Below, in pieces: positions 1-64,000 of a stretch of DNA of 64,000 nt. A program made the translations under genes and the position numbers. Origin of the DNA: Acetivibrio thermocellus ATCC 27405 (GTDB lineage Bacteria; Bacillota; Clostridia; Acetivibrionales; Acetivibrionaceae); NCBI RefSeq assembly GCF_000015865.1, contig NC_009012.1, forward strand, positions 620,001-684,000, in the 5' to 3' direction. Below the pieces are notes generated by a model. That model was not told where the DNA came from and searched no databases. It saw only the letters and a list, made by a program, of their open reading frames with translations. Numbering within the stretch: the first letter of the stretch is position 1; each line of letters begins with the position of its first letter.

Positions 1-130
1 TAACTTTAGGGACAATGGTATTTTAAGCTATACAGCATTATTTGTCCATACCTGGGTTAACATATTATCACTGAAAAAGGGAGATTATATATTTGTAATA
101 CTTTTTATTATTAAATTTGGAGTGGTGTTC

Positions 131-541
131 ATGAAGTTAAAATTTGGCGTAATAATTCTTGCAGTTTTTTTACTTGCAGGCTGCAGCTCCAATATAAATT
201 ATGATGACAAAAATAATGTTGAATTTACAAGGCTTAACCAGGAGAATACACTTGATGTGGGTTCTGATCAAATCAGGATACTGAGTGCCAATACAACAGT
301 GGGCTATGAAGAATATGCAAGCATCAGCATAATCGGTAAACCCGAGGAAACATATACCATAACGTCAAGATACAAATGGGGCGGAGAAGATGTCACTGTC
401 GTTGAGAAAAGGAAGGCAAACAGAGACGGAGTTGCGACATGGGTGTGGAAGGTGCGGTCAAACACAATACCGGGAACTTATCCGATAGTAATAACCGGGG
501 GAAATCAGCGGATTGAAACATCCTATACGGTCCGGCCGTAG
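131..541 (+). CDS. Small secreted lipoprotein of unknown function
   Basis: A 136-residue protein. The N-terminus is a lipoprotein signal: charged MKLK, a hydrophobic core, then the lipobox LLAGC with Cys17 as the lipidation site, so it should be anchored on the outer face of the membrane. The rest is a compact, probably beta-rich domain with no motif I recognise. I chose the ATG at 131 because GGAG at 119-122 lies 8 nt upstream. A GTG at 122 is in frame but overlaps that site. The frame is open back to the window edge, but the upstream translation is AT-rich and does not look coding. It ends just before a bidirectional terminator and is convergent with the oadB-oadG pair. Confidence 0.75.
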   Translation: MKLKFGVIILAVFLLAGCSSNINYDDKNNVEFTRLNQENTLDVGSDQIRILSANTTVGYEEYASISIIGKPEETYTITSRYKWGGEDVTVVEKRKANRDGVATWVWKVRSNTIPGTYPIVITGGNQRIETSYTVRP

Positions 542-570
542 ATAAGAAAACAGTAGATAAGAAAACAATA

Positions 571-611
571 AAAAACTATTACACAATTAAAAATTGTTGT
601 AATAGTTTTTT
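571..611. terminator. Bidirectional intrinsic terminator
   Basis: A perfect stem pairs AAAACTATTACA (572-583) with TGTAATAGTTTT (599-610). CAATT/AATTG continue the stem inside. A-runs and T-runs flank it, so it can end both the lipoprotein gene (+) and the oadB-oadG transcript (-). A short direct repeat, TAGATAAGAAAACA, lies just upstream. Confidence 0.8.
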
Positions 612-659
612 ATTTAAACTAATATAACTTAAATTTACTAATTATAAACAATTTAAACA

Positions 660-821
660 TTAAACGTTGTCAGGATTTGAGTTCTCTTTATCAAATTTAT
701 TGCAAAAATATAGCAAGAGTTTCGTTATAATATAAAATAATATTAAAACGGTAAATACTCCAGCAAGTCCTAACAAAGCTACATTGATACCACTGGAGAA
801 TGCTTCCCAATTTATTTTCAT
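660..821 (-). CDS. Short OadG-like subunit of a sodium pump
   Basis: A 53-residue single-span membrane protein. It starts MKINWEAFSSG, has one hydrophobic helix (about residues 14-39), and ends in a short polar tail. AAGGGGATG is the ribosome site. It begins 17 nt after the oadB-like stop on the same strand. A tiny protein with one N-terminal helix next to OadB is typical of the gamma subunit (OadG/GcdG family), which holds the decarboxylase complex together. It is shorter than usual (about 80 or more residues) and lacks the extended Pro/His-rich C-terminal tail. The assignment rests on position and topology, not on a motif. Confidence 0.6.
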   Translation of the reverse strand: MKINWEAFSSGINVALLGLAGVFTVLILFYIITKLLLYFCNKFDKENSNPDNV

Positions 822-838
822 TAAAAATCATCCCCTTT

Positions 839-1948
839 TTACATAAATAGTGGAACCAGTGCAAGGATCATACCACCGGCAACTATTGAACCTAATTGTC
901 CGGAAACATTTGCACTAATGGATTGTGCTATTATGAAGTTTGTAGGATCCTCCTTGGTAGCCAACTGCTGAACAACCCTAGCAGACATTGGAAATGCGGA
1001 AATTCCTGCAGCACCGATCATTGGGTTTATTTTTTTCTTTAAGAACAAATTCAATATTTTTGCAAAAATTACTCCGCCGGCAGTGTCAAATATGAAAGCA
1101 ACCAGTCCCAAACCGATAATTAACAATGTACGCTTATTAAGGAATTGCTCTCCTACCATTGTTGAACCTATTGTAATACCCAAAAGTATGGTTACAATAT
1201 TGGCAAGTTCGTTTTGAGCGGATTTGGATAGTCTCTCCAGCACACCACATTCCCTGATAAGGTTTCCAAACATTAAGAATCCTACAAGGGCGACACTGGA
1301 TGGTGCAATAAGTCCGGCCAGCAATGTAACTATTATGGGAAACAAAATTTTGACTGACTTTGGTACTTTTTCCTCGGTGTATTCCATCCTTATAAGTCTT
1401 TCTTTTTTAGTGGTGAGGAGTTTGATAACCGGAGGTTGAATTATCGGAACCAGAGACATGTAAGAATATGCGGCTACGGTAATGGGACCGATAAGACCCG
1501 GAGCAAGTTTTTGGGCAACGACTATGGAAGTAGGACCGTCAGCAGCACCAATGATACCGATTGTAGCAGCTTCAGCTAAATCAAAACCGAGTAAAGTTGC
1601 AACCAGCATTGTAGCAAAAATACCGAACTGGGCGGCTGCACCGAAGAACAACATAAACGGATTTTTGAGTAATGGACCGAAATCAATCATCGCACCTACG
1701 GCGATAAAAATTAATACCGGAAAAAGTTCAGTCTTTATTCCTGCGTTGTATAAGATGCTTAATACACCCTCTTCACCTAAAGCATTTGAAAAAGGTATGT
1801 TTGCCAGAATTGTGCCGAATCCGATAGGAAGTAAAAGAGTTGGTTCATATTCTTTCGCTATTGCAAGGTAAATAAGTATACCTGCAATAATAAACATGGC
1901 AATGTTTTGCCAACTCATACAAAGTATACCTTTAAGAAGCTCTTGCAC
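839..1948 (-). CDS. Sodium-translocating decarboxylase beta subunit (OadB/GcdB family)
   Basis: A 369-residue polytopic membrane protein. It carries the family signature GAADGPTSIVVAQ in the conserved membrane-embedded region and a C-terminal SANVSGQLGSIVAGG segment. Beta subunits couple decarboxylation of a carboxybiotin carrier (oxaloacetate, methylmalonyl-CoA or glutaconyl-CoA systems) to sodium export. The start is GTG at 1948, preceded by AAGGGGG with 8 nt spacing. A sigma-A-like promoter lies at 1986-2014. No carboxyltransferase alpha subunit or biotin carrier is adjacent, only the small OadG-like gene downstream. The partner subunits are therefore encoded elsewhere and the substrate cannot be told from here. 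Confidence 0.88.
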   Translation of the reverse strand: MQELLKGILCMSWQNIAMFIIAGILIYLAIAKEYEPTLLLPIGFGTILANIPFSNALGEEGVLSILYNAGIKTELFPVLIFIAVGAMIDFGPLLKNPFMLFFGAAAQFGIFATMLVATLLGFDLAEAATIGIIGAADGPTSIVVAQKLAPGLIGPITVAAYSYMSLVPIIQPPVIKLLTTKKERLIRMEYTEEKVPKSVKILFPIIVTLLAGLIAPSSVALVGFLMFGNLIRECGVLERLSKSAQNELANIVTILLGITIGSTMVGEQFLNKRTLLIIGLGLVAFIFDTAGGVIFAKILNLFLKKKINPMIGAAGISAFPMSARVVQQLATKEDPTNFIIAQSISANVSGQLGSIVAGGMILALVPLFM

Positions 1949-1985
1949 AATGAGTCCCCCTTATTATAATTTTTATTCCCATTAA

Positions 1986-2014
1986 AGTATATTTGTTTTA
2001 TGTCCTTATTTCAA
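1986..2014 (-). promoter_or_regulatory. Promoter of the oadB-oadG pair
   Basis: On the minus strand TTGAAA (2009-2014) and TATACT (1986-1991) are separated by exactly 17 bp. The start codon of oadB is about 40 nt downstream. Sigma-A type; no operator is visible. Confidence 0.55.
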
Positions 2015-2250
2015 GTGGAATTATTATAAATTTAAAAACGGCGAAAAAGACAGAAAGTTAACATAATTCAATTTTATTAAAAAAATGAAATTTTTTGATA
2101 AAAAGTTGTTTATTCAATAAAGAGTGTTGGTAGTATTAATTAAATATGTATTTAAAATATAATTAATATGTGTAAATTGCAATATTAAATGCAACACCTA
2201 TAGTGGAAATCATCCATAATTTTAGGTGTTAAAGTACAACATCATCTTTT

Positions 2251-2372
2251 AGCCCTTCTTAACTACTATCTTGAGCGAGTGCAGAGGGTAGTCAAGGGTT
2301 ATCGATAGATAAGACAAAGTCTTTACCCTTGACTACCCTCAAATGAGCTTTAAAATATCTTGGATGAAGGGC

Positions 2373-2373
<1 letters not shown>
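2251..2373. repeat. Large hairpin at the 3' end of the IS30 element
   Basis: A perfect 16-bp inverted repeat (2284-2299 against 2325-2340, arm GAGGGTAGTCAAGGGT) has a 25-nt loop. It is enclosed by a second, 8-bp pair AGCCCTTC (2251-2258) / GAAGGGCT (2366-2373). It lies directly after the transposase stop. It may block transcription entering or leaving the element. Confidence 0.7.
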
Positions 2374-3482
<1,109 letters not shown>

Positions 3483-3532
3483 TCATACATGATTTCTCAC
3501 TATGGTTGTCAATTTTTTATTTCATTTTACTG

Positions 3533-3562
3533 TTGCATTTAATTTTACAACGAACCTATAAT
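3533..3562 (+). promoter_or_regulatory. Possible hybrid promoter formed at the IS30 right end
   Basis: TTGCAT inside the right inverted repeat (3533-3538) and TATAAT in the flanking target repeat (3557-3562) are 18 bp apart. They point toward the histidine kinase that starts at 3612. If used, the insertion supplies the -35 box for that gene. Confidence 0.4.
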
Positions 3563-3611
3563 TAATATGTATATTTATTTAATTAAACTGGTATAAGAGG
3601 AGGGATATAAT

Positions 3612-5117
3612 TTGGACGGAAACACGCTGGAGTTGATATTCAGTTGTGCAAACAGAAACTTATGTGACGGCAAAATCGAAAAGGATGAAAAAGAGGGTAA
3701 GCCGGGAAAAATAAAATGTTTTAATTGCAATAAGAAGCTATGCAGGTTCAGTAATTTAACAAATACGGCAATAATCAAAGAAAAAGTTCCAACTATGAAT
3801 ATAAAGAAAGATTTAAAAAAGCCATATCCACTTAAATTAAAAAAATCCGGAAGAAAGCTGCTTGCTGAAAGATATTACCAAATTCTTAGAAGAAAATATA
3901 ATTGCCTTTATGAGATTTTTAACAGTATTGAACTTCCGATAGTAAGTATATCCTATCCGAGTTTTAATATAATTGGAATTAATAATAAAGCCAAGAAAGA
4001 TGTAAAGCTTTTGCGTAAATGTGTTGCATTTGTAAGAGAGGTTAAAAAAGGTAATAATATATTAAATGCTTTATCAAAAGTATATTCTTGTCGAAACCAA
4101 AAATATTTAGCTGAAATGCTTTTTACAAAGTCGCCGGTATATCTTCCTAATGTTGAAATTGATAATAATGGCAGAAAAATTTATTATAAATTAATGCACC
4201 AGCCGATTTTAAATTCTCGTAATAAAATAGTAGGTTTTCTGATAATTCCCATTGATATAACCCAGGAGATAGAACAGAAAAAATATATAGAAAATCTGGC
4301 CAGATTCAAAGATGAGTTTTTGTACGGCATAACCCATGAGTTCAAAACTCCTCTGGTAGTTATAAGCTCGGCTTTGCAGGCAATAGAGGCTCTTTGCAGA
4401 GATGAGCTTACCGACAGGGTAAAAAAATACTTAAACAGGATTAAGCAAAATACCTTCAGGCAAATAAGGCTTGTAAATAATTTGCTGGATATAGCCAGAA
4501 TTGAGGCCGGTCATATCAAAATATTCAAGAGGAATCTGGATATTGTTGCTTTGACTCGTCTGATAACCGAGTCAGTATCAATGTTTGCCGATTTAAAAGG
4601 TGTACAGCTCTTGTTTTATTCCAATATTGATAAAAAGATTATTGCTATTGATGAAGAAAAATATGAACGGATTATGCTTAACCTGCTCTCAAATGCAATT
4701 AAATTTACCCCCAAAGATAGATCGGTATATGTGGAAGTTTCAGCTAAGGAGGGATGTGTGGAGATAAAAGTCAAAGACAGTGGAATAGGGATACCCAAAG
4801 ATAAAATCAAGACCATTTTTGAAAGGTTCGGGCAGGTGGACAGTTCATTGTCAAGAAATGCCGAGGGTACAGGTATAGGATTGTCCCTGGTTCGCATGTT
4901 TGTAAATGCTATGGGCGGAGAAATTAGTGTGACGAGCGAAGAAAACATTGGCAGTACTTTTACAGTCACTTTGCCTGATGCCGTAACTGAATGCGGATAT
5001 GAAAATGACTGTTTTGACGATTTGAGAGATGAGCGTTTGATACAAGCTATCAAAATAGAGTTTTCGGATATATATTTTGAGGAAAAGGAAGACAAAAAGA
5101 AAAGCCTTGAAACTTAA
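3612..5117 (+). CDS. Cytoplasmic PAS-type sensor histidine kinase with N-terminal cysteine cluster
   Basis: A 501-residue orphan kinase without membrane segments. Residues 1-50 hold five cysteines (C12, C18, C36, C39, C44) in a zinc-ribbon-like spacing. Residues about 98-222 look like a PAS sensor domain. HisKA follows with phospho-acceptor H242 in GITHEFKTPLVVI. The HATPase domain shows the N box (LLSNAIKFTP), G1 (DSGIGIP), F (FERFGQVD) and G2 (GTGIGLSLVRM). The start is TTG at 3612, supported by AGGAGGG seven nt upstream. No response regulator is adjacent. Orphan soluble kinases of this build in clostridia often feed Spo0A, but that is inference. The IS30 element lies directly upstream. Confidence 0.88.
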   Translation: MDGNTLELIFSCANRNLCDGKIEKDEKEGKPGKIKCFNCNKKLCRFSNLTNTAIIKEKVPTMNIKKDLKKPYPLKLKKSGRKLLAERYYQILRRKYNCLYEIFNSIELPIVSISYPSFNIIGINNKAKKDVKLLRKCVAFVREVKKGNNILNALSKVYSCRNQKYLAEMLFTKSPVYLPNVEIDNNGRKIYYKLMHQPILNSRNKIVGFLIIPIDITQEIEQKKYIENLARFKDEFLYGITHEFKTPLVVISSALQAIEALCRDELTDRVKKYLNRIKQNTFRQIRLVNNLLDIARIEAGHIKIFKRNLDIVALTRLITESVSMFADLKGVQLLFYSNIDKKIIAIDEEKYERIMLNLLSNAIKFTPKDRSVYVEVSAKEGCVEIKVKDSGIGIPKDKIKTIFERFGQVDSSLSRNAEGTGIGLSLVRMFVNAMGGEISVTSEENIGSTFTVTLPDAVTECGYENDCFDDLRDERLIQAIKIEFSDIYFEEKEDKKKSLET

Positions 5118-5135
5118 AACTTCAAGGCTTTTCTT
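5098..5135 (+). terminator. Terminator of the histidine kinase gene
   Basis: AAAGCCTTGAA pairs with TTCAAGGCTTT and is followed by TCTTTTT. The kinase stop codon TAA (5115-5117) lies inside the loop. Confidence 0.85.
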
Positions 5136-5141
5136 TTTGTT

Positions 5142-5217
5142 TGGTGCGCCATCAGGGACTCGAACCCCGGGCCCACTGATTAAGAGTCAGTTGCTCTACC
5201 AACTGAGCTAATGGCGC
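5142..5217 (-). tRNA. tRNA-Lys (anticodon CTT)
   Basis: Read on the minus strand, this folds as a complete cloverleaf. The acceptor stem pairs GCGCCAT with ATGGCGC. The anticodon stem ACTGA/TCAGT encloses the loop CTCTTAA with anticodon CTT. The T arm contains GGTTCGAGTCC. The terminal CCA is encoded (5142-5144). It reads AAG lysine codons. It lies just outside the tRNA-Leu-linked island. Confidence 0.95.
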
Positions 5218-5358
5218 ATATCTTATTTTGTCCGCCGAACAATTATATATTATAAGGGGGATGCATCATATTGTCAACACCAAATTTAAAAATTTTTATA
5301 AAATTTTTGTCCGTATAGAATAAGTGATAAATTGTCAAAAAATTTTTTAAGAAATAGA

Positions 5359-5388
5359 TTGACATTGTTATAGATGTTGTTGTATAAT
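5359..5388 (+). promoter_or_regulatory. Promoter of the tRNA-Leu locus
   Basis: TTGACA (5359-5364) and TATAAT (5383-5388) are both perfect, with an 18-bp spacer. They end 27 nt before the tRNA-Leu fragment at 5416. Transcripts could run through the fragment into the intact tRNA-Leu at 5599. Confidence 0.7.
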
Positions 5389-5415
5389 ACATCTTGCGTG
5401 ATTGATGAATAACTT

Positions 5416-5466
5416 GCCGAAGTGGTGAAATTGGCAGACGCACTGGACTCAAAATCCAATGCGTGA
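5416..5466 (+). pseudogene. 5' half of a tRNA-Leu gene (CAA) cut in the variable arm
   Basis: The sequence begins GCCGAAGTGG, followed by a good D arm and an anticodon stem-loop (TGGA / CTCAAAA / TCCA, anticodon CAA). It runs into ATGCGTGAAGG and then loses tRNA character. The expected 3' acceptor strand CTTCGGC is not found nearby. It contains the shared core ACTCAAAATC (5447-5456) and lies at the left edge of the mobile island. I read it as a host or earlier tRNA-Leu split by integration. Confidence 0.75.
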
Positions 5467-5529
5467 AGGTTTTTCGTATAAGCTGTAAACCTTGATAAAT
5501 CTGGGTTTCAGCGAATATGATAAGTGAAT

Positions 5530-5584
5530 ATCCCTCCACAGCATCCCTCCAATTTCCTCGGGTGTGTAAGTGGTCGGATAAAAC
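5530..5584 (+). repeat. Left-end repeats resembling the right end of the island
   Basis: Two ATCCCTCC copies (5530-5537, 5543-5550) are followed by GGTCGGATAAAACT (CGGATAAAAC at 5575-5584), just ahead of the intact tRNA-Leu. The same succession occurs at 24750-24842 ahead of the 3' tRNA-Leu half. These may be integrase arm-type sites, or the relic of a tandem element. Confidence 0.6.
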
Positions 5585-5598
5585 TAAATAGTTAACGT

Positions 5599-5685
5599 GC
5601 CGATGTGGCGGAACTGGCAGACGCCCACGACTCAAAATCGTGTTCCCGGAAGGGAGTGTGGGTTCGACTCCCACCATCGGCACCA
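5599..5685 (+). tRNA. tRNA-Leu (anticodon CAA), intact
   Basis: An 87-nt class II tRNA. The acceptor stem GCCGATG/CATCGGC is perfect, and the anticodon stem CACGA/TCGTG encloses the loop CTCAAAA (anticodon CAA, reading TTG leucine codons). It has a long variable arm, a T arm GTGGGTTCGACTCCCAC, and an encoded CCA. It carries the attachment-like core ACTCAAAATC across the anticodon loop and sits directly beside the integrase gene. It is probably the tRNA copy kept functional by the island. Confidence 0.94.
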
Positions 5686-5703
5686 ATTAAAAGACAGCGT
5701 TGG

Positions 5704-5729
5704 TCCCCTTGTGTAAGGGGATTTTTTTT
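5704..5729. terminator. Terminator between tRNA-Leu and integrase
   Basis: TCCCCTT (5704-5710) pairs with AAGGGGA (5715-5721) over a GTGT loop, followed by eight T. It ends the tRNA-Leu transcript and overlaps the integrase stop codon region on the other strand. Confidence 0.85.
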
Positions 5730-7248
5730 ATCTCTCTAATTCATCAGTTGATTCCTGCTGGTCGAATAAAACTGGCAGGATTGCATTTGCCGTAGCAATT
5801 TTGCTGTTATAGTCTAAATGAGTGTATATGTTGGCTGTCGTGGATATATCGCTGTGCCCCAACCACTCCTGTATTTGCTTGAGACTTACACCGTTTGCGT
5901 ATAGCAGGCTCGCACATGAGTGTCGTAAATCATGAAACCTGATTTTCTTTAACCCATGTTTCTCCAGTAAAAGTGCAAAATGCTGTGATATATAGTTTGG
6001 TTTCATTCGCTCTCCTATCTCATTAACGTGAACAAAGTCCAAGTATTTGTCATTGTAGCAACTACCGCATAACCTCCTGTTATTCTCTATATCTTTTTTC
6101 TTCTGCAACAGTAAGTCTGCGATTGGCTTGACCAGCGGCAACGTGCGTTTACTGGCTTTTGATTTGGTTCCCTCCTTTTCTATAATAACATTGCCTTGCC
6201 CGTCTCCAAAGTTGACCTCTGTCACTGTGAATTGTATTGTTATTTTCGGGTCATCTGGGTTAAAATCAATCGCATCCCACCTTAACCCTATTATCTCGCT
6301 CCTACGCAGACCATAGTAAGCCGCTAAAACTATGGGTAACTCCAAGGGGTCACCTTTTGCAGCCTTGAAAAGTTTAGCAAGCTCCTCATCGGTGTAGTAG
6401 GATGCAGTGTAATCCTGCTTTTTAGGACGCTCAATCCTGTCGGCTGGATTAGATTTAATTAAACCCAGATGAAAAGCGTGCTGCAAGGCTTTGCGAATGT
6501 TGGCATGACGTCTTAACACCGAATTAGGCGACAGTCCCTTACTTAATTCGTGCTGATAAAAGTCCTGCAAATACTTGGGGTTTTCCTCAATATCGGTCAG
6601 TGTCAGCTTTTTGTCCATAAAATAGGGGATTATGCTCTGCCTGATGCCACTGTTATAGGATGCGTATGTGGTCTCCCTGACTCTGGTCCGCATCATCTCC
6701 AACCACTCCAATAAAAAGTCCACGAATAAAACCGACACCTCATCTGTCGCAGGGTTAATACCTTTTGCTGGGTTGCTCTCAATCCAGCCAAGCTCTATTG
6801 CGTAGTTTAACGATAATGTAATAATCTCGTGTATCTGCAAGATGGTCTTTTTAGACGCATGGTTTTTCGTCTTTTCATGGTTATAGTAGGCTTCCAGTGT
6901 TGAGGTCCTTATCTCGTGGAGCTGCAAATTTAAGCTCTTAAAGTAAGGACCGATAAAAACTCTGGCGTTATGGCTGTATACTGCGTAAGTTTCTTCGTCA
7001 AAGTCGTTCATCTTGTCCTTTAGCCATCTGTCTAAAAAGACGTGATACGGAGTGTTCTTACCTGACGCAATATCCTCCGGCTTAAAAGTCTTACGAGCCT
7101 CCAATAACATAGCCTCGGCTTTTTTCTTATTGCCCTTTACAGGCAGGCCCGTGCTAATTGATTTGCTCCGTCTTTTACCATCACCGTCCTTCCAGTTAAG
7201 TATTATGTGGTAGTATCCGTTCTTCTCACGCAAGTGTCCTGCTATCAT
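5728..7248 (-). CDS. Tyrosine recombinase / island integrase with duplicated core-binding domain
   Basis: 506 residues; this enzyme catalyses integration at tRNA-Leu. An N-terminal arm-binding region (about 1-58) is followed by two successive SAM-like core-binding domains. The first is about 68-165 and ends SNPAKGI. The second is about 174-272 and ends SNPADRI. The catalytic domain then shows R315 (GLRRSE), a Lys near 364, H439-x-x-R442 (HDLRH), H465 (LGHSD) and nucleophile Y475 (IYTHLDY). Usual length is 370-400 residues; the extra length is the second core-binding domain. The ATG at 7248 was chosen because GGAGGGGTGAG lies 7 nt upstream; the longer frame to 7299 has no such site. It borders the intact tRNA-Leu, as expected for an integrase at attL. 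Confidence 0.92.
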   Translation of the reverse strand: MIAGHLREKNGYYHIILNWKDGDGKRRSKSISTGLPVKGNKKKAEAMLLEARKTFKPEDIASGKNTPYHVFLDRWLKDKMNDFDEETYAVYSHNARVFIGPYFKSLNLQLHEIRTSTLEAYYNHEKTKNHASKKTILQIHEIITLSLNYAIELGWIESNPAKGINPATDEVSVLFVDFLLEWLEMMRTRVRETTYASYNSGIRQSIIPYFMDKKLTLTDIEENPKYLQDFYQHELSKGLSPNSVLRRHANIRKALQHAFHLGLIKSNPADRIERPKKQDYTASYYTDEELAKLFKAAKGDPLELPIVLAAYYGLRRSEIIGLRWDAIDFNPDDPKITIQFTVTEVNFGDGQGNVIIEKEGTKSKASKRTLPLVKPIADLLLQKKKDIENNRRLCGSCYNDKYLDFVHVNEIGERMKPNYISQHFALLLEKHGLKKIRFHDLRHSCASLLYANGVSLKQIQEWLGHSDISTTANIYTHLDYNSKIATANAILPVLFDQQESTDELER

Positions 7249-7358
7249 AATAAAACTCACCCCTCCTTTAGTTGATAGCAGCCAACCTACCACTGACAAG
7301 CTATAGTATACCGATATTATTGGCTGCCAACAACGTATAACGCATTGGATTTTTACGA

Positions 7359-7568
7359 TTAAGCAACGCCGATAAAACGTAACACGCTAATTTTCGGGAT
7401 TTTATAGATTCGACCGATTTTTAGATGTTGGATGTTGTTTGCCCGCAATAGCTTGTAGGCAGTTTTGGTGCTGATGCCAAGCATCTGGCTCATTTGCTGC
7501 ACATCCAATACATCTGGATAGTCCGCAAATGTAACATTGATAGTATTGTTTGGAACTTCATCCCGCAT
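7359..7568 (-). CDS. Excisionase-like HTH protein (left copy)
   Basis: 69 residues, with a winged-helix/excisionase-type DNA-binding fold. The motif YPDVLDVQQMSQMLGIS is followed by TKTAYKLLRANNIQHLKIG and a short strand ending in IPKISVLRFI. It lies upstream of the integrase on the same strand, so it probably acts as recombination directionality factor or integrase regulator. The start ATG at 7568 follows GGAGGTGATTTT; the longer open frame has no ribosome site. A paralogue with the same YPD...QML...RKLIRAN pattern lies at the other end of the island (24418-24663). Confidence 0.75.
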   Translation of the reverse strand: MRDEVPNNTINVTFADYPDVLDVQQMSQMLGISTKTAYKLLRANNIQHLKIGRIYKIPKISVLRFIGVA

Positions 7569-7636
7569 AAAATCACCTCCGGAACCCTTATGTTTTGGGA
7601 TGTTTTGAGGGAGGCCTGATTTTGCGGGGGTTCCTG

Positions 7637-7681
7637 CGAATAAAACTTGACACCGGCCTAATAATTGGGACTGGCCTAATA
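7637..7681. promoter_or_regulatory. Intergenic repeats between the divergent HTH and methyltransferase genes
   Basis: Two direct copies of GGCCTAATA (7655-7663 and 7673-7681) are 18 bp apart. TTGACA (7647-7652) and one CGAATAAAAC motif copy (7637-7646) lie beside them. CCGGCCTAAT recurs at 9436-9445, upstream of the XRE gene. Candidate operator for an island regulator; no convincing -10 was found. Confidence 0.4.
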
Positions 7682-7714
7682 TACGCAAGTTATGCTAAAA
7701 TCTGCGTATGGGAG

Positions 7715-8737
7715 GTGATAGGCATAGCAAAATTAACTGATAAACAAATAAAGATTAGGGAGTACCTCAAATCTGCTTGGAATCTATCGGATAGAAGCAT
7801 TGCACGAGCTCTTGGAGTATCACATAGCACGGTCGGTCGAGTACGTAAGGAAATGCAAAAAAGTGGTCGATTCGACCACTTGTCAAATACAGCGGATAAC
7901 GAGTGGATGAACCACCCGTATATACAGGCTAATAAAGGATTGCTGGAAACATTAAATCCCCGGGGACTGCGAGCCATCAAAAACATTGAAGTGCTTGATT
8001 ATATGCAGGCTCACCCGCAGATAAAAAGCCCGTGCGTTGCACAGGCTTATTTAGCACGAGAAAAAAGACAACAGCGTAAAGACACAAGGGTAACTATATC
8101 TTTGGACGATGTTGATATTAGGGTCGCTGACGTTAGGCACGTTGAACAGTTTGATTGGATTGAGGACGGAAGCATTGACCTTTGTATTTGTGACCCGCCT
8201 TGGGATAGGACGTCAATCCCCATATGCGAAGGTATCAGCAGGGTCGCAGCCGATAAATTGCGTGACGGCGGAAGCCTACTCGTGCTTACCGGAGGCAGCC
8301 ACTTGCCTGATATTATAAATGCACTATCAGCGAATAAAAGGCTACGCTATCACTGGCTCCTGACATGCCCGTTGCCGCAAGGCTCTCCTGCGTCCGTAAG
8401 CAGGCTAAAAATACAGAGCAAGGTCAGGTTTGTGCTTTGGTATGTCAAGGGGACTTACGACGGCGATATTGTATCAGACTACATAAATCGACCTAATAGC
8501 AGCAGTGCTACGGATAAAACCTACCATGAGTGGGGAGCACCGGAAGAACTGATTTCTGAATTGATAGAACGGTTTTCAAACCCCGGAGATACCGTAGCTG
8601 ACTGGACCGTCGGCGGGGGTACTACTGCTGTCTGTGCAGTGCTGCTTGGGCGGAAGTTTATCGGGTCTGATGTGGACGAAAATGCCGTCAAGACAACCTT
8701 ACGCAGAGTGCGTCAACTATTTGGTTACGCCCGATAA
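7715..8737 (+). CDS. HTH-fused DNA methyltransferase (beta-class N4/N6)
   Basis: About 340 residues. The N-terminus is a helix-turn-helix (SDRSIARALGVSHSTVGRVR). The C-terminal half is an amino-methyltransferase. The catalytic motif DPPW (D160) precedes the SAM-binding motif DWTVGGGTT (about 296-304), the order of beta-class enzymes. GGGTT replaces the usual GSGTT. It transfers methyl from SAM to A or C in DNA; the target is unknown. No cognate nuclease is adjacent, so it may be an orphan protecting or regulating methylase. Start: the best ribosome site GGGAGGTG (7710-7717) is followed six nt later by ATA (7724), not by ATG/GTG/TTG. GTG at 7715 overlaps the site and is given here only as the nearest normal codon. 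Confidence 0.8.
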   Translation: MIGIAKLTDKQIKIREYLKSAWNLSDRSIARALGVSHSTVGRVRKEMQKSGRFDHLSNTADNEWMNHPYIQANKGLLETLNPRGLRAIKNIEVLDYMQAHPQIKSPCVAQAYLAREKRQQRKDTRVTISLDDVDIRVADVRHVEQFDWIEDGSIDLCICDPPWDRTSIPICEGISRVAADKLRDGGSLLVLTGGSHLPDIINALSANKRLRYHWLLTCPLPQGSPASVSRLKIQSKVRFVLWYVKGTYDGDIVSDYINRPNSSSATDKTYHEWGAPEELISELIERFSNPGDTVADWTVGGGTTAVCAVLLGRKFIGSDVDENAVKTTLRRVRQLFGYAR

Positions 8738-8876
8738 AACCTGCGTTACGGGCTTACGACAATCGCCTGCATAAGCCCCTCTGTCTCCACACTCACTCTT
8801 GGTACCTCCACCTGCAATTGACCCATTATAAATATTTGCAAGGCCTGATTTGTTATCAAATTCAAAGCAAAAATCT

Positions 8877-8905
8877 AAACCTCATCCTACTACGGATGAG
8901 GTTTT
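8877..8905. terminator. Bidirectional terminator between methyltransferase and XRE genes
   Basis: AAACCTCATCC (8877-8887) pairs with GGATGAGGTTT (8894-8904). It is T-rich on both strands and lies 3 nt from the XRE stop codon. The 170 nt between the methyltransferase stop and the XRE stop hold nothing else recognisable. Confidence 0.8.
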
Positions 8906-8907
8906 AG

Positions 8908-9288
8908 TTATTTACGCTTCATGACTTTTACTTTAAAGGTAAATCCATTAGAACAACGGTATGTTTCAACCCCATTGTCTTTATTAACTAATACCAGCTT
9001 TTTAGCTTCTCGTTCAGCCATTACATACATTTCATCTTCTGTGTTTAATGGAGTTCCGTCAATATAGGTAAGCGAAAATTTTTTATCAGTGTTACTTTGC
9101 GTCTTTTCTTCCAGGGTTACGCTAAAGTCGGCAGCGATACATCGCAATAGTAGGTTAATTATATATTCAGGTGGCTTACGTTTGCCCGTCTCCCAGTCTT
9201 GCAATGTGCGTAACGGTATATCGTAATGCTCTGCAAGTTGTTTTTGCGTAAGCTTTGCTTGTCTACGCACTTCACGAATTCGAGACAT
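8908..9288 (-). CDS. XRE-family transcriptional regulator
   Basis: 126 residues. An N-terminal lambda-repressor-type HTH (about 1-55, LTQKQLAEHYDIPLRTLQDW then ETGKRKPP) is followed by an unrecognised C-terminal domain ending in a basic tail. It probably represses its own promoter. On the minus strand TTGACA (9366-9371) and TAAATT (9343-9348) are 17 bp apart, and the middle of three palindromic operators fills that spacer. The start ATG at 9288 follows AAGGATGTGAT. Likely the island's immunity-type or maintenance regulator. Confidence 0.8.
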   Translation of the reverse strand: MSRIREVRRQAKLTQKQLAEHYDIPLRTLQDWETGKRKPPEYIINLLLRCIAADFSVTLEEKTQSNTDKKFSLTYIDGTPLNTEDEMYVMAEREAKKLVLVNKDNGVETYRCSNGFTFKVKVMKRK

Positions 9289-9316
9289 ATAATCACATCC
9301 TTGAATTTTTTGTACA

Positions 9317-9395
9317 CACGCAATGCGTGCTTTTTCATGTTTAATTTAACACGCAATGCGTGTTTTGTCAATAATCTTTACGCACGCATTGCGTG
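9317..9395. promoter_or_regulatory. Three palindromic operators at 33-bp spacing
   Basis: CACGCAATGCGTG occurs at 9317-9329 and 9350-9362, and its reverse complement CACGCATTGCGTG at 9383-9395. Start to start is exactly 33 bp each time, about three helical turns. The middle copy lies between the -35 and -10 boxes of the XRE gene. Cooperative binding of the XRE protein to one face of the DNA is the natural reading. Confidence 0.75.
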
Positions 9396-9408
9396 TGTAC
9401 GAAGATAA

Positions 9409-9975
9409 TGCCGATGTCTACGATTGGATTAGAAACCGGCCTAATCGTCTGTGTTATCGTCCGTCCGGAAAATCCCTCAATTGTAAGGTTTATTGGTAAC
9501 TTGATGTTTAAAACGGCTTTAATCGAAACTCAAACGGTCAATAAAACCTGCTGGTTTCTTCGTCCTACATGATAATCCACTGGTTCCACGAAATCCGTGA
9601 TATGCCAAAAAATAAATTTAAAAATTCCGTGGTTTTCCCATCATATTGGGCTTATTGCGGGCGACGGATAAAACGATGCTAAAATCCAGAGTTAAATATT
9701 TGTTTTAGGTGTATGTGATTATAAAATTCAATACCATAGCCCGTAATCTATTTAGAATAGTTTAAGATGAGCCAGCCGACCTTTTGGGAATTTAAAGGAT
9801 GAGGGGACAAAAACTTGAACTATTTACACAACATAGTTAAGATTCTGGCAATACTCATCTTATCTTGACACGACCGTATAAAACACGCTTATACATTGTT
9901 TTTAATGCTTAAAATCGCTTTACAATCGCTTTGCAATTATAGTCTTGAGTTTTGGTCGACTCGGTTTGTAAAAAC
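9409..9975. other. Gene-free stretch of the island before IS66
   Basis: No open frame of useful size on either strand. It holds CGGATAAAAC (9665-9674), a variant CGTATAAAAC (9875-9884) and CCGGCCTAAT (9436-9445). TAAGATGAG (about 9762) is repeated inverted as CTCATCTTA (about 9855), with an inner AACTAT/ATAGTT pair. Possibly a replication or transfer origin, or simply regulatory DNA. Confidence 0.4.
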
Positions 9976-10039
9976 GTAAGCGTCTAATAACACGGTGTAT
10001 AGAAAAAAAGCAAAAACTCATATAAAATAAGTTTTTGCA

Positions 10040-11575
10040 CTATTTACAGGCGGCTTGTACATCGGGACTCCATGGGAGATAATCTTCCAGGAATTCAGGA
10101 TTCTGGCCGAACTGCACACCCGGTAGTTCGCTAAAGATGTAATAAAGATATTTATATGGGTTAATATCGTTAGCCTTAGCACTTTCGACAATGCTATAAA
10201 CAGCAGCGCTTGCATCCGCTCCTCTCGGGCTTCCGCTGAACAGCCAGTTTTTTCTTCCCAGGGTAAAGGGACGAATGCTGTTCTCCGAGAGGTTATTAGA
10301 TATGGAGCAGTTACCGTCTAAAAGATAGTTCATGAAGTCTTCCTTGTTATTCAGGGCATATTGAATGGCTTCACCTATTTTAGACTTTGGCAGGACCTTG
10401 TCTTTAACCGAATCAACCCACGACCAAAAGGCCTCTAAAACGGGTGTTTCCTGTTTCAGACGCTCCAATCTTCGCTGCTCCTGAGTAAGTTTTTCAAGAG
10501 TCTCTTCAATTTCAAACAGCTTGTTGCAGAATCTTATTCCCTGGCTTGGAATGGTTGCTTCCGGACTCTGGGTATCTTTCGGAAGTGCATCCCGGAAATA
10601 TCGCCGAAGATGTGTCCAACACATACACCTTGTAATCTCCGGAACTTTCTTATACCCGGAGTAAGCATCTGTATGTAGAAATCCACTGAACCCTTTAAGG
10701 AATTCCTGAGGATATTTACCATTACGCCCGGGCTGGTACTGGAAGAGCCTGATCTGCTTTTTACAGTACTTCCCGCTACTGTATACCCACATGTATGAGT
10801 TCGTGGTGTTGCTCCGGCCTTCCTCATTTAGCACCTGAACCGTGGTTTCGTCGGCATGCAGGTATTTTTCCTGCAGGAGTTTTTTATGCATCAAATCCAC
10901 CAATGGCATCAGCCAGTCACGAGCTGCAGCCAGAATCCAGTTGGACATAGTCTCCCGCTTTAAATTGACACCCAGCATCTTCCACTCATTTTCCTGGCGG
11001 TAAAGAGGGAGATGGTTTACAAACTTCTGATGCATAATCCATGCTACAGTAGAAGGAGATGCCATAGAATGCTGAATCACAGGATATGGCATTGGCGACT
11101 TTTCCATATATGGCTCTCCATTTTTGCGACAGGTACGGCATTCAAAGGTTTCACGGTAATAGTCGATTACCCGGATCTTAGCAGGAATGAATTCGATCTC
11201 AGTGCGGATGAATTCTTTTCCGACAGAAACGAGGTCTGTTCCGCAAGCCTCACAATAGCGGTCTTCTTCTGCAAGTGTACAGAGACGTTTGTCATGAGGG
11301 ATGTCTTTTAAAAGATCAGTCCTCTGGCCCTTGTACTTCCTTCTAATGTAGCCCTGTACTTCTTTAAGATCAGGCTCCGGTGCCTGCGGAACAGCATAAA
11401 CCTCTGCTTCATCAAAAAGAGACACCTGCCCCACAGAAAGGGCTGATGTCTTCTCAGAACTTCTGCCGTACAGCTTACGAGTCAGATAAGCAACTGTTTC
11501 ATGAAGCCGTTTGTTTTCCAGCTCCAACTCGTTTATGCGGTTTTCCAGGGTTGCTATCTGCTCTGCTGTGCTCAT
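10040..11575 (-). CDS. tnpC: IS66 transposase TnpC
   Basis: 511 residues. An N-terminal leucine-zipper-like coiled coil (about 1-35, repeating E-L-E pattern) leads to LYGRSSEK. A zinc-binding region follows (CEACG ... CRTCRKNG). The DDE domain has Asp residues in HADETTVQV and HTDAYSGYKK and Glu in NLSENSIRPFTLG. The C-terminal IS66 domain includes KANDINPYKYLYYIF. It is the DDE transposase of IS66. The ATG at 11575 (MSTAEQ) follows GAGGAAACAG. Full length and intact. Confidence 0.94.
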   Translation of the reverse strand: MSTAEQIATLENRINELELENKRLHETVAYLTRKLYGRSSEKTSALSVGQVSLFDEAEVYAVPQAPEPDLKEVQGYIRRKYKGQRTDLLKDIPHDKRLCTLAEEDRYCEACGTDLVSVGKEFIRTEIEFIPAKIRVIDYYRETFECRTCRKNGEPYMEKSPMPYPVIQHSMASPSTVAWIMHQKFVNHLPLYRQENEWKMLGVNLKRETMSNWILAAARDWLMPLVDLMHKKLLQEKYLHADETTVQVLNEEGRSNTTNSYMWVYSSGKYCKKQIRLFQYQPGRNGKYPQEFLKGFSGFLHTDAYSGYKKVPEITRCMCWTHLRRYFRDALPKDTQSPEATIPSQGIRFCNKLFEIEETLEKLTQEQRRLERLKQETPVLEAFWSWVDSVKDKVLPKSKIGEAIQYALNNKEDFMNYLLDGNCSISNNLSENSIRPFTLGRKNWLFSGSPRGADASAAVYSIVESAKANDINPYKYLYYIFSELPGVQFGQNPEFLEDYLPWSPDVQAACK

Positions 11576-11672
11576 AAAATACTGTTTCCTCGCTGTTTTT
11601 TGATATATCAATTATATCACGAAATAGCCAGGAAATCCAGTAAATATGCGGCCTGGCGACATTTTTTTCCTG

Positions 11673-12029
11673 TTAAATGCAGGCTCCTATCTCTATCTTT
11701 TTTACTGCTTTAGGCTGGTCAATTGAGAGGCCTTCAAGCAGCCAACGGAATTCCTGGGGGGTGAGTGCCCGAACCGCATCAGCATTCATGGGCCATTGAA
11801 ATTTTCCGTTTTCCAGGCGCTTGTATAGGAGAACAAAACCGTCGCCTTCCCAATAGAGCGCTTTCATCCGATCCCGCCGCCGGCCACAAAAGAGAAACAG
11901 ACTGTTCTGGAATGGGTTCAACTGAAAGTTCTGTTGAACAATAGCTGCCAGTCCGTCAATAGCTTTCCGCATGTCTGTATACCCGCAGGCTATATAGATC
12001 TTTTCAGCCTTGGAGATGTCACCTAACAT
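11673..12029 (-). CDS. tnpB: IS66 accessory protein TnpB
   Basis: 118 residues, Orf2/TnpB family. Recognisable by CGYTDMRKAIDGLAAIV, FLFCGRRRDRMKALYWEGDG and a C-terminal LTPQEFRWLLEGLSIDQPK. It is required for IS66 transposition; its mechanism is unclear. Its start overlaps the end of tnpA by 11 bp, which suggests coupled translation. Confidence 0.94.
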   Translation of the reverse strand: MLGDISKAEKIYIACGYTDMRKAIDGLAAIVQQNFQLNPFQNSLFLFCGRRRDRMKALYWEGDGFVLLYKRLENGKFQWPMNADAVRALTPQEFRWLLEGLSIDQPKAVKKIEIGACI

Positions 12030-12387
12030 TCTGTATCGCCCTCAGTGTATTCTCAATCAACGCAGCAGATGCGTTATTGCTTAGTTCAAGAGTTATTGAG
12101 CCGATGCGGATAACTATATCAGATGACATGCTCTTTATTTCGGAATTACTGTGTGTAGTTTGCGTTGAAATGTCGATTGGTACTATTAGGCTATTTTCTG
12201 AATTTATGGGCGTAAGGGCTTCACATGCAGCTAATCGGACTTTTTTCAACCAGTAGTAGTAACTCTTTGGATTGATATCGTGTTCTGTACACCATGCAGT
12301 AACTGTCTGGCCACTGCTCCGGCATTCACGTATGATGTCGGTCCACTTATTTAATCTGTACTTTTGGGTAACTGCTCTGGTATTCAA
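12019..12387 (-). CDS. tnpA: IS66 accessory protein TnpA
   Basis: 122 residues with an N-terminal HTH-like region. The signature WTDIIRECRSSGQTVTAWC then HDINPKSYYYWLKKVR is typical of the small IS66 TnpA. It probably binds DNA at the element ends. First gene of the tnpABC operon; overlaps tnpB. Confidence 0.92.
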   Translation of the reverse strand: MNTRAVTQKYRLNKWTDIIRECRSSGQTVTAWCTEHDINPKSYYYWLKKVRLAACEALTPINSENSLIVPIDISTQTTHSNSEIKSMSSDIVIRIGSITLELSNNASAALIENTLRAIQNVR

Positions 12388-12556
12388 CTCTAAATCCTCC
12401 TTTGGAGTTTTTCAAGTTAGTCGAAAAACTCTAAAAAATCTAGATTTAGAGTATTGTCTCATAGTCCAGGGGGAATTTCTATACACTGTCTTATTGGACG
12501 CTTACGTAAAAACCTTGTGAAGAGTTGCTTACGCTCGAAAAATAATGGTTAAAAAC

Positions 12557-12586
12557 ACCCCTTAGCAAAATAGACTGCTAAGGGGT
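12557..12586. terminator. Terminator of the restriction operon
   Basis: ACCCCTTAGCA (12557-12567) pairs with TGCTAAGGGGT (12576-12586). On the minus strand it is followed by GTTTTTAACC, on the plus strand by ATTTATAT. It lies downstream of the type III Res gene and outside the IS66 duplication. Confidence 0.8.
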
Positions 12587-12699
12587 ATTTATATGACTTT
12601 AAAAAGGATTAATTTTCAATAAAGACGAAACTCACAATTCATCTAATAATTCTTTTATGCTTATTGTTTTATCAAATATTGCAGCGCCTGTTAAAAGAA

Positions 12700-15675
12700 C
12701 TACTTTACTACTACTTTCTCCTCTATAAATCCTTCAAAACTATCTATATCTTCAAATCCTACTTCAGTACCTAAAGCCTCAAAATGTTTCTTCCCGCATT
12801 CAATTTTAGCTCTTTCTGTTGGTCTTAGGGCATCAAACATAGTATCAGCTTTGGTTTCCAGTACAAAGTACAGTTTATCTTTGCCATCTACATCAATTAG
12901 TACAGCCCAGTCAGGATTATAGCTGCCTAATGGAGTGGGTATAGTAAACCAGCCGGGAAGTTTTGCATACAACTTAACCTTGCTATTGTTTTCGAAACTT
13001 CTGGCAAATCTCTCTTCTGTAGCACTATCATATACAACATATTCATATACTGACTTCTTACTTGCCATCATGTTTTTGGATAAATAGCCTATAAGCTCCT
13101 CACTTTCAAAGAGTTCTTGTGCATAATATTCGTCGTCACCTATCTTTGTGTATTTAATGCCGTCAACTATCATATTCCTCATTTTAGCGGTTATAATTTG
13201 TGATACCTGCTCCATATATTTTTGTGGGTTCTTCTTAAAAAGGTGGAGTGTTTTACTTCTTATCAGTATCTCAACAATAGTTTTTCTTGTTAAATTGGTT
13301 TCGTTCTGAAGATAAGCAATAATATCAGGCAGAGTTTCCTTCTGGTTATCCAAAACAACTGCATATCTGTCTGATTCTTTTGCCTCAATTCCACCCGCAC
13401 TAATATCAAGCCCTGCTTTTGTATATATTAGCTTTGGTGAACTTACAAACAGGCTTCTCTGCATCTCTTTGCAACATTCCTCAATAAGCTTTTCACTGTC
13501 AAAGTCCACAGAATAGGTAGTCTTGTATTTTATCCTGTTCCAAAGCTCTTTAAATTCAGGGTCAAGGTATACCTGCTTATTAAGCTTAATAGTTTTTTTA
13601 TCACTATTGTTCCTGATATTAAGTCCGCTGCACACTTTTCTGGCAAGAGCGGTAATCTCCGCTCTTACATGTTCATATTCTTCCGGTACATTTAGCTTGT
13701 TGTCTTTTATATCATTTTTCAGCTTGTACTGCACTTCACCTGATTCATTAATATAACCATTATTCAAAAATGCTTTGAAAATGGTTTCGGAAGCTTCCTG
13801 ACCTAAATATTTTACACTTCCATCCACTTGTTTTACCGGGATGTTGGCAAACAAATGACTTTCAATAATACCAAATCTTATGCCGCTTTCAGTTTCGTAT
13901 TCTTTCTGAAGTTTAGCTGCAAATTCCTCATAGCTTTCATTAGCGATAACCGTCAATGTGTTTATAAAAGAACCATACTGGCGTTCTCCTTCCTGATTAA
14001 CACAAAGACGCAGGCCACGACCAATCTCTTGACGCTTTTTAACCTCGCTCTGTGTTTCATTTAGGGTACATATCTGGAACACATTGGGGTTATCCCAGCC
14101 TTCACGCAAAGCCGAGTGGGAGAAGATAAATCTAAGTTTAGTATCAAAAGATAAAAGGCGCTCCTTGTCTTTCATAATCAAGTTGTAAGTATCCTCATCA
14201 TCTTGCGTAGAACCGCTGGTATCTTTTAAGACACCTTTCTTATCCGCTGAAAAATAGCCATTGTGGACTTCTTCAGCAGCGGTATCTAAATCAATATCTT
14301 TAAACAGCGTATTATACTTAGGCAGTCTTATGAGGTCTTTATAATGTTTTTCAAAGAGCTTTGCATAGATACCCTTTTGAGGATTCCCATTTTCATCATA
14401 GTAGCGATAATTTGCCACTCGGTCTATAAAGAACAGGCTCAGCACTTTTATTCCCAGCTTATTTAATACCAGTTCTTTGTCTAAATGCTCCTCTATAGTC
14501 TTTCTAATCATCTGTTCTTTTATGGCCAGGTCGTCCACATCTCCTATAGCTTTACCTATACGTAGAATATCCGGCTTGCTTGTAAAGGCAACGTATTCGT
14601 TCCCTTCTTCGCAATAAATCTCGCTGACAATATATCCTTCATAGACATCACGCCCTCCGGATTTTTCATAAAGGTCATCTCCACGTTTGACTGTTACCGC
14701 TTTCCGTTTTACCACACCTTTTCTATCTTTGACATCCATCTCTATTTTGGCTGTTATAGGAGATTTTTTATTGTCTACAGATAAAAGCTTCAAGTAAGCT
14801 TTATTGTGGTAGTCTTTAGTTGTAAACCCAGCAACTTCTATCTGCTTAACCAAACCCAAATTATAACTATCTACTGCATCCAGCTTATAAACCAGATTGT
14901 GCCTTTCCACATGGGTTGCTGAGTAACGTAATATACATAAAGGATTTAGAGATTTAATAGCTTCTTTGGCTTTAGGAGTCGTGTCTACCGATTGTGGCTC
15001 ATCTATAATAACAATGGGTCTCGTCTCTTGAATAAGCTCAATAGGTTTCATACCGTTTAATCTATCATTTGTCCTATGAATAATATTGGCCTTATTTTCC
15101 TTAGTAGGGTCTGTAAAACTCTTCCTAAAAGCGTCAATGTTTATAACCATAATCTCAATATTATCGCTCACCGCAAAACTTCTTACCTGTTCCAGTTTGC
15201 TACTATCATATATGAAGTAGTGGTAAATTGTATTATCATATAATTCCTTAAAATGTTCCTCTGTAATCTGTAAGGTCTTATACACACCTTCTTTAATGGC
15301 AATACTGGGAACAACAATAATAAACTTGGAAAACCCATAGTTTTTATGGAGTTCAAAGATGGTCCTTAAGTAAACATAAGTTTTACCAGTACCGGTTTCC
15401 ATCTCTATATCAAAGTCGTATTCTCCGGCTTTTAGAAACTTTGTCTGTGGCAGGCCATTCCTAAGCTGAACTTCTTGCAAATTCTTAAGTATCTCTTCTT
15501 CATCCAGTTCAAGCCTGTTGCCTATACCGTTTTCTGTATCAAACAGGCCTATTTGCCCATTATAAGCTGATACGGTAAAATTAGTATGCATAGGCGTTTG
15601 GCCTCTAAACAAATCCACAACGGAAGCTATGGCCTGCTGTTGGTATTCCAGGTTTTTATCAAATTTCAGCTTCAT
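12700..15675 (-). CDS. Type III restriction enzyme, Res subunit
   Basis: 991 residues, normal for Res. It contains an SF2 ATPase: Walker A TGTGKT (94-99), the DEAD-box-like motif IIDEPQSVD, and a later helicase domain with HSALREGWDNPNVFQICTL and QEIGRGLRL. A C-terminal PD-(D/E)xK nuclease reads YNPDWAVLID then FVLETKAD. It cuts DNA at a distance from two unmethylated sites in a complex with the Mod subunit. The start ATG at 15675 follows GGGAGG. It is 16 nt downstream of mod in the same operon and is the last gene. All motifs look intact. Confidence 0.94.
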   Translation of the reverse strand: MKLKFDKNLEYQQQAIASVVDLFRGQTPMHTNFTVSAYNGQIGLFDTENGIGNRLELDEEEILKNLQEVQLRNGLPQTKFLKAGEYDFDIEMETGTGKTYVYLRTIFELHKNYGFSKFIIVVPSIAIKEGVYKTLQITEEHFKELYDNTIYHYFIYDSSKLEQVRSFAVSDNIEIMVINIDAFRKSFTDPTKENKANIIHRTNDRLNGMKPIELIQETRPIVIIDEPQSVDTTPKAKEAIKSLNPLCILRYSATHVERHNLVYKLDAVDSYNLGLVKQIEVAGFTTKDYHNKAYLKLLSVDNKKSPITAKIEMDVKDRKGVVKRKAVTVKRGDDLYEKSGGRDVYEGYIVSEIYCEEGNEYVAFTSKPDILRIGKAIGDVDDLAIKEQMIRKTIEEHLDKELVLNKLGIKVLSLFFIDRVANYRYYDENGNPQKGIYAKLFEKHYKDLIRLPKYNTLFKDIDLDTAAEEVHNGYFSADKKGVLKDTSGSTQDDEDTYNLIMKDKERLLSFDTKLRFIFSHSALREGWDNPNVFQICTLNETQSEVKKRQEIGRGLRLCVNQEGERQYGSFINTLTVIANESYEEFAAKLQKEYETESGIRFGIIESHLFANIPVKQVDGSVKYLGQEASETIFKAFLNNGYINESGEVQYKLKNDIKDNKLNVPEEYEHVRAEITALARKVCSGLNIRNNSDKKTIKLNKQVYLDPEFKELWNRIKYKTTYSVDFDSEKLIEECCKEMQRSLFVSSPKLIYTKAGLDISAGGIEAKESDRYAVVLDNQKETLPDIIAYLQNETNLTRKTIVEILIRSKTLHLFKKNPQKYMEQVSQIITAKMRNMIVDGIKYTKIGDDEYYAQELFESEELIGYLSKNMMASKKSVYEYVVYDSATEERFARSFENNSKVKLYAKLPGWFTIPTPLGSYNPDWAVLIDVDGKDKLYFVLETKADTMFDALRPTERAKIECGKKHFEALGTEVGFEDIDSFEGFIEEKVVVK

Positions 15676-15691
15676 TTTAGACCATACCTCC

Positions 15692-17524
15692 CTATATAGT
15701 TATAAATTCTTCAATTCCGCCGGATTTAAGTATTTCCTTGATATTGGTCTTGTTACTGTCTGTCTTAAATCCATTATCCTTAAATACAACTCTGCTGCTT
15801 TCAGGTGATAATTCTTTTATTTTTGTCAAAATACCCTTAGCAACCTCTGTTGTAATTTCATTATCAAGGCAAATCATCAGCATGCCATAGCCAATAGAAT
15901 AGACTTTCTTACCGGCAATTGTAAACTCATCAACTGGATAAGTCAGGTCAAGACCGTATTTGAGCATTATCTCATAAACAACATCAAGTTCCGTCCTGCC
16001 TTCCACAAAGTTATCTACATAATCCATTAAAGATTGCTCTAAATTATCATAATCCGGCTGCCATTTTCTGATATTTGAAGTATCGAGCTTGAACACCTTA
16101 AAGCCGATATCAAGGTTTTCTATATTCCCTTTATCTTTATATTCCTCTTTGATTTTTTCTCCTGCACGGCGGATACGCTCTTTGCCTATCTCAGAAATAT
16201 TCATATATCCGGCCTTATAAGCTTCGCTATTTTCATCCGTTGGCTCTGGGAGCTGTACCATAATAAATCTACGGTTGCCACCATCTTCAGCATTAAGCTG
16301 CATTACGGCGTGGGCTGTAGTGGCAGATCCAGAGAAGAAGTCGAGGATTATAGAATCTTTGCTTGATCCCAACTCTAATAAAAACTTCAACAAACCTGTT
16401 GGCTTAGGATTGTTAAATAACAATCCCCCAAACAGTTCCTTTATTTCACGTGTTCCTTCTTGATTTGAGGCGATTTTGTCTAACCATGTATTTGCTAAAA
16501 CTCCTTCAGCCATTTTTTCTGATAAAAATATCTTATAGCGTGGTTTTCCTTCTCCATTACGTGGAAAAACAATTCTATTATCTAACAGCAATTTCTCAAA
16601 TGTTTCTTTCTTAAAGCGCCATTCATCGGTTATTGTTTTGCCTGTTGGTGTAACTATAGAATAAACCGCTCCTCCAACATTCGTACAAGGCATTGTTGTG
16701 TATGGACCACGGGGATCATTATCTGGATTCTTATAACTTCCCATATCCAGGGAAGGTGTAACTTTGTTAAGGATATTACCAAATCGCTTTGCGTAGATAA
16801 GCACATACTCATGGATTGGGGAGATATTCTGAGATAAATTAGCTTGACTATCCCGGCGTTTCCTTACACAGTTAGCAATAAAATTATCTTCTCCAAAAAT
16901 CTCATTACAAATCTTCTTTAAGTTATCTACCTCATTATCATCAATACTAATAAAAATAACACCATCATCTGAAAGTAAATTCCTTGCAAGCCTAAGCCTT
17001 GGGTACATCATATTCAGCCAGTCGGTGTGGTATCGACCACTGGTTTCAGTATTTGTGCTTATTGCTTTGCCATTGCCATCTACTTGCCCTGTAATTCTCT
17101 TATAGTTTTCAAGACTATCATGGAAATCATCCCTATATACAAAGTCTTTCCCCGTGTTGTAAGGCGGGTCTATGTAAATCATTTTAATCTTGCCATAGTA
17201 GCTCTTTTGCAAAAGCTTCAATACCTCTAGGTTATCGCCTTCTATGTAAAGGTTCTGGGTTGTATCCCAGTTTTTACTTTCTTCTTTACATGGTCTTAAC
17301 GTTCCCAGTGAAGGTGTTTGGGATAAACGCAAGGCTCGCCCTTTACCGTTCCAGGTGAAATTATAGCGTTCGTTACTATCATCTACATATTCACCTAAAA
17401 GTTGCTTCAGCTTTTCAAAATCTACCTTTCCCTCTGTAACAACTTCAGGAAACATGGTCATTAACTTCTTGATATTTTCTTCCCCTATGTCCGGGGTTTT
17501 TCCCGTAAGAGTTGTTTCTATCAT
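15692..17524 (-). CDS. Type III DNA adenine methyltransferase, Mod subunit
   Basis: 610 residues. The catalytic motif IYIDPPYNTGKDF (D119-Y122) precedes the SAM motif LDFFSGSATTAHAVM near residue 400, the beta-class order of N6-adenine Mod proteins. The variable region between them sets the asymmetric target sequence, which cannot be read from sequence alone. It methylates one strand and guides Res. Its first codons overlap the end of the upstream DUF4391-like gene by 4 bp (ATGA), so translation is coupled. Confidence 0.94.
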   Translation of the reverse strand: MIETTLTGKTPDIGEENIKKLMTMFPEVVTEGKVDFEKLKQLLGEYVDDSNERYNFTWNGKGRALRLSQTPSLGTLRPCKEESKNWDTTQNLYIEGDNLEVLKLLQKSYYGKIKMIYIDPPYNTGKDFVYRDDFHDSLENYKRITGQVDGNGKAISTNTETSGRYHTDWLNMMYPRLRLARNLLSDDGVIFISIDDNEVDNLKKICNEIFGEDNFIANCVRKRRDSQANLSQNISPIHEYVLIYAKRFGNILNKVTPSLDMGSYKNPDNDPRGPYTTMPCTNVGGAVYSIVTPTGKTITDEWRFKKETFEKLLLDNRIVFPRNGEGKPRYKIFLSEKMAEGVLANTWLDKIASNQEGTREIKELFGGLLFNNPKPTGLLKFLLELGSSKDSIILDFFSGSATTAHAVMQLNAEDGGNRRFIMVQLPEPTDENSEAYKAGYMNISEIGKERIRRAGEKIKEEYKDKGNIENLDIGFKVFKLDTSNIRKWQPDYDNLEQSLMDYVDNFVEGRTELDVVYEIMLKYGLDLTYPVDEFTIAGKKVYSIGYGMLMICLDNEITTEVAKGILTKIKELSPESSRVVFKDNGFKTDSNKTNIKEILKSGGIEEFITI

Positions 17525-18246
17525 TCGTTATCGCCTCCAAGCAATTTATTTTTACTCTGTTCTAATCTCTTAATCTCTATATTTAGCTCCATTCTGCGGT
17601 TAAACTGGGTTTCCTTCTTGAGTTTAGACCGCAGATTTGCAATTCTTTGCTCTATATCTTCTATCTTTGCCGAGAGTTCTCTTGCCTTGTCACCTGTTAT
17701 GGTGTCATCTGTCGGCATAATGGCTGATAGGTTATAAATACTGATAGCGTCAACTATATCACTATAAAGCGTATATAGGTTTGTAAACCTCATTTGCTTT
17801 ATATCAAGCTTAGCGAATAAAGCACTATCATTCCTTAACCAGTCAGTAGAGATAAATTCGTCAATGGTATTCTTGCTGCTGTCACTTTGGCTTGTCCTCT
17901 GGTGAGCCACATAGAACCGTATTTTATCTTCATGCTTGAAAATCAGCAGCATAGGGTAAGGAATAGTCCTCATAATAATCTCGGCTATTCTGTTAAGGCC
18001 ATAATCTTTGTTTACAATTACTTCTATAACTTCAATTTCCGGATATTCTCGCACTTCATCCATATATGCCTGTACGTTAATTGTTTCTGGTTTAAGACAA
18101 TAAAGCCATACTATCTTATCTATGATATCTGAAAACAAATACTTATCGCTGGAAGACAAATTGGCATTTTCATAAAACAGCTTTTTATATATAGTGCTAC
18201 CGATAAAGCAGCTATCAGGGATGTTTAAGAAACTATAATCACCCAT
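17521..18246 (-). CDS. DUF4391-like protein of the restriction operon
   Basis: 241 residues, soluble. The C-terminal third is a coiled coil (about 190-238, rich in E, K, L, ending LEQSKNKLLGG). The N-terminal part is mixed alpha/beta with KHEDKIRFYVAHQRT. It resembles DUF4391 proteins, which I recall beside helicase and methylase genes in clostridial restriction loci; that family name is from memory. It lies 11 nt after the helicase gene and overlaps mod, so it is an obligate part of the operon. Function unknown, possibly an adaptor or specificity factor. Confidence 0.7.
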   Translation of the reverse strand: MGDYSFLNIPDSCFIGSTIYKKLFYENANLSSSDKYLFSDIIDKIVWLYCLKPETINVQAYMDEVREYPEIEVIEVIVNKDYGLNRIAEIIMRTIPYPMLLIFKHEDKIRFYVAHQRTSQSDSSKNTIDEFISTDWLRNDSALFAKLDIKQMRFTNLYTLYSDIVDAISIYNLSAIMPTDDTITGDKARELSAKIEDIEQRIANLRSKLKKETQFNRRMELNIEIKRLEQSKNKLLGGDNE

Positions 18247-18257
18247 AGCTACTCCCC

Positions 18258-21200
18258 CTAGCTCTTTATAACCAAAAAAGTAATCAATTCAAAATCTTCA
18301 ATACCATCAAAAATTTTTTTCGGCATGGTGGTGCCGCCTTTGCTAAAGAGGCTGGCCACTCCAATCTCCTGCTTCTTGCCTATAATGTTTTCAATAGAAG
18401 TTTCCAACAAATCGGAATAATGTTTCATTTTACGACCATCATTGGTCTCTTTATTAAACTCCTCTACCAACTCTTTAAATACTTCTTTTTGTCCGGAACA
18501 TAGTTTTTTATAATAATCCAGTATCTTCTTTGCATGAAGGAAAGATAGCTTTACTTCCCCATCATCTGCGATATAAACCATATAGTAGGGAAATAAAGGG
18601 TTTTGCTCTTTGCTTTGCTGTTTCCCTTTGACTTGTCTAAGGGTAAAAATCACTCCTGGCTTTATAATATCTTTTACGCTTTCGTCTATCTTTGCAACAG
18701 CATACATTCCATTTGGTGCTTCATCCAAAAGCTTTCTGTTCTTTTTCATATATTCCATAAGTTCAATCTTAAAATCATTAAAGGTCAGGTCTGTTATCGA
18801 TATACCTCCAGATATATCTTCCAGGTCCACAACCTCTTTCTGCAGTCTTTCGAGCTGCTTCTTACGGTATTCAAGGTCTCTCATCTCTTTAACAGAGTCT
18901 GTTTCTATAATATTTTCCTCACCTGTGGCAGACACATCCAATAAAACCATCCTGCCCCTGACACGCTGCTGAAGGTTTATATATTCGTCCAAGTCTTTGG
19001 TAGCCCAAAAGTTTACTAATTTAACACATTGGTTTTTTGAACCTATACGGTCAATACGCCCGAACCTTTGTATAATTCTAACCGGATTCCAATGAATATC
19101 GTAATTTATCAAATAATCACAGTCCTGAAGGTTCTGTCCTTCAGATACACAATCCGTAGCAATAAGTATATCTATATACCTATCAACTTCGGGATATATC
19201 TTGGAACACTCCTTTGAAACTGGAGAGAACAATGTCAAAATGGTATTTATATCTGACATTTTAACCGTTTTTCTTAATTCCTTTGGTACAGGTAAATTGG
19301 AATGATTGTCGCCACTTCCTGTTACAACAGCTGAATAAATACCTTTTTTAGCAAAATAATCAGCCAAATTTTCATACAAATATCTGGCTGTATCAGCAAA
19401 GGCAGTAAATACTATAACCTTTTTGTTCCCTGGGTTTATTTGATTTTGTATTTTGTTTTCTATAATAGTCCTAAGTTCAATTAATTTGGCGTCCCTATCT
19501 GGTGTAATATTCATAGCTTCCAATAAAATGGTTTCGAGCTTGTCCTTATCCGACAGCAGGTCTTGTTTCCATTTGATAAGGTCCATATCTTGGAGCAATA
19601 CCTTTACATTGTTGCCAAACATGAGGCTTTCAAGCTCCGGGTCGTCTATATCAATATCATTGATATCCAATTCCGCATCATAATCAAACTGCCTTTTTTC
19701 TATGGCTTCAAGGGCCTTATCTATTTTATGGAGAATATTCTCAACAGTTATTGCGAAGGAATTGATGGAGCTTTCCAATCTTTTTAAAATGTTTACACGC
19801 ATAAGGCCAACTAAGCTTTGTTCCCTGTCTGTCTGTCTGAAGATACTTTTACTTGAGCCTACTACCATATCATATTTTTCTTCATAAGCAGCTCTTTTTT
19901 CAGGACGCACATAGGCCAATGGCGAATAGATACACAAGGTAAGTTTTTTTATAAGTCTGTTGATTTCTTCTATAGGAGGAAACTCTCCTTTGGCATCAAT
20001 TGCCGGATATCTGTTCTCAGGGGGTAGCCTGGTGGGAAACTTGCCTATCTCCTCTAAGTTATAATATTTTTCTATATGCTTTCTGGAACGGGCAATAGTC
20101 ACCGTATCCAGGAGTTTAAAATAATCTGTATCCATCATGTTAATAAAAGTTTCAGTGGTTCTTTCATGTTCAGGCAGTTCAGACCATTTGTTGAATACAG
20201 CTTGGGCTTTTCTGAGGATTATTTCAATACTATCAAGACCCACGTCCTTAAAAGCATCATCCCTGCCCTCAGTTATAAAAGCTATTTGGTTCTTGATATC
20301 ATTCATCCGGTTGTTCACAGGAGTTGCTGACAACATAAGCACCTTTGTTTTAACACCGGATTTTATAATGTCATTCATCAAGCGCTGATAACGAGTTACA
20401 CGCCCTTTGACCGGCGGATTATTCCTGAAGTTGTGGCTCTCATCTATTACAACAAGGTCATAGTTTGACCAGTTTAAGGTAGCAAGGTTAATCTCACCGG
20501 AATAGCCGCTTGTCCTGCTAAGATCAGTGTGGTTCAGAACATCGTAATTAAACCTGTCTGCAGCAAAAATATTGCGTTTATCATTTTGGGTATAAATGGT
20601 CCAGTTTTCACGAAGTTTCTTGGGTACGAGTACCAAAACCCTATCGTTTCTTAGTTCATAGTATTTAATTACAGCCAGTGCAGTAAAAGTTTTTCCAAGT
20701 CCCACACTGTCAGCTATAATGCAGCCATTGTACTTCTCGAGCTTATCAATTGCTCCCATAACGGCATCCTTCTGGAATCTATAAAGCTTATTCCAGATAA
20801 GGGTTTCTTTAAAGCCTGTACGGCTTTTCACAATGTTATCTTCGGTTAGCTCATCAAGGTAATCATAGAATATATTATAAAGAGTAACAAAGTAAATAAA
20901 CTCAGGTGTATTTTCTTTATATAGAATTCTCATTTGCTCAAGAACTTTATCTTTAACATCCTGAACAGCAGTATCATCCTCCCATAGTTCATTGAAGGAC
21001 TGTAAAAAATCAATAGTGTATTCCTTACCATACATACACATGTTATAGTCTAATCTATTAGAAGGAGTGATACCTAAACCATCAGTAGTAAAGTCAACAG
21101 TTCCATGAATTAAAACATTATCTTCAGGATTATCTATATAAACCAGTCTTGGTTGAGCAGGATTTGGCCGTCTTAGAGATTTTATTTCTGCTTTCTTTTC

Positions 21201-21527
21201 CAGCCACTCGGCACATTCCTTGGCTATGGCCGCCTGCTTCATTTCATTCCTTAGCTTTATTTCAAACTCATTGCCAGATATCTTTTTTTCAGGGTGACGA
21301 ACTATGTAATATTCCCTATAAAGTTCTTGGTCCTTGCGTACAAAAGTAGGCTCGGTAAAAATGAACCTCATACTATCTATCTTACTAAGTTCCTTTTTAA
21401 GTTCTTCATAAGCATAGATGGTAAAGTAAGCTGATATGATTGATAACTTTGAACCTTTACGTAATTCCGCCTTTAACTCATCTATAACCCTATACTTTTT
21501 ATTATCCAAAACCTTAGGTGGCCTCAT
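18258..21527 (-). CDS. PLD-like/SNF2-family helicase of the restriction operon
   Basis: 1089 residues. The N-terminus (about 1-160) resembles phospholipase D-type nuclease domains seen in front of helicases (LSIISAYFTIYAYEEL). The SF2/SNF2 core follows: motif I ADSVGLGKT (about 272-280), motif II VVIDESHNFRN (about 360), motif III MLSATPVNN, motif V ATDCVSEGQNLQ, motif VI IIQRFGRIDRIGS. The family is usually DNA-translocating ATPase rather than true helicase. It is not part of classical type III systems. Its place between the HTH gene and the DUF4391-like/mod/res genes says it works with them, perhaps as a second effector. Confidence 0.88.
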   Translation of the reverse strand: MRPPKVLDNKKYRVIDELKAELRKGSKLSIISAYFTIYAYEELKKELSKIDSMRFIFTEPTFVRKDQELYREYYIVRHPEKKISGNEFEIKLRNEMKQAAIAKECAEWLEKKAEIKSLRRPNPAQPRLVYIDNPEDNVLIHGTVDFTTDGLGITPSNRLDYNMCMYGKEYTIDFLQSFNELWEDDTAVQDVKDKVLEQMRILYKENTPEFIYFVTLYNIFYDYLDELTEDNIVKSRTGFKETLIWNKLYRFQKDAVMGAIDKLEKYNGCIIADSVGLGKTFTALAVIKYYELRNDRVLVLVPKKLRENWTIYTQNDKRNIFAADRFNYDVLNHTDLSRTSGYSGEINLATLNWSNYDLVVIDESHNFRNNPPVKGRVTRYQRLMNDIIKSGVKTKVLMLSATPVNNRMNDIKNQIAFITEGRDDAFKDVGLDSIEIILRKAQAVFNKWSELPEHERTTETFINMMDTDYFKLLDTVTIARSRKHIEKYYNLEEIGKFPTRLPPENRYPAIDAKGEFPPIEEINRLIKKLTLCIYSPLAYVRPEKRAAYEEKYDMVVGSSKSIFRQTDREQSLVGLMRVNILKRLESSINSFAITVENILHKIDKALEAIEKRQFDYDAELDINDIDIDDPELESLMFGNNVKVLLQDMDLIKWKQDLLSDKDKLETILLEAMNITPDRDAKLIELRTIIENKIQNQINPGNKKVIVFTAFADTARYLYENLADYFAKKGIYSAVVTGSGDNHSNLPVPKELRKTVKMSDINTILTLFSPVSKECSKIYPEVDRYIDILIATDCVSEGQNLQDCDYLINYDIHWNPVRIIQRFGRIDRIGSKNQCVKLVNFWATKDLDEYINLQQRVRGRMVLLDVSATGEENIIETDSVKEMRDLEYRKKQLERLQKEVVDLEDISGGISITDLTFNDFKIELMEYMKKNRKLLDEAPNGMYAVAKIDESVKDIIKPGVIFTLRQVKGKQQSKEQNPLFPYYMVYIADDGEVKLSFLHAKKILDYYKKLCSGQKEVFKELVEEFNKETNDGRKMKHYSDLLETSIENIIGKKQEIGVASLFSKGGTTMPKKIFDGIEDFELITFLVIKS

Positions 21528-21531
21528 ATAA

Positions 21532-21744
21532 TCAATCCCCCGACACTAATTTATCTGCCTCTCCATTCACTGTTTTTTTCTTAGCCTTACGTCTGTCTGC
21601 AGGTTTTTCCGCATCTTTGGGTATAACCCAAACATCACTAAGCTTGAATGCGCCCGGTATTCTGCCTTCTTCACAAAGTATCTGAACTCTCCGTCTTGAA
21701 ATATTCCACTTCTCAGCTATTTCCTTTGCTGATAAATAATCCAT
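21532..21744 (-). CDS. HTH regulator heading the restriction operon
   Basis: 70 residues. An excisionase/MerR-type HTH (SAKEIAEKWNISRRRVQILC then EEGRIPGAFK) ends in a basic tail. The first gene of the five-gene operon, 4 nt ahead of the helicase gene. The start was placed at the second of two adjacent ATG codons (21744), six nt after GGAGGTG. It probably controls expression of the operon, like C-proteins of other restriction systems, but that is inference. Confidence 0.72.
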   Translation of the reverse strand: MDYLSAKEIAEKWNISRRRVQILCEEGRIPGAFKLSDVWVIPKDAEKPADRRKAKKKTVNGEADKLVSGD

Positions 21745-21778
21745 CATAAACACCTCCGTTTCGGAAGTCCATGAATTT

Positions 21779-21807
21779 ATTATATTCCAACGTGCGAACA
21801 ATTGCAA
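21779..21807 (-). promoter_or_regulatory. Promoter of the type III restriction operon
   Basis: On the minus strand TTGCAA (21802-21807) and a perfect TATAAT (21779-21784) are 17 bp apart, ending 34 nt before the HTH gene start. Confidence 0.7.
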
Positions 21808-22187
21808 GAATTGATTAGCTTTTTATTCCAGAGGTTTCTATTCACTTTAAGAAAGTCAATACTCCAAAAGCGAACTCGATAGTTGCCCGCAAGGAATTTT
21901 ATATAAATTATTTGATAAAAAGGTAAAAACTAAATGCCGCAGGAAACACGATAAAATCGGATAAAACTTGAAAAAGGCTATTGACTATAGGTATTAGAGT
22001 ACGGTAATTTTATGTCAAATAAAAGAACTCTTTTCGTTTACACAGGGAAGCCCGATACAATCGACGCTGGTGAGAAATGAAAATATTGATTTTACAAGGG
22101 TTTCGAGATTAGCGGAAAAGAGCAATTGTCAAAGAAATTAAAATAACCTTTTCTTTGACACAGACTATTTTAAGGGAGGTTGGTGTT
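21808..22187 (+). other. Gene-free stretch before the resolvase
   Basis: About 380 nt with no supported gene. It contains two adjacent island motifs, CGATAAAATC (21949-21958) and CGGATAAAAC (21958-21967), sharing one base. This marks the return to original island sequence after the restriction cassette. Confidence 0.5.
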
Positions 22188-22784
22188 ATGGGAACGATAT
22201 ACGGCTATTGCAGATGTTCAACTGACGAGACCAGACAGGACATCGACCGGCAAAGACGGGAACTACGCAAACTCGGAGTGCAAGACGAAAACATATACTG
22301 GGAATACGTAAGCGGACGCAAACCAAATAAAGTTGAATGGTCGAGACTGGTAGAGAAATTAGATGTCGGTGATACCATCTGCACAACCGAGGTTTCAAGG
22401 ATTTCAAGGTCTACGAAAGAGCTATGCGAAATCATTGATTTGGCACAAGAAAAGCAGATAAAACTTGTAATAGGCAGCATTGTAATCGACTGCGGCAAAA
22501 ATGACCCGATGACAAAAGGGATGCTGCTGATGTGGTCAGTATTTGCCGAACTGGAAGCTGACCTGATAAGCCAGAGGGTCAAGAGTGGTATGCAAAATGC
22601 CAAGGCCAAAGGTGTTAAGATAGGCCGACCTAAAACATCGCTGGATAATCTGCCTGCTAATTTCATCCGGCACTATCCAAAATACAAGGCCGGAGACCTG
22701 ACACTCGTTGAGCTTGCTCGATTGTGTGGTATTAGCAGGCAGACAGCTTATAAGTATCGTACAATCTACGAGTGCAACGAATAA
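22188..22784 (+). CDS. Serine recombinase (resolvase/invertase)
   Basis: 198 residues. The resolvase catalytic domain starts at GYCRCSTDE, with the nucleophilic Ser following RC where most relatives have RVS. Active-site arginines are in RISRS and in the helix SQRVKSGMQ. A C-terminal HTH contains LVELARLCGISRQTAYKY. Small serine recombinases resolve cointegrates, invert segments or move small elements. The ATG at 22188 follows AAGGGAGG; the earlier in-frame ATG at 22155 has no such site. It precedes the three paralogue genes on the same strand and may share a transcript with them. Confidence 0.9.
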   Translation: MGTIYGYCRCSTDETRQDIDRQRRELRKLGVQDENIYWEYVSGRKPNKVEWSRLVEKLDVGDTICTTEVSRISRSTKELCEIIDLAQEKQIKLVIGSIVIDCGKNDPMTKGMLLMWSVFAELEADLISQRVKSGMQNAKAKGVKIGRPKTSLDNLPANFIRHYPKYKAGDLTLVELARLCGISRQTAYKYRTIYECNE

Positions 22785-22820
22785 AAGCCAATAAAACTGA
22801 TTTAAGGGAGGTCGTTAAGT

Positions 22821-23294
22821 GTGATTAAATCAACACTGTATTGCTTGGAGTGCCGGGAGTATGTGCCACTGCATCTACGTGATAATCACCCCTGTCCATC
22901 CGATAAAATCGCAGCCGTGGATAAGGAGATGACTGGCATTGTTGACAGGCTCTATGATATGGGTATTACACCAACTTGTGCAGTTTGGACCGCTACTAAA
23001 CAGAGCGACGACGAAATTGAATACCTGCTGACGGTGCAAATTGAGATTGAAAGTCAAGTGTGTCAGCCGGTGCTGGGGGATTTACCCACAGGCTGGGAAT
23101 ACCATTGGGAAAAAGACGCCTCGGATAAAATCAAGCTAAACAGCATTGCTTATGAGGAAATATGGTATGACTTTGGCTTTGATGGCGAAAGTTTGCAAGG
23201 ACGAATCAACGAGCTAATAAAAGACTTCGAGGGTTTCTTGGATACACGAGATTGCGATGCTGTGCAGGCTCTGATGCTGCTGTCGTATTGGTAA
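22821..23294 (+). CDS. Cys/His-knuckle island protein, copy 1
   Basis: 157 residues; not a family I recognise. The N-terminus has a possible zinc site C-x2-C (CLEC) then H-P-C about 17 residues on. Then follow a helical stretch GIVDRLYDMGI, a beta-rich middle, the motif LGDLPTGWEYHW and a C-terminal helix FEGFLDTRDCDAVQALMLL. It has the same architecture as the two following genes, so this is a tandem triplication. The GTG start at 22821 is supported by GGAGGT eight nt upstream. The gene contains two island motifs, CCGATAAAAT (22899) and CGGATAAAAT (23122). Possibly a small nucleic-acid-binding protein. Confidence 0.75.
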   Translation: MIKSTLYCLECREYVPLHLRDNHPCPSDKIAAVDKEMTGIVDRLYDMGITPTCAVWTATKQSDDEIEYLLTVQIEIESQVCQPVLGDLPTGWEYHWEKDASDKIKLNSIAYEEIWYDFGFDGESLQGRINELIKDFEGFLDTRDCDAVQALMLLSYW

Positions 23295-23310
23295 GAAAGG
23301 AGGTAAGAAG

Positions 23311-23793
23311 GTGAGCCAAAAGGATACATCTATTACACTTATTGAAAATACTTTTATCCGAGAGCCTTACTGCGTGCACTGTAAACAATGGACCCGGAAC
23401 CTCACTACTCATGATTGTCCGATAAAACACATCGTTACCGTTGATGGTCCACTCCGGGGTATAGTCGATAGGCTCTATAATCTCGGCATACAGCCTGCTG
23501 AAGCAACTTACGACCTCAACTGCTTTGATTTTAACGTCTATTGCGTCAAAATACATATTCCCCTAAATCAGCAATTAAACTGTGAAGTTCTGGGGGATTT
23601 ACCCGCAGGCTGGTATTATGGATGGGATGAGGAGACGGATAAAATCTGTATGCTCGGATACTTGGACTTTGAGTGCTATGTAGGGGCAAGAGCAAAAGAA
23701 AGAGTACGTGCTGTTGCACGGAAGTTTGAGAAGTTCTTGAGCAAAAAGGACCCCGCAGCAGTAAAAGCGATGCTACTACTCACGGGGGTGTAG
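23311..23793 (+). CDS. Cys/His-knuckle island protein, copy 2
   Basis: 160 residues, paralogue of the genes on either side. It shares C-x2-C (CVHC), H-D-C, GIVDRLYNLGI, LGDLPAGWYYGWD and the C-terminal FEKFLSKKDPAAVKAMLLLTG. The GTG start at 23311 follows AAAGGAGG. It is 16 nt after copy 1 and 3 nt before copy 3, so the three form one operon. The island motif CCGATAAAAC (23419) lies at the equivalent place to that in copy 1 but in another reading frame. It encodes P-I-K-H here and S-D-K-I in copy 1, so the DNA rather than the protein appears conserved. Confidence 0.75.
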   Translation: MSQKDTSITLIENTFIREPYCVHCKQWTRNLTTHDCPIKHIVTVDGPLRGIVDRLYNLGIQPAEATYDLNCFDFNVYCVKIHIPLNQQLNCEVLGDLPAGWYYGWDEETDKICMLGYLDFECYVGARAKERVRAVARKFEKFLSKKDPAAVKAMLLLTGV

Positions 23794-23796
23794 GCT

Positions 23797-24240
23797 ATGG
23801 ATGTGCTGGACGTCCAAACTTTAAGGGCTTACTGCCTGACTTGTAGAAAAATCGTAGATAGTAAACATACATGTCAAACATACCGTCAAGTGCTACTGGA
23901 TGCGGTCTTGGCTGGTATAGCCGAGAGACTCGATAATCTGGGTCTCAACCCTATAATGCTGACGTTCTACTTCGCAGAAAACCAGCCAAATACATACCGT
24001 TTACAGATAACTTTAACTCTTGCTGTCAGTTTATCTTGCGAAATATTGGGACCATTGCCCGCAGGCTGGAAGTATTGCTGGGATAGCAATACAGCATCTT
24101 CAATTGAGTATAATGACTGGCTGTGCGTTACGAAAGATTACGCAGAAGCAAGGTTAAAAACAGTTGTCAGAGAGTTTGAAAAATTCCTTGACGGTCGAGA
24201 TGCGGAGGGTATAATGGCTATGATACTGCTGACAGGTTAA
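23797..24240 (+). CDS. Cys/His-knuckle island protein, copy 3
   Basis: 147 residues, the most divergent of the three paralogues. It retains YCLTC, HTC, GIAERLDNLGL, LGPLPAGWKYCWD and FEKFLDGRDAEGIMAMILLTG. It lacks the internal island motif of the other two. An ATG start lies 3 nt after the stop of copy 2. It is followed at once by a hairpin whose loop carries the motif. No function can be assigned. The putative C-x2-C/H-x-C site suggests zinc binding. Confidence 0.74.
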   Translation: MDVLDVQTLRAYCLTCRKIVDSKHTCQTYRQVLLDAVLAGIAERLDNLGLNPIMLTFYFAENQPNTYRLQITLTLAVSLSCEILGPLPAGWKYCWDSNTASSIEYNDWLCVTKDYAEARLKTVVREFEKFLDGRDAEGIMAMILLTG

Positions 24241-24246
24241 TATGAA

Positions 24247-24278
24247 AAGCAGGAGCTGCGGATAAAATGCTCCTGCTT
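24247..24278. repeat. Hairpin with island motif in the loop (1)
   Basis: AAGCAGGAGC (24247-24256) pairs perfectly with GCTCCTGCTT (24269-24278). The 12-nt loop contains CGGATAAAAT. It starts 6 nt after the third paralogue and may act as its terminator, although no strong T-run follows. Confidence 0.75.
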
Positions 24279-24319
24279 AAAAAATTTCTTCCTTAATATA
24301 TTAGGGGTTTTTAGCTTTC

Positions 24320-24345
24320 GGCCTATGATGTTTTTATCATAGGCC
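24320..24345. repeat. Hairpin (2), 10-bp stem
   Basis: GGCCTATGAT (24320-24329) pairs perfectly with ATCATAGGCC (24336-24345) around the loop GTTTTT. The middle member of a three-hairpin cluster. Confidence 0.7.
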
Positions 24346-24371
24346 CTTAATTCTGAAACTGCCGTAGAACA

Positions 24372-24412
24372 AAAGACCTTACAGGTCGGATAAAACCGCC
24401 TGTAAGGTCTTT
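24372..24412. terminator. Hairpin with island motif in the loop (3), terminator of the right HTH gene
   Basis: AAAGACCTTACAGG (24372-24385) pairs perfectly with its complement at 24399-24412. Inside, CGG/CCG add three pairs and leave the loop ATAAAA, so the loop is the motif CGGATAAAAC. On the minus strand a TTTTGTT run follows, which suits a terminator for the gene ending at 24418. Confidence 0.8.
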
Positions 24413-24417
24413 CGCCA

Positions 24418-24663
24418 TCATACCTGAACCTTTAGTGAGTGCTTGTATTCAGCGTAGTGGTCGCTCAACACATAGTCGATAACGCTTTTCTTCGGAATCA
24501 GGTAACTACCCCGGATGTAAAAGTGCTTGACTCGATTGGCTCTTATTAGCTTACGTGCAGTGGTGTCGCCGATACTTCCAAGCATTTGACGAAATTGTTC
24601 AAGTGTCACTAAATCAGGATAGTCCTTATACAGCTCTTTGTAATAGGCTCTGTTTTTCACCAT
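24418..24663 (-). CDS. Excisionase-like HTH protein (right copy)
   Basis: 81 residues; HTH of the excisionase/MerR type. YPDLVTLEQFRQMLGSIGD is followed by TTARKLIRANRVKHFYIRG and SYLIPKKSVIDYV. It is a paralogue of the gene at 7359-7568, so the island has one such gene at each end. The ATG at 24663 follows AAAGGAGCTGACTAAT. Likely a recombination directionality factor or regulator of excision. Confidence 0.75.
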   Translation of the reverse strand: MVKNRAYYKELYKDYPDLVTLEQFRQMLGSIGDTTARKLIRANRVKHFYIRGSYLIPKKSVIDYVLSDHYAEYKHSLKVQV

Positions 24664-24730
24664 ATTAGTCAGCTCCTTTTAAAATTATTTGTCAGTGGTA
24701 GTGGCTGACTATTACATGTTTTGATTGCTC

Positions 24731-24842
24731 TTTGGAGGGGGTGGGGAGTATCCCTCCGCATCCCTCCTAATATCCCTCCAAAGGGAAATTTTTGTTTCAA
24801 AATGCAGGTTTTCAAGGAAGCCCGTAATGGTCGGATAAAACT
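24731..24842 (+). repeat. Right-end repeats of the island
   Basis: Three ATCCCTCC copies (24750, 24760, 24772) plus one inverted copy within TTTGGAGGGG (24731) precede GGTCGGATAAAACT (CGGATAAAAC at 24832-24841). The same order appears at the left end (5530-5584). Candidate integrase arm or accessory-protein sites. Confidence 0.6.
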
Positions 24843-24942
24843 CCTCGAAGCTGCCTGCAACCCTTGATTTTATGCGGTTTTCTCGGTCTCTAAATTCCTA
24901 ATCGTTCCACTCCGTTCCTAAAGGTTCTTTTTGACTGATAGA

Positions 24943-24997
24943 ACTCAAAATCAAGCGCCCACAAAGCGTGCCGGTTCGAGTCCGGCCAGCGGCACCA
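24943..24997 (+). pseudogene. 3' half of a tRNA-Leu gene at the right end of the island
   Basis: This begins with the core ACTCAAAATC. It continues through a variable arm (GCGCCCACAAAGCGT), a T arm GCCGGTTCGAGTCCGGC, an acceptor strand CAGCGGC and an encoded CCA. No matching 5' half (GCCGCTG...) is adjacent. The acceptor does not pair with the 5' half at 5416 (GCCGAAG), so the two halves do not come from one gene. It marks the right attachment site. Confidence 0.85.
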
Positions 24998-25009
24998 GAT
25001 AAAAGAAAC

Positions 25010-25042
25010 CAAGGATTTCGATAATGGAATCCTTGTTTTTTT
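25010..25042 (+). terminator. Terminator after the tRNA-Leu 3' half
   Basis: CAAGGATT (25010-25017) pairs with AATCCTTG (25028-25035), followed by seven T. It is the original host terminator of the interrupted tRNA. Confidence 0.85.
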
Positions 25043-25073
25043 ATTATTATTAAAAGAAAGTGAGGTTACTTAT

Positions 25074-25538
25074 ATACCTAATACTAATTGGTCCATATTA
25101 AGTAGTCAACAACTTGGCAGATATGCTGAATATTATTCGAAAATGGAATTTGCCTCTTATGGATTTGAAGTATATACATCAGAAGTAGATGATCATGGAA
25201 TAGATTTCATCGCTAAAACGAAATCTGGTGTTTTCCTTGAAATTCAGGTGAAATCAATTCGTAAACTGAGCTATGTATTTGTACAAAAAGAAAAATGGAA
25301 TATTGAGAGCCCCAATACATATTTAGCACTGTTAATATTTGAAGATGGCAAGTTTCCTGAATCTTACCTGATTCCGGCAACGGCATGGAAAACCCCTAAT
25401 GAATTATTTTGTGACAGGGATTATGTTGGCTTGAAAAGCAAGCTGGAATATGGGCTGAATATTTCAAAGAAAAATATGAAATTGCTGCAGGAGTATAAAA
25501 TGGAAGATGTAATAAAGGATTGCAAGGTTAAATTCTAA
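25074..25538 (+). CDS. Restriction-endonuclease-like protein (host gene next to the island)
   Basis: 154 residues. The Asp and Glu-x-Lys arrangement (DDHGIDFIAKT, then VFLEIQVKSIRK) matches a PD-(D/E)xK nuclease fold of small solitary proteins often annotated as group I intron endonuclease-like or DUF4365-like. The first ATG is at 25143. The coding pattern clearly continues upstream (NWSILSSQQLGRYAEYYSK), which is the usual N-terminus of this family as I remember it. No ATG/GTG/TTG lies in that stretch. ATA at 25074 is 8 nt after GTGAGG and is used here as the likely start. It lies directly downstream of the island's right attachment site. Substrate unknown. Confidence 0.7.
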   Translation: MPNTNWSILSSQQLGRYAEYYSKMEFASYGFEVYTSEVDDHGIDFIAKTKSGVFLEIQVKSIRKLSYVFVQKEKWNIESPNTYLALLIFEDGKFPESYLIPATAWKTPNELFCDRDYVGLKSKLEYGLNISKKNMKLLQEYKMEDVIKDCKVKF

Positions 25539-25735
25539 AGGCAGGTTAAATACCGGTGCTGTCGGCGACATACGAAAAAACGTGACAGAAGCTCGTAGAT
25601 GAAACGAAAAAATCATAGAACCTTAGTTGAACTTTTATTTATGAATATTTTTTATGATTTTATAAAGTCTTATGTCATTTTACTTTTTATTTTATATTAT
25701 GCAGTATGGATATTATGTTCAGGAGTTGAATTTAG

Positions 25736-26549
25736 ATGCCTTGTCCGACAGGAAACATAACCTATTACAGTTCAATCCGGCGATACGCTGTACAAAATAG
25801 CATCAAAATATAATACAACCTATCAGGCGATATTATCAGCAAATCCGGGAATAAATCCAAATTGGCTTTATATTGGACAACAAATCTGCATTCCCGTTGC
25901 CCAGGCGACATTACAGATAGTTACCCAGCCTGTATTGGTAAACGGTGTTGATATAAACACAGGCCTGTATCCTGTACTTAACTATAAGCCGGCAAATGCC
26001 CAATACCCTTATATTTATGTGCCGGTTGCCGAGTTTTCAAAAGTGGGAGCAAAAGTGACCTGGAATGAAGCCAAACAGCTGCTTTCCGTTACGACTGATT
26101 ATTATGAAAATCAAAGAATTATTGCGGATCTGAAGGCAAAGATTTCTACACTGGAGAAAATGCCTCCTTTCAACTTCATTTTAACGGTTACGAAAATCGT
26201 AGGAAACTTAAGCGAAGAACAGAAAATGGAGATCTATGGACTTGCAGAGACAAAAACTTTGGATGAATTGCGTACAATGTCATCGGATGCGTTTAACCAA
26301 TTAAATGAAACTGCAGTATCAAAAGATGGGATTATTGACGCACGCGGTGGTTACACGGGCTTTACTATGGCGTTTGTAAAAGGAGATATTAAGCTGGTAG
26401 CATCGGTAACATTTTATACAAATGATCCTAACTTATCGGAAAATTACAATAAATACACCGAACAGCAGAAAGAAATTTTTAACAAATTTTCTTCGGCAGC
26501 AGTTTATGTTGCAAATAAGTTTTTAAAAGAACAAATACTGGCTTTATAA
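25736..26549 (+). pseudogene. LysM-domain protein disrupted by a +1 frameshift
   Basis: The ATG at 25736 (after AGGAG) begins MPCPTGNITY. At 25765-25766 one extra T shifts the frame. In the next frame the protein resumes as TVQSGDTLYKIASKYNTTY, a classic LysM repeat. A copper-amine-oxidase-N-like domain (about YIYVPVAEFSKVGAKVTWNE) follows, then a helical C-terminus. Read straight through, it stops soon after the shift. LysM binds peptidoglycan. No signal peptide is present, as in clostridial MPCPxG LysM proteins. It is either a true pseudogene, a sequencing error, or translated only from internal starts. The part after 25935 remains open (204 residues). Confidence 0.75.
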
Positions 26550-26749
26550 TTTGCAGATAAATTGCAAGACGAGAGTATGGCCTGATGCATGCACAGAGAA
26601 ATAAGCCCGGCTTCAAGACATGTAATATATATGTGGACAATATTTGATGTATATCCCCCGGATTTATCATTGTGGCATTAGAGAGGAAAAAATGCTATAA
26701 TTATACACTAGAAAATTGTGGTTCAGTTAAAATAAAGAAGGGGGATACG

Positions 26750-29038
26750 ATGTATAATCAAAGCAACGCCGGTAATGCAAATCATGTTGCAGATTCAAAG
26801 CGTCCCGCAAGAAAAAAGAAAATAGGTTGTTTAGGCTGCTTTGGATATTCTTTATTAACAATTCTGGTTTTGGCAGTTGGCCTCTTTGCATTTAATACCA
26901 TACGAAGCAAGATTGAAGAAAGAGAACAGCAAAAGTTGGAAGCCAGGTTTGATTATGAAGAAAAATTTTCCGCGGAAGAAAAACTTACCCGCTCTTTTGA
27001 AAAAGGTGAAATTTCTGCAGATACTTATGTTTTGCAGTTGGCATACAGCTTGTATGATGTTGAAAAGCTTGATCCGTTGTATAAATCAGATAATGATGTT
27101 GATTTTCCGCCGGATGTTGTTAATGCGGTATTAGAGCATGAAGATGAACTTAGCGACGAGACGTTGGAATATATTGCCAGCAAAATTTTAATGACAGATA
27201 TAAAAATTCATCCCGATGCCAGTCAGAATTCCGTAGCTTATAAAAATAATTGGCTTCCTTTTTCCGAATACGTGTTTGCTGAGGATGAATATGATGTTAC
27301 GGTTCTTGATAAAGCGATTTTATCTCCCGGCGGCAAGTTTTTGATATTTTATACCGAAACGGGAAAATCGGCGGTAAAACGTGAAGTTGTTCAGGAATTG
27401 GCAGGTTCTGTGGAAAAGATTGCAGATGATATAAGTGATTTTTTGGGTATTGAATGGGATTACAATTTTCAAGTGCTTAACTTTGAAAGTCATATACATA
27501 TGAAAAAGGTTTTAAATGCGTGCGGCATTGATGAAAATGCGATAAAAAAGGCACTTCCTGTTTATATTTATGAGCCGCCGGAAACGAGTGGAGCATTGGC
27601 ATGGTATATCAGAAATTTTAATCCCGTTGAGAAATTCGGAAATTGGCTGGTAAAAGTGGCCTCTGAGGAGAATATAATTGAAGAAAGGGCTACGGTGTAT
27701 TCTGTACCTTATATTGTTGTTAAAACTTCATCCATATCGAACATGGAAAACTTGAATGCAATTTTAGGCCATGAACTGACTCATCATTTTCAGAGGATAT
27801 ATTACAATAACCTCAATCACAATCCTCCTGATTTTACGAACGAAACAGTTGCTAATTTTGTATCTGCAAGTATTAATAAGAATAAAGGAACAAATACTGT
27901 GCTAAATAAACATGCAAATGACAGTATGAACGTTCTTGATAGCCATTTTTATACAATGATAGACGGAAAAGCTTGTGGGTATCTTGAGTTTGTTTGGGCA
28001 AAATCATATGTGGATATCATTGAAAACGGAAAGCAGTATCTGATGGAGTCGCTGCTTCAGGAAGGGAATCCTTTCAACTTTCTTAAAGAGAAGGCCGGAG
28101 ATTCGTATCAGCTGGTATTTGAAGATTTTGCAGTGCGCAATATTACTAAAGACTATCAGGAAAAAGGTTTTATTTCAACAATATTTCCGAAGCCGAAAGA
28201 GTGGATTAACCGCTATATGGACGGAGAAGAGCATGAGATTAATTTCAATTGTTTACATTATTACTATATTGATGTAAAATCTTTTCGCAAGTCAAAGACT
28301 GAAATTCGTATAAATAGTGTCGGAGACGCTGAGTTTTTTATAAAAGTAATTGGCAGAAAAAAAGAAAAGTACAGTCTTGTTGATACAATTTATTGCGAGC
28401 CGGGAAAGGAATTTTTGTTCGCAGATTTTTCAAAAGGTGATTACAAGGAATATAATGAAATAATTTTAGCTTTCGGAAATTGCGATACAACAGCGAAGGC
28501 CAAATATCAGATGATATGTTTGTCTCCTGCGACGATAGCCCTTTATGAGGCGCTGACCGGGCTTAAAGATATTGATCCGTGGGAAATTAACGGTGACTGC
28601 ATAACTATTAATGTAAAAGATTTTATGAAAGGTGCAACCACACTAACGGATTTATTTGCCCGCATAAATCCTTATATTTGGGCTGAGGTGATTGATGAAG
28701 ATTCACCGGATGTTGAAGAATATGTTGAACATCTTCAGGACGAGATTAACGAATTTGGAGAGGCTTTAAAGAAATTTGGGGACATGTTTGATTATAAGAC
28801 CGTTCGCATTTATGTTATGCCTATAAAAAATTCAGTGTTATCCGATGATGAAATTCATGATACCGCGTTGAAAAACATGCCTATACCCAGGTTAAAAGTT
28901 ATTGACAAGGCTGAGGACGGCATGCACTTGTCAATGGGCGGAAGTATTCAGCCTTTTTCTAAAACTCGGCTTATTTTCTATACGGTAATTACAAAACCGG
29001 ATGAAAAAATCATGTATCGTATTGAATTGGAAAAATAA
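26750..29038 (+). CDS. Membrane-anchored HExxH putative metallopeptidase
   Basis: 762 residues. One transmembrane segment (about 26-49) follows a basic N-terminus (RPARKKK). The rest is outside the cell, beginning with a charged coiled coil. A zinc-protease motif HELTHH (H341, E342, H345) sits in ILGHELTHHFQRIYY. The third ligand is not obvious. The C-terminal half shows KSKTEIRINSVGDAEFFI and similar beta-rich sequence. I do not recognise a named family. The ATG at 26750 follows AAGGGGG; the longer frame to 26672 lacks a site. It may process cell-surface or secreted proteins. Confidence 0.72.
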   Translation: MYNQSNAGNANHVADSKRPARKKKIGCLGCFGYSLLTILVLAVGLFAFNTIRSKIEEREQQKLEARFDYEEKFSAEEKLTRSFEKGEISADTYVLQLAYSLYDVEKLDPLYKSDNDVDFPPDVVNAVLEHEDELSDETLEYIASKILMTDIKIHPDASQNSVAYKNNWLPFSEYVFAEDEYDVTVLDKAILSPGGKFLIFYTETGKSAVKREVVQELAGSVEKIADDISDFLGIEWDYNFQVLNFESHIHMKKVLNACGIDENAIKKALPVYIYEPPETSGALAWYIRNFNPVEKFGNWLVKVASEENIIEERATVYSVPYIVVKTSSISNMENLNAILGHELTHHFQRIYYNNLNHNPPDFTNETVANFVSASINKNKGTNTVLNKHANDSMNVLDSHFYTMIDGKACGYLEFVWAKSYVDIIENGKQYLMESLLQEGNPFNFLKEKAGDSYQLVFEDFAVRNITKDYQEKGFISTIFPKPKEWINRYMDGEEHEINFNCLHYYYIDVKSFRKSKTEIRINSVGDAEFFIKVIGRKKEKYSLVDTIYCEPGKEFLFADFSKGDYKEYNEIILAFGNCDTTAKAKYQMICLSPATIALYEALTGLKDIDPWEINGDCITINVKDFMKGATTLTDLFARINPYIWAEVIDEDSPDVEEYVEHLQDEINEFGEALKKFGDMFDYKTVRIYVMPIKNSVLSDDEIHDTALKNMPIPRLKVIDKAEDGMHLSMGGSIQPFSKTRLIFYTVITKPDEKIMYRIELEK

Positions 29039-29109
29039 GTATTGGTGAAAATCCTTATATACAAAAACTAAATCCGGCTGTTTTAAAGGAACATATTAAT
29101 GAGGTTTAT

Positions 29110-29601
29110 ATGAGGGCAAGCCTTGGAAAGATTAGCTCACGGGAATTTTGGCATGAACTGGGCTTTGTGAACGGATATGAACAAATAGAAAGAGAATACC
29201 TTGATACCTGTTTGACTTTAGATGGTGAGTTTATAAGTATTGCTGAAGAATTAGGGGCTGAGTATGACCTTGCCGTTCTGTCAATTGACGTAAAGGAATG
29301 GGGGAAGTATTTACGGGAAAAATACAATTTAGACAGGTTTTTCAGGGAAGTGGTTATAAGCGGCGAAGTTAAATGCAGAAAACCGGACTACGGTATTTAT
29401 GATATTCTTTTTTCAAGATTGAATGTAAATCCTCAAGACTGTGTGTTTATTGATGACAGGTATAAAAATTTAAAAACTGCGTCTGAAAAGGGGTTGAAAA
29501 CGATTAGATTTTGCAGGGAGCCGCAGGAAAAGACTTTTGAACCGGATGCTGAGATTAATTCGTTTACTCAGTTGAAAGAAGCAGTAAGATACATATGGTA
29601 G
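29110..29601 (+). pseudogene. HAD-superfamily hydrolase lacking its N-terminal catalytic motif
   Basis: 163 residues from the first ATG; the frame is open further upstream without a start. HAD motifs II (LAVLSID), III (RKPDYGIYD) and IV (CVFIDDRYKNL) are present, in a subfamily IA arrangement. Motif I with the nucleophilic DxD, which should precede the cap, is missing. The frame runs back into the end of the previous gene, and the preceding helix (NPAVLKEHINEVYM) looks like genuine HAD cap sequence. So the gene has lost its 5' end, probably by deletion against the upstream gene. It cannot be an active phosphatase. Confidence 0.72.
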
Positions 29602-29945
29602 TTTTTATGTATTTATAGACTGAATTTTTCAACGAAAAAAGGCGAAATTGTTTTTTGACTTAAGGTAGAAAGTAGTGTAAAATAAAATTACAAGTTTATA
29701 TTATTTTCTTTGTTTATTATAGAATATTATAGAAATTAACAGACTTCAATCTACAATTTAAAAACAAAATATAAAATTATAATTACAATAAATACATATA
29801 ATTTATACATCATCTATAAATGCATGTAATTTATGCATTATCTATGCTTCAATCTACTTTATTCATTTTCCCAATTTATCCAATTAACTATGCACCAAAC
29901 AATTTATTCTCGTGCAAATTTTTAAATTTAAGGAGTGGAAAAATA
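29602..29945 (+). promoter_or_regulatory. Long leader with promoter and tandem repeat before the radical SAM gene
   Basis: TTGACT (29655-29660) and TAAAAT (29678-29683) are 17 bp apart and would give a leader of about 260 nt. Near 29794-29846 two imperfect 25-nt units (ATAATTTATACAT... and GTAATTTATGCAT...) follow each other with a 28-bp period and 20 of 25 matching bases. They could be regulator sites or an RNA structure. Otherwise very AT-rich; no gene seen. Confidence 0.5.
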
Positions 29946-31478
29946 ATGAACAATCCAATTACTGCCGTCTGGGAAATCACCATGGGGTGCAACATGCGGT
30001 GCAAGCATTGCGGCTCCAGCTGTGAGAATGCCCTGGAGGGAGAGTTGACCACCGAGGAAGCTTTGAAACTTTGCGATGAATTGGGTGAGTTGGGTTTTAA
30101 GTGGATTACTTTGTCCGGTGGTGAGCCTACAACAAGAAAGGATTGGCATCTTATAGCCAAAAGGCTTAATGAAAATGGGATAATCCCCAATATGATAACC
30201 AATGGATGGCTGATGAATGAGGAGATTGCCGATAAAGCGGTGGAAGCGGGAATCAACACAGTTGCCATTAGTGTGGACGGGCTTGAAGAAACTCATGATT
30301 TTATTCGGAAAAAAGGCTCTTTCCAAAGGATAATGCGGGCTTTCGATATCCTTAGGACCAGGAATATATTCTATTCAGCCATTACCACAATAAACAACAT
30401 AAATATAAAGGAGCTTCCAAGGCTTAGAGATATTCTGATTGAAAAGGGAGTAAGAGGCTGGCAGCTTCAGCTTGGGCTTCCCATGGGAAATATGGCTAAA
30501 AACAATGAGCTTGTGGCTCAGCCTTACCATATAGACGAAGTGATAGAATTTTCCTATAAGACCGTAAAAGAGGGTTATAATATAGATGTTCAGCTGGCTG
30601 ACTGTATTGGCTATTTTAATTTAAAAGAAATAGAAGTGAGGAAAAACAGCTACGGTGGAGGAAGGGATGGTTACAACTGGACCGGATGCGGTGCCGGCAA
30701 ATACAGTCTCGGCATTCTGCATAACGGTGATATTTTAGGCTGTACATCCGTAAGAGACAGAAGCTTTATTGAAGGAAATATCAGACAGACCCCTATTAAA
30801 GAAATATGGATGAATCCTGACAGCTTTAGCTGGAACAGAAAAATGACCAAGGACAAGTTATCCGGCTTGTGTAAAAAATGCTATTTCGGAGAACGTTGTC
30901 TCGGAGGCTGCTCCAATACAAGGCTGACAATGGAAGGAAGCGTCTATTCTGAGAACAGATACTGTTCGTATAATGTGGCAATAAGCACTGCAAGAGAGCA
31001 GCTTGACAGAATTGAAGACGTAGATGTAATGCTTTCAAAAGCAAAGAAATTTGCAGACAATGGCAATTTTCAGCTGGCCGAAATACTGCTTTCCAGAGCC
31101 ATTGAAAAAGGCTGTCGCGATATTGGGGTGTTTGAGTTTTACGGATATATAAGTTTTATGCTGGGAAACTACCTTGATGCAAAGAAAGCAAATGAAGAGG
31201 CTTTGAAAATAAATCCGGACAGCGCTTATGCAAACAAGGGAATGGGTCTGTCTTTAGGAAGACTGGGAGAATTGGAAAAAGGAATAGAGTATTTGAGAAA
31301 GGCAATTGCTCTGTCCGATGAAAACTTCACAGACCCTTACTATGACCTGGCTGTTTTGCTTTATGAGAACGGAAGGAAAGAAGAAGCTCTGGAAGTTCTT
31401 GAAGAGGGAAGAAAAAAATACAAGAGTTTTATAGACACAAGCAAGGACCTTTATGATATTCTTACAAATGCTTCTTAG
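29946..31478 (+). CDS. Radical SAM/SPASM peptide maturase with C-terminal TPR domain
   Basis: 510 residues. The radical SAM cluster CxxxCxxC is C15, C19, C22, followed by SGGEP (58-61). The SPASM domain has C248, C266, C309, C312, C318, C322 and C340, enough for two auxiliary iron-sulfur clusters. TPR repeats fill about 362-495. SPASM enzymes modify ribosomal peptides by thioether, carbon-carbon or backbone chemistry. The N-terminus begins directly at the barrel, with no RRE domain, so the TPRs may bind the precursor leader. The ATG at 29946 follows AAGGAGTGG; the longer frame from 29820 lacks coding character. Next come the exporter (10 nt on) and the precursor gene. The four X-Tyr-Gly motifs in the precursor suggest splicease-type tyramine excision; this is inference. 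Confidence 0.85.
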   Translation: MNNPITAVWEITMGCNMRCKHCGSSCENALEGELTTEEALKLCDELGELGFKWITLSGGEPTTRKDWHLIAKRLNENGIIPNMITNGWLMNEEIADKAVEAGINTVAISVDGLEETHDFIRKKGSFQRIMRAFDILRTRNIFYSAITTINNINIKELPRLRDILIEKGVRGWQLQLGLPMGNMAKNNELVAQPYHIDEVIEFSYKTVKEGYNIDVQLADCIGYFNLKEIEVRKNSYGGGRDGYNWTGCGAGKYSLGILHNGDILGCTSVRDRSFIEGNIRQTPIKEIWMNPDSFSWNRKMTKDKLSGLCKKCYFGERCLGGCSNTRLTMEGSVYSENRYCSYNVAISTAREQLDRIEDVDVMLSKAKKFADNGNFQLAEILLSRAIEKGCRDIGVFEFYGYISFMLGNYLDAKKANEEALKINPDSAYANKGMGLSLGRLGELEKGIEYLRKAIALSDENFTDPYYDLAVLLYENGRKEEALEVLEEGRKKYKSFIDTSKDLYDILTNAS

Positions 31479-31488
31479 GAGTGGAGAA

Positions 31489-33672
31489 ATGCTCAGGCGT
31501 TTGTTCAAAAAAAAGTATGTATGCGTAAGGCAATATGATTTGACAGACTGTGGAGCAGCCTGTTTGTCCAGTATTGCCCAATATTACGGGTTAAAAATGT
31601 CCCTTGCAAAGATACGTGAGATGACAGGCACCGATACCCAGGGCACAAATGCCTATGGTTTAATTCATGCTGCAAAGCAACTGGGGTTTTCAGCAAAAGG
31701 TGTTAAGGCCTCAAAAGAGGATTTGCTGAAAGATTTTAGGCTTCCAGCCATAGCAAATGTAATTGTTGACAACAGGCTTGCTCATTTTGTAGTGATTTAT
31801 TCAATTAAAAACAGGATAATTACGGTTGCCGACCCTGGCAAGGGAATTGTCAGGTATAGTATGGATGATTTTTGTTCAATTTGGACCGGTGGGCTTGTTT
31901 TGCTGGAGCCCGGCGAAGCTTTCCAAAAAGGGGATTATACCCAAAATATGATGGTGAAATTTGCAGGTTTTTTGAAGCCTTTAAAAAAAACCGTACTGTG
32001 TATATTTTTAGCTTCGCTTTTATATACTGCTTTAGGAATTGCAGGCTCCTTTTATATCAAGTTTTTGTTTGACGACCTTATAAAATTTGAAAAGCTTAAC
32101 GACCTTCATATAATTTCCGCAGGATTTGCTGTTATATTTTTACTTCAGATATTTCTTAATTATTACAGAAGCATACTTGTTACCAAACTTGGAATGAGCA
32201 TTGACAAGTCCATAATGATGGAGTATTACTCCCATGTGTTAAAGCTTCCCATGAATTTTTTCAATTCCAGAAAAGTTGGGGAGATAATTTCAAGATTTAT
32301 GGATGCTTCAAAAATACGACAGGCAATTTCCGGAGCAACCCTTACCATAATGATTGATACAATTATGGCCGTTATCGGAGGAATTCTTTTATATATACAA
32401 AACTCTTCCCTGTTCTTTATATCTTTTATCATCATATTGCTGTACGGAATAATTGTGACGGTGTTTAACAAACCGATTCAGAATGCTAACAGGCAAATAA
32501 TGGAGGATAATGCAAAATTAACTTCGGCGCTGGTGGAGTCGGTTAAAGGGATTGAGACGATAAAATCCTTTGGTGCCGAGGAACAGACCGAAAAAAGCAC
32601 CAGAGACAAAATTGAAACTGTAATGAAAAGCTCTTTTAAAGAAGGGATGCTGTACATAAATCTTTCTTCCCTGACCGGTATTGTTGCCGGGCTTGGAGGT
32701 ATTGTAATACTCTGGGCCGGTGCATACAATGTCATAAAGGGAAACATGAGCGGGGGACAGCTTCTTGCTTTTAATGCACTGTTGGCATATTTTCTCACAC
32801 CTGTGAAAAACTTAATTGATCTTCAGCCGCTTATACAAACGGCGGTGGTAGCCTCCAACAGGCTTGGAGAGATACTTGAACTTGCCACTGAAAAGGAACT
32901 GAGAGAAGACAGTGATGATTTTGTCATATCATTAAAAGGAGACATTGAATTTAGGAATGTGGATTTTCGCTACGGATTAAGAAAGCCTGTGCTAAAAAAC
33001 ATTAATTTAACCATACCAAAAGGGAAAACGGTAGCCATAGTAGGTGAGAGTGGTTCCGGGAAAACTACTCTGGCAAAGCTTTTGATGAATTTTTACAGTC
33101 CGGAAAAAGGGGACATTTTGATAAACGGACACAGTATAAAAAATATAAGTTTGGAGTTGATTAGAAAGAAAATAGCTTTTGTTTCACAGGATGTCTTTAT
33201 TTTCAGTGGTACTGTAAAAGAAAATCTTTGTCTTGGCAATGAAAATGTTGATATGGATGAGATTATAAAAGCGGCTAAAATGGCAAATGCCCATGATTTT
33301 ATAGAAAAACTGCCCCTAAAATATGATACTTTTTTGAATGAAAGCGGAGCAAATCTTTCCGAAGGGCAAAAACAAAGGCTGGCGATAGCAAGGGCACTGC
33401 TTAAAAAACCGGATATTTTGATACTCGACGAGGCAACAAGCAATTTGGACAGCATCACCGAAAACCATATCAAGGATGCAATATACGGTTTGGAAGATGA
33501 TGTAACGGTTATTATAATAGCCCACAGGCTGAGCACAATAGTAAACTGTGACAAAATATATCTGCTAAAAGACGGTGAGATAGTGGAGAGTGGCTCTCAC
33601 ACCGAGCTTATAGCGTTAAAAGGTTGTTATTTTAAGATGTGGAAACAGACAGAAAACACTTTGGCTTCGTAA
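31489..33672 (+). CDS. Peptidase-containing ABC transporter (PCAT1-like)
   Basis: 727 residues. The N-terminal C39 peptidase has catalytic C21 (DLTDCGAACLSS), H99 (LAHFVV) and D115 (ADPGKG). It cleaves precursors after a double glycine. A six-helix transmembrane domain follows, then a nucleotide-binding domain with Walker A GESGSGKTT, signature LSEGQKQR and Walker B ILILDEATS. It works as a homodimer that cuts the leader and exports the peptide. Length and catalytic positions match PCAT1 of C. thermocellum, whose structure is known. The ATG at 31489 follows GGAGTGGAG. It is translated just after the radical SAM gene and just before the precursor. Confidence 0.95.
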   Translation: MLRRLFKKKYVCVRQYDLTDCGAACLSSIAQYYGLKMSLAKIREMTGTDTQGTNAYGLIHAAKQLGFSAKGVKASKEDLLKDFRLPAIANVIVDNRLAHFVVIYSIKNRIITVADPGKGIVRYSMDDFCSIWTGGLVLLEPGEAFQKGDYTQNMMVKFAGFLKPLKKTVLCIFLASLLYTALGIAGSFYIKFLFDDLIKFEKLNDLHIISAGFAVIFLLQIFLNYYRSILVTKLGMSIDKSIMMEYYSHVLKLPMNFFNSRKVGEIISRFMDASKIRQAISGATLTIMIDTIMAVIGGILLYIQNSSLFFISFIIILLYGIIVTVFNKPIQNANRQIMEDNAKLTSALVESVKGIETIKSFGAEEQTEKSTRDKIETVMKSSFKEGMLYINLSSLTGIVAGLGGIVILWAGAYNVIKGNMSGGQLLAFNALLAYFLTPVKNLIDLQPLIQTAVVASNRLGEILELATEKELREDSDDFVISLKGDIEFRNVDFRYGLRKPVLKNINLTIPKGKTVAIVGESGSGKTTLAKLLMNFYSPEKGDILINGHSIKNISLELIRKKIAFVSQDVFIFSGTVKENLCLGNENVDMDEIIKAAKMANAHDFIEKLPLKYDTFLNESGANLSEGQKQRLAIARALLKKPDILILDEATSNLDSITENHIKDAIYGLEDDVTVIIIAHRLSTIVNCDKIYLLKDGEIVESGSHTELIALKGCYFKMWKQTENTLAS

Positions 33673-33688
33673 AAAAGAACTATCTCTT

Positions 33689-33734
33689 CTCAGAAAGAAT
33701 GCAAATCAGAGATAAAGCAAGCATTCTTCCTGAG
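33689..33734 (+). repeat. Hairpin between transporter and precursor genes
   Basis: CTCAGAAAGAATGC (33689-33702) pairs with GCATTCTTCCTGAG (33721-33734): 13 of 14 positions, 18-nt loop. No T-run follows, so it is not a simple terminator. It may mark an RNA processing or stabilising site that raises precursor mRNA above the upstream genes. Confidence 0.65.
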
Positions 33735-33774
33735 GGGAATAGTATATAAGATAACTTAAAAAGGGGGTGAGACC

Positions 33775-34047
33775 ATGTCAGAAGCAAAGAAACTGAACAT
33801 CGGAAGAGAATTGACAGATGAGGAACTTATGGAAATGACGGGAGGATCCACTTTTAGTATCCAGTGTCAGAAAGACTATACATATAAACCATCACTGCCT
33901 GTTGTTAAGTATGGAGTTGTGATTGACGAACCGGAAGTTGTTATAAAGTATGGCGTTGGTCCGATAGTCGGAATTAAGTATGGTGTTGAACCAATTGGAC
34001 CAATACAACCAATGTATGGAATAAAGCCGGTGGAAACATTGAAATAA
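33775..34047 (+). CDS. Double-glycine peptide precursor with X-Tyr-Gly repeats (CtA-like)
   Basis: 90 residues. The leader is residues 1-24, with ELTDEELMEMTGG, a typical double-glycine leader cut after G24. The core is residues 25-90. It has a single cysteine (C31) and four X-Tyr-Gly motifs: K45-Y46-G47, K58-Y59-G60, K68-Y69-G70 and M80-Y81-G82. The first three sit in the repeating context (V/I)KYGV. It matches the known PCAT1 substrate CtA in size and position. X-Y-G is the recognition motif of PlpX-type spliceases, which remove tyramine and leave alpha-keto-beta-amino residues. The radical SAM enzyme upstream fits such a role. The ATG follows AAAGGGGGTGAG. An exported signal or antimicrobial peptide is likely. 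Confidence 0.88.
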   Translation: MSEAKKLNIGRELTDEELMEMTGGSTFSIQCQKDYTYKPSLPVVKYGVVIDEPEVVIKYGVGPIVGIKYGVEPIGPIQPMYGIKPVETLK

Positions 34048-34077
34048 AGAGTCAAAATGATTTTGTTTTAGTTTTTG

Positions 34078-34104
34078 GCATGGTCAAGTAACCATGCTTT
34101 TTTT
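34078..34104 (+). terminator. Terminator of the precursor gene
   Basis: GCATGGT (34078-34084) pairs with ACCATGC (34091-34097), followed by seven T. It ends the peptide operon. Confidence 0.88.
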
Positions 34105-34155
34105 ATGGCTGGAAAGGCTTGGTGTATGGTGCTTGTGAGATATGATATTAGTTTA

Positions 34156-34184
34156 TTGTATTTAAAAAAATAATATGATATGAT
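34156..34184 (+). promoter_or_regulatory. Candidate promoter of celB
   Basis: TTGTAT (34156-34161) and TATGAT (34179-34184), 17-bp spacer, about 165 nt before the celB start. Moderate match only; the remaining 34105-34352 shows nothing else clear. Confidence 0.4.
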
Positions 34185-34352
34185 AAGATTGGAAATCAGT
34201 TTACAAACAAGTATTACCCAGATAATACTTTTTACATATACTTGTGAAATTTAATATTTTATGGGGGTGACGGATTTAAAATTTTTAGAGAAAAGTATTT
34301 GCCTGTATATTTTAACCTTAATTTAATTAGTTTGTTTAGGAGGAAAAATGCA

Positions 34353-36044
34353 ATGAAAAAATTTCTTGTTTTATTGATTGCATTAATAATGATTGCAACC
34401 TTATTAGTGGTTCCCGGTGTGCAAACATCGGCAGAAGGGTCATATGCTGATTTGGCAGAACCGGATGACGACTGGCTGCATGTGGAAGGTACGAATATTG
34501 TTGACAAGTACGGCAATAAAGTTTGGATAACAGGAGCCAACTGGTTTGGATTCAATTGTAGAGAGAGAATGCTTTTGGATTCATACCATAGCGATATTAT
34601 AGCAGATATTGAATTGGTTGCGGATAAAGGTATAAATGTGGTTAGAATGCCGATTGCGACAGATTTGCTCTATGCATGGAGCCAGGGGATATATCCGCCT
34701 TCAACCGATACAAGCTACAACAATCCGGCTTTGGCTGGATTAAACAGCTATGAGTTGTTTAATTTCATGCTGGAAAATTTCAAAAGAGTCGGTATCAAAG
34801 TTATACTTGATGTGCACAGCCCGGAAACTGACAACCAGGGGCATAACTATCCTCTTTGGTACAATACCACTATAACGGAGGAGATATTCAAAAAGGCCTG
34901 GGTATGGGTGGCTGAGCGCTATAAAAATGATGACACAATAATCGGATTTGACCTAAAAAATGAGCCCCATACCAATACCGGCACCATGAAAATAAAAGCT
35001 CAAAGTGCCATATGGGATGACTCCAACCATCCGAACAACTGGAAAAGAGTGGCTGAGGAAACTGCCTTGGCAATATTGGAAGTACATCCAAATGTATTGA
35101 TATTTGTTGAAGGTGTGGAGATGTATCCCAAAGACGGCATATGGGATGACGAAACTTTTGACACAAGCCCGTGGACAGGAAACAATGACTATTACGGAAA
35201 CTGGTGGGGCGGTAACTTAAGAGGCGTGAAGGATTATCCGATTAATCTTGGAAAATATCAGTCGCAGCTTGTTTATTCACCTCATGATTATGGCCCGATA
35301 GTTTATGAGCAGGATTGGTTTAAAGGCGATTTTATCACTGCCAATGATGAACAGGCAAAAAGGATTCTGTATGAGCAATGCTGGAGAGACAATTGGGCAT
35401 ATATCATGGAAGAAGGAATATCACCGTTGCTCCTTGGCGAATGGGGAGGTATGACCGAAGGCGGCCACCCGCTTCTTGACCTGAACTTGAAGTATTTAAG
35501 ATGCATGAGAGATTTTATATTGGAAAACAAATATAAATTGCATCATACTTTCTGGTGCATAAACATTGACTCGGCAGATACCGGCGGATTGTTTACCCGT
35601 GATGAGGGAACACCGTTCCCGGGGGGAAGAGATCTTAAGTGGAATGACAACAAGTACGACAATTACTTGTATCCTGTTCTTTGGAAAACCGAGGACGGAA
35701 AGTTTATAGGTCTTGACCACAAGATTCCTCTCGGCAGAAACGGTATATCAATAAGTCAGCTTTCAAACTATACACCGTCGGTTACTCCGTCTCCCAGCGC
35801 AACTCCTTCTCCGACAACAATAACTGCACCGCCGACGGATACCGTTACATACGGAGATGTGAACGGAGACGGAAGGGTAAACTCCAGCGATGTGGCATTG
35901 TTGAAAAGATATTTGTTGGGTTTGGTTGAAAATATCAATAAAGAAGCAGCGGACGTAAATGTCAGTGGAACTGTAAATTCAACGGATTTGGCAATTATGA
36001 AAAGGTATGTTTTGCGTAGCATAAGTGAGTTGCCGTATAAATAA
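34353..36044 (+). CDS. celB: Cellulosomal endoglucanase, GH5 with type I dockerin (CelB)
   Basis: 563 residues, the size of C. thermocellum CelB (Cel5B). A signal peptide (about 1-28, ending QTSA) directs secretion. The GH5 domain (about 40-470) has acid/base Glu in DLKNEPHTN and nucleophile Glu in LLLGEWGG. It hydrolyses internal beta-1,4 bonds of cellulose with retention. A Pro/Thr/Ser linker (about 478-500) leads to a type I dockerin of two calcium-binding repeats ([14 protein letters not shown] and [14 protein letters not shown]). The second has Ser where the calcium loop normally has Asp. The dockerin attaches the enzyme to the scaffoldin CipA. The ATG at 34353 follows AGGAGG. It stands alone between the peptide operon and the two-component system. 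Confidence 0.94.
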
Positions 36045-36069
36045 GACAATAAAAAACGGTGGAAAAAAG

Positions 36070-36096
36070 GGGACTTTGGCCGCTGGCTAAAGTCCC
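36070..36096 (+). terminator. Hairpin after celB
   Basis: GGGACTTTGGCC (36070-36081) pairs with GGCTAAAGTCCC (36085-36096), including one G-U. The trailing T stretch is weak (GAATTTTAAGG), so it may also allow read-through into the regulator gene 22 nt further on. Confidence 0.65.
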
Positions 36097-36117
36097 TGAA
36101 TTTTAAGGAGAGAAAAG

Positions 36118-36789
36118 ATGCCAAAGATATTAATTGTTGAAGATGATAAAGATATTGTAAATAATTTAACCGAATACTTGCGTGACGAAGGCTTTGACGT
36201 GGATTCTGCCGGCGGACAGAATGAGGCAATTAACAAAATGGATAAAAACAAGTATGACTTGCTTCTTGTGGACATATCCTTAAAAGATGGGAATGGCTTT
36301 GCAGTATGTTCGGCAGCCCGGGAGAATAATGATATCCCGGTTATCTTTTTGTCAGCTTCGGATGATGAGTACAATATTGTTACCGGTCTTGAGATAGGAG
36401 CTGATGATTACATTGTAAAGCCTTTCAGGCCGAGGGAGCTTTTATCTCGCATTCGAAAAGCTTTAAGGCGAAATGGCAAAGCGGGAGCTGTAATAGAGCA
36501 TGACAATATTCGGGTTGACACGGTTCGGGGGATTGTTACCAAAAACGGCTCGGAGATTTTCCTTTCCGCCCTTGAATATCGCCTGTTTCTTGTCTTTTTA
36601 AACAATAAGGGAGCTGTTTTGTCCAGAAGCAGGCTGCTGGAGGAAATCTGGAACATTGCCGGTGAATATGTAAACGACAATACCCTTACGGTATATATAA
36701 AGCGTCTGAGGGAAAAAATTGAGGATGACCCGCAAAATCCGACTTTTATTAAGACCGTTCGCGGACTGGGATACAAAGTTGGTGATTAA
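36118..36789 (+). CDS. OmpR-family response regulator (Bce-like module)
   Basis: 223 residues. The receiver domain has the acidic pair EDD (8-10), phospho-acceptor Asp in LLLVDISLKDG, and the conserved Lys in DDYIVKPFRPREL. A C-terminal winged helix ends in FIKTVRGLGYKVGD. The ATG at 36118 follows GGAGAG. Its stop is one nt from the GTG of the kinase. It probably activates the ABC transporter promoter at 37811-37868, where two TTAAGTxAC sites lie 22 bp apart, the usual geometry for OmpR-type dimers. Confidence 0.92.
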   Translation: MPKILIVEDDKDIVNNLTEYLRDEGFDVDSAGGQNEAINKMDKNKYDLLLVDISLKDGNGFAVCSAARENNDIPVIFLSASDDEYNIVTGLEIGADDYIVKPFRPRELLSRIRKALRRNGKAGAVIEHDNIRVDTVRGIVTKNGSEIFLSALEYRLFLVFLNNKGAVLSRSRLLEEIWNIAGEYVNDNTLTVYIKRLREKIEDDPQNPTFIKTVRGLGYKVGD

Positions 36790-36790
36790 A

Positions 36791-37798
36791 GTGAGTTTTT
36801 TTAGAAATCCCGAAATAAAAAAAGGCTTTTTGATTTTTATTGTTTTATCGGTTGTATCAACAAGCATAGGGTTTTTATATGATAAAAGTGTCGGATTTTT
36901 TGTGCTGTGCCTTTGTTTTGTGTTTACTTTGGTTCATTTTGCTTTAACATATCTAAGATATCGGAAAATTGCAGAGTTTACCCGTGAGGTTGACAGAGTC
37001 CTTCATGGTGCTGAATCTATAAACTTTGGCAGTTACTCGGAAGGGGAACTTGCAATTTTGGAAAGCGAGATATCGAAACTTACGATAAGGCTTCGGGAAC
37101 AGGCTGAAGCTTTAAAGAAAGATAAGACATTTCTTGCCGACTCCATTGCGGATATTTCTCATCAAATCAGAACCCCGCTTACCTCAATCAACATATTGGT
37201 TTCACAGCTGTTAAAACCAAAGCTTTCCGATGAACACAGAATAGAAATTGCCAAGGAACTGGAACTAATGTTAATGCGAATAGACTGGCTGATTACGGCA
37301 CTTCTCAAAATGTCGAAAATTGATGCGGAAGTGGTCAGATTTCAGCGCAAAACCGTATCGGTGGCAGAGCTTGTAAGGCGCGCTATAGAGCCGATTGCAA
37401 TACCCATGGAGCTTAAAGAGCAGCAGATTGATGTATTTATGGAGGGGAATGAAACTTTTATCGGAGATTTGTCCTGGTCGGTTGAAGCCATAGGAAACAT
37501 TCTGAAAAATTGCATGGAACATACTCCAAAGGGCGGCAGGATAGTGATAAAGGCCTGTGAAAATGCTATTTTCACCGAGATTGAAATTACGGACAACGGA
37601 CCGGGTATAGACAGGGAGGATTTGCCTCACCTTTTTGAGAGATTCTATAAAGGAAAAAATTCCGGCGAACATAGCATGGGAATAGGACTTGCCCTGGCCC
37701 GAATGATAATAGTAAGTCAGAACGGTACAATTAAAGCCCAAAACAACCATGACGGCGGTGCAAAATTTACGGTGAGGTTTTACAAGGGAGTTGTCTGA
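36791..37798 (+). CDS. Intramembrane-sensing histidine kinase (Bce-like)
   Basis: 335 residues. Two membrane helices near the N-terminus (about 10-55) are joined by a few residues only, so there is no outside sensor domain. That is the build of BceS-type kinases, which are driven by their ABC transporter. HisKA has the acceptor His in ISHQIRTPLTSI. HATPase motifs are NILKNCMEH, DNGPGIDREDL, FERFYKG and GIGLALARMI. The GTG start at 36791 is coupled to the regulator stop. The ABC transporter genes follow. Confidence 0.9.
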   Translation: MSFFRNPEIKKGFLIFIVLSVVSTSIGFLYDKSVGFFVLCLCFVFTLVHFALTYLRYRKIAEFTREVDRVLHGAESINFGSYSEGELAILESEISKLTIRLREQAEALKKDKTFLADSIADISHQIRTPLTSINILVSQLLKPKLSDEHRIEIAKELELMLMRIDWLITALLKMSKIDAEVVRFQRKTVSVAELVRRAIEPIAIPMELKEQQIDVFMEGNETFIGDLSWSVEAIGNILKNCMEHTPKGGRIVIKACENAIFTEIEITDNGPGIDREDLPHLFERFYKGKNSGEHSMGIGLALARMIIVSQNGTIKAQNNHDGGAKFTVRFYKGVV

Positions 37799-37810
37799 TA
37801 CATTTACTTC

Positions 37811-37868
37811 TTAAGTGACGTTTTTGTTATTTTTAAGTCACCTTCCTGTCATATTGGCGGATTATAAT
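37811..37868 (+). promoter_or_regulatory. Activator-type promoter of the Bce-like transporter
   Basis: TATAAT at 37863-37868 lacks a good -35 box. Upstream are TTAAGTGAC (37811-37819) and TTAAGTCAC (37833-37841), 22 bp apart, so two turns of the helix. This suits tandem binding of the response regulator. Confidence 0.55.
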
Positions 37869-37906
37869 TAAAGCATAGACTGAACTTTTGGGAGATGAAA
37901 GTATTT

Positions 37907-38590
37907 ATGGAGATATTGAGGGTTGAAAACGTGACAAAAACGTACGGCACCGGAGAGAACATGGTCAGGGCATTGGACGGTGTTTCATTTTCGGTAAAAA
38001 AGGGTGAATTCATTGCAATTGTAGGGCCATCGGGTTCGGGCAAATCCACACTTTTGCATATTTTAGGCGGAGTGGACAAACCTACAAGCGGCAAGGTTTT
38101 TATGGACGGCAAGGATGTTTATGCTCAAAATGACGAGCAGCTTGCAATTTTTCGCCGCCGGCAGGTGGGGCTCATATATCAGTTTTACAACCTTATACCC
38201 GTGTTAAATGTAGTGGAGAATATTACACTTCCGGTACTTATGGACGGAAGAAAAGTGAACAAAGAACGACTGGAAGAGTTGATTGAGACTTTGAATCTTA
38301 AAGGAAGGGAAAATCATTTGCCCAATCAGCTGTCGGGAGGCCAGCAGCAAAGGGTGTCCATTGGCAGGGCATTGATAAATGCTCCTTCGGTGGTGCTTGC
38401 GGACGAACCCACGGGAAACCTGGATTCGAAAAACAGCCAGGAAATTGTGGAACTTTTGAAACTCTCCAATAAAAAATACAATCAAACCTTGATTGTTATT
38501 ACCCATGACGAAAATATTGCGTTGCAGGCAAACCGAGTAATTGCCATTGAGGACGGGAGGATCATTCGTGACGAGGTGATTCGGCAATGA
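37907..38590 (+). CDS. ABC transporter ATPase (Bce/MacB type)
   Basis: 227 residues. Walker A GPSGSGKST, signature LSGGQQQRVSIGRAL, Walker B VVLADEPTGNLDS, H-loop VITHDEN. LolD/MacB/BceA group. With the following FtsX-type permease it forms a peptide-detoxification or sensing transporter rather than an importer. Two in-frame ATGs: the one at 37895 touches its GGGAG, so I prefer ATG 37907 (MEILRVENVTKTYG, the usual family start). It overlaps the permease start by 4 bp. Confidence 0.92.
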   Translation: MEILRVENVTKTYGTGENMVRALDGVSFSVKKGEFIAIVGPSGSGKSTLLHILGGVDKPTSGKVFMDGKDVYAQNDEQLAIFRRRQVGLIYQFYNLIPVLNVVENITLPVLMDGRKVNKERLEELIETLNLKGRENHLPNQLSGGQQQRVSIGRALINAPSVVLADEPTGNLDSKNSQEIVELLKLSNKKYNQTLIVITHDENIALQANRVIAIEDGRIIRDEVIRQ

Positions 38591-41193
38591 ACGTTTTTTA
38601 CAAATTAACACTAAAAATTCTTGAAAAGAACAAGGCAAGAACCCTCGTCACCATCATTGGAATTATTTTATCCGCATCAATGATTACGGCGGTCACATGC
38701 TTTATTTCAAGTCTTCAGGACTTTTTGGTGGATATGGTTGTTGCACGGGAGGGAGACTGGTACGGCGTAGTATATGACGTGAAAAAAGAACAGATTGAAA
38801 GTTTAAAGAAAGATAAAGAGGTAAAATCCGTGGTATGGCTTCGGAAAATTGGCTATGCATGGCTCGAAGGCTCTCAGAACGAGTACAAGCCGTATTTGTT
38901 TATAGGAGCGATGGGAGAAGGATTTAAGGATTCAATGCCGATTCATTTGACAGAAGGAAGAATGCCGGAAAGCAACTCTGAAATTATCCTGCCGAAACAT
39001 GTGGAGACCAACGGCGGAGTGAAATTTAAAATTGGAGATATACTGTCCCTTGAAATCGGCGACAGGATTTCCGACGGCTTTAAGCTTAACCAGAACAATT
39101 CCTATTTGCATGAGAAAGACGGTGGTGAAACAGAGGAATTGGTAGTTAGGGAACGACGTACTTTCACTGTTGTGGGATTTTATGAACGCCCGGGATTTGA
39201 GCCTTTTATTGCGCCGGGATATACCGCATTGACAGTTGAAGACAACAATGCTTTTAGCAGTTATGATTATGATGTTTATATTAAAACAAAGAAGATGAGT
39301 GGTATTATTGATTTTATGGACGAAAAATTTCAAGGACATGGTAGAAGAATCAACGATGACCTTTTGAGATTCAGCGGAGTTATATATGATCCAACTTTCA
39401 AGGGAATATTGTATGGACTTGCCGGAATATTAATTGCCCTTATAATGTTCGGTTCCATCCTGCTTATATACAATGCTTTTTCAATATCCGTCAATGAACG
39501 GACCAAACAATTTGGAATTTTGGCGTCTATCGGTGCAACCCGGCGGCAAATGCTAAAAAGTGTGTTGTTTGAGGCTTGTTTCTTAAGCCTTATAGGGATT
39601 CCCTTTGGCATATTGGCAGGAGTTTTGGGAATAGGGGTAACGCTGAAATTGACCGAAGATCTGTTTGTGTCTTTTTTACAGGTGGATAACGGTGTGGTTC
39701 TGGACCTTCATGTATCCCTGGGAGCTGTTGTGGTTGCCATAGTGGTTGGTTTTGCTACCGTGCTGATTTCGGCGTATATTCCCGCAAAACGCGCCTTAAG
39801 AATATCGCCCATTGATGCCATCCGGCAGACTCAGGATATTAAAATTGAAGCCAAAAAGGTGAAAACATCAAAGCTTGTCTATAAACTCTTTGGATTTGAA
39901 GGTATGATTGCAAGCAAGAATTTCAAACGCAACAGAAGAAAATATCGTACCACGGTGGTTTCGCTTTTCATGAGTGTGGTGCTGTTTATATCATCAAGCA
40001 GTTTCTGTGCTTATATTACGAAAAGTGCAAATTCGGTTGTACGACGCCTGGATTATGACATATCATATACTTTTACATCGGATCTTAAAGAAAAATACTC
40101 TTTTGACGAATTGTACGGGGAACTGTCTCAAATAAACGGTGTTGCCGACAGCAGTTACGGATATTTTTATAGAGATTTTGAATATGCAAAAATACCGACC
40201 GGATTGTTGAATAAAGAATATATAAGTCATTTGGAAAAGAGGTATGGAGAAAACTATATGGAAACTGACTTAGAATATTATCTTGTTAACATCCGAGTAT
40301 ACTTTGTGGATGATGTCACGTATGAAAAATATCTTAAAGAGAATTCTTTAGCCAGTAATACAAATAGAAATTCCAACGTACCGCATGCCGTTGTGGTTGA
40401 TTCTATGAAATTTTATGATGCGCAGCAGAAAAAACATTATACTTTAAACCTTCTTGACGAAGGAATTCACGATATTACCGTGGAAATGCTGAAAGAAAGA
40501 GAGGATGCGGCCGGAGAAAAGATTGATATTGTCGGTGTGACTGACAGTGTACCTTTGGGTGTGCAGGATAATTTACCATATATGTTGACCGTTATATATC
40601 CTTTCAGTGCAATTTCCGCACTGCAGGAGGGTAAAAACGGTGAAGTTGATGTAACGATGTATTTTAAGACCGAAGATCACAGGATTGTTTTTGACAGGAT
40701 ATACAAGGTTTTAAATGAAAAAGGACTTCCTGTGTCAAGATTAATCAATTATGCAGAAACAGATGAGGCAAACCGTGCTCTAATTACCATTGTCAATGTC
40801 TTTTCCTATGGTTTTATCGTTTTAATATCCCTGATAGCCCTGGCCAATGTGTTTAACACCATTTCAACAAATATTTCGCTTCGCCGCCGTGAGTTTGCAA
40901 TGTTAAAGTCCATAGGAATGACGGAGAAAGGGTTTAGCAAAATGATGAATTATGAATGCCTGCTGTACGGAATAAAAGGACTTATGTACGGTATTCCGGT
41001 GTCCATTGGTGTAACTTATCTTATTTATCGAAGTATTGCGGAAGGATTGGAAACGAAGTTTTTTGTCCCGTGGTACAGTATGGCTATTACTGTTGGAAGC
41101 GTGTTTATAGTAGTGTTTTCAACAATGCTGTATTCCATGAGCAAGATAAAAAAGGACAACCCCATTGACGCACTCAGAAATGAGAATTTATAA
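38587..41193 (+). CDS. FtsX-like ABC permease (Bce-like module)
   Basis: 868 residues. One N-terminal helix precedes a large outside domain (about 45-250). Three helices form the first FtsX block (SIGATRRQMLKSVLFEACFL). A second outside domain (about 470-720) precedes the final FtsX block with SIGMTEKGFSKMMNYE. MacB/BceB-type permeases of this size use the outside domains to engage peptide substrates. ATGA overlap with the ATPase. The last gene of the module, before a strong terminator. Being one gene away from the exported peptide, it may protect against it; this is inference. Confidence 0.88.
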   Translation: MNVFYKLTLKILEKNKARTLVTIIGIILSASMITAVTCFISSLQDFLVDMVVAREGDWYGVVYDVKKEQIESLKKDKEVKSVVWLRKIGYAWLEGSQNEYKPYLFIGAMGEGFKDSMPIHLTEGRMPESNSEIILPKHVETNGGVKFKIGDILSLEIGDRISDGFKLNQNNSYLHEKDGGETEELVVRERRTFTVVGFYERPGFEPFIAPGYTALTVEDNNAFSSYDYDVYIKTKKMSGIIDFMDEKFQGHGRRINDDLLRFSGVIYDPTFKGILYGLAGILIALIMFGSILLIYNAFSISVNERTKQFGILASIGATRRQMLKSVLFEACFLSLIGIPFGILAGVLGIGVTLKLTEDLFVSFLQVDNGVVLDLHVSLGAVVVAIVVGFATVLISAYIPAKRALRISPIDAIRQTQDIKIEAKKVKTSKLVYKLFGFEGMIASKNFKRNRRKYRTTVVSLFMSVVLFISSSSFCAYITKSANSVVRRLDYDISYTFTSDLKEKYSFDELYGELSQINGVADSSYGYFYRDFEYAKIPTGLLNKEYISHLEKRYGENYMETDLEYYLVNIRVYFVDDVTYEKYLKENSLASNTNRNSNVPHAVVVDSMKFYDAQQKKHYTLNLLDEGIHDITVEMLKEREDAAGEKIDIVGVTDSVPLGVQDNLPYMLTVIYPFSAISALQEGKNGEVDVTMYFKTEDHRIVFDRIYKVLNEKGLPVSRLINYAETDEANRALITIVNVFSYGFIVLISLIALANVFNTISTNISLRRREFAMLKSIGMTEKGFSKMMNYECLLYGIKGLMYGIPVSIGVTYLIYRSIAEGLETKFFVPWYSMAITVGSVFIVVFSTMLYSMSKIKKDNPIDALRNENL

Positions 41194-41229
41194 GACTCAA
41201 AAGTATATGGGTGTTTGTGTTAAATACTT

Positions 41230-41261
41230 AAAAAGCCGGTCTGAAATGGGCCGGCTTTTTT
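41230..41261 (+). terminator. Terminator of the Bce-like operon
   Basis: AAAAGCCGG (41231-41239) pairs with CCGGCTTTT (41251-41259), followed by further T. Strong intrinsic terminator. Confidence 0.88.
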
Positions 41262-41391
41262 ATGTTTTGAAGTGATGGGTATAGCATATGTTATGGGTAT
41301 TGTGATATAATCCTTATGAATTTTATTGACAAGATGGTAATTTCATTTACAAACTGATATTTTTATTATTAACTCGAGGTGGGAGGTTGTT

Positions 41392-42585
41392 ATGGTAAAG
41401 AGGGTACCTTTGGAAGAGCTTAAGGCACGTATGGAGCGGTTCCGTACAATGATGAATCAATATAATCCCGAATGGAAAATGGCAGTGATATTCAGTAAAA
41501 TTAACATATACTATTTTACCGGAACCATGCCTGAGGGCATGCTTTTGATTCCTCGGGAAGATGAGGCGGTACTGTGGGTTCGCAGGAGTTTTGAAAGGGC
41601 AAAGGATGAATCGCTGTTTCCTGAAATCAGACCTATGAATAGTTACAGGGATGCGGTGGGAAGCTACCAAAATTTGCCGGATACGGTTTATCTTGAGACG
41701 GAGTTTGTCCCCATAGCGATGTTTCAGAGGTTTCAAAAGTATTTTCCTTTTAAAAATGTGAAGCCTTTGGATATGGTGATTGCAAAACTACGGTCAGTTA
41801 AAAGCAGTTATGAGCTGGAGATAGTGAAACAAGCCGGGGAAATTCACAAAAGAGTACTGGAGGAACGGGTGCCGGAAATTCTTGAAGAAGGCATGACTGA
41901 GGCGGAACTTGCAACCAGGCTGTTTTCCGTAATGGTGGAGGAGGGACACCAGGGAATATCCCGTTTTTCGATGTTTGATACCGAAATGGTTATAGGGCAT
42001 ATCTGCTTTGGTGAAAGTTCCATTTATCCCACATATTTCAACGGGCCGGGAGGATGCTATGGCTTAAGCCCTGCCGTGCCGCTTTTGGGCAGCCGTGAAC
42101 GCAGGCTCAAAAAGGGTGATTTGGTGTTTATTGATGTAGCCTGTGGAGTTGACGGATACCATACCGATAAAACCATGACATACATGTTTGGCTCTCCGCT
42201 TCCCGATGAGGCCATTGAGAATCACAAAAAATGTGTTGACATTCAAAATAAAATTGCCTCAATGCTAAAACCCGGAGCAATACCTGCCAATATTTACAGG
42301 GATATAATGGACAGCCTTGATGAAAAGTTTCATCAAAACTTTATGGGATTTGGAAAGCGGAAGGTAAAGTTTTTAGGCCATGGAATTGGACTGCAGGTGG
42401 ATGAAATGCCTGTTATTGCCGAAGGTTTTAATGAACCTCTGAAGGAAGGAATGGTGCTGGCTTTAGAGCCGAAAAAGGGGATTGAAAACGTAGGAATGGT
42501 TGGAATTGAGAATACTTTTATAGTGACCGGACAGGGAGGAAAGTGTATAACGGGAGACAACCCCGGATTGATACCTTTGTATTAG
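41392..42585 (+). CDS. M24-family aminopeptidase (Xaa-Pro dipeptidase-like)
   Basis: 397 residues. A creatinase-like N-terminal domain (about 1-140) precedes a pita-bread metallopeptidase domain. Metal ligands are visible: Asp in VFIDVACG, Asp in YHTDKTM, His in [10 protein letters not shown], Glu in LALEPKKG and Glu in VGIENTFIV. It removes N-terminal residues ahead of proline or splits Xaa-Pro dipeptides; substrate specificity cannot be read. Cytoplasmic. The ATG at 41392 follows GGGAGG. The gene at 42618 follows after 32 nt and is probably co-transcribed. Confidence 0.9.
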
Positions 42586-42617
42586 TCGGACGAAAACAAT
42601 GAACAAGAGGGAGAATT

Positions 42618-43349
42618 ATGGAAAAAGTCCAGAGCATATCCAACGGAACAAACAGTATTTCATATACTCTTACCCGAAGCCGAAGGAAAACTGTTGGCAT
42701 AAGGATAACGGAAAACGGTGAGGTGAAAGTTGCGGCTCCTTTGAATATCCCGGACAGGCAGCTGAAAGATATAATACTCAAGAAGCTACCTTGGATTTTA
42801 AGAAAGCAGGAGGAGCTTAGGAAAATATGTGAAGAATCTCGGCTTGAAAATAAGTTCGCGGACGGGGAGACTTTTTTGTATCTTGGAAAGGAATATACTT
42901 TAAGAATTGCAAAAGGAGTACTGCCCGAAGGGGTTAATTTGGAAGAAAACTATATCGTTGTTGCAGCGGACGAGACAAAAGTCTCTGTGAACGGACCTCA
43001 ATATATACGAAATGTTTTAAAGAATTTTTATGTTAATCAGTTTGTTGATATTGCAAAAACAAGGATGGATTTTTTCTCTCCTAAAATAGGTGTTTGCCCG
43101 CGGAAATTGACTGTCAGAGAACAAAAGACCCGCTGGGGAAGCTGTAGCAGCAAGGGTAATATCAGCCTTAACTGGAAGCTGGTCATGGCTCCGATGGAAG
43201 TTATCGATTATGTTATTGTGCACGAGCTTTGCCATATGAAAGAAATGAATCATTCGAAAAATTATTGGAACATTGTAAAATCCATAATTCCCGACTTTGA
43301 GCTGAGACGAAAGTGGCTTAAGGACAACGGCCACCGTTTGCTAATGTAG
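42618..43349 (+). CDS. YgjP-like (DUF45) metallopeptidase
   Basis: 243 residues. The zinc motif HELCHMKEMNHSKNYW has HExxH and a third His nine residues on, preceded by KTRWGSCSSKGNISLNW, the hallmark of the YgjP/WLM group. Predicted cytoplasmic zinc protease; cellular targets are unknown. The ATG at 42618 follows GAGGGAG. Co-oriented with the M24 peptidase. No recognisable terminator follows before the celF leader. Confidence 0.88.
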   Translation: MEKVQSISNGTNSISYTLTRSRRKTVGIRITENGEVKVAAPLNIPDRQLKDIILKKLPWILRKQEELRKICEESRLENKFADGETFLYLGKEYTLRIAKGVLPEGVNLEENYIVVAADETKVSVNGPQYIRNVLKNFYVNQFVDIAKTRMDFFSPKIGVCPRKLTVREQKTRWGSCSSKGNISLNWKLVMAPMEVIDYVIVHELCHMKEMNHSKNYWNIVKSIIPDFELRRKWLKDNGHRLLM

Positions 43350-43787
43350 CCGTACAATATTGGCACAAATGCTGCCGGAACGTATGCACCGGTGTTTCGT
43401 GCAGAAGTAAATGAGATATAATTTGGATGGGATAATTTAAACAAATTGCGCTGTATTTGCATGTATGCTTTGAAATTCTTGCGTCCGGATGATAAAATAG
43501 ATATATAGGAACAAGAAATATATAATATTCAATTAATGTTCAAATTTGATGTAAATCAATAGAAATTAATCGAAGTAATACCATTCAGCAATCCGTTTTT
43601 CCTGTCATCACTGTAAAAACAAAGTATCCGTTAAATGTTGAAAAATTTCCTTGTAAGAAATGCATAGTGTTGAAAAAACAGAGTTTGTGAAAGGGGAGAT
43701 GCAGAAAACCGATATTACGAAAAAAATAAATGGTTAAATAATTTATTAATAATTTTTAAAGTTTTTAATAAAAGGGGGAGATTTAAG
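43350..43787 (+). promoter_or_regulatory. Long celF upstream region with promoter
   Basis: 438 nt without a gene. TTGAAA (43470-43475) and TAAAAT (43493-43498) have a 17-bp spacer and would give a leader of about 280 nt. No alternative-sigma (SigI) box could be identified with confidence. Confidence 0.5.
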
Positions 43788-46007
43788 TTGAAGAAAATTT
43801 TGGCGTTTTTGCTGACAGTTGCGCTGGTGGCAGTAGTGGCCATTCCACAAGCCGTGGTAAGTTTTGCTGCGGATTTCAACTATGGTGAGGCACTTCAGAA
43901 AGCAATAATGTTTTATGAGTTCCAGCGCTCGGGAAAACTGCCCGAAAACAAAAGAAACAACTGGCGTGGAGATTCCGCTCTTAATGACGGCGCAGACAAC
44001 GGTTTGGACCTTACAGGCGGTTGGTATGATGCCGGTGACCATGTAAAGTTCAACCTTCCGATGGCCTATGCCGTTACCATGCTCGCATGGAGTGTTTATG
44101 AATCCCGGGATGCGTATGTACAAAGCGGACAGCTTCCTTACATACTGGACAATATTAAATGGGCTACCGACTACTTTATAAAATGCCATCCAAGTCCAAA
44201 TGTATATTATTATCAGGTGGGAGACGGAGCATTGGACCATTCATGGTGGGGACCTGCTGAAGTAATGCAGATGCCAAGACCGTCCTTCAAAGTGGATTTG
44301 ACCAATCCGGGTTCGACTGTGGTTGCTGAGACGGCAGCGGCTATGGCTGCATCCTCAATTGTTTTCAAGCCTACAGACCCGGAATATGCTGCCACACTTT
44401 TAAGGCATGCGAAAGAACTCTTTACTTTTGCCGACACCACAAGAAGTGACGCAGGATATAGAGCGGCAGAGGGATACTATTCATCCCACAGCGGTTTTTA
44501 TGATGAACTTACCTGGGCGAGTATATGGCTGTATCTTGCAACAGGAGACCAGTCTTATCTTGATAAAGCAGAATCCTATGAACCTCATTGGGAAAGGGAA
44601 AGAGGTACAACTTTAATTAGTTATTCCTGGGCTCATTGCTGGGATAACAAATTGTACGGTTCTTTGCTTTTGTTAGCAAAAATTACCGGCAAGTCTTATT
44701 ACAAGCAATGTATTGAAAACCATCTTGACTATTGGACCGTCGGATTTAACGGAAGCAGAGTTCAATATACTCCAAAAGGACTCGCATATCTTGACAGATG
44801 GGGTTCATTGAGATATGCAACCACACAGGCGTTCCTTGCCAGCGTTTATGCGGACTGGTCCGGCTGTGACCCGGCTAAGGCGGCTGTCTACAAGGAATTT
44901 GCAAAAAAACAGGTGGATTATGCATTAGGAAGCACAGGAAGAAGCTTTGTAGTAGGTTTTGGAAAAAATCCGCCAAGAAATCCTCACCACAGGACGGCCC
45001 ACAGCTCATGGAGCGCTTTAATGACCGAACCTGCGGAGTGCAGACATATTCTGGTGGGTGCATTGGTTGGCGGACCGGACGGTTCGGATTCATATGTTGA
45101 CAGGCTCGATGATTATCAGTGCAATGAGGTGGCCAACGACTATAATGCTGGATTTGTAGGTGCTCTTGCCAAGATGTATGAGAAGTATGGCGGAGAACCG
45201 ATTCCGAATTTCGTTGCTTTTGAAACACCGGGGGAAGAATTTTATGTTGAAGCTGCGGTAAATGCTGCAGGACCCGGTTTTGTAAATATCAAAGCTTCAA
45301 TAATCAACAAGTCCGGTTGGCCGGCAAGAGGTTCAGATAAATTGTCAGCCAAGTATTTTGTCGATATTTCCGAAGCTGTTGCAAAAGGCATTACTTTGGA
45401 TCAAATTACCGTTCAGTCGACTACTAATGGCGGAGCCAAGGTTTCACAGCTTCTTCCGTGGGATCCGGACAATCATATTTATTATGTAAACATTGACTTT
45501 ACGGGAATAAACATATTCCCCGGAGGAATAAATGAATACAAGAGGGATGTATATTTCACTATTACGGCGCCGTATGGAGAGGGTAACTGGGACAATACCA
45601 ACGACTTCTCCTTCCAGGGACTTGAGCAGGGCTTTACAAGCAAAAAGACTGAATATATACCGTTGTATGACGGTAATGTGAGAGTATGGGGTAAAGTACC
45701 GGACGGAGGTTCGGAGCCCGATCCGACGCCGACAATCACCGTTGGCCCCACTCCTTCGGTTACACCGACATCAGTACCTGGAATAATGCTCGGAGATGTG
45801 AATTTTGACGGAAGAATAAACTCGACGGATTATTCACGCTTAAAAAGATATGTAATAAAGTCTTTGGAATTCACAGATCCTGAAGAGCACCAGAAGTTCA
45901 TTGCAGCTGCGGATGTTGACGGGAACGGAAGAATAAACTCCACAGATTTGTATGTGCTCAACAGGTACATATTAAAACTTATTGAAAAATTCCCGGCTGA
46001 ACAGTAA
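43788..46007 (+). CDS. celF: Cellulosomal endoglucanase, GH9-CBM3c-dockerin (CelF)
   Basis: 739 residues, matching CelF (Cel9F) of C. thermocellum. The signal peptide is about 1-27 (ending VVSFA). The GH9 domain (about 28-470) has the catalytic Asp pair in [11 protein letters not shown] and the acid Glu in [11 protein letters not shown]. It hydrolyses cellulose with inversion. CBM3c (about 480-630) feeds cellulose chains to the active site. A Pro/Thr linker leads to a type I dockerin ([19 protein letters not shown] and [19 protein letters not shown]), with a longer than usual spacer between the repeats. The start is TTG at 43788, seven nt after AAAGGGGGAG. Monocistronic, with its own leader and terminator. 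Confidence 0.95.
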
Positions 46008-46035
46008 CGGCATTAATATTCAATAACAATTATCA

Positions 46036-46076
46036 GGCTGCTGCGAAAGTTGCTTTTTGCGGCAGCTTTTATTTTT
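46036..46076 (+). terminator. Terminator of celF
   Basis: GCTGCTGC (46037-46044) pairs with GCGGCAGC (46059-46066), one G-U, followed by TTTTATTTTTATT. Confidence 0.8.
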
Positions 46077-46201
46077 ATTGCAAAACTACCTGTATTATTG
46101 ATAAAATAGAATAATAAGAGAGGCAATGTATGGAATTTGAGCATTGCCTTATAAAAAGTGTGTCAAACTGTATGTAAAAAGATAAACAATGCGGGGGAAT
46201 T

Positions 46202-47077
46202 ATGCTGAAAAGAAGCTTTGCAATCGGAGCATTGACTGATATAGGAAACGTGAAGAAAACCAATGAGGATAACATTCTTGTTAAAGTAGGAGATAAAAAA
46301 AATGGTGAATTCGGTCTTTTTTTAGTGGCCGACGGAATGGGAGGACTTGCCGCGGGAGAGGTGGCAAGCGGGATTATTGTAAATGAGTTCAATTTGTGGT
46401 GGGAACGGCAACTTCCCGGGATTTTAAACCAGGAAGGAAATACGGTCTTGGACACAGATACGGTTTTAAATGCTATAAGCTGGGAGCTGGACAGGCTTAT
46501 ACAGGACATAAACAAAAAAATTATCCGCTTTGGATTATCAATTAATGCCAAGGTTGGTTCGACTCTGACATTGCTTTTTATTTATCAGAACAAATATCTT
46601 ATAAAACACGTAGGGGACAGCAGAATATACAGAATTAACAGTTCCATCACAAAACTTACGGAAGATCATTCGTGGGTTGCCCAGCAAGTAAAGGAAGGGA
46701 AGATAAAAGAGGAGGAAGCAAAGTATCATCCGAAAAGAAACATACTTACCAGATGCCTTGGAGTTATGGAGAATTTGGAGATATTTGAAGCTTGCGGTGA
46801 TATTTCGGACGATGACGGATTTTTGGTTTGCAGCGACGGATTTCACAACTATCTTGATGAGCATGAAATATATTGTTCCCTTTCTTCCTGTAAAAAAGAA
46901 GATGCTGACGTTCAAAAAACTTTAAGGGAGCTTCTTGAGATAGTGAAATTAAGAGGAGCTGCCGACAATATTTCAGCTGTTGCGGTATGCCAGCATATAT
47001 ACAGAGATTACAGCGACAGTATATTGAATATTAAAGGAATAATTAACAGGATAACGGGTAATTTTGGCGGGTGGTGA
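46202..47077 (+). CDS. PP2C-type serine/threonine protein phosphatase
   Basis: 291 residues. PP2C metal-binding motifs: KTNEDN (Asp), FLVADGMGG (Asp-Gly), LIKHVGDSRIYRI, FLVCSDGFHNYL and GAADNISAVAV. It removes phosphate from Ser/Thr with two metal ions. No membrane segment; no kinase is adjacent. The ATG at 46202 follows GGGGG. The final codons overlap the ribosome site of the next gene, whose frame is the same as this one. Confidence 0.9.
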   Translation: MLKRSFAIGALTDIGNVKKTNEDNILVKVGDKKNGEFGLFLVADGMGGLAAGEVASGIIVNEFNLWWERQLPGILNQEGNTVLDTDTVLNAISWELDRLIQDINKKIIRFGLSINAKVGSTLTLLFIYQNKYLIKHVGDSRIYRINSSITKLTEDHSWVAQQVKEGKIKEEEAKYHPKRNILTRCLGVMENLEIFEACGDISDDDGFLVCSDGFHNYLDEHEIYCSLSSCKKEDADVQKTLRELLEIVKLRGAADNISAVAVCQHIYRDYSDSILNIKGIINRITGNFGGW

Positions 47078-47086
47078 GGTACAATA

Positions 47087-47611
47087 CTGATAAGATGGGT
47101 TGAAATAGCGGTTCTTGTTCTGATTGCTCTTGTAAGCGACATTCGGCACTACAAGATAAGAAACAAACTTACTTTTTCATTTATGTTTATAGGAATTGTG
47201 ACCAATCTCGTATTGGATGGAGTACGGGGACTTTTAGATTCTTTGCTTGGTATTATTGTCCCCTTTTTATTGTTGATTGTATTATACGCTTTAAGGATGC
47301 TGGGAGCCGGAGATGTTAAGCTTTTTAGCGCAATAGGAGCCGTTTTGGGGGTTAGAGCCGCGCTTTGGATAATGGCCTATTCTTTTTTGGCGGGAGGTGT
47401 AATTGCATTAATTATCCTTATTATCAATCGAAACGGAAAAGAAAGATTGATGCATTTATTTAATTATTTAAAGACTGTTTTTCTCACATTCAGCATACAG
47501 CCTTACACCAATTTTGAAGATAAGGACGGAAAAGCCGTATTCAGAATGACATATGCGATAACATGCGGGGTTATGGTGTTTTTTGTTGAAGTAATGCTTA
47601 AGATGAAGTAG
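47087..47611 (+). CDS. Short A24 prepilin peptidase-like membrane protein
   Basis: About 174 residues of mostly membrane helices. The aspartate motifs of A24 peptidases are present: VSDIRHYKIRNKL and LGAGDVKLFSAIG. It lacks the N-terminal methylase domain, as TadV/CpaA-type enzymes do; those process prepilin leaders. The frame begins right after the phosphatase stop (47077). The N-terminal helix and first Asp motif lie before the first ATG (47183), so that ATG is too late. Candidate starts after GTGAGGT are ATA 47084, CTG 47087 and ATA 47090; CTG has the best spacing and is given here. Confidence 0.75.
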   Translation: MIRWVEIAVLVLIALVSDIRHYKIRNKLTFSFMFIGIVTNLVLDGVRGLLDSLLGIIVPFLLLIVLYALRMLGAGDVKLFSAIGAVLGVRAALWIMAYSFLAGGVIALIILIINRNGKERLMHLFNYLKTVFLTFSIQPYTNFEDKDGKAVFRMTYAITCGVMVFFVEVMLKMK

Positions 47612-47653
47612 AATAATAATAAATATATTATTTGGTTTAAGGATGAATATGCC

Positions 47654-48073
47654 ATGGGAAAAACAACGGATGATATATTGGCTAAAATTGGATGTAAAAA
47701 CACAAAATCAAGGAAAGCAGTTATTGAGGTTCTTGAAAATGCTGAGAATCCTCTTTCTGCAGAGGATATATTTTTATGCATAAAAAAACAGGGTTCGTCC
47801 GTCAATCTGTCCACTGTTTACAGAACCCTTGACCTTATGGAAAGCAAATCCGTTGTAAACAAGATTGTGATGATGGACGGTAAAGCAAGGTATGAGCTTA
47901 CGGTGGACGGTCACAGGCATCATTTGGTCTGTACAAATTGCCATAAATCAGTGCCGATAGATTTTTGCCCTTTGGAAAATATGGAAAAGGATATCGGTAT
48001 GAGAAGTGATTTTGACATAACCGGTCATAAAATTGAAATCTATGGTATCTGCCCTAATTGTAAAAAAGAATAA
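47654..48073 (+). CDS. zur: Fur-family regulator, probably Zur
   Basis: 139 residues. A winged-helix N-terminus (NLSTVYRTLDLME) and a metal-binding C-terminus with HRHHLVCTNCHKS and GICPNCKKE, the two CxxC pairs of the structural zinc site. The gene is next to a zinc ABC transporter with a palindromic operator, so zinc is the likely signal; Fur or PerR remain possible. It represses uptake when zinc is plentiful. The ATG at 47654 follows AAGGATG. Confidence 0.85.
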   Translation: MGKTTDDILAKIGCKNTKSRKAVIEVLENAENPLSAEDIFLCIKKQGSSVNLSTVYRTLDLMESKSVVNKIVMMDGKARYELTVDGHRHHLVCTNCHKSVPIDFCPLENMEKDIGMRSDFDITGHKIEIYGICPNCKKE

Positions 48074-48089
48074 GGATAAATAGTATTGC

Positions 48090-48146
48090 TTGACTGTATT
48101 GCGTCGTCCAATATATAATCAAATTAAATGCAAATGATTTGCATTT
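48090..48146 (+). promoter_or_regulatory. znuA promoter with Zur-type palindrome
   Basis: TTGACT (48090-48095) and TATAAT (48114-48119), 18-bp spacer. Just downstream, over the likely transcription start, is the 21-bp palindrome AAATGCAAA-TGA-TTTGCATTT (48126-48146). It resembles Fur-family boxes in its 9-bp arms, but differs from the Bacillus Zur sequence inside the arms (TGCAA against TCGTA). Confidence 0.8.
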
Positions 48147-48248
48147 GAAATAAGTTGCTTGAAATATAGTTAATATGAAAATGATTTATGGATATAATTA
48201 ACTGTAAATGGATTGGCTATAATAGTTAATTTCGGGAGGACGCTTTTT

Positions 48249-49205
48249 ATGAGAAAGAATACAAAAAAGGTGGCTTTTCTGGTTGCATGTCTGGTATTTC
48301 TCATTACGGGCTGTTTTGGCAACTCAAAGGTGGGAGAGCGAAAGGACAGTGATAAAATCAATGTATATGCCAGTTTTTATACCATGTATGATTTTGCAAA
48401 TAAAATAGGCGGCGACAGGATTAACCTTGTCAATATTATGCCTGCGGGAACGGAACCTCATCACTGGGAACCGTCACCGAAAGATATTCTTGAGATTGAG
48501 AAAGCTGACGTGTTTATATATAACGGAGCGGGTATGGAGCCTTGGGTGGAAAAGGTTCTGGGTTCTATAACTAACAAAGAACTTGTGGTGGTTGAAACAT
48601 CAAAAAATATAGAACTTCTTCGTGGCGGCCACTATCATGATGAAGAAAATGCGGAGGAAGAATCCGACGGTCATGATGACCTTGCATACGACCCTCATGT
48701 GTGGTTAAGTCCCAAAAATGCCAAAAAGCAAATGGAAGCAATAAAAGATGCTTTTGTAAAAGCGGATCCTGAAAACAAAGAATATTATGAAAAAAATTTT
48801 GAAGACAATGTCAAAAAGCTTGACGATCTTGACAGAGAATACAGAGAAGAACTGGCGAAGTATACAAAAAAGGATATTGTTGTGGGACATCAGGCTTACG
48901 GATATTTATGCAAGGAATACGGACTAAGACAGTATGCCATTGAAGGCCTTAATGCGGAATCTGAGCCGACGCCGGCCAGAATGGCTGAAATAGTAAAGTT
49001 TATTAAAGAAAATGATATAAAGGTCATATTTTCGGAAAAACTGCTAAGCCAGAAAGTACCGAATGCTATTGCCGCTGAGACAGGAGTTAGGGTGGAATTT
49101 TTAAATCCCCTTGGCGGACTTACACAGGAAGAGATTGATTCGGGGAAAGAATATTTTACAGTAATGAGGGAAAATCTGGAGGCGTTAAAAAAGGCTTTTG
49201 AATAA
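48249..49205 (+). CDS. znuA: Zinc ABC transporter substrate-binding lipoprotein
   Basis: 318 residues, cluster A-1 metal-binding protein. The lipoprotein signal ends LITGC. Metal-binding His are visible (EPHHWEPSP, DPHVWLSP and VVGHQAYGYL). A His/acid-rich loop (HYHDEENAEEESDGHDD) between them is typical of zinc rather than manganese proteins. It binds zinc outside the membrane and hands it to the permease. The ATG at 48249 follows GGGAGG; the longer frame lacks a site. First gene of znuACB. Confidence 0.92.
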   Translation: MRKNTKKVAFLVACLVFLITGCFGNSKVGERKDSDKINVYASFYTMYDFANKIGGDRINLVNIMPAGTEPHHWEPSPKDILEIEKADVFIYNGAGMEPWVEKVLGSITNKELVVVETSKNIELLRGGHYHDEENAEEESDGHDDLAYDPHVWLSPKNAKKQMEAIKDAFVKADPENKEYYEKNFEDNVKKLDDLDREYREELAKYTKKDIVVGHQAYGYLCKEYGLRQYAIEGLNAESEPTPARMAEIVKFIKENDIKVIFSEKLLSQKVPNAIAAETGVRVEFLNPLGGLTQEEIDSGKEYFTVMRENLEALKKAFE

Positions 49206-49230
49206 AAACCGGATTAGAGGTTGATTTTGT

Positions 49231-50010
49231 ATGGGAAAAGTTATAGAGGTAAATGATTTAAGTTTCGGTTACGGGGAGAGGCTCATATTTAAAAACGTGG
49301 GCTTTTCCGTTGAAAAAGGGGATTTTGTCGGAATTATAGGTCCCAACGGTTCAGGGAAAAGCACTCTTATAAAACTGCTTTTGCGGCAGCTTAAGCCGAT
49401 TAAAGGCCAAATCAAGCTTTTAGGCCAGGATATCGAAAAGTTTGACCAGTGGAACAAGATAGGATATGTTGCCCAAAAAGCAAATTCCTTTAACACCAGT
49501 TTCCCCGCAACGGTGGAAGAAGTGGTAAGCGCCAATTTATTCCCCAAAATCGGACTTTTCAAAAGGATAAAAAACAAGCACAGGGAGCTTGTTTACAAAG
49601 CGCTCGAAACTGTCGGGATGGAGGAGTATAAAGACCGGCTGATCGGAAATTTGTCGGGCGGACAGCAGCAGAGAGTGTTTATAGCAAGGGCTCTCGTGTC
49701 GGAGCCGGAATTGATTTTTTTGGATGAGCCCACCGTAGGGATAGATTCCGAGTCGGAAGGAGCTTTGTACTGTCTTTTGGGGAGGCTCAACCAGGAAAAG
49801 AAAATAACAATAGTCATGGTTACTCATGATATCGGAGCTGTTATTGTGCATACAAACAAAATTGCGTACGTGGGAGACAAAGGCCTGGTAATGAACGAAA
49901 ACACCAAAGATTTTGTGAAAAACAATCTTGGAGGAGTATACGGGTATGATGTGAATTTTCATGCCAACAGGCATTGCTGCACGAACTGCTGGAAGAAAGG
50001 AGCTGTATAA
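49231..50010 (+). CDS. znuC: Zinc ABC transporter ATPase
   Basis: 259 residues. Walker A GPNGSGKST, signature LSGGQQQRVFIARAL, Walker B LIFLDEPTVGID, H-loop VTHD. The C-terminus has HANRHCCTNC, a His/Cys tail that could bind metal. It powers zinc uptake. It starts 25 nt after znuA and its stop is directly followed by the permease ATG. Confidence 0.92.
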   Translation: MGKVIEVNDLSFGYGERLIFKNVGFSVEKGDFVGIIGPNGSGKSTLIKLLLRQLKPIKGQIKLLGQDIEKFDQWNKIGYVAQKANSFNTSFPATVEEVVSANLFPKIGLFKRIKNKHRELVYKALETVGMEEYKDRLIGNLSGGQQQRVFIARALVSEPELIFLDEPTVGIDSESEGALYCLLGRLNQEKKITIVMVTHDIGAVIVHTNKIAYVGDKGLVMNENTKDFVKNNLGGVYGYDVNFHANRHCCTNCWKKGAV

Positions 50011-50865
50011 ATGTTTGGCATTTTCGGTGAGGACTTCATTTTGAATCTGGGATTTATGCAAAGGGCATATTTTATTGGTATGCTTATAGCCATAATGGCA
50101 CCTGCCATCGGAGTGATAATAGTCTTAAGAAGACAGTCCATGATAGGAGATTCCCTTTCCCATACTTCTCTTGCAGGCGTGGCTTTCGGCTTGATTGCCG
50201 GCATCAATCCCATAGTCGGAGCAACTTTGTTTTCAATAACTGCGGCATTGGGAATAGAGAAAATCAGAAGAGCTTTCCCAAAATATGCCGAAGTGTCGAT
50301 AGCTGTTATTATGTCCACGGGAATTGGACTTGCAGGAGTATTGTCCGGTTATGTAAAAAGCGGATTTTCCTTGTCTTCCTATTTGTTTGGAAGCATTATT
50401 GCAATATCTGATTTTGAGCTTTGCGTTATAGTTGTTTTGAGCGCCGTGGTAATAGTGACTTTTGCAGCATTGTTTAAAGAACTGTTTTTCATAACCTTTG
50501 ATGAAGAGGCCGCAAGACTTGCCGGAGTGCCTGTTAAAATGATTAACTTTGTTTTTGCCGTTCTTACGGCAGTGACAATTGCGGTGTCTTCCAGGATAGT
50601 GGGCACTTTGGTTATATCCTCGCTTTTAGTTCTTCCTCCTGCTTCAGCGATGCAGATAGCAAAAAGCTTTAAACAGACAATTGTTTATTCTTTGTTGTAC
50701 GGAATTTTTTCCATAGTAACGGGCCTTACTCTTTCTTTCTATCTGGACATGGTTCCCGGCGGTACAATAGTGCTGATAAGCGTGATTTGTCTTGTATTAA
50801 CCCTTGTTTATAAGAATCTGGTTAAAGGATTGATTGCAAAAAAGGTATTAACCGGGACAAATTAA
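50011..50865 (+). CDS. znuB: Zinc ABC transporter permease
   Basis: 284 residues, about eight membrane helices, ABC-3 family. The segments MIGDSLSHTSLAGVAFG and VVGTLVISSLLVLPPASAM are conserved in ZnuB/MntB permeases. The start codon immediately follows the znuC stop, so translation is coupled. No hairpin terminator is evident after it. Confidence 0.92.
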   Translation: MFGIFGEDFILNLGFMQRAYFIGMLIAIMAPAIGVIIVLRRQSMIGDSLSHTSLAGVAFGLIAGINPIVGATLFSITAALGIEKIRRAFPKYAEVSIAVIMSTGIGLAGVLSGYVKSGFSLSSYLFGSIIAISDFELCVIVVLSAVVIVTFAALFKELFFITFDEEAARLAGVPVKMINFVFAVLTAVTIAVSSRIVGTLVISSLLVLPPASAMQIAKSFKQTIVYSLLYGIFSIVTGLTLSFYLDMVPGGTIVLISVICLVLTLVYKNLVKGLIAKKVLTGTN

Positions 50866-50913
50866 GTATCTTTCGTGTATTTTTATATATCGTTTTTATA
50901 TTTAAAATTTTTG

Positions 50914-50940
50914 TTAGCACTCACCTTAAATGAGTGCTAA
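50914..50940 (+). promoter_or_regulatory. CIRCE operator upstream of htpG
   Basis: TTAGCACTC (50914-50922), nine-base spacer, GAGTGCTAA (50932-50940): a perfect match to the HrcA-binding element. It lies upstream of, not over, the visible -35 box of htpG. Confidence 0.93.
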
Positions 50941-50947
50941 AATTGTC

Positions 50948-50977
50948 TTGACAAATTTTTAGCTGTAAAGGTAATAT
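50948..50977 (+). promoter_or_regulatory. htpG promoter
   Basis: TTGACA (50948-50953) and TAATAT (50972-50977), 18-bp spacer, ending 55 nt before the start codon. Confidence 0.65.
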
Positions 50978-51032
50978 ATTTATTAGTACAAATTAGTCGG
51001 ACAATCTATTATCAGGATCAGGAGGGACCGTA

Positions 51033-52937
51033 ATGAATCGTGAAAGTGGTTGCATATCTATCCATACGGAGAACATATTTCCTATTATAAAGAAATGGCT
51101 GTATTCGGAAAAAGATATTTTTATTCGTGAATTGGTTTCCAACGGCAGTGACGCAATAAGTAAGCTGAAGAAGCTGGTATCCATTGGAGAGGCGGAAGTT
51201 GACGGCAATGAAAAATATTATATAAAGGTTGTTGTAGACAAGGAAAAAAAGACTCTTCAGATAATTGACAACGGTATCGGAATGACCGGGGAAGAGGTAA
51301 AAAAATATATAAATCAGATTGCGTTTTCAGGAATAAAGGATTTTGTTGAAAAGTACAAGGATAAAGGCGAAGAAGCCCAGATTATCGGACATTTCGGTCT
51401 GGGATTTTATTCCGCTTTTATGGTTTCAAGCAAAGTCCAGATTGACACCCTGTCCTATCAGAAAGGTGCACAGGCTGTAAGGTGGATAAGCACAAGCGGT
51501 ATTGAATATGAAATGGAGGACTCTGACAGAACGGAAAGGGGAACTACCGTAACTCTTTATATTGCGGAAGACAGTGAAGAATTCCTTGATTTTTACAAGG
51601 TAAGGGAAACCCTTGTAAAATATTTCTCATTCCTTCCTTATGAAATATATTTGGAGGATGCAAATGCAGCAAAGGAAGACAAAAAGGAAGGCGGAGATAA
51701 TGAGGAGAAAAAGGCGGAAGAACCAAAGCCTATAAACGATACAAATCCGCTTTGGCTGAAGAACCCAAAGGATTGTACCGAGCAGGAATACAAGGACTTT
51801 TACAAAAAAGTATTCTTTGACTTTAATGATCCCTTGTTCTGGATTCACCTTAATATGGATTATCCTTTTAACCTGAAAGGAATTCTTTATTTCCCGAAGC
51901 TCAGAAACGAGATTGATAATTTTGACGGAAAAATCAAGCTTTTCTGCAATCAGGTTTTCGTTGCGGAGAATATTAAGGAAGTCATTCCGGAGTTTTTGAT
52001 GCTCCTTAAAGGTACGATTGACTGTCCAGATCTTCCTCTTAATGTATCAAGAAGCTTTTTGCAAAATGACGGCTACGTAAACAAAATTTCTAACCACATT
52101 ACAAAGAAGGTTGCGGACAAACTTATTTCAATATTTGAGAATGAGAGAGAAAGCTACAACAAATACTGGGATGATATAAATCCGTTTGTTAAATTCGGAT
52201 GCATAAAGGAAAAGAAGTTTTATGAAAGGGTAAAGGATATAATTATCTTTAAGACGACGGGCGGAGAATATGTGACACTGAAGGATTATCTTGAACGCAA
52301 TAAAGACAAGCATGAGAACAAGGTATTCTATGTAACTGATGAAAAACAGCAGGCACAGTATATAAAGATGTTTAAGGATAATAATATGGAAGCTGTTATG
52401 ATGAATACGGTAATAGACACTCACTTCATACAGTTTATGGAAATGAATAACAGCGGTGTCAAGTTCCTGCGCATAGATGCCGACTTGAGTGAAAGTATGA
52501 AAGATAAAGAAAACAATGTGGATGAAAATTCACAAAAGGAGATTTCAGAAGCCCTTGAAAAGATGTTTAAAGAAAGTCTCAATAATGACAAGCTCAGAAT
52601 AAAAGTTGAGGCTTTGAAATCTTCGGCATTGCCGGGAATGATTCTGATTAGTGAACAGGCAAGAAGGATACAGGAGATGAGCAGGTGGTACGGAGGATTT
52701 AATTTGGAAGGACTTTACGCAGAGGAAGAAACCCTTGTTTTAAACAGCAACAGCGGTTTGATCAAATCCCTTCTGAATCTTAAGGACAAAGAGGACAGAA
52801 AAGAGGATGTCAAACTTATATGCGAACATATTTATGACCTTGCAAAAATGAGCCATAAGCAGCTCGAACCGGATGACATGACAAAGTTTATTGAAAGGAG
52901 CAATTCATTGCTTACAAAGCTTGCTTCCGGTCTGTAA
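51033..52937 (+). CDS. htpG: Hsp90-family chaperone HtpG
   Basis: 634 residues. The GHKL ATPase shows RELVSNGSDAISKLKKL, IIDNGIGMTGEEV and IGHFGLGFYSAFMV. A charged linker (about 215-235, KEDKKEGGDNEEKKAEE) and the middle domain with LNVSRSFLQND follow, then the C-terminal dimerisation domain. It folds or protects client proteins under stress. NGSDA replaces the more common NASDA. The ATG at 51033 follows GGAGGG. A CIRCE element upstream puts it under HrcA, unlike the class III htpG of Bacillus subtilis. Monocistronic. Confidence 0.94.
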   Translation: MNRESGCISIHTENIFPIIKKWLYSEKDIFIRELVSNGSDAISKLKKLVSIGEAEVDGNEKYYIKVVVDKEKKTLQIIDNGIGMTGEEVKKYINQIAFSGIKDFVEKYKDKGEEAQIIGHFGLGFYSAFMVSSKVQIDTLSYQKGAQAVRWISTSGIEYEMEDSDRTERGTTVTLYIAEDSEEFLDFYKVRETLVKYFSFLPYEIYLEDANAAKEDKKEGGDNEEKKAEEPKPINDTNPLWLKNPKDCTEQEYKDFYKKVFFDFNDPLFWIHLNMDYPFNLKGILYFPKLRNEIDNFDGKIKLFCNQVFVAENIKEVIPEFLMLLKGTIDCPDLPLNVSRSFLQNDGYVNKISNHITKKVADKLISIFENERESYNKYWDDINPFVKFGCIKEKKFYERVKDIIIFKTTGGEYVTLKDYLERNKDKHENKVFYVTDEKQQAQYIKMFKDNNMEAVMMNTVIDTHFIQFMEMNNSGVKFLRIDADLSESMKDKENNVDENSQKEISEALEKMFKESLNNDKLRIKVEALKSSALPGMILISEQARRIQEMSRWYGGFNLEGLYAEEETLVLNSNSGLIKSLLNLKDKEDRKEDVKLICEHIYDLAKMSHKQLEPDDMTKFIERSNSLLTKLASGL

Positions 52938-53031
52938 GAGATTGGCGGTAAGAGAAGCGATAAGAGAAATTGACAGGAAGAGATTCCCTCCAATTGCTAA
53001 GATTGCTAATAGGATTTCAGTAAGATTTTAT

Positions 53032-53073
53032 AAAAATGTCCTTCGGAAAATAAAGCTTTCGAAGGACATTTTT
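53032..53073. terminator. Bidirectional terminator between htpG and the acyl-CoA synthetase
   Basis: AAAAATGTCCTTCG (53032-53045) pairs perfectly with CGAAGGACATTTTT (53060-53073). It serves convergent genes on both strands. Confidence 0.9.
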
Positions 53074-53110
53074 ATAAACATTTATTTTGCAAGTTGTTAT
53101 TTTGAAGTTG

Positions 53111-54775
53111 TTATTTTTTTGCCTGGTCCTTGTTTCTGATTTCCACTCTTCTGATTTTTCCGCTTATGGTTTTTGGAAGCTCATCAACAAACTCGATAAT
53201 TCTGGGGTACTTGTAAGGTGCGGTTACTTTCTTGACATGCTCCTGAAGTTCCTTTACAAGTTCATCGCAAGGAGAATAATTTTTGGCAAGAACGACAGTG
53301 GCTTTAACCACCTGACCTCTGATAGGATCCGGGACAGCTGTTATTGCGCATTCCAAAACCGCGGGATGCTCCAAAAGGGCGCTTTCTACTTCAAAAGGCC
53401 CGATTCTGTATCCGGAGCTCTTTATAACGTCATCAGCCCTGCCGACAAACCAGAAATAACCATCCTCATCGCGCCAAGCCATGTCTCCGGTATAATAGAT
53501 ATCATCGTGCCATACCTTTTTTGTAAGCTCAGTATCCCTGTAATATCCGTCAAACATTCCTATAGGTTTGCTTTTATCCGTTCTTATAACTATCTGGCCT
53601 TCCTCACCGACTTCGCAAGGATTGCCATTTTCGTCAAGAATATCTATGACATAGCCTGCAGACGGCTTGCCCATTGAACCTGGCTTGGGTTCCATCCAGG
53701 GGAATGTACCTATGGTCAAAGTAAGCTCTGTCTGACCATATCCTTCCATAAGCTTGATGCCCGTTGCTTTGTAAAACTGGTTGTATACTTCAGGATTCAG
53801 TGGTTCACCTGCAACGGTACAATATTTCAGCTTGCTGAAATCATATTTGGTTAAGTCCTCTTTTATAAAGAACCTGTAAATTGTAGGAGGTGCACAGAAA
53901 GTAGTAACACCATACTTGCATATTACATCGAGAAGATCCTTTGGAACAAATTTGTTATCATAGTCGTATACAAAAACAGCACTTCCGGCAATCCATTGAC
54001 CGTAGATTTTACCCCAGGCGGCTTTTGCCCATCCAGTGTCCGCAACGGTAAGGTGCAGTCCGCCGTCAATTACATTCTGCCAGTATTTGGCGGTTACAAT
54101 ATGGCCCAAAGGATAAGTAAAGTCATGGGCCACCATTTTTGGCATTCCGGTGGTTCCTGAAGTAAAGTACAAAAGCATGATATCGTCATTAGTTGTTGCA
54201 TCTTTGCCTGTTGGTCTTTCAAAATGTGAAGATTCGTTTTCGATTTCTTTGTTAAAGTTGTACCAGCCTTCCTTGTCTCTGCCGATAAGAGCTTTTGCCA
54301 TAACAGTGGGTGATTGCTCCAGTGATTCTTCAACGTGTTTTATTACTTCGTCTTCGCCAACACATACAATCATTTTGATGTCAGCCGCATTGTTTCTGTA
54401 AATTATGTCTTTTGCGGTAAGAAGATGAGTGGCCGGTATGCATGCCGCGCCTATCTTGTGAAGAGCGAGAATTGCAAACCAGAATTCGTAACGCCTTTTT
54501 AAAATAAGCATTACACGGTCGCCTTTTTTTATTCCCACTCTCTTAAAGAAATTTGCGGCTTTGTTGCTGTACTCTTTTAATTGGCCGAAAGTAAATGTTG
54601 CTTCCTCGCCCCTATCATTACACCAGACTAATGCCACTTTTTCAGGAGTTTTGTCTGCAATTTCGTCGGCAACATCATAAGCAAAATTGAAATTTTCAGG
54701 AATGTTCAATTTAAAATTTTGAACAAAATCGTCATATGAATTAAAATTTACTTTTGACAAATATTTCTCTAACAT
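53111..54775 (-). CDS. AMP-forming acyl-CoA synthetase
   Basis: 554 residues, ANL superfamily. P-loop-like motif [18 protein letters not shown]5 motif [10 protein letters not shown]7 [17 protein letters not shown]8 [20 protein letters not shown], and C-terminal catalytic Lys in KTISGKIRR. It activates a carboxylic acid with ATP to acyl-AMP, then makes acyl-CoA. The overall layout is nearest to acetyl- or medium-chain acyl-CoA ligases; the substrate is uncertain. The ATG at 54775 follows GGAGG. It lies 15 nt after an XRE-cupin regulator that probably controls it. Confidence 0.9.
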
Positions 54776-54790
54776 TATATAAAACCTCCA

Positions 54791-55342
54791 TTATAAAATT
54801 ATAGCCAGAAATTTCGCAGGCTTGCCATTCATAGCCTTCATGCCGTGTTTTGCGCCCGAGTCGAAGAACAGGGAGTCACCTTCATTAAGTATGATTTCAT
54901 GACCATTGATAATTACCTTTAAAACACCTTCGATAACGTAGTTGAATTCCTGACCCGGGTGGGAATTGTAGTTCACTTCGGAATTTGAGTCGGGTTCAAC
55001 GGTGACAAGGAATGGTTCTATTTTTTTGTTTGCGAAATTGTATGCAAGGCTTTGATACTTATAGTCCTTTCTTCTTTCCACGCTTACACCCTTGTCTTTT
55101 CTGACAACACAATATGTATGGAGCTTTGGAGCTTCGCCTGTAAGGATTTCGGAAAGCTCAACGTTAAATCTGCCGGCAATTTTGAACAACAGGCTGACCG
55201 GTATGTCTACGTTGCCGCTTTCGTATTCTGTATAGGTTTTGCTGTCAATGCCCAGTTCCCTTGCCAGCGTTTCCGCGGAAATACCGGAGATTTCCCTAAG
55301 TTCCTTAATTCTTTTACTGATTTGTTTGATTTGCTCAGACAT
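54791..55342 (-). CDS. XRE-cupin transcriptional regulator
   Basis: 183 residues. An HTH of the XRE type (about 10-65, SAETLARELGIDSKTYTEYE) plus a C-terminal cupin domain (about 110-180, HPGQEFNYVIEGVLKVIING and GDSLFFDSGAKHG). The cupin binds a small ligand, perhaps an acid or acyl-CoA related to the synthetase downstream in the same operon. The ATG at 55342 follows AAGGATGG. This gene pair is common in clostridia, as I recall. Confidence 0.88.
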   Translation of the reverse strand: MSEQIKQISKRIKELREISGISAETLARELGIDSKTYTEYESGNVDIPVSLLFKIAGRFNVELSEILTGEAPKLHTYCVVRKDKGVSVERRKDYKYQSLAYNFANKKIEPFLVTVEPDSNSEVNYNSHPGQEFNYVIEGVLKVIINGHEIILNEGDSLFFDSGAKHGMKAMNGKPAKFLAIIL

Positions 55343-55494
55343 GGAACCATCCTTTCTGTATTTTAATAAACTCGGTTTTAATAAACTTGTCCACGACGAT
55401 AATACTTCTTTTATCGTAACATAGGAGAAGCCGGTATGTAAAGGGAAAGAGGACAGAGTGGTTAAATTTTTGGTTGTGGTTGTATGTTGATTGT

Positions 55495-56394
55495 TTACAT
55501 TGGATTTGAATGTGTGCGAAGGAGCTTGATGAATTCGGAAGAAGCTCTGGAGAGCGGTACATTTTTCATGGTGATGATTCCAAGTTTTCTAAGGGTAATG
55601 TCTTCTTTAAGCTTTACTTCAAATAGAGTCCCTTTTTTTAGTTCGTCGGCGACGCTTTCTTTCAGAACCAGAGCAATACCTAGTCCAATTTTTGCAAACT
55701 CTACAAGAAGGTCAATGCTTTCCAATTCTATCTCCGGTACAATGCCAATTCCTTTGGAGGAAAGATAAGAGTCAATATTCCGCCTTGTCGAAGTGCCACG
55801 GTCAAGCATGAGAAGAGGGTAGGAGGCAAGGGTTTTTATGTCGGTTTCCTGGTTTTTAAGCATGCTGAACTTGTCGGAGGCCACGAATATATCTTTTACG
55901 GTTAAAAATTCTTCATGGTGGATTTTATTACTGTCCTGCACCGGGAGAGTTACTATGCCAAAGTCAATAAGCCCTTTTTTCAGTATCTCTTCAATTTGCG
56001 ACGAAGTTCTGTTTATCACCTGTATTTTAATATTAGGATAGTTTTTTATGAATTTTTCTATATAAGGAATTAAAAAATATTTGCAGACTGTGTCGCTGGC
56101 ACCGATTCTTATCTCACCTCTTTCCATATTTTGGGTCTGATATATTTTATGTTCGGCTGTTTTTATGAAATTGTAAGCCTGCTCAATGTGTTTAAACAGT
56201 ATTTCTCCTTCCGCGGTAAGCTTTATTTCCCGGTTTTTTCGAAAAAAGAGCTTGGAACCCAGTTTTTCTTCAAGACTTTTTATAGACTGGCTTACCGCCG
56301 ACTGTGAAACATGAAGCGTGTCAGCGGCAGCTGAAAAGCTTTTAGCTTTTGCCGTATGATAAAAAATTTTGTACAATTCAAAGTTTATATCCAT
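55495..56394 (-). CDS. LysR-family transcriptional regulator
   Basis: 299 residues. The N-terminal HTH (SFSAAADTLHVSQSAVSQSI, KSLEEKLGSKLFFRK) and a periplasmic-binding-like effector domain, full length for the family. Divergent from purL, 119 nt apart, so it may control purL or only itself. The ATG at 56394 follows AGAGGT. Effector unknown. Confidence 0.9.
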   Translation of the reverse strand: MDINFELYKIFYHTAKAKSFSAAADTLHVSQSAVSQSIKSLEEKLGSKLFFRKNREIKLTAEGEILFKHIEQAYNFIKTAEHKIYQTQNMERGEIRIGASDTVCKYFLIPYIEKFIKNYPNIKIQVINRTSSQIEEILKKGLIDFGIVTLPVQDSNKIHHEEFLTVKDIFVASDKFSMLKNQETDIKTLASYPLLMLDRGTSTRRNIDSYLSSKGIGIVPEIELESIDLLVEFAKIGLGIALVLKESVADELKKGTLFEVKLKEDITLRKLGIITMKNVPLSRASSEFIKLLRTHSNPM

Positions 56395-56513
56395 ATAAGT
56401 ACCTCTAATACATCTTATTAATATTATTAATTTTACTTATTTATTTTATCATATTATAATGTATTTGTATCCGTCAAAATACTGAAAAAATAATTTGAAA
56501 GAGGTACAGGAGT

Positions 56514-59500
56514 ATGGTTAGAAGAGTTTTTGTTGAAAAGAAAAAAGGATTTGATCTGGAAGCCCAGAGAATGTACAGGGATTTGAAAGAAAACTTGAGA
56601 ATCGCCGGACTTTCCGGTGTAAGGCTAATTAACAGGTATGATGTTGAGGGAATATCCGATGAAGAGTATGAAAGCGCAAAGAGGACTATATTTTCCGAGC
56701 CTCCGGTGGAAGAGGTTTTTGACGAAACAATAAGTATAGATGAAAAGGACAAAATAGTTGCCATAGAATATTTGCCGGGACAGTATGACCAGAGAGCAGA
56801 TTCTGCATCTCAATGTATTCAGATACTGACCCATGGGGAAAGACCCAATGTCAAAGTTGCAAAACTTATAGTGCTTCAGGGGGATGTATCGCAGGAAGAG
56901 TATGAAAAAGTAAAAAAATATTTGATAAACCCTGTGGAATGTCAGGAAGCGTCTTTGGAAAAACCGTCAACTTTGGATGTGGAAGTAACCGTTCCCGAGG
57001 ATGTAAAAGTTTTAAAGGGATTTGTCAATATGAGCCGGGAAGAACTCAAAGCTTTTGCGGACAGCATGGGTTTGGCAATGTCTCTGGAGGATCTGGAATT
57101 CTGCCAAAAATATTTCAGGGATGATGAAAAGAGGGACCCAACCATCACCGAAATAAGGGTTATTGACACCTATTGGTCCGATCACTGCCGTCATACCACA
57201 TTTCTTACAAGGATACAGAATGTGGATATTCAAGAAGGAAGATTTACTGCTCCTGTAAAGGAGGCTTACGAGAGTTATCTTCAATCAAGAAAGTTTGTCT
57301 ATGGCGACAAAGAGAAAGATGTCTGCCTTATGGACATTGCGGTTATGGGCATGAGAGAATTAAAGAAAAGAGGATTGCTTAACGACCTTGATGAGTCTGA
57401 TGAGGTAAATGCATGCAGTATAGTGGTTAATGTGGATGTAAACGGAAAAAATGAAGAGTGGCTTGTGATGTTCAAAAATGAAACCCACAACCATCCAACG
57501 GAAATAGAACCTTTCGGAGGAGCTGCCACCTGTCTTGGAGGTGCCATAAGAGACCCGCTGTCGGGAAGGTCTTATGTGTACCAGGCCATGCGTGTAACGG
57601 GAAGCGGCGATCCGCGTACCAGCATAGATGATACGCTGCCCGGAAAGCTTCCGCAAAGAAAGATAACAACGGAGGCGGCTCAGGGCTACAGCTCCTATGG
57701 AAACCAGATAGGCCTTGCCACAGGACAGGTTGCTGAAATATATGATGAAGACTTTGTGGCAAAAAGAATGGAAATAGGTGCTGTAATCGGTGCTGCTCCT
57801 AGAAAAAATGTAAAAAGAGAAAAGCCAAAAGCAGGAGATGTAATCATACTTCTTGGGGGAAGGACAGGCCGTGACGGCTGCGGAGGTGCTACCGGTTCTT
57901 CAAAGGAGCATACGGAAGAGTCTTTGCTTACCTGTGGAGCCGAAGTGCAAAAGGGTAATCCTATAACTGAAAGAAAAATTCAAAGACTGTTCCGAAAGCC
58001 CGAGGTCAGCACGATGATTAAAAAATGCAATGACTTTGGTGCCGGAGGAGTGTCCGTTGCCATAGGGGAGCTTGCGGAAGGACTTAGAATAAATCTTGAC
58101 GCAGTGCCTAAAAAGTATGAAGGTCTTGACGGTACTGAGCTTGCCATCTCGGAATCCCAGGAAAGAATGGCGGTTATGGTGGCAAAAGAAAACGTGGATG
58201 CTTTCATTAAAGCTTCAAAAGAAGAGAATCTTGAGGCCACACCTGTTGCGGAAGTGACGGATGACAGAAGACTTGTAATGTACTGGAGAGGCAAGGCCAT
58301 TGTAGATATTAAGAGGGATTTCCTTGATACCAACGGAGTTAAGCAAAATACCAATGTCCTGGTTGCCGCTCCTTTGGAAGAAGAGTATTATTTTGCCGGG
58401 ATTCCAAAAGAGGCTGAGGATTATTCAAAGGATCTTCGTGATGCATGGATTCGAAACTTGCAGAGACTAAATGTATGCAGCCAGAAAGGACTTGTTGAGA
58501 GATTTGACAGTACCATCGGTGCCGGAACGGTGCTGATGCCTTTCGGCGGAAAATACCAGCTCACGCCTTCGGAAGGAATGGCGGCAAAGATTCCGGTACC
58601 GGACGGAGATACAAACACCGGTACGCTTATGGCTTTTGGGTACAATCCTTCCATTGCAAAATGGAGTCCCTTCCATGGAGCCATGTTTGCCGTGATAGAA
58701 TCTGTTGCCAAGATTGTTGCCATGGGCGGAAATCACAAAAAAATAAGATTGTCCCTGCAGGAGTATTTTGAGAAACTTGGCAAAGACCCCAAAAAGTGGG
58801 GTAAGCCCTTTAGTGCTTTGCTTGGTGCATATTATGCCCAGACCAAAATAGGGATACCTGCCATTGGAGGAAAGGACAGCATGTCCGGAACCTTTAAGGA
58901 CATGAACGTGCCTCCGACTTTGGTTTCCTTTGCCGTTGCAACAATGGACGTAAATTATACAGTGTCTTCCGAGTTTAAAAAGGCCGGAAGCAAAGTGGTT
59001 CTCATTCCTCTTAAAATAAATGAAAATGGAGTTCCGGATTTTGCTCAGCTGGATAAAAATTATGCGGCTGTGCATCAAATGATTATGAACAGAAAAGTGC
59101 TTGCGGCCCACACTGTAAGAAGCGGCGGAATTTCTGAAGCCATAAGCAAAATGTGCTTTGGAAACATGATAGGATTCAAATTTGAGGCATCAGTGGATGC
59201 AAGAAGGCTTTTTGAGCCGCTTTACGGGTCTATTGTGCTTGAGTTGGATGAAAGCTTAAATTTGGATGAGTTGTTGAAAGATGTGGAATATGAATTTTTG
59301 GGTGTTACCCAGGAGAAGAGGACAATTGACTTTGGTAATGTCGGCCTTGACCTGGTGGAGCTTTGCCAAAAATGGCAGGAGCCTTTGGAGAAGGTTTTCC
59401 CGACGGCTACTGAGCCTGTAAGCAGTACTCCCAAACAGTATAAATTTGAAAAAAGAAACAGTATAAAGCCCTCGGTTTCAATAGCAAAACCAAGAATATT

Positions 59501-60284
59501 CATGCCGATATTCCCGGGAACCAACTGTGAGTATGATACTGCCAGGGCTTTTGAAAAGGCCGGCGGGGTGGTGGACATGCTCGTTATTAAAAACCTTACT
59601 CCGAGCGAAATAGATGAATCCATAAGGGAAATGGCAAAAAGAATTGACAATTCCCAAATTGTGATGATACCCGGAGGGTTCAGCGGCGGTGATGAGCCCG
59701 ACGGTTCAGGAAAATTTATTGCCACGGCGTTTAGAAATCCAAGGGTAAAAGATGCGGTAATGAGGCTTCTTAAAGAGAGAGACGGACTTATGCTGGGTAT
59801 ATGCAACGGCTTCCAGGCTCTTATAAAGCTTGGACTTGTACCTTATGGTGAAATCAGGGACCTTAACGAAGACAGTCCAACCCTTACCTTTAACACAATA
59901 GGCCGTCACGTTTCATGTATGGTTAGGACAAAAATAACATCCACTCTGTCGCCATGGTTTAACAATGTAAAGGTGGGAGATATTCATACCATAGCCGTAT
60001 CCCACGGTGAAGGAAGATTTGTGGCAAGTAAAGAAGTGCTTGAAATGATGGAAAAGAACGGTCAGATAGCAACCCAGTATGTTGACCTTGACGGTAATGC
60101 AACCTATGACATAAGGTTTAATCCAAATGGCTCTTTCGAAGCAATTGAGGGCATAACAAGCCCGGACGGAAGAGTTCTGGGTAAAATGGGACATTCTGAG
60201 AGAATAGGAACCAATGTTGCCAAAAATGTGCCGGGGGATAAGGACCAAAAGTTGTTTGAGGCAGGAGTAAACTATTTTAAGTAA
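56514..60284 (+). CDS. purL: Phosphoribosylformylglycinamidine synthase, single-chain
   Basis: 1256 residues, the long type with all activities on one chain. The N-terminal PurS-like region is about 1-150. The FGAM synthase core shows DTYWSDHCRHTTF and FKNETHNHPTEIEPFGGAATC. The PurQ-like glutaminase (about 995-1256) has catalytic Cys1097 in GICNGFQAL and His/Glu in SHGEGRF. It converts FGAR, glutamine and ATP to FGAM in purine synthesis. Most Firmicutes use separate purS, purQ and purL; the fused form is seen in proteobacteria and some clostridia. The ATG at 56514 follows AGAGGTACAGGAG. No other pur gene is adjacent. Confidence 0.95.
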   Translation: MVRRVFVEKKKGFDLEAQRMYRDLKENLRIAGLSGVRLINRYDVEGISDEEYESAKRTIFSEPPVEEVFDETISIDEKDKIVAIEYLPGQYDQRADSASQCIQILTHGERPNVKVAKLIVLQGDVSQEEYEKVKKYLINPVECQEASLEKPSTLDVEVTVPEDVKVLKGFVNMSREELKAFADSMGLAMSLEDLEFCQKYFRDDEKRDPTITEIRVIDTYWSDHCRHTTFLTRIQNVDIQEGRFTAPVKEAYESYLQSRKFVYGDKEKDVCLMDIAVMGMRELKKRGLLNDLDESDEVNACSIVVNVDVNGKNEEWLVMFKNETHNHPTEIEPFGGAATCLGGAIRDPLSGRSYVYQAMRVTGSGDPRTSIDDTLPGKLPQRKITTEAAQGYSSYGNQIGLATGQVAEIYDEDFVAKRMEIGAVIGAAPRKNVKREKPKAGDVIILLGGRTGRDGCGGATGSSKEHTEESLLTCGAEVQKGNPITERKIQRLFRKPEVSTMIKKCNDFGAGGVSVAIGELAEGLRINLDAVPKKYEGLDGTELAISESQERMAVMVAKENVDAFIKASKEENLEATPVAEVTDDRRLVMYWRGKAIVDIKRDFLDTNGVKQNTNVLVAAPLEEEYYFAGIPKEAEDYSKDLRDAWIRNLQRLNVCSQKGLVERFDSTIGAGTVLMPFGGKYQLTPSEGMAAKIPVPDGDTNTGTLMAFGYNPSIAKWSPFHGAMFAVIESVAKIVAMGGNHKKIRLSLQEYFEKLGKDPKKWGKPFSALLGAYYAQTKIGIPAIGGKDSMSGTFKDMNVPPTLVSFAVATMDVNYTVSSEFKKAGSKVVLIPLKINENGVPDFAQLDKNYAAVHQMIMNRKVLAAHTVRSGGISEAISKMCFGNMIGFKFEASVDARRLFEPLYGSIVLELDESLNLDELLKDVEYEFLGVTQEKRTIDFGNVGLDLVELCQKWQEPLEKVFPTATEPVSSTPKQYKFEKRNSIKPSVSIAKPRIFMPIFPGTNCEYDTARAFEKAGGVVDMLVIKNLTPSEIDESIREMAKRIDNSQIVMIPGGFSGGDEPDGSGKFIATAFRNPRVKDAVMRLLKERDGLMLGICNGFQALIKLGLVPYGEIRDLNEDSPTLTFNTIGRHVSCMVRTKITSTLSPWFNNVKVGDIHTIAVSHGEGRFVASKEVLEMMEKNGQIATQYVDLDGNATYDIRFNPNGSFEAIEGITSPDGRVLGKMGHSERIGTNVAKNVPGDKDQKLFEAGVNYFK

Positions 60285-60566
60285 GATTTCCCTTTAAAAG
60301 CTGAAAAATTTTTATGTAGTATTTATAAAATATATGTTATAATCAAAAAGCAGGGAACAAGACAAGACTTTTTTTGACTTCTGTTAGGGGTGGGGGGATG
60401 AACTGAATAAAGACGAATGAGAGATATTTATAGATTTATAGAAAGTTTACAATTTTGAAACAATTAGGACAAGTTTAAATGCTATAATTGTTTTGTCTTA
60501 AGAAAGAAATCTGGATTATCAGAAAATTTGGTATTCTTTAAAAATTAAAAAAAAGGATGAATTAAG
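60285..60566 (+). other. Intergenic region between purL and the foldase
   Basis: 282 nt; no gene. TATAAT occurs at about 60482-60487 with only a poor -35 (GGACA region). No clear purL terminator was found. Confidence 0.35.
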
Positions 60567-61808
60567 ATGAAAAAATCAAAAAGTATTATATTGGTTATTA
60601 GTATAGTTGTAGTGCTGATTGCGGGTTTGTCAGTGGCAACTTATTTTATACTGAAACCCTTGTTTGGAGAAAAGGATGAAAGTAATATTTCTCCGATTAC
60701 CAAACAGTTGACGGAAGAAGAGGCAAGTAAAGTAATTGCTGAAGTAAACGGGGAGCAGATACTATACAAAGATTTCTATTTTATATACAGCCAGCAGGCG
60801 GCATATTATGGTCTTACTACTGAGGATGAAGATTCACTGAGTGACGATACGAAAGAAATATTAAATACTATAAAAAAAGAGTTGTTGACTCAGTTGATTC
60901 AGCAAAAACTTGCAAAACAAAAGGCAAAAGAAGCAGGATATGAAGTAACGAAGGAAAGACTTGATGAGGCTTCGGAAGCAATTGAAGAGATGATTCGTAA
61001 TATGGCGGAGCAAATGAAACTTAGCAGTCCGTCCGAAGCTGAAAGCAGAGATTTTCTCAAAGAAGCAAGGGACTTCATTAATAGTGAGCTTAAAGCTATG
61101 AGAATAACGATGGACGAGTATATAAGAGATACTGCCGAATATATGATTGTAACGGATTTTATGGAAGACCTTACAAAGGATATTGTTGTAACCGACGAAG
61201 AAATCAAGAAATATTATGACGAACAGTTGAAGATCCAGCAGGAAAATCCGGAAGAAGCTGCGTATGCCGAAGTACAATTGATTCAGCCGGCAAGCTCAAG
61301 GGTAAAACATATATTGATAGCTTTACCTGAGGAAGAACAGCAGGAGTACCAAAACCTGAAAAGTGAGGGAAAGGATGAGGAAGCAGAGGCATATTTGAAG
61401 GAAAAGCTCGAAGCAATAAAGCCAAAGGCTGAAGAAGTACTGAACAAGGCAAAAAACGGAGAAGACTTTGAGGCTCTTATAAAAGAATACGGTGAAGATC
61501 CCGGAATGGAAAGCGAACAGTACAAGGACGGATACACCGTTACTAAAAACAGCGGATTTATAAAGAGTTTTGAAGATGCTTCCCTGGCTCTTGGAGTAGG
61601 CGAGATATCGGATCTTGTTGAAGGTCCTTACGGATATCATATAATAAAAGTGTATGAGAAGACGGAAGCAAAACCGTATACTCAGGAAGAGAAAAAATCT
61701 GAGATTGAAAGTCTTTTAAAGAGTCAAAAGAAAACGAATTTCATGAATGAAAAAATGAAAGAGTGGGAAAGTGCTTCTACAATAGTAAGGCATGATGATT
61801 TGCTGTAA
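60567..61808 (+). CDS. PrsA-like peptidyl-prolyl isomerase, signal-anchored
   Basis: 413 residues. An N-terminal signal anchor (about 6-31) has no lipobox, so it is probably membrane-tethered by the helix, unlike lipoprotein PrsA. A SurA/PrsA-like helical N-domain is followed by a parvulin rotamase domain (about 248-395) with SRVKHILIALP, YKDGYTVTKNSGFI and EGPYGYHIIKVYEK. The rotamase contains a Glu/Lys-rich insertion. It helps fold exported proteins, which matters for a heavy secretor of cellulosomal enzymes. The ATG at 60567 follows AAGGATG. Confidence 0.88.
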   Translation: MKKSKSIILVISIVVVLIAGLSVATYFILKPLFGEKDESNISPITKQLTEEEASKVIAEVNGEQILYKDFYFIYSQQAAYYGLTTEDEDSLSDDTKEILNTIKKELLTQLIQQKLAKQKAKEAGYEVTKERLDEASEAIEEMIRNMAEQMKLSSPSEAESRDFLKEARDFINSELKAMRITMDEYIRDTAEYMIVTDFMEDLTKDIVVTDEEIKKYYDEQLKIQQENPEEAAYAEVQLIQPASSRVKHILIALPEEEQQEYQNLKSEGKDEEAEAYLKEKLEAIKPKAEEVLNKAKNGEDFEALIKEYGEDPGMESEQYKDGYTVTKNSGFIKSFEDASLALGVGEISDLVEGPYGYHIIKVYEKTEAKPYTQEEKKSEIESLLKSQKKTNFMNEKMKEWESASTIVRHDDLL

Positions 61809-61820
61809 TGCTGTATGATT

Positions 61821-61857
61821 AAAAATCCTGGCGGCGGATTAGGCTGCCAGGATTTTT
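61821..61857. terminator. Bidirectional terminator between foldase and asnB
   Basis: AAAAATCCTGGC (61821-61832) pairs perfectly with GCCAGGATTTTT (61846-61857). Confidence 0.9.
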
Positions 61858-61870
61858 AGTTGTTTGCTTA

Positions 61871-63712
61871 TTATACAATTGATATATGGTTATCCCGCAG
61901 CCAAAAATCCACCTGGATAAGATAGGCAAGCATTTGGGGCTGTGCCATCAACTGGCCGAACCAGGGATCTGTGTTGTCCGAATTTCCTTCGGCCATGGAC
62001 CTTACCACTTTTACGTCAATTAATTGATGAAGAGGTGAACTGCTGTCGTTTAATATTTCGAGCAGCCATTTGCTGACAGCTTTTTTATATGAAGGATTAT
62101 GAGTTTTCGGGTATGGGCTTTTCTTTCTCTCAATTATATCATCTGGAAGTATGCCTTTTAGAGCCTGTCTTAAAAGCCCTTTTTCTCTTTTGTTGTACAT
62201 TTTCAACTCCCATGGTATGTTCCATACGTATTGGACCAGTCTGTGGTCGCAGAACGGAACCCTTACTTCAAGACCCGATGCCATACTCATGCGGTCTTTT
62301 CTGTCAAGCAAGGTGGCCATGAACCAGTTGATGTTTAGGTAAAAGATTTCTCTTCTTCTGGCTTCAATTCTGTTTTCCCCTTTTAAGTGCGGAACCTCGC
62401 TTAGAGTTTCTCTATAACGTCTTTGGATGTATTCTTCAGGCTTTATCAAATTCAAAATCTCAGGGGACAGTATTTTTGTCCTTTCGTGTACCGAAACGGA
62501 CCAGGGGAAAGTATCGGCAAACAGCATTTTCTCATTATGAAACCACGGATATCCTCCGAATATTTCATCCGCACATTCACCGGATAATGCCACAACCGAA
62601 AATTTTTTCACCTCCCGGCAGAAAAGAAACAGGGATGAGTCAATATCTGCCATTCCCGGCAGGTCCCGTGCCTTTACAGCGTCAATAAGAGCGTCAACCA
62701 GCTGTGGTGTGTCAAATTTTACATAGTGATGGCATGTATTAAAGCTTTCACTCATTTTTTTTATCCAGGGTTCATCGGAGTTTGGCTGAAACATGCTGGG
62801 CTTAAAATAAATGTCATTGTCTACATAATCTACAGAAAAAGTGTTAAGCTGTCCTTTGCCCTGGGAGGCAAAAGTCTTTGAAGCAACAGCCGTAATGGCA
62901 CTTGAATCAAGTCCGCCCGACAGAAAAGTACAGACAGGAACATCTGCCACAAGTTGCCTTGTGATGGCATCCAATACAAAATCTCTGACTTTGGATATGG
63001 TGGCTTTTTCACTGTCGGTATGGGGATAACTTTCCAGCGACCAGTATTTTCTGATCTGTATTCCGTTTATATCAAAAATCATTGAATGAGCGGGTTTTAG
63101 TTCATAAACATCTTTGAATATACCGTGTCCCGGTGTTCGGGCGGGTCCCAGCGCAAAGATTTCCGCTAAGCCTTCGGCATCCAATTTTGGCTCCACAAGG
63201 GGATTTGCCAGGAGCGCCTTTAATTCAGAGCCAAATATCAAAGAATCTCCTCTTTGGGCATAAAACAGGGGTTTTACGCCGAATCTGTCCCTTCCCAGAA
63301 AAAGCCTCTTTTTTCCTTCATCCCAAATTCCGAAAGCATATATTCCGTTTAGATGTTCGACACATTTTGCACCCCATTCAATATAGGAAACAAGTAAAAC
63401 TTCCGTGTCAGAGCTTGTTAAAAATTCATGGCCCCTGGATTCAAGTTCGTTTCGCAGGTCCGCAGTGTTGTAAAGTTCCCCGTTGTATGTAATAACGTAC
63501 GTGTTTTCACCCTGCCTGCGAACCATGGGTTGAATTCCGCCTTCCGGGTCGACAACTATCAAACGCTTATGGGCAATAAGCGCATTTGGAGAAATCCAAC
63601 TTCCCGATGCATCGGGTCCCCTGGGGGTCAGCCTGTCAATCATTGAATTTAATATTTCTTTTTGATTGGTCAAGTCTGATTTAAGATTTATCCATCCTGC
63701 AATACCGCACAT
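61871..63712 (-). CDS. asnB: Asparagine synthase (glutamine-hydrolysing)
   Basis: 613 residues. The N-terminal glutaminase starts MCGIAGW, so Cys2 becomes the nucleophile after Met removal. NGELYN and SSDTEVLL are also present. The synthetase domain has the PP-loop FLSGGLDSSAI and ALSGECADEIFGGYPW. It makes asparagine from aspartate, glutamine and ATP. The start ATG at 63712 is fixed by Cys2. A terminator-like hairpin lies in its leader (63747-63778). Confidence 0.94.
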   Translation of the reverse strand: MCGIAGWINLKSDLTNQKEILNSMIDRLTPRGPDASGSWISPNALIAHKRLIVVDPEGGIQPMVRRQGENTYVITYNGELYNTADLRNELESRGHEFLTSSDTEVLLVSYIEWGAKCVEHLNGIYAFGIWDEGKKRLFLGRDRFGVKPLFYAQRGDSLIFGSELKALLANPLVEPKLDAEGLAEIFALGPARTPGHGIFKDVYELKPAHSMIFDINGIQIRKYWSLESYPHTDSEKATISKVRDFVLDAITRQLVADVPVCTFLSGGLDSSAITAVASKTFASQGKGQLNTFSVDYVDNDIYFKPSMFQPNSDEPWIKKMSESFNTCHHYVKFDTPQLVDALIDAVKARDLPGMADIDSSLFLFCREVKKFSVVALSGECADEIFGGYPWFHNEKMLFADTFPWSVSVHERTKILSPEILNLIKPEEYIQRRYRETLSEVPHLKGENRIEARRREIFYLNINWFMATLLDRKDRMSMASGLEVRVPFCDHRLVQYVWNIPWELKMYNKREKGLLRQALKGILPDDIIERKKSPYPKTHNPSYKKAVSKWLLEILNDSSSPLHQLIDVKVVRSMAEGNSDNTDPWFGQLMAQPQMLAYLIQVDFWLRDNHISIV

Positions 63713-63746
63713 ATTGATATCAACTCCCGATATTAGATAAAAATAA

Positions 63747-63778
63747 AAAGGTGCCCTTTAATGACTTGCGGCACCTTT
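63747..63778 (-). terminator. Terminator-like hairpin in the asnB leader
   Basis: On the minus strand AAAGGTGCC pairs perfectly with GGCACCTTT (arms 63770-63778 and 63747-63755) and is followed by a T-rich run. It lies 35 nt before the asnB start. It either ends an upstream transcript or works as an attenuator. No full T-box or known riboswitch could be recognised. Confidence 0.7.
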
Positions 63779-64000
63779 GCCTGAAGTTTAAGTCTTTTAT
63801 ATCAATAATATATGCATAAAAGGCATGTTTTGTTGCTTCAAGCCTGTATGAAAATTTATATGAAAATTAATCATTTTTTATTACTTTTAAATATTTTCCG
63901 AATGAATTTTTTCCGATACTTGTTACAGCGATTTAAATAACAGAGTTTATATGCATATATTTTTGACGGTTAAAATATGTATAATGCAGGATTAATAAGA

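Follow-up and report, generated by a model that had tools for sequence, protein, structure and literature searches.

A radical SAM enzyme encoded beside PCAT1 and CtA in Acetivibrio thermocellus is a candidate multi-site splicease

PCAT1 is a well-studied bacterial peptide exporter, and PCAT1 and CtA serve as a structural model pair for peptidase-containing exporters. In Acetivibrio thermocellus ATCC 27405 the genes for this pair lie in a three-gene operon with that for a radical SAM/SPASM enzyme (Table 1), and the CtA core carries four X-Tyr-Gly motifs. The operon was analyzed within a 64,000-nucleotide stretch of the chromosome (NC_009012.1, positions 620,001 to 684,000; hereafter the window). 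We consider it probable that the enzyme is a multi-site splicease acting on these motifs, a chemistry predicted from sequence.

Table 1. Features of the operon and its flanks (positions in the window).
Feature	Position	Strand	Basis
Candidate multi-site splicease of 510 aa: radical SAM/SPASM enzyme ending in TPR repeats	29946..31478	+	Pfam, NCBIfam, AlphaFold2
Enzyme TPR region (residues 359-508, approximately); putative stand-in for PlpY in substrate handling	31020..31469	+	Pfam, model
PCAT1, C39 peptidase-ABC transporter; cuts after Gly-Gly and exports	31489..33672	+	Pfam Peptidase_C39, ABC_membrane, ABC_tran
Conserved RNA hairpin between PCAT1 and ctA	33679..33743	+	z -3.5
ctA precursor, 90 aa (24-aa double-Gly leader, 66-aa core)	33775..34047	+	identity to CtA in PDB
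K45-Y46-G47 motif	33907..33915	+	CtA sequence
K58-Y59-G60 motif	33946..33954	+	CtA sequence
K68-Y69-G70 motif	33976..33984	+	CtA sequence
M80-Y81-G82 motif within GPIQPMYGIKP	34012..34020	+	likeness to PlpA2 splice tag
Intrinsic-terminator-like stem-loop and T run, 3' of ctA	34077..34098	+	stem-loop scan

The transporter matched the PCAT1 chains 4ry2, 6v9z and others at full length (E 0 in a PDB comparison), and the precursor matched CtA of PDB entries 6v9z, 7t55-57 and 8vp3 with no mismatch across 90 residues. The two genes are the known PCAT1/CtA pair itself, as the first-pass annotation of the locus had proposed, and the four motifs lie exactly at the residues it had listed. Both a C39 peptidase-ABC fusion and a double-Gly leader, the marks of double-Gly export, were present; cleavage of the CtA leader and export by PCAT1 are taken from the PCAT1 literature. 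A 2023 review (PMC10885120) gives the structure of PCAT1's modified substrate as undetermined, and a literature search for the locus tags found no mention. The reading frame of the enzyme gene is open as far back as position 29820. The hairpin upstream of ctA is kept across 5 loci with 3 base pairs altered on both sides, and terminator-like sites such as that 3' of ctA numbered 4 in the scanned region against 3.1 expected.

Pfam detected Radical_SAM (2e-27), SPASM (7e-10) and TPR domains in the enzyme. The TPR matches fall inside residues 406-494, and the AlphaFold2 model (pLDDT 93.4) is helical throughout residues 359-508. The first-pass description of an enzyme with TPR repeats and no RRE was borne out, with no RRE or PqqD-like match among 24 Pfam families at E<=1. 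The best NCBIfam model was TIGR04103, which we take to be IPR026482, yet the score of 252.5 bits against a cut-off of 725 leaves the enzyme outside this equivalog by more than 470 bits. IPR026482 denotes the PlpX subclass. A PlpX-type enzyme from Nostoc, which at 853 bits clears the TIGR04103 threshold of 725, is about 35% identical to the window enzyme across 73% of the latter. Beside it are encoded a Nif11 precursor with ALYGLPPELF at its C-terminus and a 71-aa protein at the position that PlpY would occupy. Viral contigs contained no relatives of the window enzyme and, with the Nostoc enzyme as query, weak partial matches only (23-38% identity).

In a quick tree of 67 rows, built without bootstraps and with long-branch warnings, 56 relatives including the Nostoc enzyme separated from 11 other SPASM enzymes (SH-aLRT 95), and the window enzyme grouped with the Nostoc enzyme and others whose neighbors carry XY(G/A). 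The outcome that the first-pass annotation had named as refuting, an enzyme lying apart from every splicease, did not arise in this tree, where a single Nostoc row stands in for TIGR04103 and experimentally proven spliceases lie outside the rows. Duplicate loci and L095 (broken enzyme) were omitted, and the duplicate pair L021/L098 and the near-identical pair L040/L048 were kept. Members of the clade have a near-invariant signature, WQxQxxx(P/A)MGN and GY(Y/F). W172, M180, G222 and Y223 are invariant in 56/56 relatives; M180 occurs in none of the 11 other SPASM enzymes and each of the remaining three in 1/11. A search of 297 genomes from the phylum to which L029 belongs gave matches in 2, and the second of these enzymes (G1025, L143) was excluded from the family, having SPLGRM in place of the clade's PMGN. 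The same wider clade takes in the GDL-motif peptide maturases (TIGR03913), which have a zinc-ribbon-like tail (assigned by eye) where the window enzyme has TPR repeats. Their DUF1843 peptides carry one motif each, near the N-terminus, as LYA, MYA, PYG, MLYGG, KPYG or MYM.

The comparison with PlpX/PlpY and PlpA, the spliceotide system of Pleurocapsa sp. PCC 7319, gives likenesses and differences. Both systems have a radical SAM/SPASM enzyme and XYG sites, with several sites per precursor possible, and the flanks of one CtA motif weakly resemble PlpA. PlpY is part of the known PlpXY complex. In the window, 55 family loci and the whole genome, no credible match to a PlpY-like gene was found (best E 0.53-0.54) with one 71-aa Nostoc protein, picked by position, as the query. 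For the first-pass claim that no such gene is present, this positional proxy makes the evidence weaker. The TPR tail probably takes PlpY's part. Further differences from PlpX/PlpY are the score under the TIGR04103 cut-off, the double-Gly leader with PCAT export and KYG as the main site. The sites described for PlpX are MYG and LYG (PMC10533398); KYG was not found attested as a PlpX site in the spliceotide literature consulted. The window system is therefore not a standard PlpX system.

When the 66 core residues of CtA were shuffled, about 0.06% of the shuffles reached four Tyr-(Gly/Ala) pairs; with all 90 aa the share was 0.18%. Corrected for the 46 ORFs in the enzyme's neighborhood, the p value was 0.069, so the CtA motif alone is not significant and the strong evidence comes from the relatives. 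Compared with the nearest ortholog, the 16 codons of X-Tyr-Gly and the next residue comprised 6 identical, 9 synonymous and 1 non-synonymous, and the remaining core codons 22 identical, 13 synonymous and 12 non-synonymous. The PlpA2 splice tag is GGPIRPxYGLPI (PMC10533398); the stretch around the fourth CtA motif has 4 flanking identities to it, a number reached by 2.9% of shuffles, so this apparent likeness is weak taken alone. The CtA core has one Cys, where sactipeptides and ranthipeptides have several for thioether links, and CtA lacks the Trp of streptide and tryptophan cyclophane cores.

The precursors beside the relatives retain X-Tyr-(Gly/Ala) as other core sequence drifts. At least one YG or YA was read by hand at 42/45 loci and at least two at 28/45; two of the other loci lacked a partner with the motif, and L026 had XYM only. 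The scan gave 42 loci, and L045 (43-residue match) and L046 (18-residue match) lie outside the hand-read count; the L045 precursor has AYG. An automatic motif test was passed by 24/56 family loci, which are not fully independent (L012 is counted twice and L035 and L038 share a genome), and by 0/31 control regions, all from one genome. Many of the 32/56 loci that fail have one motif, which cannot pass. Across 23 CtA-like peptides the cores contain 100 Tyr, of which 80 precede Gly, and the residue after Tyr-Gly was Ile or Val in 78 of these 80. The residue before Tyr in the 80 motifs was Leu (41), Lys (24), Met (4), Glu (3) or others. A variable X before a conserved Tyr-Gly is the pattern that backbone splicing would need.

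This variability also bears on the suggestion, made in the first-pass annotation, that the peptide is modified specifically at Lys-Tyr, by a crosslink or by Lys-directed chemistry. KYG accounts for three of the four CtA motifs, and Lys precedes 59/113 motifs of the large-domain precursors. Such a modification is nevertheless very improbable because the residue before Tyr varies, Leu being the commonest in CtA-like relatives, and CtA itself has one MYG, its fourth motif. Equally improbable is a structural or binding role for the repeat within CtA, with the enzyme idle or otherwise employed. In favor of such a role, PCAT1 binds CtA produced without the radical SAM enzyme (PMC6959990, whose main text does not contain the word 'radical'). 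Against this, the motif accompanies the enzyme across double-Gly, NHLP, Nif11, chagasin and SLH leader types and scaffolds, even at loci with no C39 transporter within the sequence stretch examined.

SPASM enzymes perform many chemistries, and an unlikely alternative deserving more weight is that the clade ancestor was not a splicease and that another radical reaction (for example a crosslink, a dehydrogenation or a side-chain loss) takes place at the Tyr of X-Tyr-(Gly/Ala). The wide divergence of the window enzyme from the PlpX-type enzyme would fit, as would the failure to find a PlpY-like gene and the XYA or XYM that some relatives have in place of XYG, which leave room for a chemistry common to the clade. 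The signature and the motif are, however, common to the window clade and the PlpX-type enzyme, and the residues flanking Tyr vary too much to fit a fixed side-chain crosslink. The best family model, the clade grouping and the retention of X-Tyr-(Gly/Ala) favor the splicease that the first-pass annotation had suggested. Its remark that four excisions would be unusual was not supported: published spliceases already process several sites per precursor, and multiplicity alone is not new.

An unexpected finding concerned precursors neighboring the relatives: in six proteins above the Pfam cut-off, a chagasin-type protease-inhibitor domain is joined to 9-14 X-Tyr-(Gly/Ala) motifs. The domain, I42, is that of the chagasin cysteine-protease inhibitors; CtA has no such domain. 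By precursor, it was above the Pfam cut-off in 7/11 (L019, L021, L026, L029, L030, L031 and L097) and under it in L033, and the I42 profile gave no match in L035, L036 and L099. When the L036 model was compared with known structures, the top seven rows were chagasin, ICP or amebosin, the last of which we take to be ICP (Z 10.1-11.1, rmsd 2.7-2.9, 91-92 residues aligned), followed by a further ICP at Z 9.4 and the first unrelated structure at Z 8.5. One of the four Foldseek matches at E<=0.001 was to an unrelated ZP-C domain, so the chagasin fold assigned to the modeled L036 domain rests on the structure comparison and the Pfam matches of relatives. No paper treating chagasin together with radical SAM was found. 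Papers citing Scott et al. 2022 (doi 10.1016/j.chempr.2022.09.017) describe spliceotides as protease inhibitors, and the chagasin domains are in line with this.

As a splicease, the window enzyme would bind the CtA leader and core, the TPR tail probably standing in for PlpY, and would generate a 5'-deoxyadenosyl radical. At each X-Tyr-Gly used, a tyramine unit (C8H9NO, -135.07 Da) would be excised and the remaining Tyr carbonyl joined to the carbonyl of X, so that CtA would gain at most four alpha-keto-beta-amino residues, three derived from Lys and one from Met. The calculated mass of the leaderless core is 7265.91 Da when unmodified and would fall to 7130.84, 6995.77, 6860.70 and 6725.64 Da with one, two, three and four excisions. 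PCAT1 would then cut after Gly23-Gly24 and export the product. The ketoamides would probably be protease-inhibiting warheads, and the peptide could become a multi-headed protease inhibitor.

We give about even chances to a broader proposal: that these enzymes form a TPR-fused, PlpY-independent splicease class acting on XYA as well as XYG at many positions of one chain (4 in CtA and as many as 16 candidates in the precursors of relatives), that PCAT1 natively exports a ketoamide peptide spliced at four sites, and that the same enzymes in other bacteria arm chagasin-type inhibitors and one S-layer-domain protein with ketoamide arrays. Splicing of CtA would mean that PCAT1's true cargo is chemically different from the unmodified peptide. 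The enzyme would then be a PlpY-free, multi-site splicease from a thermophile, useful for installing ketoamides in proteins, and splicing would be tied to dedicated protease-inhibitor scaffolds.

The radical SAM/SPASM enzyme with TPR repeats, the transporter PCAT1 and the precursor CtA are encoded by three consecutive genes. CtA was identical to a PDB chain and the transporter matched PCAT1 over its full length, which indicates C. (Acetivibrio) thermocellum as the source; the closest named relatives, as judged by the enzyme, were in Acetivibrio. The hairpin between the transporter gene and ctA was kept in five Acetivibrio-type loci, across which three of its pairs had changed on both sides (reached by 7 of 500 shuffles), and it may set the level of the ctA mRNA.

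Features of the window and of loci with related or comparison enzymes from other genomes (L-numbers)
Feature	Position	Strand	Remarks
788-aa protein	26672-29038		upstream of operon; no Pfam match over cut-off
Radical SAM/SPASM enzyme with TPR repeats	29946-31478	+	first gene
C39-peptidase ABC transporter (PCAT1)	31489-33672	+	second gene
RNA hairpin	33679-33743		transporter-ctA gap; fold better than 200 of 200 shuffles
CtA precursor, 90 aa	33775-34047	+	third gene
Terminator-like stem-loop	34077-34098		after ctA
Chagasin (I42)-domain protein	L019:4797-5861		adjoins family enzyme
Chagasin (I42)-domain protein	L021:4853-5797		adjoins family enzyme
Chagasin (I42)-domain protein	L026:5229-5810		adjoins family enzyme
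Chagasin (I42)-domain protein	L029:4823-5905		adjoins family enzyme
Chagasin (I42)-domain protein	L030:4748-5905		adjoins family enzyme
Chagasin (I42)-domain protein	L031:5108-5911		adjoins family enzyme
Chagasin (I42)-domain protein	L097:7243-8190	-	adjoins family enzyme
SLH-domain protein	L034:1793-2575		beside family enzyme
Small protein ending FGPVMYGTGVRM	L040:5725-5919		beside 384-aa enzyme
Small protein ending FGPVMYGTGVRM	L048:5713-5919		beside 384-aa enzyme
GDL-motif (DUF1843) peptides	L049:5159-5872		
GDL-motif (DUF1843) peptides	L050:5037-5752		
Eroded locus L095	G222:C1:2164000-2175000		same-family genome

Direct reading of the CtA core confirmed the KYG, KYG, KYG and MYG motifs placed there by the first-pass annotation. 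At least four Tyr-(Gly/Ala) pairs arose in about 0.06% of core shuffles, a value that became 0.069 once corrected over 46 nearby ORFs, so CtA by itself is no proof that the motif is significant. Over the 16 codons of X, Tyr, Gly and the next residue, CtA and its nearest ortholog (L005) had six identical, nine synonymous and one non-synonymous codon, the last a Met to Leu change at X; the remaining aligned core had 22, 13 and 12, respectively. Against L008, another double-Gly locus, the counts were nine, six and one in the motifs and 21, nine and 17 in the other core. Because the Gly codons of the four repeats (GGA, GGC, GGT and GGA) are of three different kinds, codon choice speaks for repeats that would be upheld by selection rather than recently copied.

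Scanning genome contigs turned up 42 loci with relatives of the enzyme, and an even sampling of the class found 13 of 391 genomes positive at E <= 1e-60. Among 45 hand-read loci, in which the partner protein was chosen by eye with the motif in view, 42 partners had at least one Tyr-Gly or Tyr-Ala (YG/YA) beyond residue 15 and 28 had at least two; the neighbourhoods of L023 and L042 contained no YG/YA partner protein, and the L026 partner had five XYM and zero YG/YA. An automatic test, in which shuffling picked out the best ORF in each enzyme's vicinity (Bonferroni-corrected, threshold 0.05) and which single-motif precursors cannot pass, was passed by 24 of 56 family loci, including L026 via an out-of-frame ORF, versus 0 of 31 control regions, all from the window's genome. 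Of the 35 other radical SAM matches in that genome, the control regions covered 34.

Twenty-three CtA-like peptides from 18 loci, one of which (L022) lacks a clear double-Gly, had Gly after 80 of 100 core Tyr residues. The residue after Tyr-Gly was Ile or Val in 78 of these 80 motifs, and the residue before Tyr was Leu in 41, Lys in 24, Met in 4, Glu in 3 and others in the rest. As read from these sequences, a varying X with a constant Tyr-Gly would be the pattern that backbone splicing requires; a constant side-chain crosslink would not predict it. The eroded double-Gly locus L095 still has a CtA-like, four-motif precursor, next to an enzyme without most of its first 250 residues; of the transporter, a short C39 remnant was all that was found.

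Partner scaffolds of the family enzymes were double-Gly leaders, NHLP leaders, an SLH-domain protein and chagasin-type inhibitors. Within the stretch examined, a PCAT1-like C39 transporter was present in ten more double-Gly loci (L005-L010, L014-L016 and L044) and was not found in L011, L012, L013 and L039; double-Gly locus L032 had the ABC half alone, close to the locus end. NHLP-leader partners carried one AYG, VYG or MYA, and all four tested were over the NCBIfam cut-off. The SLH-domain (S-layer-homology) protein of L034, with C-terminal EYGYP, VYGIP and PYGFP, is possibly a spliced surface protein.

Eleven chagasin-type proteins were aligned, with Pfam I42 over cut-off in seven (L019, L021, L026, L029, L030, L031 and L097), below cut-off in L033 and giving no match in L035, L036 and L099. 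In these partners the I42 domain is followed by X-Tyr-(Gly/Ala/Met) arrays. Past residue 115, the six over-cut-off proteins other than L026 had 9-14 YG/YA (L019 14, L021 10, L029 12, L030 14, L031 9, L097 9) and L026 had five YM; the other four had 16 (L099), 10 (L035), 4 (L036) and 1 (L033). The L036 domain model had pLDDT of 77-95 by ten-residue blocks over residues 1-100 (66 overall), and its best fold matches were chagasin/ICP structures (Z 10.1-11.1; first unrelated match 8.5). A literature search for chagasin and radical SAM together found no paper; spliceotide products are described as protease inhibitors (PMC11117315, in part).

The best NCBIfam model for the window enzyme was TIGR04103 (nif11-class maturase 3) at 252.5 bits, short of the cut-off of 725, so the enzyme is not a member of TIGR04103; it probably works like TIGR04103 enzymes. 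We take this model to be equivalent to IPR026482. PlpX belongs to SPASM subclass IPR026482 and, with PlpY, excises tyramine at Xaa-Tyr-Gly (PMC11002830, in part). The enzyme of L047, a Nostoc plasmid locus, exceeded the TIGR04103 cut-off (853 bits) and lies between an upstream Nif11 precursor with C-terminal ALYGLPPELF and a downstream, overlapping 71-aa gene in PlpY's place by position alone. A query from PlpY's place, chosen by position, had no credible match in the window, 55 family loci or the whole genome, which is weak evidence against a PlpY-like partner. PlpY is considered too small for an RRE fold (PMC12710340, in part). Of the 50 family enzymes scanned, 37 had a TPR_2 match.

A quickly built tree, which had long-branch warnings and included neither bootstraps nor a proven splicease, covered 67 enzymes. 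It placed 56 of them (the TPR clade, the Nostoc enzyme, GDL-type enzymes and a VYAGP-type group) apart from the remaining 11, which are other SPASM enzymes (SH-aLRT 95). W172, M180, G222 and Y223 were invariant in the 56 and occurred in 1, 0, 1 and 1 of the 11, respectively. The confident AlphaFold2 model of the window enzyme (pLDDT 93.4) was closest to PqqE and SuiB by Foldseek. The enzyme matched 46 PDB sequences, and no splicease was named among them. The L061, L062, L063 and L064 enzymes have no TPR tail and are roughly 350 aa long; the neighbouring proteins had repeated VYAGPE/VYGGPE motifs, with a zinc ribbon (Pfam) in that of L063. The near-identical L040 and L048 pairs come from Blautia and an Agathobacter plasmid, the latter with a neighbouring gene annotated as an MFS transporter. 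The DUF1843 peptides carried LYA, MYA, PYG, MLYGG, KPYG or MYM near the N-terminus, so TIGR03913 maturases may target the same X-Tyr motif.

The title of Scott et al. 2022 mentions proteins, so that work might already report parts of the wider family. The splicease reaction, its C8H9NO mass loss, natural MYG/LYG sites and splice tags have been described (PMC10533398, in part). For PCAT1/CtA and radical SAM, our literature search found only PMC10885120 treating the pair as a RiPP system; that paper (in part) presumes the modified PCAT1 substrate, given as undetermined, to be a RiPP, and it names spliceotides as one kind of PCAT cargo. We consider it likely that CtA is a spliceotide precursor, which the TPR-fused PlpX relative would modify at up to four sites and PCAT1 would then export.
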